Assembly: GCA_001871015.1 (NCBI GenBank)
Contig: MNUO01000094.1
Location: 454 to 17,270 of the forward strand
Direction: 5' to 3'
Length of the DNA: 16,817 nt
Origin: Candidatus Desantisbacteria bacterium CG1_02_38_46
GTDB taxonomy: Bacteria; Desantisbacteria; UBA1551; UBA1559
Shown: positions 1 to 16,817 of the stretch, one piece after another
Numbering within the stretch: the stretch's first letter is position 1
How the letters are laid out: each line of letters begins with the position of its first letter
The notes under the pieces: generated by a model
Seen by the model: the letters and a program-made list of their open reading frames with translations, nothing else
What the model was told of the DNA's origin: nothing
Database searches by the model: none
Made by a program: the position numbers and the translations under genes

Positions 1-14
1 GACAGGAAGGCAAA

Positions 15-647
15 ATGGCGAAAGAGTGGATATTAAATCAAGCAATGAATAGGTGGGGGTTAAACAAAAAGAATTCCGTAGGACCCGTTTCAGACCTTAT
101 TAGAAAATGCACTCCTAAAACACTTGAAGATTGGAAAAAATATTATTTTGAGAAGGTTCATCCAGAAGAATATCTGGAAGAACTCGGGAAGAAACTATAT
201 GTAAAAATTACAGAGGTTATTCAATATGAGGTCGCGGAGGTTACAGAAAAGGACTGCATAGATTATATCAAGGATGTGGTTATAAGCAGGACTTTTGATG
301 GTTATCAGACTGAAATTCAGACAATTTACGGTCAATTACAAAAATTCCTCGGCGTACCAATAAAACCGGCACCAGACGAATGGGACAGGTTATATAACGT
401 GGACTTCTTTATTGAGGTAAAAGATAAATATATCGGATTGCAGATAAAACCCGTTACTTTTGAACATACCTTTGAAGATTATAAGTGGAAAGAAATGCAA
501 GAAACAACTCATAAGAAATTCCAGCAAAAATTTGGCGGTAGAGTTTTTACCATTTTTTCAGTTAAAGAAGATGACAAGAAGAAAATAAAAGACCCTGAAG
601 TAATAGACGAAATCAAAAAGGAAATTAAAAGATTAGAGAAAATGTAA
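15..647 (+). CDS. MjaI-family type II restriction endonuclease
   Basis: A 210-aa protein recognised from overall similarity to the MjaI restriction endonuclease family, whose prototype cuts CTAG. The conserved N-terminal block EWILNQAMNRWGLN (residues 4-17) and the central stretch TFDGYQTEIQTIYGQLQKFL (93-112) are family-like. A PD-(D/E)xK-type nuclease core is visible as D130 in YNVDFFIEV, followed by Q143-x-K145 in GLQIKP. The C-terminus is a lysine/glutamate-rich helix. An AGGAAGG ribosome site lies just before the ATG. No methyltransferase of the cytosine or adenine type follows it, so the protective methylase would have to lie upstream, outside the window. It heads a run of closely spaced + strand genes. 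Family assignment is fairly secure; CTAG specificity is inferred from the family and not shown here. Confidence 0.8.
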   Translation: MAKEWILNQAMNRWGLNKKNSVGPVSDLIRKCTPKTLEDWKKYYFEKVHPEEYLEELGKKLYVKITEVIQYEVAEVTEKDCIDYIKDVVISRTFDGYQTEIQTIYGQLQKFLGVPIKPAPDEWDRLYNVDFFIEVKDKYIGLQIKPVTFEHTFEDYKWKEMQETTHKKFQQKFGGRVFTIFSVKEDDKKKIKDPEVIDEIKKEIKRLEKM

Positions 648-671
648 ATTCGATTTGTGGAGTATCTTGCT

Positions 672-887
672 ATGCGAAAAATGAAAAAAGATGAAATCAG
701 GGAATGGCGGGATAAATGCAGGCGCCAATTGAAACGGACATTGAAACAGCGCATGGACTATGGTTTTGTCTATACATACAAACCGGTCCTTGATGATGTA
801 TCTTCCCGCGTATTCGATACAATGGCAGAATATAGAAAGTGGTGTAAAAACAAATTGCCTCGCTATTTAGGGTATAGCCAAAAGTAG
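672..887 (+). CDS. small basic protein paired with a nucleotidyltransferase
   Basis: A 71-aa, strongly basic protein starting MRKMKKDEIREWRDK, with a helical N-terminal half rich in R/K/E and a second half containing YGFVYTYKPVLDD and YRKWCKNKLPRYLGY. A GTG 15 bases upstream keeps the same frame, but the ATG at 672 is preferred because GGAG at 659-662 is well spaced from it. I do not recognise a named domain. It sits 18 bases before a minimal nucleotidyltransferase, an arrangement like that of two-gene toxin-antitoxin or MNT-type modules; that role is inference. The last residues (SQK) and the stop codon are encoded by a dispersed repeat (877-900), so the native C-terminus was probably LGY plus a few residues. 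Confidence 0.65.
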   Translation: MRKMKKDEIREWRDKCRRQLKRTLKQRMDYGFVYTYKPVLDDVSSRVFDTMAEYRKWCKNKLPRYLGYSQK

Positions 888-900
888 GCTCTGTAAGAGC
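877..900. repeat. AGTAGGC-family repeat over a stop codon
   Basis: GCCAAAAGTAGGCTCT followed by GTAAGAGC. It contains the hairpin GCTCT-GTA-AGAGC (888-900) and the TAG stop of the 71-aa gene. Its complement appears at 10975-11001 and a close match at 14076-14101. Confidence 0.75.
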
Positions 901-905
901 AGAAA

Positions 906-1385
906 ATGAATAATCCGCGGGTATTCAGTTATCGTCAGGGTGAATTACTTGCCAAAGTTTTGAATAAGGCGGGAGTAGACTATTTATTTATCGGCAAATC
1001 AGGAGCCATCATCCTTGGATACCCTGATACAACTCAAGATGTAGACATATATCCCAAAAAAGATGTTGAAAATGGAAAAAGAATTATTAAGGCTTTAATT
1101 GAATTAGGTTTTAGTTTAGATAAGAAAACGAAAGAGGCAATTATACAAGGAAAGGATTTTGTTCAAATAAAATCAGGACCTTTTGACATAGACCTTGTTT
1201 TCGCTCCTGATGGTTTTGAGAATTACGATGAAATTCGGATGAGAAGTGTTAAAGTAGGACAATTTCCTGTAGCAAATATTGAGGATATTATAAAAAGTAA
1301 AGAAGCTGCGAAAAGAGAAAGAGATCTGCGCGATCTACCATTGTTAAGGGAATTTGCCAGGACTTTTAAAAAAGGAAAGAAATGA
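906..1385 (+). CDS. minimal nucleotidyltransferase (MNT/AbiEii-like fold)
   Basis: A 159-aa protein with the polymerase-beta-type nucleotidyltransferase signature. A glycine-containing segment (FIGKSGAIILGYP, residues 28-40) is followed by T43-Q-D45-V-D47 as the first two metal-binding aspartates, and FDIDLVF (93-99) supplies the third acidic residue. The C-terminal part is helical and basic (KSKEAAKRERDLRDLPLL). Proteins of this size and build occur as toxins or antitoxins in AbiE- or MNT-like systems, or as uncharacterised nucleotidyltransferases. The substrate cannot be told from sequence. It follows the 71-aa gene by 18 bases and overlaps the next gene by ATGA, so translational coupling is likely. 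The upstream ribosome site is weak. Confidence 0.75.
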   Translation: MNNPRVFSYRQGELLAKVLNKAGVDYLFIGKSGAIILGYPDTTQDVDIYPKKDVENGKRIIKALIELGFSLDKKTKEAIIQGKDFVQIKSGPFDIDLVFAPDGFENYDEIRMRSVKVGQFPVANIEDIIKSKEAAKRERDLRDLPLLREFARTFKKGKK

Positions 1386-2110
1386 AATTGCCGAATATTT
1401 TTGATAGAATAATAGGTTTCTATAAAGAGTTTGAAGGTGCAAATATAGCAGGAGTTTTAGCGCAAAAAAGCAGAACTTTTAATCGATTTCTTCAATGGTG
1501 GCTGAATAGAAAAAGGAATTATTTCCGTTCTTCTTCCAGCAAAGAGGTCCTTCATAACCGTCTCATAAAATTTTACGCCCCTTTTATGCTTTTCTATATG
1601 AATGCAAGACCGGAGAAATTTCTTGGTTCGGATATACTGGGCAGGAGAGATTTTTTTATTAAACATACTCAACCACCTGCGGTTGACATTGGAATGCAGG
1701 ATGGCTATTTTGTCAGAGAATTGAAGAAAAACAGCATAGATGCCGTGGGTACTGATTGTGTCCGACTTCTTGTAAAAATGGCAAAGAAATCTGACCCCGG
1801 AGGTGAATACTATCATTCTTTTGCAGAGGAACTTCCTTTTCCAGAGAATACATTTCAAACAGCAATCTGCTCGCACCTTTTAGAGCATGTGCTGCGCCCG
1901 GAAGATGTATTAAAGGAAGTCAGGCGCATATTGAAAGTTGGAGGAAAAATAATTGCTGTGGTTCCTTATTCTCTTGAAATTGAGCCGACCCATCTCAGGG
2001 AATATAATAATAAGGAATCTCTGCTGGCAGAAGTAGGCAAATTTTTTAAAATTGAAAGTTATCACGAGAAAATCGGTGAAGGCCACGGCTACATAGGAGT
2101 GAAAATATAA
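1382..2110 (+). CDS. class I SAM-dependent methyltransferase
   Basis: A 242-aa protein. Residues 1-95 form a basic, aromatic-rich N-terminal region that I do not recognise. Residues 99-205 are a Methyltransf_11-type Rossmann domain: motif I AVDIGMQDGYFVREL (100-114), the acidic strand AVGTDC (121-126), and the later block AICSHLLEHVLRPEDVLKEV (161-180) followed by RRILKVGGKIIAVVP. These are the SAM-binding and post-motif elements of small-molecule methyltransferases, so it is probably not the DNA methylase for the upstream restriction enzyme. The start overlaps the nucleotidyltransferase stop (ATGA), and the next gene begins two bases after its stop, so all three are likely co-transcribed. 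The substrate is unknown. Confidence 0.8.
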   Translation: MKLPNIFDRIIGFYKEFEGANIAGVLAQKSRTFNRFLQWWLNRKRNYFRSSSSKEVLHNRLIKFYAPFMLFYMNARPEKFLGSDILGRRDFFIKHTQPPAVDIGMQDGYFVRELKKNSIDAVGTDCVRLLVKMAKKSDPGGEYYHSFAEELPFPENTFQTAICSHLLEHVLRPEDVLKEVRRILKVGGKIIAVVPYSLEIEPTHLREYNNKESLLAEVGKFFKIESYHEKIGEGHGYIGVKI

Positions 2111-2112
2111 AA

Positions 2113-2880
2113 ATGGGGACAAGTTCATTTTCTTTTGAAAAGATACGCAATGGAGTAGTTCTTGCAGAACTTGGAGGATATGGAGATGGCCCATACTGTG
2201 CAAAACACGGAGCAGGTGCGGCACTGGTAATGCTGGGTACTTATATTGTGGATGCTGGTGATTCAGTTCCTTATCCTGCCCACTTTGTCTTCAAGCCCGG
2301 GAGGTCAAATTATGCCAGATATCTACAGGAGCATATAGGAATAGCACGAGCAAGCGGAACTCAGGTTGGCATCAGCGTTATAAGCGTCAATATCTCAGAC
2401 ACGCTGGAGTTTCTGAAAGTAGTCCAGGAGGCCGGGGCAGATTATGCATCTTTATGCGTTCATTCAACTATGAAAATGTTTTTACGTGTTGGTCTCGGTT
2501 CTGCATTGTGCCGTCGTGAAAACTGGGAAAATCTAAGGAAGTGGGCAAAAGAAATTCTTAAAGCAGCGCAAATCCCAGTAATTTTCAAGATTGGAATCCA
2601 TGACACGCCGGATACAATAGAGGCAGTGGACGTGATTGCTGATGCCGGCATTCCTATTGTGCACATAAATGTTGGAAATACAGGTCCTGGTTCTAAAGGT
2701 CTGGCGATGTTGGAACGTCTCAGAAGCAAGTGTCCTTTTCTCATTGGAGGTGGTGGTGTAAAGGACATAGAAGGAGCACGCAGGGTTTTAAAAGCTGGAG
2801 CTGATGCAGTGGCAATCGGAACTGCTGCCATGAAAGACCCAGATTTCTGTGGCCGCATTCAGAATTTACTGACGGTATAG
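2113..2880 (+). CDS. FMN-linked TIM-barrel oxidoreductase-like protein
   Basis: A 255-aa (beta/alpha)8-barrel protein related to dihydroorotate dehydrogenase and tRNA-dihydrouridine synthase. The C-terminal phosphate-binding region LIGGGGVKDIEGARRVLKAG (210-229), followed by ADAVAIGTAAM, is the classic FMN-phosphate motif. K159 in PVIFKIG corresponds to the usual FMN-contacting lysine strand, and HINVGNTGPGSKG (184-196) matches the loop that precedes it. The N-terminus (LAELGGYGDGPYCAKHGAGA, 18-37) resembles archaeal uncharacterised barrel proteins rather than true Dus enzymes, and no Dus RNA-binding tail is present. The reaction is unknown. Its stop codon lies inside the left arm of a perfect 12-bp inverted repeat. 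Confidence 0.75.
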   Translation: MGTSSFSFEKIRNGVVLAELGGYGDGPYCAKHGAGAALVMLGTYIVDAGDSVPYPAHFVFKPGRSNYARYLQEHIGIARASGTQVGISVISVNISDTLEFLKVVQEAGADYASLCVHSTMKMFLRVGLGSALCRRENWENLRKWAKEILKAAQIPVIFKIGIHDTPDTIEAVDVIADAGIPIVHINVGNTGPGSKGLAMLERLRSKCPFLIGGGGVKDIEGARRVLKAGADAVAIGTAAMKDPDFCGRIQNLLTV

Positions 2881-2904
2881 GAAAGTATAAAATACTTTCC
2901 TATA
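2876..2904. repeat. 12-bp perfect inverted repeat over a stop codon
   Basis: TATAGGAAAGTA (2876-2887), a 5-nt loop TAAAA, then TACTTTCCTATA (2893-2904). The TAG stop of the TIM-barrel gene lies in the left arm. There is no T-tract after it, so it is not a standard intrinsic terminator, although it could stabilise the 3' end of the transcript. Confidence 0.85.
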
Positions 2905-2907
2905 CAA

Positions 2908-2945
2908 GCCCCCCCGCTTTGCTTCGCAAAGCGAAGCAGGGGGGC
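2908..2945. repeat. GC-rich nested palindrome
   Basis: GCCCCCC at 2908-2914 can pair with GGGGGGC at 2939-2945. The interior holds two alternative smaller hairpins, GCTTTGC/GCAAAGC and GCTTCGC/GCGAAGC. The GC content stands out against the AT-rich surroundings. It is probably a dispersed palindromic element. Confidence 0.75.
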
Positions 2946-3000
2946 AAGAAAATCGCATAAATCATATTAATTAAGGTTATCACTGAAAGCGATTTTCTTG
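2945..3000. repeat. 12-bp inverted repeat with 32-nt spacer upstream of the kinase
   Basis: CAAGAAAATCGC (2945-2956) is exactly complementary to GCGATTTTCTTG (2989-3000). The right arm ends 16 bases before the kinase ATG. It could be a repeat remnant, a 5'-UTR hairpin or a pair of operator half-sites; the sequence alone does not decide. Confidence 0.8.
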
Positions 3001-3016
3001 GGATAAAAGATAATTT

Positions 3017-4592
3017 ATGAAAAAATTCAGTATCGGACTGGATTTTGGAACAAATTCTGTGAGGGTATTGTTGGTTGATGTCTCAAATGGAGATGAAATT
3101 GCAACATATGTCCACAATTATGAATCCGGTGACGCAGGTATTATAACTGATTCAAAAGATTCAAATGTTGCAAGGCAAAGTCCAGTTGACTGGATTAATG
3201 GAATGGAAACTTCTATCAAAAAGGTTATAGCCAAGGCAAAGAAAAAGAAAGGTTTTAACCCGGAGAATATCATTGGAATTGGAATTGACACAACTGGCAG
3301 CACACCTGTGCCGGTTGATAAAAATGGCACTCCGCTTTCTTTTTATAAAGAATTTAAAAATAACAAAAATGCACTCGCATGGCTCTGGAAGGACCATTCA
3401 AGTTATGCCGAAGCAGAAGAAATAACTGCACTTGCACGCGAGGAACATCCGGAATATCTATCAAAATGCGGTGGGGCATATTCCTCTGAATGGTTTTTCT
3501 CAAAAATTTTGCACTGTCTGCGCAATGACCCCAAGGTTTTTGACTCTGCTTATTCCTGGGTGGAATTTGCAGACTATATTCCAGGTGTATTAACTGGCAT
3601 TTCAGACCCATTAAAAATAAAACGCAGTGTTTGTGCAGCAGGGCATAAAGCAATGTATAATGATGGGCGCCCAGCGGGTACCCGCCTGAGGCGGGTGGGG
3701 GAAGGGAAGAACGGACTGCCAGCAGCAGAATTCCTTGATAAACTTGACCCAAAACTCGGTGATTTACGCAGAAGCAGGTTATACGATAAAGCCTATACTT
3801 CTGATGTTCCAGCCGGGAAACTCTCATCTGACTGGGCAAAAAAAATTGGTTTGTCAGCAGGCACTCCTGTGGCTGTAGGTGCTTTTGATGCCCATCTGGG
3901 TGCAGTTGGAGCAGGAATAAAACCTGGAGTTCTTGTCAAAATTATCGGCACTTCTGCCTGCGATATGCTCGTGGTTCCAAATAGTGAAAAACTGGCTGAT
4001 GTACCTGGTCTGTGCGGAATTGTTAATGGTTCAATCTTGCCGGGATATTTTGGACTTGAAGCAGGCCAGTGTGCAGTAGGAGATATATTCAACTGGTTTG
4101 TAAAAAATTGCGTACCGCCAGAGTATCACAAAGAAGCACAGGCAAGCAGAGGAAATTTACCGCGCACTCATTGAGGCAACGGGTTTTGGCGCAAAAGTGA
4201 TAATTAACCGTTTTGAGGAATATGGTGTTAAGGTTAAAGAAGTAATTAACTGTGGTGGTATTGCTGAAAAGAATTTTCTTCTGATACAAATTTATGCTGA
4301 TATTTTTGGTTGCCCTATGAAGATTTCCCGCAGTACTCAGGCCTGTGCATTAGGAGCAGCAATCTTTGGTGCAGTTGTTGGCGGTGCTTATAACAGAACC
4401 GAAGATGCACAAAAGGCAATATGCGGGCTTAAAAAAACCATATATGAACCCAAGTCTGAAAACCAGAAAGTGTATTGGAAATTGTTTAAGTTGTACAAAG
4501 AACTACACGATATCTTTGGTATGCGTGAACCTTCGTACAACTTAGCACATATTATGAAAGAACTACTTATAATTAAATCTGAGGCGCGATGA
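3017..4592 (+). pseudogene. araB: ribulokinase-like FGGY sugar kinase, disrupted
   Basis: Two adjacent reading frames together resemble L-ribulokinase, which phosphorylates ribulose in arabinose catabolism. The first frame (3017-4174) has the FGGY phosphate-1 motif DFGTNSVR (residues 9-16), the substrate-side segment GGAYSSEWFFSK, and GAFDAHLGAVGAG with the expected catalytic aspartate D291. It runs off frame at about 4140 and stops at 4174. The remainder continues in another frame from about 4143 (EEIYRALIEAT, then EEYGVKVKEVINCGGIAEKN, STQACALGAAIFGAVVGG) to 4592. Compared with known ribulokinases, about 55-60 residues are missing at the junction, including the conserved LDWxNGNR block, so this is a deletion plus frameshift. 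Residues GRPAGTRLRRVGEGK (around 216-230) are an extra stretch encoded by a GC-rich palindrome. A functional kinase is unlikely unless the junction is a sequencing or assembly error. Confidence 0.85.
3671..3700. repeat. GC-rich palindrome inserted in the kinase reading frame
   Basis: The self-complementary GCGGGTACCCGC (3674-3685) overlaps a hairpin ACCCGCC-TGA-GGCGGGT (3680-3696). It encodes residues absent from typical ribulokinases without breaking the frame here. A closely similar string, GCGGGGTACCCGCC, lies at 14133-14146 inside the Ca2+-ATPase insertion, which points to a shared mobile or dispersed element. Confidence 0.7.
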
Positions 4593-4607
4593 ATTGCACC
4601 GCTATAT

Positions 4608-4629
4608 GTAGTGGTCGCATTTATGCGAC
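4608..4629. repeat. GTAGTGG motif joined to a hairpin
   Basis: GTAGTGG (4608-4614) runs into the hairpin GTCGCAT-TT-ATGCGAC (4614-4629). The same 7-mer occurs at 4971-4977 and at 14052-14058, with its complement CCACTAC at 14161-14167. This copy looks like a truncated palindromic element between the kinase and the small membrane protein. Confidence 0.6.
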
Positions 4630-4645
4630 ATTTTGAGGAGGGAGA

Positions 4646-4960
4646 ATGATATTTATGTGGTTTTTCAAATTAATTCTTTTTTGCCTGAAAAGGTTTATTG
4701 TTTTTCTTGCAGATTTCCAGGTTTTACTTGTATTAATGGTTTTATTTTTAGTATTGTTATTTTTGGTTTACAAAGAGGTTAAAGAAGGAATAGAGAAAGC
4801 CGGCGGTATTTACCTGGCATCTAAAACGAGTTTTCTTTCAAGTTTCTGGGGTTTTCTTTCATTGATTGTTCCTGGTTTGGATAAAGTTACTATCCAGAAT
4901 ACCGAGCATCACATAGCATATTCATCAAGGATGCGGATAGGCAGAATTTCTTTAAATTAA
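4646..4960 (+). CDS. small membrane protein, unknown function
   Basis: A 104-aa protein with an excellent GAGGAGGGAGA ribosome site before its ATG. Residues 1-41 are almost entirely hydrophobic (WFFKLILFCLKRFIVFLADF, then LLVLMVLFLVLLFLVY) and should form one or two membrane segments. They are followed by a charged stretch KEVKEGIEKAGG and a second, weaker hydrophobic segment around FLSSFWGFLSLIVPGL. The C-terminal 25 residues are polar. I do not recognise a family. It lies between the broken kinase and a UroD-like gene, flanked on both sides by GTAGTGG repeat fragments. Supported by ribosome site, length and composition only. Confidence 0.5.
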   Translation: MIFMWFFKLILFCLKRFIVFLADFQVLLVLMVLFLVLLFLVYKEVKEGIEKAGGIYLASKTSFLSSFWGFLSLIVPGLDKVTIQNTEHHIAYSSRMRIGRISLN

Positions 4961-4970
4961 CAAATCAAAT

Positions 4971-5031
4971 GTAGTGGTTGGGTTTCCGCTACGGCGGATC
5001 TCAGCCAAACAAACGGCGGATGATACTCGAC
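4971..5031. repeat. GTAGTGG repeat remnant with hairpin
   Basis: GTAGTGG (4971-4977) is followed by the hairpin TCCGC-TACG-GCGGA (4985-4998), and GGTTGG near 4976-4981 is partly complementary to CCAAAC at about 5005-5010. It fills the gap before the UroD-like gene and probably belongs to the same GTAGTGG-bounded family as 4608 and 14052. Confidence 0.45.
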
Positions 5032-5047
5032 AAAAATGTGAGGGGAA

Positions 5048-6127
5048 TTGTTATATAAGGAAGATTGGCAAGAAGTACAGAAACGGCTTGATGCCTGGTG
5101 GAGCGGCGAAATAATTGACCGTGTTGTGATTCAGGTTACAGCCCAACGGAAAGGTGTTACGCGAACATCGAATTGGGATGTATGGACGCTGATGCAGAAT
5201 AGAGATAATCCAGAAATTGCAATTGCCGAATTTGAAAAATTCTGTCAGGAAATATATTTTGGCGGTGAAGCATTTCCAAACTTCTGGATTAATTTTGGTC
5301 CTGGATCTATGGCAGCTTATATAGGCGCTATTCCAAGATTTGAAAAGGACACTGTTTGGCTTGAGACTCCTACAGAGTGGTCTAAACTTCAGGAAGTGAA
5401 GTTTGACCATGAGAACATATGGTGGAAGATGACAAAGAAATGTACTGTTCTTTCTTCTGAAGCAGGAAAGGGAAAGTGGATTACAGGTAACACTGACTTA
5501 GGTGGTCCCACTGACATTGCTGCTTCATTAAGGGGCACGCAGAACTTATTGTTTGATTTGTTAGAAAATGGTGAAAAAGTAAAACAATTAACAGGCCAGA
5601 TTACGAAATTGTGGTATGAATACTATCAGGAACTTTATGGAATTACCAAAAAAAATGGAATGCCGGGTACTTCAGCATGGATGGGAATCTGGTCGCCAAA
5701 GAGATGGTATCCGGTCCAGTGCGATTTCTCAGCAATGATTTCTCCAGAGATGTTTGCAGAATTTGTTGCACCATATCTTCAGGAGCAGTGTCAATATCTG
5801 GACCACACCATTTATCACTGGGATGGACCGGGTGAAATTCCACATTTGGATTTGCTTCTGGACATTCCTGAATTGAATGGAATCCAGTGGACCCCCGGAT
5901 CTGGTCAACCGGGCGTAGAATCGCCAAAATGGTTTCCACTTTACAAGCGAATCCAGCAGAAAGGTAAATTGCTTGTTTTACTTGGAGTTCCTCCTGATAA
6001 AATTGAAGGATTGCTGAACGAAATTTCTCCAGAAGGTGTTTTAATCGGAACATCGGTATCATCTGAAGATGAGGCAAAAGAATTATTGAAAAAAGCAGAG
6101 AAAAGGAGTTTTTATGGCGATACATAA
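5048..6127 (+). CDS. uroporphyrinogen decarboxylase superfamily protein
   Basis: A 359-aa protein of the URO-D/corrinoid methyltransferase superfamily, but not a true HemE. The family is recognised from the N-terminal WQEVQKRLDAWWSGEIIDR (7-25), the mid-region GGPTDIAASLRGTQ (152-165), and the C-terminal block IYHWDGPGEIPHLDLLLDIP (255-274) followed by IQWTPGSGQP. In MtaA/MtbA-type methyltransferases this place carries a zinc-binding His-x-Cys-Gly. Here it reads H257-W-D259-G, so the cysteine ligand is absent and the substrate is unknown. The best start is TTG at 5048, with GAGGGG only a few bases before it; the short spacing makes the start uncertain. An in-frame stop at 5039 rules out a longer form. 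It overlaps lpxA by 14 bases. Confidence 0.75.
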   Translation: MLYKEDWQEVQKRLDAWWSGEIIDRVVIQVTAQRKGVTRTSNWDVWTLMQNRDNPEIAIAEFEKFCQEIYFGGEAFPNFWINFGPGSMAAYIGAIPRFEKDTVWLETPTEWSKLQEVKFDHENIWWKMTKKCTVLSSEAGKGKWITGNTDLGGPTDIAASLRGTQNLLFDLLENGEKVKQLTGQITKLWYEYYQELYGITKKNGMPGTSAWMGIWSPKRWYPVQCDFSAMISPEMFAEFVAPYLQEQCQYLDHTIYHWDGPGEIPHLDLLLDIPELNGIQWTPGSGQPGVESPKWFPLYKRIQQKGKLLVLLGVPPDKIEGLLNEISPEGVLIGTSVSSEDEAKELLKKAEKRSFYGDT

Positions 6128-6884
6128 AACGGCAATAATTTGTCCTGAAGCAATAATTGGCAGGGATTGTGAAATAGGTCCTTATGCTGTAATCGGAGAG
6201 AATGTAACACTTGGTGATAATATCAGCATAAGTGCACACTGTGTTATTGATGGGTGGACGACCATTGGAAGTGGCTGCAGAATTTTTCCTCATGCGGTTA
6301 TAGGTATGATTACGCAGGATTTGAAATATAAGGGCGGCAAAAGCTATGTTGAAATTGGCAAAAATACCACCATAAGAGAATTCGCTACCATCCATATGGC
6401 AACTGCACCCGGGGGAAAAACAATAGTCGGAGACAACTGCTTACTTCTTGCTTATTCTCATGTAGCACACGAGTGTATAGTTGGAAATGATGTTATTATG
6501 TCAAATGGTGCAACGCTTGCAGGGCACGTAATAATTCATGATAAAGTTATTATTGGTGGTTTGAGCGGAGTCCACCAGTTCTGTCGGATAGGTAAATTTG
6601 CATACATAGGTGGTTGTTCCAAAGTCGTTCAGGATGTTCCTCCTTATATGTTAGGAGAGGGCGACCCATTTAAAATTTATAGTCCAAATATCGTGGGCCT
6701 GGAGCGAAATAACTTCTCTGAAGAAGCAAAGGATACTATCAAAAAGGCCTATAAAATTCTTTATCGCTCCAATCTGAATGTTTCACAGGCTGTAGATAAA
6801 ATCAAGAAAGACCTGCCACAGACTGAAGAGGTCATCCAAATAATTAAATTCATTGAGGAAAGTGAAAGAGGGATTGTGAAATGA
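6114..6884 (+). CDS. lpxA: acyl-ACP--UDP-N-acetylglucosamine O-acyltransferase
   Basis: LpxA performs the first step of lipid A synthesis in the cytoplasm, moving a 3-hydroxyacyl chain from ACP to UDP-GlcNAc. The 256-aa length is typical. Left-handed beta-helix hexads fill residues 6-190 (for example AIICPEAIIGRDCEIGPYAV). The active-site segment SHVAHECIVGND (115-126) carries the expected catalytic histidine at H119. It is followed by NGATLAGHV and GLSGVHQFCRIG, and by the family-typical VPPYMLGEGDP near the end of the helix. The helical C-terminus (EEAKDTIKKAYKILYRSNLN) is also normal. AAAGGAG precedes the ATG. The gene starts inside the UroD-like gene and its stop overlaps the next ATG (ATGA), so the block is translationally coupled. 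Confidence 0.95.
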   Translation: MAIHKTAIICPEAIIGRDCEIGPYAVIGENVTLGDNISISAHCVIDGWTTIGSGCRIFPHAVIGMITQDLKYKGGKSYVEIGKNTTIREFATIHMATAPGGKTIVGDNCLLLAYSHVAHECIVGNDVIMSNGATLAGHVIIHDKVIIGGLSGVHQFCRIGKFAYIGGCSKVVQDVPPYMLGEGDPFKIYSPNIVGLERNNFSEEAKDTIKKAYKILYRSNLNVSQAVDKIKKDLPQTEEVIQIIKFIEESERGIVK

Positions 6885-7711
6885 TAGATAGCCACAAAGG
6901 TTATAGAAAAGTAACTCAAACCTTTAGGTTTGAAAATGTCAAGACTAAAGTCTTGAGTTACAAAATGATTTTTCTTATCATTGTTTCGCTATCGACTAGC
7001 GATTATCGACTACCAACTGCTTCTGCTGCTGGGCAGCAGGGCTTCTATCTCGGCTACAAACTTTCTTTTTATAATTTATTCTCGCCAGGTTTCCATTGTT
7101 TTCGCCGCAACCACCAATTTAGTTTCGGCTATCAAAACCTCCAGGTGGGTTCCTCAGAGATAAGTGCGGAAATTCAATATAACTGGATTGATGAGGTCAA
7201 AGGCAGTGTTTCTACGCATAACCTTACTAGCTGGGTTGTAGGTATAAAGGGGACATTCAATAGTGTGCCGGCTACCAGCCTTTCGTGGACAGGGCAGGAT
7301 GAAGTTCGTCTCATAGGCACCTACTTTGTCAATCTTCTGAGTCCCTGGCTTAATCGTGGTGTTGGGGGACTTGAATATTCCAGGTTATTCAATTACAATA
7401 ATTTCACGGGAATGGCACGTGCAGGAATTGGATTTTCACGCAAATTCCTACCAATTTATGGAGTAAACCTTATTTACTTTCCAACTACAAACACAAATGT
7501 CAACTTAAAATTTAACTGGCTTGAAGATAATGAAGATAATCCGGAATTTCCTTTTAAGTTCCCATTGGCCATTGGATTGGGTGGAAGATTTAATTCAGGG
7601 TTGGGTCTTGAATATGTTTGGGACCCTGCAAAATCCCACCTTGTTACTGCTGAGGGTAAATTGACCCACCACTGGCTCAAAGGATATCTCGGGGACAAAC
7701 TCTGGTTTTAA
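6881..7711 (+). CDS. predicted secreted beta-rich (outer-membrane type) protein
   Basis: A 276-aa open frame between lpxA and lpxB. Reading from the ATG at 6881 gives a 28-residue lead before MIFLIIVSLSTSDYRLPTAS, which looks like a signal peptide with a likely cleavage near ASAAG. The ATG at 6965 is therefore a plausible alternative start (248 aa), although it has no clear ribosome site. The mature part is rich in Y, F, W, N and G with alternating hydrophobic residues (SFGYQNLQVGSSEISAEIQY, GVNLIYFPTTNTNVNLKFNW), as in beta-barrel membrane proteins. No family is recognised. Codons 11-27 are encoded by a 51-bp palindromic repeat (6911-6961) whose length is a multiple of three. It starts by ATGA overlap with lpxA and ends one base before lpxB. 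A role in envelope biogenesis is suggested by context only. Confidence 0.6.
   Translation: MIDSHKGYRKVTQTFRFENVKTKVLSYKMIFLIIVSLSTSDYRLPTASAAGQQGFYLGYKLSFYNLFSPGFHCFRRNHQFSFGYQNLQVGSSEISAEIQYNWIDEVKGSVSTHNLTSWVVGIKGTFNSVPATSLSWTGQDEVRLIGTYFVNLLSPWLNRGVGGLEYSRLFNYNNFTGMARAGIGFSRKFLPIYGVNLIYFPTTNTNVNLKFNWLEDNEDNPEFPFKFPLAIGLGGRFNSGLGLEYVWDPAKSHLVTAEGKLTHHWLKGYLGDKLWF
6911..6961. repeat. inverted pair of TTTA-hairpin elements inside a reading frame
   Basis: GTAACTC (6911-6917) and GAGTTAC (6955-6961) bound two head-to-head hairpins: TCAAACCT-TT-AGGTTTGA (6916-6933) and TCAAGACT-AA-AGTCTTGA (6939-6956). They match the family seen at 15545, 15602 and 16504 but have different, self-complementary arms. 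The 51-bp length keeps the secreted-protein frame open. Confidence 0.8.
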
Positions 7712-7712
7712 A

Positions 7713-8852
7713 ATGAATAAAAAAATAATGCTTGTTGCCGGCGAGGTTTCTGGAGATTTGCACGGCAGTCTGCTTGCCCGCTCTTTGAAAGTTCTTGCGC
7801 CTGATATTAAATTATTCGGGATGGGCGGGCCGAGAATGAAGGAGATGGGCGTTGATATAAAATTTGATGTGATTAGATATGCGAATATTGGCATCTGGGA
7901 AAATGCAAAGAACTACTTTTTCACTATGCGCAGGGTGTTTCACAAAATAAAAAAAGTTGTGCAAGTCGAAAATCCGCGCTGCATTGTGCTCATTGATTAT
8001 CAGGGATTTAACTTAGCTCTTGCAAGATTTGTGAAGAGGAAGGGAATTCCGCTTGTTTATTATATACCGCCTCAATACTGGGCATGGAGAACTTCAAATG
8101 CGAAGACTGTTGCGAGCCTGATTGATAAAATAATTGCAATTCTGCCTTATGAAGAAGAGGCGTACAGGAAAGTGGGAGCAGATGTAGTTTTTACTGGGAA
8201 TCCACTAATAGATATAGTAAAAGTTCCCTATAGCAGGGATGAGATCTGTAAGATGCTTATACTTGACCCGAATGTTCCAATTATAGGTTTATTTCCAGGG
8301 AGCAGATTTTCTGAAGTCAAAAGACTTTTGCCTGTTATGCTTAAGTCTGCAGAAATTCTTCATAGCCAGATTCCCAAAGTTCAGTTTGTTCTTCCTGTTG
8401 CAGCAGTTCATCTCAAGAGCGAAATTGAAATGATTGTGAAAAAATCAAATATTTCAGTTAAAATTATTGATGGGCGCTCGTATGAAGTAATGGCTGTAAG
8501 CAACTTTCTAATAATTTGTTCTGGCCTTGCTACGTTAGAGGCAGCGATTCTCGGCGCCCCGATGGTCGTAATTTACAAAGTTTCATTTCTTACATCTTTG
8601 ATTGCTAAAATTCTTCTGAAAATTCCACAAGTAAGTCCTCCAAACATTCTTGCCCGCAGAGAAATTGTTCCTGAATTATTACAGGATAAGGCGAACCCTG
8701 AGAATATTGCCTGGACAGTTTCTGATATTTTAAGCAATCCTGGTAAAATTAAAGAAATGAAAAAGGGACTTACAGAAGCCGTGTCCAAACTTGGTCCTCC
8801 AGGTGCTTCTTCAAGAGCAGCAGAGATTATTATTAAAGGTGTCAGGTCTTGA
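7713..8852 (+). CDS. lpxB: lipid-A-disaccharide synthase
   Basis: LpxB is a peripheral inner-membrane glycosyltransferase (GT19) that joins UDP-diacylglucosamine to lipid X to form the lipid A disaccharide. The 379-aa length is standard. Characteristic pieces are the N-terminal AGEVSGDLHGSLLARSL (9-25), FGMGGPRMKEMGV, the IDYQGFN block, IPPQYWAWRTSNA (the family's PQxWAWR), FTGNPLIDIV, and the donor-side segments FPGSRFSEVKRLLPVM and CSGLATLEAAILGAPMVV. The start is one base after the preceding gene. The last codons (GVRS) and the TGA lie within the left arm of a 19-bp inverted repeat, so the C-terminal end may have been reshaped by the repeat. No lpxI/lpxH or lpxD is seen nearby. Confidence 0.95.
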   Translation: MNKKIMLVAGEVSGDLHGSLLARSLKVLAPDIKLFGMGGPRMKEMGVDIKFDVIRYANIGIWENAKNYFFTMRRVFHKIKKVVQVENPRCIVLIDYQGFNLALARFVKRKGIPLVYYIPPQYWAWRTSNAKTVASLIDKIIAILPYEEEAYRKVGADVVFTGNPLIDIVKVPYSRDEICKMLILDPNVPIIGLFPGSRFSEVKRLLPVMLKSAEILHSQIPKVQFVLPVAAVHLKSEIEMIVKKSNISVKIIDGRSYEVMAVSNFLIICSGLATLEAAILGAPMVVIYKVSFLTSLIAKILLKIPQVSPPNILARREIVPELLQDKANPENIAWTVSDILSNPGKIKEMKKGLTEAVSKLGPPGASSRAAEIIIKGVRS

Positions 8853-8883
8853 GTTGCAAACTCACAACTCAAGACCTGACACC
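8838..8883. repeat. 19-bp perfect inverted repeat at the end of lpxB
   Basis: GGTGTCAGGTCTTGAGTTG (8838-8856), an 8-nt loop, then CAACTCAAGACCTGACACC (8865-8883). The lpxB stop is inside the left arm. No T-tract follows directly, so it is more likely a palindromic repeat (with possible 3'-end stabilising effect) than a canonical terminator. The word AACTCAAGAC is shared with the element at 6911-6961. Confidence 0.85.
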
Positions 8884-8916
8884 TATTTTCATTTTCATTT
8901 AGGAAAGGGGGATGGA

Positions 8917-10122
8917 ATGGTAAAAACAATAGAAGAAATTAATGAGCGGATTAAGAAAGGTGAAGCCATTGTAGTTACTGCTGAGGAAATGATTGATGTG
9001 GTTAAGGAAAAAGGAGCAAAGAAGGCGGCACAGGAAGTGGACGTGGTTACAACAGGAACTTTTGGTCCGATGTGTTCAAGCGGGATGTATGTTAACATTG
9101 GTCATTCAAAACCACGGATAAAATTGGGTGGAGGGGAATGTTATTTGAATGAAGTGCCAGCTTACTGCGGATTTGCTGCTGTAGATATCTATCTTGGTTG
9201 TGCTGCGGTTCCTGACGAAGACCCTCGCAACAAAGTCCATCACGGTGAATTCAAATACGGCGGGGGTCATGTAATCGAAGAATTTGTTGCAGGTAAGGAT
9301 ATTAAACTCATTGCAACTGCCTATGGCACTGATTGTTATCCAAGAAAGAAATTAGAGACCTGGATAAATATAAAAGATGTCAATGAGGCTGTGCTTTTTA
9401 ACCCTAGAAATTGCTATCAGAATTACAATGTGGCAGTGAACCTCTCGGATAAAATTATTTACACCTATATGGGCGTGCTGAAACCAAATCTCGGTAACGC
9501 TAATTATTGCAGCGCAGGGCAACTTTCACCACTTCTCAATGACCCGTTTTATAAGACAGTTGGAATTGGCACAAAGATTTTTCTGGGTGGAGGAATCGGT
9601 TGTGTTGCCTGGCAGGGAACCCAGCATAATCCAACTGCAAAAAGAAAGGAAAACGGTCTGCCATGTACGGGTGCAGGAACATTAGCAGTAATCGGAGATT
9701 TGAAACAGATGAAACCGGAGTGGCTGGTTGGAACAAGTATGTTAGGATATGGTGCTACGCTTACAGTTGGAATCGGCATTCCAATTCCTATTTTAAATGA
9801 AGAAATTGCCCGGTATGCTGCAGTTAGAGACGAAGAAATCTGGGCGCAGGTTGTGGATTACAGCAATGCTTATCCAAATATGATTCCAGGTAGTATTACT
9901 GAAGTAAATTATGCACAATTGAAGAGCGGTAAAATTAATATCCATGGTAAAGAAGTTCCCACTTCACCTTTGTCCAGTTATCCCAGGGCTCAGGAAATTG
10001 CTGGCACTCTTAAAGAATGGATAAAGAATGGCAAATTTCTTTTAACCGAATTCGTTGCGCCGATTCCAGGTCCAGAATCAGGCTTGACTTTCAAACCTTT
10101 GAAAGAAAGACCAGTTGAATAG
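8917..10122 (+). CDS. homocysteine biosynthesis protein (HcyBio, DUF39)
   Basis: A 401-aa protein recognised as COG1900/DUF39. In methanogens this family, together with a NIL-domain ferredoxin protein, turns aspartate semialdehyde and sulfide into homocysteine without O-acyl-homoserine. Family features are VTTGTFGPMCSSGMYVNIGH (44-63), IKLGGGECYLNEVPAYCG, GGGHVIEEFVAGKDIKL, ATAYGTDCYPRKKLETWINI, and GGGIGCVAWQGTQHNP. C53 and C140 sit where the two functionally important cysteines of the methanogen protein are expected (from memory, not an alignment). The ATG at 8917 is preferred over an upstream frame extension (from 8791) because AGGAAAGGGGG lies just before it and the extension reads lpxB and the palindrome out of frame. 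The probable partner gene begins at 16543. Confidence 0.85.
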   Translation: MVKTIEEINERIKKGEAIVVTAEEMIDVVKEKGAKKAAQEVDVVTTGTFGPMCSSGMYVNIGHSKPRIKLGGGECYLNEVPAYCGFAAVDIYLGCAAVPDEDPRNKVHHGEFKYGGGHVIEEFVAGKDIKLIATAYGTDCYPRKKLETWINIKDVNEAVLFNPRNCYQNYNVAVNLSDKIIYTYMGVLKPNLGNANYCSAGQLSPLLNDPFYKTVGIGTKIFLGGGIGCVAWQGTQHNPTAKRKENGLPCTGAGTLAVIGDLKQMKPEWLVGTSMLGYGATLTVGIGIPIPILNEEIARYAAVRDEEIWAQVVDYSNAYPNMIPGSITEVNYAQLKSGKINIHGKEVPTSPLSSYPRAQEIAGTLKEWIKNGKFLLTEFVAPIPGPESGLTFKPLKERPVE

Positions 10123-10176
10123 AATTGAAGTGTTTGTATGTCTATTCCTTATTTTGGGTTATTTTGGGTTTTTTCC

Positions 10177-10216
10177 TTGACAATTATTTATACTTGTGTT
10201 ATACTATAATTATACT
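10177..10216 (+). promoter_or_regulatory. strong promoter with periodic TATACT boxes
   Basis: A consensus -35 TTGACA (10177-10182), a 17-base spacer, and -10 TATACT (10200-10205) preceded by TGT (extended -10). TATACT also occurs at 10189-10194 and 10211-10216, giving three copies exactly 11 bases apart, on one face of the helix and centred on the -10. That is the pattern expected of a ribbon-helix-helix autorepressor operator, and the first gene downstream encodes such a protein. The promoter is seen directly; the operator is inferred. Confidence 0.8.
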
Positions 10217-10258
10217 TAAAACATTCTAAAAGACACTCTAATAGATAAAGGAGGAGAT

Positions 10259-10519
10259 ATGCAACACTCAATAAAGACAGCGGTCAGCCTTCCTGAGGAT
10301 TTAATGAAAAGAGTAGAAAAATTACGAGCCTCTGTTGGTATTAACCGCAGTCAGTTTTTTCTTAAAGCCTTACAAACCTATATAGACGAATTTCCTGAGA
10401 GCGGGGAGAAAAAAGTCGCATCCCTTTACAAACAAATTCAAGAAACTGACAAAAAAATACTTGGTCAGTTTGGTCAACATTCTTACAAAAACCTTCCCCC
10501 ATACAGGGAAGAGGAGTAG
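10259..10519 (+). CDS. ribbon-helix-helix antitoxin of a MazF-type module
   Basis: An 86-aa protein with an RHH (CopG/MetJ-like) DNA-binding domain at residues 5-44: the strand IKTAVSLPEDLMKRVEKL, then helices containing GINRSQFFLKALQTYID. The C-terminal 40 residues (KVASLYKQIQETDKKILGQF, ending in an acidic YREEE) would form the toxin-neutralising tail. A very strong AAAGGAGGAG ribosome site precedes the ATG. The toxin gene starts three bases after its stop. In such modules the antitoxin both blocks the toxin and represses its own operon, here probably through the TATACT boxes at 10189-10216. Module identity is well supported by the paired genes. Confidence 0.85.
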   Translation: MQHSIKTAVSLPEDLMKRVEKLRASVGINRSQFFLKALQTYIDEFPESGEKKVASLYKQIQETDKKILGQFGQHSYKNLPPYREEE

Positions 10520-10522
10520 AAC

Positions 10523-10885
10523 ATGGAGAGCGCCAATTATCCTCGTAGGGGACAAATATATCTTCTTAGTTTTAAAGATAGCCAGGGACGAGCAATGAGA
10601 GAGTCGCACCCTGCTTTAGTTGTTCAAAACAATACCGCCAATCGTTATAGCGGAGTTATCTTAGTAGTACCGCTCACAAGCAATCTAAAGGTTGCAGATT
10701 TGCCGGTTGGTGTACTAATGGAACCCCCTGAAGGAGGAGTAAAGAAATCATCTGCAATCCACTGTGGCCAAATTCACACTATTAACCGTAATGAATTTAC
10801 TCCTGGAATATTATTGGGTCAGGTTTCTCCCTTAACAATACAAAAAGTTGATAAAGCCCTAAAAATCAGCCTGGGATTACTTTGA
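10523..10885 (+). CDS. MazF/PemK-family endoribonuclease toxin
   Basis: A 120-aa protein with the PemK/MazF fold. The N-terminal strand PRRGQIYLLSF (residues 7-17) is the conserved RGxIY start, HPALVVQNNTAN (30-41) the usual PxLVxQ block, and VILVVPLTSNLK (46-57) the catalytic T/S-containing strand. SAIHCGQIHTINRNEF then carries the conserved D/H-Q-I/L-x-T-I segment, and the C-terminal helix follows (LTIQKVDKALKISLGLL). Members cut single-stranded mRNA or other RNA at short sequences; the cut site cannot be read from sequence. It is intact, immediately downstream of its antitoxin, with no separate promoter. Confidence 0.9.
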   Translation: MESANYPRRGQIYLLSFKDSQGRAMRESHPALVVQNNTANRYSGVILVVPLTSNLKVADLPVGVLMEPPEGGVKKSSAIHCGQIHTINRNEFTPGILLGQVSPLTIQKVDKALKISLGLL

Positions 10886-10889
10886 ATTT

Positions 10890-11013
10890 AACCCGCTTTT
10901 ATTCTGGCGAGTAAGTGAGCCTACTTCTGGCGAGTAAGTGAGCCTACTTCTGGCGAGTAAGTGAGCCTACTTCTGGCTCTTCCAGAGAGCCTACTTTTGG
11001 CGGGTTTTTTATT
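10890..11013 (+). terminator. terminator-like stem whose loop is filled with repeats
   Basis: AACCCGC at 10890-10896 is complementary to GCGGGTT at 11000-11006, which is followed by a run of T (11005-11010, then ATTT). This has the stem and T-tract of an intrinsic terminator for the MazF operon, but the arms are more than 100 bases apart and the loop is occupied by four AGTAGGC-family repeat units. A simple ancestral hairpin invaded by repeats would explain it. Confidence 0.55.
10902..10994. repeat. tandem 23-bp AGTAGGC-family repeats
   Basis: Three identical 23-bp units start at 10902, 10925 and 10948 (each TTCTGGCGAGTAAGTGAGCC plus TAC). A diverged 24-base unit at 10971-10994 carries the hairpin GGCTCT-TCCAG-AGAGCC. 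Read on the minus strand the core is GCCAGAAGTAGGCTC, matching copies at 877-900 and 14058-14103. There are no spacers, so this is not CRISPR. Confidence 0.9.
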
Positions 11014-11039
11014 TATAGACACGGAAAGGGGTCCCCAAA

Positions 11040-11201
11040 ATGATAGCAATTTGTCAATGGTATCTTAAAGGTGAAAAGGATAATAATTGCAGGTGTCCTA
11101 TAGTGCGCGATTTATTCTCTGGACGCACTTTGAAATGCAGTGGCAAACCCCCCGAAGAGTCGGGGGGGGCACACCTCTCAAAACTAATCCCGGGGGAGTA
11201 A
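11040..11201 (+). CDS. possible 53-aa cysteine-containing ORF, perhaps a remnant
   Basis: Reads MIAICQWYLKGEKDNNCRCP, then IVRDLFSGRTLKCSG, with cysteines at 5, 17, 19 and 33 that could bind a metal. AAAGGGG lies 8-9 bases before the ATG. The C-terminal third (KPPEESGGAHLSKLIPGE) is encoded by a GC-rich hairpin repeat, so an original tail may have been lost. No family is recognised; it may be a chance or degraded frame. Confidence 0.25.
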   Translation: MIAICQWYLKGEKDNNCRCPIVRDLFSGRTLKCSGKPPEESGGAHLSKLIPGE

Positions 11202-11232
11202 TAATTCTTTTCGCCTTTTGTATAAAAAGAAA

Positions 11233-11286
11233 TATCTCAACCTATCGCCCGAGGATGCTTGTAGAGAATTTTTGAGTAAGTACTGA
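11233..11286 (+). pseudogene. 17-codon C-terminal tail remnant, copy 1
   Basis: Encodes YLNLSPEDACREFLSKY followed by TGA. It matches a second copy at 12501-12554. The two differ at ten synonymous codons but only two amino acids, a protein-coding signature. No start or body is attached; the frame is open only from about 11188. Confidence 0.6.
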
Positions 11287-11405
11287 GGAGGTTGAGCGAA
11301 GCGAAATCCCGCATCGAAGCGACTGCAAGGAGTCCCGATTAAAACATCGGGGCATCGGGAACGCCTGCAGGGGCTGGCGAGAGACACAGAGAAAAAGGAG
11401 AACAA

Positions 11406-12488
11406 ATGCCGTTTAAACCAAAATTTATTATAACGACAAAAATTAACAAATCCCTTGTTGAAATAGAGCGGGTGCGTGGGTTTCTTGATGCGGTTACACT
11501 TAAGGATGAATGGATTTCTGATATGCAGAAAAAAGCATTAATTCTTGAGACGCACCACTCTACACACATTGAGGGAACAGCATTAAGTCTTGAGCAGGCA
11601 AAAAACATATTGGAAGGCAAAAAAGTCAAAGGCATTAACCGGGACGATGAAAAAGAGCTTCTGAATTATAAAAAAGCAATGGATTTTATTTCAAAATATC
11701 TTGGTAAAGATTATCCAATAACCGAAGGTGTAATTCGTGAACTTCATAAAATACTTGTCAAGGGTGTCCGAGGCGGGCGGGCAGGCCCGGGTAATTACCG
11801 CAAAATTCAAAATTATGTCGTCAACTCCCGCACGCGCGAAATCATATACACTCCACCGCCGCCTTTTGACGTTTCTCATCTCATGCATGAATTTGTGGAA
11901 TGGATAAATTCCGCACAGGGTATTTCCCCGGTTCTTGTTGCTGCCATCTCACAATTCCAGTTTGTGCATATTCACCCATTTATTGATGGCAACGGCAGAA
12001 CTGCCCGGCTCATCTCTATGCTTATTCTTTATAAAACCGGCTACGATTTTAAAAGGCTTTTTACCATTTCAGAATATTACGATAAAGACAGGACGGGTTA
12101 TTACGCAGCTATTCAGTCAGTTAGAAAAAACAATATGGATATGACGGCCTGGCTTGAATATTTCATTGAAGGATTACGGTCACAGATGGCTGAAATTCAG
12201 GAGAAAGGTAAAAAAATCATCGTTGCCGATAAGATTATAAAATCATTAAAGGAAATAGAATTAAATATGCGACAGGAAAAAATTATTCGGTATTTACTAA
12301 TTAACAAGCAGATTAATAATGAACAATGCCAGAAAGCTTGTAAAACTATTAAAAGAACGGCCACGAGAGATTTAACCGGGCTGGTTGAAAAAAACGTCCT
12401 GAAAAAATATGGCAAGAAAAAGGGTACTTATTATATTCTGTCGCCAAAAACAGAAGAAAAAATAAGGGACATTATGGGACATACTTAA
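11406..12488 (+). CDS. Fic-domain AMPylase-type protein
   Basis: A 360-aa Fic protein. The catalytic motif HPFIDGNGRTAR is at residues 190-201, giving H190 as the catalytic base and the phosphate-binding GNGR loop. N-terminal to it is the inhibitory helix motif STHIEG (52-57), fitting [ST]xxxE[GN], so activity should be auto-inhibited. The flap region includes NYRKIQNYVVNS and IIYTPPPPFDV. The C-terminal 80 residues form a probable winged helix (EKIIRYLLINKQINNEQCQK, then LTGLVEKNVLKKYGKKKGTY) for DNA or target binding. Such proteins usually transfer AMP to a protein hydroxyl; the target is unknown. AAGGAG precedes the ATG. A conserved-looking tail follows in-frame after the TAA (see 12501-12554). 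It may be accessory, being flanked by repeats. Confidence 0.9.
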   Translation: MPFKPKFIITTKINKSLVEIERVRGFLDAVTLKDEWISDMQKKALILETHHSTHIEGTALSLEQAKNILEGKKVKGINRDDEKELLNYKKAMDFISKYLGKDYPITEGVIRELHKILVKGVRGGRAGPGNYRKIQNYVVNSRTREIIYTPPPPFDVSHLMHEFVEWINSAQGISPVLVAAISQFQFVHIHPFIDGNGRTARLISMLILYKTGYDFKRLFTISEYYDKDRTGYYAAIQSVRKNNMDMTAWLEYFIEGLRSQMAEIQEKGKKIIVADKIIKSLKEIELNMRQEKIIRYLLINKQINNEQCQKACKTIKRTATRDLTGLVEKNVLKKYGKKKGTYYILSPKTEEKIRDIMGHT

Positions 12489-12500
12489 GGGACATTGATC

Positions 12501-12554
12501 TATCTCAATTTAAGCCCGGAGGACGCCTGCCGGGAGTTTATGAGTAAACATTGA
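12501..12554 (+). pseudogene. 17-codon C-terminal tail remnant, copy 2
   Basis: Encodes YLNLSPEDACREFMSKH followed by TGA. It lies in the same frame as the Fic gene, 12 bases after its TAA, so read-through would append it. It is homologous to the tail at 11233-11286. Whether it is a Fic extension cut off by a nonsense change or a relic of another gene is not clear. Confidence 0.6.
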
Positions 12555-12713
12555 AGCGAGGTTTGAGAGGGTAGGGTTCCTAAATCTAGTGTGGTGTTTC
12601 TAACAGATCTTTACATTTGAATGTGTTTGGCTATGGTCTCTAAAGTGCAATCTCCGACAAGTTCGCAGGCTACCTAAGTTTGAAGAGAGTTAAAAAATTT
12701 AAGGAGAGCAGTA

Positions 12714-15500
12714 GTGGATATTGATTTAAGAATCGAAAATGAATACAGCCTTCCTGTTGAATCAGTCCTGGAAAAATTAAAAACCAGATTGTCCGGACTT
12801 TCTGAACAGGAGGCTGCAGAAAAACTGGTTCAGTTCGGACTTAATGAGTTGAAAGAAAAGAAAAAAATTTCGCCGCTTAAATTATTTTTCTCCCAGTTCA
12901 ATAATTTTCTTGTATATATTTTAATAGCAGCAATGGCGGTATCAATGATTTTGGGTGAGTGGCTTGACAGTATGGTTATTGCTGCAATTTTAGTTTTGAA
13001 TGCCATTTTAGGATTTATCCAGGAATTTAAAGCAGAAAAATCTATTAGGGCACTCAAAAAACTTTCCGGACTAAAGGCAAGAGTAATCAGGGATAATTGT
13101 GTGAAGGAAATTTCTGCCCGTGAATTAGTTCCTGGCGATATAATCCTTGTTGATGTTGGCGAAAAAATACCTGCTGATGCAAGAATATTGGAAGAGATGA
13201 ACTTAGAAACCCAGGAATCTATCTTAACCGGAGAATCACTACCGGTTTCCAAAACCACAGAACCGCTTGAGTCTGATATGCCAGTGGCTGATAGAAAAAA
13301 CATTGTTTTTTCCGGAACAATTGTTACAGCCGGACATGGCAAAGCAGTGGTTACCAGAACCGGGATGTCAACCCAGATAGGAAAGATTGCTGAATTAATT
13401 CAGGATGTAGAATCAGAATCCACGCCTCTTCAGAAGAAATTAGAAGTGTTGGCTAAATGGCTTGGCTGGGCAATTGTTTTTATCTGTATATTTGTAACTC
13501 TTGCTGGAATTTTCCGGGGTGGAAAAATTTTAGAAATGATTATTGTTGGAGTAAGCCTTGCTGTTGCTGCTATTCCTGAAAGTCTGCCTGCAGTGGTAAC
13601 CATAAGTTTAGCAATCGGGGTTCAGAGAATGGTCAAACGCCATGCCCTTGTCAGACGGCTTCCTCTTGTAGAAACTCTGGGTTGCACAACGGTTATTTGT
13701 TCAGATAAAACCGGCACGCTTACCTGCAATGAAATGACCGTAAGGAAAATATATTGTAACAACAAAACTATAGAGGTTACAGGTTCAGGTTATAGTCCTG
13801 AAGGTGAATTTATCTTAGATGGAAAAACTATTAATACTGAGGAAGTAGAACTCTTATTGAAAATTGGCGATTTGAATAATAATGCAATTCTTGAGAGCGG
13901 AAATTTGATTGGCGATCCGACTGAAGGCGCCCTGCTTGTCAGTGCCAGTAAGGCAGGATTGAATGATGCTGAATTGAAAAAATTATATTCCCGTACTGGC
14001 GAGATAGGTTTTGATAGCATTCGTAAAATGATGACTACCACCCACAAAAATGTAGTGGCCGAAAGTAGGCACTCTGCCAAAAGTAGGCCCTCTGGAAGGG
14101 GAAGTGCAGAGTTTACTCTGCAGAAAAGTCGAGCGGGGTACCCGCCGAAGGCTGGTCGGACCACTACAATTGATAAAAAATTAGTTTTTACTAAAGGTGC
14201 TGTAGAAATGGTTCTTGAAAAATGCAGTTTTATAATTGAGGATGGAAAAATAAGAGCGCTGACAGAGGATGACTATGAAAACATTCTGGAAAAAAATTTG
14301 CAATTTGCCAGTGAATCTTTGAGAGTATTGGCTTTTGCTTACAAAGAATTAGAAGAAGATTCTAAAGACCCCGAGCAAATTGAAAACGACCTGATATTTG
14401 TGGGCCTGCAGGCAATGCTCGACCCACCCAGACCAGAAGTAATTGAAGCAATAAGAAAGTGTAAACAAGCAGGAATTAAAGTAGTAATGATTACCGGGGA
14501 TTTTCTTCCAACAGCCCAGGCAATAGCAAAAGAGGTGGGATTAGAGGGTAAGGCTTTAACCGGGAAAGACATTGATTCAGGAATTAATTTAGATGAGATT
14601 GTTGAGGATGTTTCTATTTATGCAAGAGTTAATCCGGAACACAAAATAAAAATTATTAAAGCATTGAAGAAAAAAGGTAACATTGTGGCAATGACTGGCG
14701 ATGGTGTCAATGATGCTCCTGCTTTGAAAAAATCTGATGTAGGTATAGCGATGGGTGTAGTTGGAACAGATGTAGCAAGAGAGGCTTCTGGAATGATTTT
14801 AACAGATGACAATTTTGCCTCGATTGTTAATGCTGTAGAAGAGGGCAGGGTTATCTACGATAATATTAAAAAATTTGTTAACTATCTTTTATCCACTAAC
14901 TTAAGCGAGATTCTTATTTTATTTGTAGCAATTATGATTGGTTTCAGGGATAAATCAGGCGCAATAATTATTCCCCTGACAGCCATTCAAATTTTATGGG
15001 TAAACCTTGTTACCGATGGGCCACCAGCCTTAGCTTTGAGTTTGGACCCATCTGAAAAGAATATTATGATGCGTCCACCCCGCAGACCAGACGAAAAAAT
15101 AGTATCCAGGAATATGACTCTGAATATTTTTGCAATAGGAGTTTTGGTTTGTATTGGCACACTTTTCCTGTTTAAATATGGTTTGAGATTTACAGGCATT
15201 AATGAGGCAAGGACAATGGTTTTTACAGGCCTTGTTGTTTTTGAAATAATAAGACTTGCAATGGTTCGTTCCCAGTATAAAACAGGCGTCTTTTCAAATA
15301 TGTATTTGGTTCTTGCAGTGGCGAGTTCCATAATTTTGCAACTTTTAGTGGTTTATATTCCGGTATTGAATAAAATTTTCAAAACAGTTCCGCTTGGACT
15401 GTTGGAGTGGGCGCAAATAATTACTGTTGGGCTCATTCTTTATATTAGCGGTAGCATAACAACAGCACTTATCAGAAAATACACTTCAGAGCGAGACTGA
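12714..15500 (+). CDS. P2A-type Ca2+-transporting ATPase with in-frame insertion
   Basis: A 928-aa membrane pump that exports a divalent cation, probably Ca2+, using ATP. The cation ATPase N-terminal domain is followed by membrane helices near residues 60-105, the actuator motif TGES (172-175), and PESLP in M4 (288-292, in place of the usual PEGLP). The phosphorylation site is DKTGT with D331, the KGA nucleotide-binding motif follows (FTKGAVE), and the hinge motif is TGDGVNDAP (661-669). In M5-M6, NLSEIL and NLVTDGPPALAL supply E, N and D at the calcium-site positions of SERCA-type pumps, and four more helices end the protein. The start is GTG with AAGGAGAG upstream. Residues about 447-485 in the nucleotide-binding domain are an extra 39-residue stretch (SRHSAKSRPSGRGSAEF and so on) encoded by a repeat. 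The frame is open and all core motifs are intact. Confidence 0.92.
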   Translation: MDIDLRIENEYSLPVESVLEKLKTRLSGLSEQEAAEKLVQFGLNELKEKKKISPLKLFFSQFNNFLVYILIAAMAVSMILGEWLDSMVIAAILVLNAILGFIQEFKAEKSIRALKKLSGLKARVIRDNCVKEISARELVPGDIILVDVGEKIPADARILEEMNLETQESILTGESLPVSKTTEPLESDMPVADRKNIVFSGTIVTAGHGKAVVTRTGMSTQIGKIAELIQDVESESTPLQKKLEVLAKWLGWAIVFICIFVTLAGIFRGGKILEMIIVGVSLAVAAIPESLPAVVTISLAIGVQRMVKRHALVRRLPLVETLGCTTVICSDKTGTLTCNEMTVRKIYCNNKTIEVTGSGYSPEGEFILDGKTINTEEVELLLKIGDLNNNAILESGNLIGDPTEGALLVSASKAGLNDAELKKLYSRTGEIGFDSIRKMMTTTHKNVVAESRHSAKSRPSGRGSAEFTLQKSRAGYPPKAGRTTTIDKKLVFTKGAVEMVLEKCSFIIEDGKIRALTEDDYENILEKNLQFASESLRVLAFAYKELEEDSKDPEQIENDLIFVGLQAMLDPPRPEVIEAIRKCKQAGIKVVMITGDFLPTAQAIAKEVGLEGKALTGKDIDSGINLDEIVEDVSIYARVNPEHKIKIIKALKKKGNIVAMTGDGVNDAPALKKSDVGIAMGVVGTDVAREASGMILTDDNFASIVNAVEEGRVIYDNIKKFVNYLLSTNLSEILILFVAIMIGFRDKSGAIIIPLTAIQILWVNLVTDGPPALALSLDPSEKNIMMRPPRRPDEKIVSRNMTLNIFAIGVLVCIGTLFLFKYGLRFTGINEARTMVFTGLVVFEIIRLAMVRSQYKTGVFSNMYLVLAVASSIILQLLVVYIPVLNKIFKTVPLGLLEWAQIITVGLILYISGSITTALIRKYTSERD
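14052..14167. repeat. composite palindromic insertion inside the ATPase gene
   Basis: Bounded by imperfect inverted ends GTAGTGGCCGA (14052-14062) and TCGGACCACTAC (14156-14167). Inside are two AGTAGGC-family cores (GCCGAAAGTAGGC at 14058, GCCAAAAGTAGGC at 14076), the pair CTCTGC/GCAGAG, and GCGGGGTACCCGCC (14133-14146), which is also found in the broken kinase. It lies between THKN and KLVFTKGA, where other pumps have a short loop, and preserves the frame. Confidence 0.8.
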
Positions 15501-15510
15501 GTTCGTTTTT

Positions 15511-15539
15511 TTGACTTTTGAGTTAAAGTATGGTATAAT
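15511..15539 (+). promoter_or_regulatory. sigma-70-type promoter upstream of bioY
   Basis: TTGACT (15511-15516), a 17-base spacer, and TATAAT (15534-15539) preceded by TGG, an extended -10. The expected start site falls inside the first TTTA hairpin (15545-15562), so the transcript would begin with that hairpin. A second TATAAT at 15591-15596 precedes the next copy of the same hairpin without an obvious -35. Confidence 0.75.
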
Positions 15540-15622
15540 GTAACTCAGGGCTTTAGCCCTGATATGCTTTAGCCCTGATATCAAATATGATATAATGTAA
15601 CTCAGGGCTTTAGCCCTGATAT
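15534..15622. repeat. direct repeats of the TTTA-hairpin element with TATAAT
   Basis: Two identical 32-base copies (15534-15565 and 15591-15622), each made of TATAATG, TAAC, the hairpin TCAGGGCT-TT-AGCCCTGA (15545-15562 and 15602-15619) and TAT. A partial third copy (GCTTTAGCCCTGATAT) lies at 15566-15581 between them. Confidence 0.9.
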
Positions 15623-15844
15623 CACACCTGTCCGATGTTTCAATGGGACTCTCCGATGGAGTCCGAACCCCGATGTCTCCGATGCTATCGTTCGGAGTCC
15701 GACAGAATCGTCGGACCATCGGGGCTTCGGACCGTATCGTAAGTTCCGATGCCCTTTGGATACGGAATCCCGCATCGTAAGCATCGGGACATCGGAGAAG
15801 GTTTGAGGGACACATCTGACAGCTTAAGTATTACGGAGGTGTCA

Positions 15845-16513
15845 ATGATTAGCAGGACAATGAGCTTGCAGTATGAAATTTTTGCATGGAGGGAGAGCCG
15901 TGGAATTGTTTCAAAATTGTCTCTATGTTTTGGAATGGCAGCCATCACAGGACTTTTAGCTGGAATTAGAATTCCTCTTCCGTTCACACCTGTTCCAATA
16001 ACAGGACAGGTCCTGGGCGTATTTCTTGGGAGTATTTTTCTAGGCAGGTTTTATGGTGGAATAAGCCAGATATTCTATGTTATATTGGGATTATGTGGTA
16101 TTCCCTGGTTTGCTGGATGGAAAGGGGTTTCAATATATCAATTCCTTTCTGTTCCGTCTGCGGGATATCTTATTGGATTTATTTTTGCAGGATTCTATTT
16201 AGGAAGTGTGGTTGACAGGAAAATAAAAAATCGTTTCTTTTTGCAACAGGTCTGGGCAATGACAATTGCTAGTTTAATCATATATTTATTCGGGACATTG
16301 CATCTATCAATTGTGTTGAAGTTGAGTTTCAAACAGGCAATTGTTATGGGGGTATTACCATTTATACTTGTGGATTTGTTGAAAGCTGTTGTCGCCGCAT
16401 CACTATCTTATTCAATTCTTCCTAAAATACCGTACAATGGCGAATTGGATCGCGATGTAACTCAAAACTTTTCGAAGATCTGCCGTGGTGGAAGTTTTGA
16501 TAATCAAGGCTAA
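15845..16513 (+). CDS. bioY: BioY biotin transporter (ECF substrate-binding component)
   Basis: A 222-aa integral membrane protein that binds biotin and imports it, alone or with the ECF ATPase/transmembrane components. BioY hallmarks are the segment IPLPFTPVPITGQVLGVFLG (39-58), which contains the family's TPVPITGQ motif, then GLCGIPWFAG, PSAGYLIGFIFAG, and the late VLPFILVDLLKAVVAA helix. About six membrane segments are expected. The ATG at 15845 is chosen over a longer frame from 15749 because GGAGGTG precedes it and the extension reads repeat DNA. The last 20 residues (DVTQNFSKICRGGSFDNQG) and the stop lie in two palindromic repeats, so the native C-terminus was probably near ILPKIPYNGEL. 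No bioM/N genes are nearby. Confidence 0.88.
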   Translation: MISRTMSLQYEIFAWRESRGIVSKLSLCFGMAAITGLLAGIRIPLPFTPVPITGQVLGVFLGSIFLGRFYGGISQIFYVILGLCGIPWFAGWKGVSIYQFLSVPSAGYLIGFIFAGFYLGSVVDRKIKNRFFLQQVWAMTIASLIIYLFGTLHLSIVLKLSFKQAIVMGVLPFILVDLLKAVVAASLSYSILPKIPYNGELDRDVTQNFSKICRGGSFDNQG

Positions 16514-16521
16514 AGCCTTGA
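16457..16521. repeat. two TTTA-hairpin family copies at the bioY 3' end
   Basis: The first copy, GTAACTCAAAACTT (16457-16470), pairs through TCAAAACTT/AAGTTTTGA (16462-16470 and 16492-16500) but carries about 21 extra bases in its loop. The second, TCAAGGCT-AA-AGCCTTGA (16504-16521), lies in the opposite orientation and supplies the bioY stop codon. Confidence 0.75.
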
Positions 16522-16542
16522 GATACTTTTGAGGAGATTAAA

Positions 16543-16817
16543 ATGATATCCAAGAGAATTGTTCTGAAATTTCCGCACAGGCTCGTGGATCAGCCAATTG
16601 TGTGCAAGCTTGTTAAGGAGTATAATTTAGAGTTTACAATACTGAAGGCATATGTTACGCCCAGGGAAGAAGGTTTGCTTGTCCTGGAACTTACCGGTGA
16701 AGATAATAACTTTGAAAAAGGTATGGATTATTTGAAAAAGACAGGCGTAACAATTCAGCCACTTAGCCAGGATATTATCCGCAATGAAACCCGCTGTACT
16801 GATTGCGGCGCCTGTGT
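16543..16817 (+). CDS. NIL-domain ferredoxin protein, homocysteine-pathway partner (partial)
   Basis: The first 91 codons of a gene cut by the window end. Residues 3-75 form a NIL (methionine ABC transporter C-terminal-like) domain: KRIVLKFPHRLVDQPIVCKL, then VKEYNLEFTILKAYVTPREE, GLLVLELTGED and YLKKTGVTIQPLSQDI. This is followed by the start of a 4Fe-4S cluster motif, RCTDCGACV. A NIL domain fused to ferredoxin domains is the architecture of the methanogen protein that works with DUF39/HcyBio in homocysteine synthesis, and a HcyBio gene lies at 8917-10122. GAGGAG precedes the ATG. The C-terminal ferredoxin part lies outside the window, so the number of clusters is unknown. Confidence 0.82.
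   Translation, partial: MISKRIVLKFPHRLVDQPIVCKLVKEYNLEFTILKAYVTPREEGLLVLELTGEDNNFEKGMDYLKKTGVTIQPLSQDIIRNETRCTDCGAC

Follow-up and report, generated by a model that had tools for sequence, protein, structure and literature searches.

The genome of Candidatus Desantisbacteria bacterium CG1_02_38_46 contains short hairpins whose arms differ between copies and still pair, and the question is what maintains and spreads them. A preliminary description of the window, meaning the whole stretch of 16,817 nucleotides analysed here, proposed either REP-type elements or structured RNAs, and the genome-wide copies, their paired arms and the transposase genes flanked by the hairpins in relatives support that proposal. 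Between its two options the REP reading is favoured. The hairpins are very probably REP elements, present as single copies, inverted pairs (REPINs) and tandem arrays, and spread by a REP-associated tyrosine transposase (RAYT) that recognises a foot and the folded hairpin.

Hairpin copies in the window and in the genome

The following features were located in the window:

6911..6961, no strand assigned: REPIN-like inverted pair with feet outward, GTAACTCAAACCTTTAGGTTTGA, 5-nt spacer, TCAAGACTAAAGTCTTGAGTTAC
6916..6933, plus strand: hairpin with AAC arms, TCAAACCTTTAGGTTTGA, 8 perfect pairs and TT loop
6939..6956, minus strand: inverted hairpin with AGA arms, TCAAGACTTTAGTCTTGA, 8 perfect pairs and TT loop
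8837..8884, no strand assigned: second palindrome in its empty form (AGGTGTCAGGTCTTGA..); at other places in the genome this palindrome surrounds GTAAC hairpins
15540..15562, plus strand: GTAAC foot and hairpin TCAGGGCTTTAGCCCTGA, hairpin part 15545-15562 with 8 perfect pairs and TT loop
15566..15583, plus strand: half copy GCTTTAGCCCTGATATCA, without left arm
15597..15619, plus strand: GTAAC foot and hairpin TCAGGGCTTTAGCCCTGA, hairpin part 15602-15619, in the second copy of a 57-nt tandem unit
16457..16526, no strand assigned: inverted pair across the stop of bioY, an expanded hairpin with GTAAC foot followed by inverted hairpin 16504-16521 with foot GTATC
16462-16500: expanded hairpin, TCAAAACTT, 21-nt loop, AAGTTTTGA

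All six copies named in the preliminary description, five 8-pair hairpins with TT loop and the expanded one, were recovered where it had placed them. The half copy at 15566-15583 was absent from its list, and an expanded-loop copy is also present in L001. The foot, described as a constant GTAACTC, is exact in four of five copies and reads GTATCTC in the copy at 16504-16521. The pair at 6911-6961 folds as a single hairpin (z -5.6).

The copies had also been placed in a promoter, in a reading frame and over a stop codon. The last placement holds, as the hairpin at 16504-16521, which has 8 perfect pairs and a TT loop, overlaps the bioY stop (16513). The copy at 15540 directly follows the TATAAT (15534-15539) of a promoter-like TTGACT-17-TATAAT recognised by eye, and is therefore located in the 5' leader of bioY and not in the promoter. 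The reading frame is uncertain, since the pair at 6911-6961 comes immediately after lpxA and position 6966 may be the start of the downstream gene.

The genome (1.73 Mb, about 88% complete) was searched with the pattern GTAACTC-N4-CTTTAG-N4-GA, which does not require matching arms, with the reversed pattern as a control. The search revealed 198 exact matches, against none for the control, and 296 matches with at most two mismatches, against seven. Ca. Desantisbacteria CG1_02_49_89, the only genome of the same order in that search, possesses fifty exact copies, and the 57 more distantly related genomes that were also searched have none. Arms and placement were assessed on approximately 105-108 copies, taken from stretches around copies on lower-numbered contigs. 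All four free arm pairs were matched in 102 of the 108 sampled copies and three in the other six; shuffled arms gave a mean of 31 and a maximum of 44 fully matched copies. Twenty different matched arm tetramers were found over the loci examined. The preliminary description would have been contradicted by few copies or by pairing not above chance; neither was observed, and its claim of paired arm changes holds. Reading frames make up 85% of the DNA, yet contain only 12 of 105 copies (p 3e-62). Copies are organised in inverted pairs with feet outward and gaps of mostly 2 or 5 nt, in pairs with feet facing, and in tandem arrays, and a pyrimidine stands immediately 5' of GTAAC in 97%.

These properties agree with those of REP elements, which are short palindromes (about 20-40 nt) with tens to hundreds of copies per genome, extragenic placement and arm sub-families with alternative complementary residues, and with REPINs or BIMEs, in which inverted REP pairs form a unit and tandem arrays occur. 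The 5' foot is likewise conserved, but it is GTAA and not the canonical GT[AG]G (PMC6006769, PMC3733652), so the family is a REP variant. In common with the GTAG-tagged REPs and REPtrons of the short perfectly palindromic type (group 3; H. influenzae, S. maltophilia), the hairpins have a short perfect stem, and the H. influenzae REP listed in Table 1 of PMC2817692, GTAGGGTGGGCTT[C/T]AGCCCACC, shares the TT/TC apex CTT[T/C]AG. Also as in GTAG-tagged REPs, there is a 5' foot tetranucleotide, there are inverted pairs and arrays, and a RAYT gene lies between copies; arm sub-families of the same kind are described in PMC3733652. Unlike them, the family has the foot GTAA plus C, its cognate RAYTs carry H (or A) in place of the usual Q95, and its host belongs to a candidate phylum that the published accounts cited here do not mention as a host. 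As in the REPINs and BIMEs of Pseudomonas fluorescens and E. coli, two inverted hairpins with feet outward form a unit (6911-6961 and 16457-16526) and tandem expansion occurs, whereas the spacers of the GTAAC pairs are very short, mostly 2 or 5 nt. The repeats of TnpAREP subclasses 2.6 and 3, as presented in PMC6006769, also surround a Y1 gene with REP-like hairpins that lack the GT[AG]G foot; those are weak or atypical structures with other feet (CnGA in class 3), whereas the GTAAC family is a canonical perfect hairpin.

RAYT genes flanked by the hairpins

GTAACTC hairpins flank RAYT genes in five genomes, belonging to the sister Desantisbacteria (two RAYT genes), two Deltaproteobacteria, a member of Nitrospinae and one of Magasanikbacteria, an arrangement that corresponds to a REPtron, a RAYT flanked by its own repeats. 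The flanked proteins match NCBIfam NF047646, REP-associated tyrosine transposase (99.7 bits, cut-off 80), and PF01797, and their best match both by sequence and by fold is PDB 4er8, in which a RAYT is in complex with a REP hairpin. In alignment A1 they possess PDHLH as HUH motif and the single tyrosine in Y-x3-NP. They thus have the hallmarks of RAYTs.

The transposase that the preliminary description suggested looking for is present in the sister genome as well as in genomes from three other phyla. In the genome of the window, searches by Pfam family and by protein found no RAYT of the cognate clade. Two other Y1 genes, located at C60 and C109, are distant (26-28% identity), with no hairpin closer than about 1.5 kb; C53 represents a fragment of IS200 type. 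In viral contigs, RAYT relatives were not detected by protein or by alignment; the hairpin pattern matched 61 times there, 11 times with perfect arms, and these matches combine chance hits with a few genuine copies.

In the proposed mechanism, the hairpins would be non-autonomous mobile DNA: as single strands they would fold into hairpins, to be copied by a RAYT, a Y1 HUH nuclease. The enzyme would recognise the apex CTT[T/C]AG together with the constant GTAA(C) foot, GTAACTCAGGGCTTTAGCCCTGA being its putative single-stranded substrate. It would need the paired stem and little of the stem sequence, so that the arms would be free to drift if both sides change together. We infer that RAYTs of the GTAAC clade moved the hairpins, and excision and insertion presumably took place on single-stranded DNA. 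The population in the genome of the window probably arose via such a RAYT, now lost or encoded in the unassembled part.

Alternative explanations for the hairpin population

The occupied and empty sites that the preliminary description proposed to compare gave one case. An intergenic site upstream of ssb contains a hairpin in the genome of the window, and the relative has no such hairpin there. The comparison spans different families, therefore the unoccupied site could reflect loss or rearrangement. Together with the copies nested in another palindrome, this site suggests that the hairpins are mobile. Points against the REP reading are that the genome yielded no cognate RAYT, that the GTAA foot is not canonical, and that mobility is deduced from sequence comparison.

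A transcribed hairpin could instead act in mRNA ends or leaders, as terminator, stabiliser or protein site, with the pairing kept by selection on RNA. The intergenic placement, the preserved arm pairing and the copies in the leader and at the end of bioY are compatible with this. Nonetheless, the hairpin had no match to a curated Rfam family at the gathering score, copies are found in either orientation and form arrays and inverted pairs, hairpins flank a transposase gene in other phyla, and the orthologous site is not shared in the single case seen. A link to promoters was ruled out, as TATAAT lies directly 5' of the foot only in the two copies of the window's own tandem pair. A function as structured RNA is thus very improbable.

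The hairpins might also have been mobilised by another enzyme, be it a Y1 transposase of the TIR type, a different RAYT of the host or one of its IS200-type transposases; the GTAAC RAYT would then be no more than a passenger in some genomes. The genome of the window, with two other Y1 genes and no cognate RAYT, fits this, and hairpin-flanked RAYTs of the GTAAC clade occur in only 5 of the 21 other genomes with at least five exact copies, leaving 16 without. Moreover, 18 of the 105 copies are nested in a TIR-like palindrome. The TIRs of TIRtrons and TIRYT are described as sharing GGGGWSAS, and GTAG-1 units as adjoining unrelated stem-loops in Pseudomonas (PMC3733652); similarly, outer palindrome arms GG[G/T]GTCAGGTCTTGACA surround some GTAAC hairpins, and in the relative, a long Y1 gene is followed by repeats that conform to GGGGWSAS. 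However, the other 87 copies lie outside the palindrome, the GTAAC hairpin is independent of it, and the other Y1 genes have no flanking GTAAC hairpins, whereas RAYTs of the GTAAC clade are flanked in four phyla. Mobilisation by a different enzyme is improbable, and transposition by a RAYT of the GTAAC clade is the preferred explanation.

Foot base 4 and RAYT residue 95

In a published guide rule, bases A3 and G4 of GTAG specify CT as the cleavage site; for a GTAA foot the rule predicts TT. The flanks were examined for a TT cleavage signature and none was distinguished; only the 5' pyrimidine stood out. Residue Q95 of the E. coli RAYT is described as contacting the guide (PMC6006769, PMC8266576). 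At this position, six GTAA RAYTs of one clade possess H or A, with H in the family of the window and A in Magasanikbacteria, while a distant group-2 GTAA RAYT has H and the GTAC RAYT has I. In the Desantisbacteria RAYT L055 (160 aa), the position corresponds to H110. Q is present in 56 of 58 GT[AG]G RAYTs. In the table of 58 GT[AG]G and 11 GTAA/GTAC RAYTs, whose foot tags are partly automatic (L172 is mis-tagged, with foot GTAGTGC, and L337 is weak), the association between foot and residue gave a Fisher p of 8e-7, uncorrected for relatedness. The tree supplies only about four independent contrasts with support, of which an average of two agree with the association and 0.1 oppose it; this does not reach significance.

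A strict code, in which residue 95 reads foot base 4 and a change from G to A requires replacement of Q95 by H or A, would agree with this distribution and with the guide contact, but is unlikely given several exceptions and the few agreeing contrasts. GTAA occurs with Q in L279, a broken gene, and in L305, and GTAG with M in L319 and L322, so that GTAA always with H95 was rejected. L298 has H at residue 95 and no clear GT foot. A changed foot often accompanies a changed residue at the Q95 position, with exceptions and few independent cases. Tentatively, RAYT lineages may have switched guide specificity, changing guide base 4 from G to A (once to C) with replacement of Q95 and moving cleavage from CT to TT, the same hairpins and RAYT clade spreading across several subsurface phyla; we regard this as doubtful.

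The closest contrast is between Brocadiaceae L170 (GTAGCTCAAACC.., LWQ) and Desantisbacteria (GTAACTCAAACC.., LWH), with hairpin feet one guide base apart and RAYTs about 49% identical over their length. This contrast makes the choice of guide and cleavage site by RAYTs directly testable. With this family, REP/REPIN biology extends to a candidate phylum, and a naturally occurring departure from the GT[AG]G foot is available. Searches for REPs restricted to GT[AG]G overlook families such as GTAAC.

Hairpin copies in the window and in the genome

All the hairpins listed in the preliminary description, including the expanded one, were found at their positions, grouped in three sites:

6911-6961, REPIN-like inverted pair between lpxA and an outer-membrane-like gene
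15540-15619, 57-nt tandem pair and a half copy between a P-type ATPase gene and bioY
16457-16526, second inverted pair over the bioY stop

The five full copies each have a stem of 8 bp and a loop of TT. The foot, described as constant, is exactly GTAACTC in four of them, and reads GTATCTC at 16504-16521. On folding, the 6911-6961 pair forms a single long single-strand hairpin (z -5.6).

The genome of the window (G000; 1.73 Mb, 133 contigs) was searched with the pattern GTAACTC-N4-CTTTAG-N4-GA, using the same pattern reversed as control. The search returned 198 exact matches, and 296 when up to two mismatches were allowed; the control gave 0 and 7. This copy number is far above chance. Since both arms were free in the pattern, their complementarity is an independent test. 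Among 108 distinct copies from about 170 kb of own-genome stretches (loci overlap), all four free arm pairs matched in 102, and three in the other six; re-dealing the right arms (2000 shuffles) gave a mean of 31 fully matched copies and a maximum of 44. The arms AGGA, AGGG, AGAC and AAAC are common, and AAAA, AAGG, AGAA and AAGA rarer, so that arm changes between sub-families are two-sided, and the proposed family with paired arm changes holds genome-wide. Lone matches in unrelated genomes have mostly unpaired arms, which is the picture of chance matches.

The architecture and placement of the hairpins are those of REPs. Only 12 of 105 copies lie within reading frames, where frames make up 85% of the DNA concerned (p about 3e-62; the frames were chosen by a simple longest-first rule rather than by gene calling). 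Inverted pairs occur with feet outward (gaps of 2 or 5 nt) and with feet inward (gap often zero), and direct tandem arrays are also present.

RAYT genes flanked by the hairpins

Candidatus Desantisbacteria CG1_02_49_89 (G001), the only same-order genome in the comparison set, harbours 50 exact copies, of which those at C21:2665 and 4985 coincide with copies of MNUP01000040.1. It encodes two 160-aa Y1 proteins with 86% mutual identity, each gene located between GTAAC hairpin arrays, one with AGGG and AAAC arms and the other with AAAC, AGAC and AGGC arms. Close relatives with GTAACTC hairpins alongside occur in two Deltaproteobacteria, at 52-57% identity, and in a Magasanikbacteria genome, at 42%. 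A Nitrospinae genome has another, 49% identical, in which a stop is read at the W94 codon. Both proteins tested scored above the cut-off of NCBIfam NF047646 (REP-associated tyrosine transposase). Among solved structures, the best match in sequence and in AlphaFold2 fold (pLDDT 87.5) is 4er8, in which a RAYT is complexed with a REP hairpin. In the tree, the GTAA RAYTs of these four groups cluster with one Brocadiaceae GTAGCTC RAYT (support 100/97). More distant RAYTs have GTAG-footed hairpins alongside, many with the same CTT[T/C]AG apex.

The transposase sought on the basis of the preliminary description thus lies beside the hairpins in G001 and in other phyla, while no RAYT of the GTAAC clade was found in the 87.8% complete assembly of G000. 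The G000 Y1 genes at contigs C60 and C109 are 26-28% identical, have no GTAAC hairpins nearby, and the former contains one in-frame stop. Short-read assemblies break at sequences such as REP arrays. With an assembly 88% complete and in 133 pieces, the gene may equally be lost or be missing from the assembly. A hairpin-flanked RAYT of this clade was present in 5 of 21 other genomes with at least five exact copies, and REPtron loss has been described in E. coli strains (PMC3733652).

Signs of movement and neighbouring repeats

Site comparison and nesting give indirect indications that the GTAAC hairpins may have moved. Upstream of a putative ssb (identified by eye from the start of the gene, MNKIIVSGNLVRDAEL), G000 carries an array in which three copies are direct and one is inverted. 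The orthologous G001 interval, whose neighbouring genes on either side are about 71% identical in DNA, lacks such a hairpin, providing the empty site that had been called for. A second repeated palindrome, AGGTGTCAGGTCTTGACA...TGTCAAGACCTGACACCT, lies within about 70 nt of 18 of the 105 copies, mostly enclosing the hairpin. This palindrome is found without a REP at the lpxB stop (8837-8884), in the near-perfect form AGGTGTCAGGTCTTGAGTTG..CAACTCAAGACCTGACACCT, whose outer arms surround GTAAC hairpins at other places in the genome. In Pseudomonas, REPs joined to other stem-loops as chimeras have been described (PMC3733652).

The 8837-8884 palindrome is TIR-like, and G001 has similar repeats behind a long Y1 gene. 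There, two GGGGTCAGGTCTTGACA-form repeats just downstream of the gene agree with GGGGWSAS, the motif given for TIRtron repeats in PMC3733652. Other features of the window are:

15-647, MjaI-type restriction endonuclease (PF09568, E 1e-49)
4608-4640, GTAGTGGTCGCATTTATGCGAC, a hairpin with a GTAG foot, from a different REP-like family
10259-10885, ribbon-helix-helix protein, then PemK/MazF-like protein, a probable toxin-antitoxin pair
10902-11005, tandem array of the 23-nt unit TTCTGGCGAGTAAGTGAGCCTAC after the PemK/MazF-like gene; another copy in the stretch L012
14052-14166, repeat-rich stretch GTAGTGGCCGAAAGTAGGCACTCTGCCAAAAGTAGGC...GGACCACTAC with GCAGAGTTTACTCTGC within, apparently an in-frame insertion in the P-type ATPase gene; related pieces near 878, near 10989 and on other contigs
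15640-15810, repeated CCGATG / CATCGG motifs upstream of bioY, with several overlapping inverted repeats

Elsewhere in G000, hairpins with a GTAG foot are also present, for instance GTAGTGGCAGAGTTTACTCTGC and GTAGCGCAGGACTTTAGTCCTG.

The GTAA foot and the guide residue

Canonical REPs are defined by a GT[AG]G foot (PMC6006769); GTAG and GTGG are the only feet among the REPs of Table 1 in PMC2817692, and PMC3733652 sorted 24 GTAG families, with degeneracy at positions 2 and 3. Base 4 is thus G in canonical REPs, whereas it is A in the GTAAC family, which is therefore a variant and not a canonical REP family.

Guide-recognition residues discussed for E. coli TnpAREP are W94, Q95, E100, H101 and R104 (PMC6006769), and Q95, D100 and R104 are relatively conserved in group 3 (PMC8266576). 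Position 95 is Q in 56 of 58 GT[AG]G RAYTs, H in five GTAA RAYTs of the main group and in L327, an unrelated group-2 GTAA RAYT, A in the Magasanikbacteria GTAA RAYT, and I in the GTAC RAYT L192. Two RAYTs, L279 and L305, combine a GTAA foot with Q. Given these exceptions and only about four supported independent contrasts on the tree, a tie between foot base 4 and residue 95 is a lead, not a result. Genome G1082 encodes two E. coli-type RAYTs, L327 (H95) and L305 (Q95), with GTAACCCGG hairpins around both, a second, independent case of the GTAA foot. The hairpins alongside the RAYTs L298 and L180 have the repeated foot GATAGG, not GTAG, possibly an atypical guide.

The mechanism of hairpin mobilization is one that we infer from RAYT biochemistry in other species. 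Under the guide rule, in which CT is read by A3 and G4 (PMC8266576), the GTAA foot would predict cleavage at TT; no clear TT signature emerged from a comparison of hairpin flanks.

The REP-type reading proposed initially agrees with the copy number, the placement, the pairs and arrays, and the RAYT between arrays in G001. The hairpins make up a REP/REPIN family whose foot is GTAA and to which a cognate RAYT clade belongs. This kind of element is already known, and the foot is the point of difference; the GTAA variant was not found in the literature searched (main text of open-licence articles). The occurrence of one REP/RAYT type across several phyla fits the patchy and horizontal spread of tnpAREP (PMC6006769).
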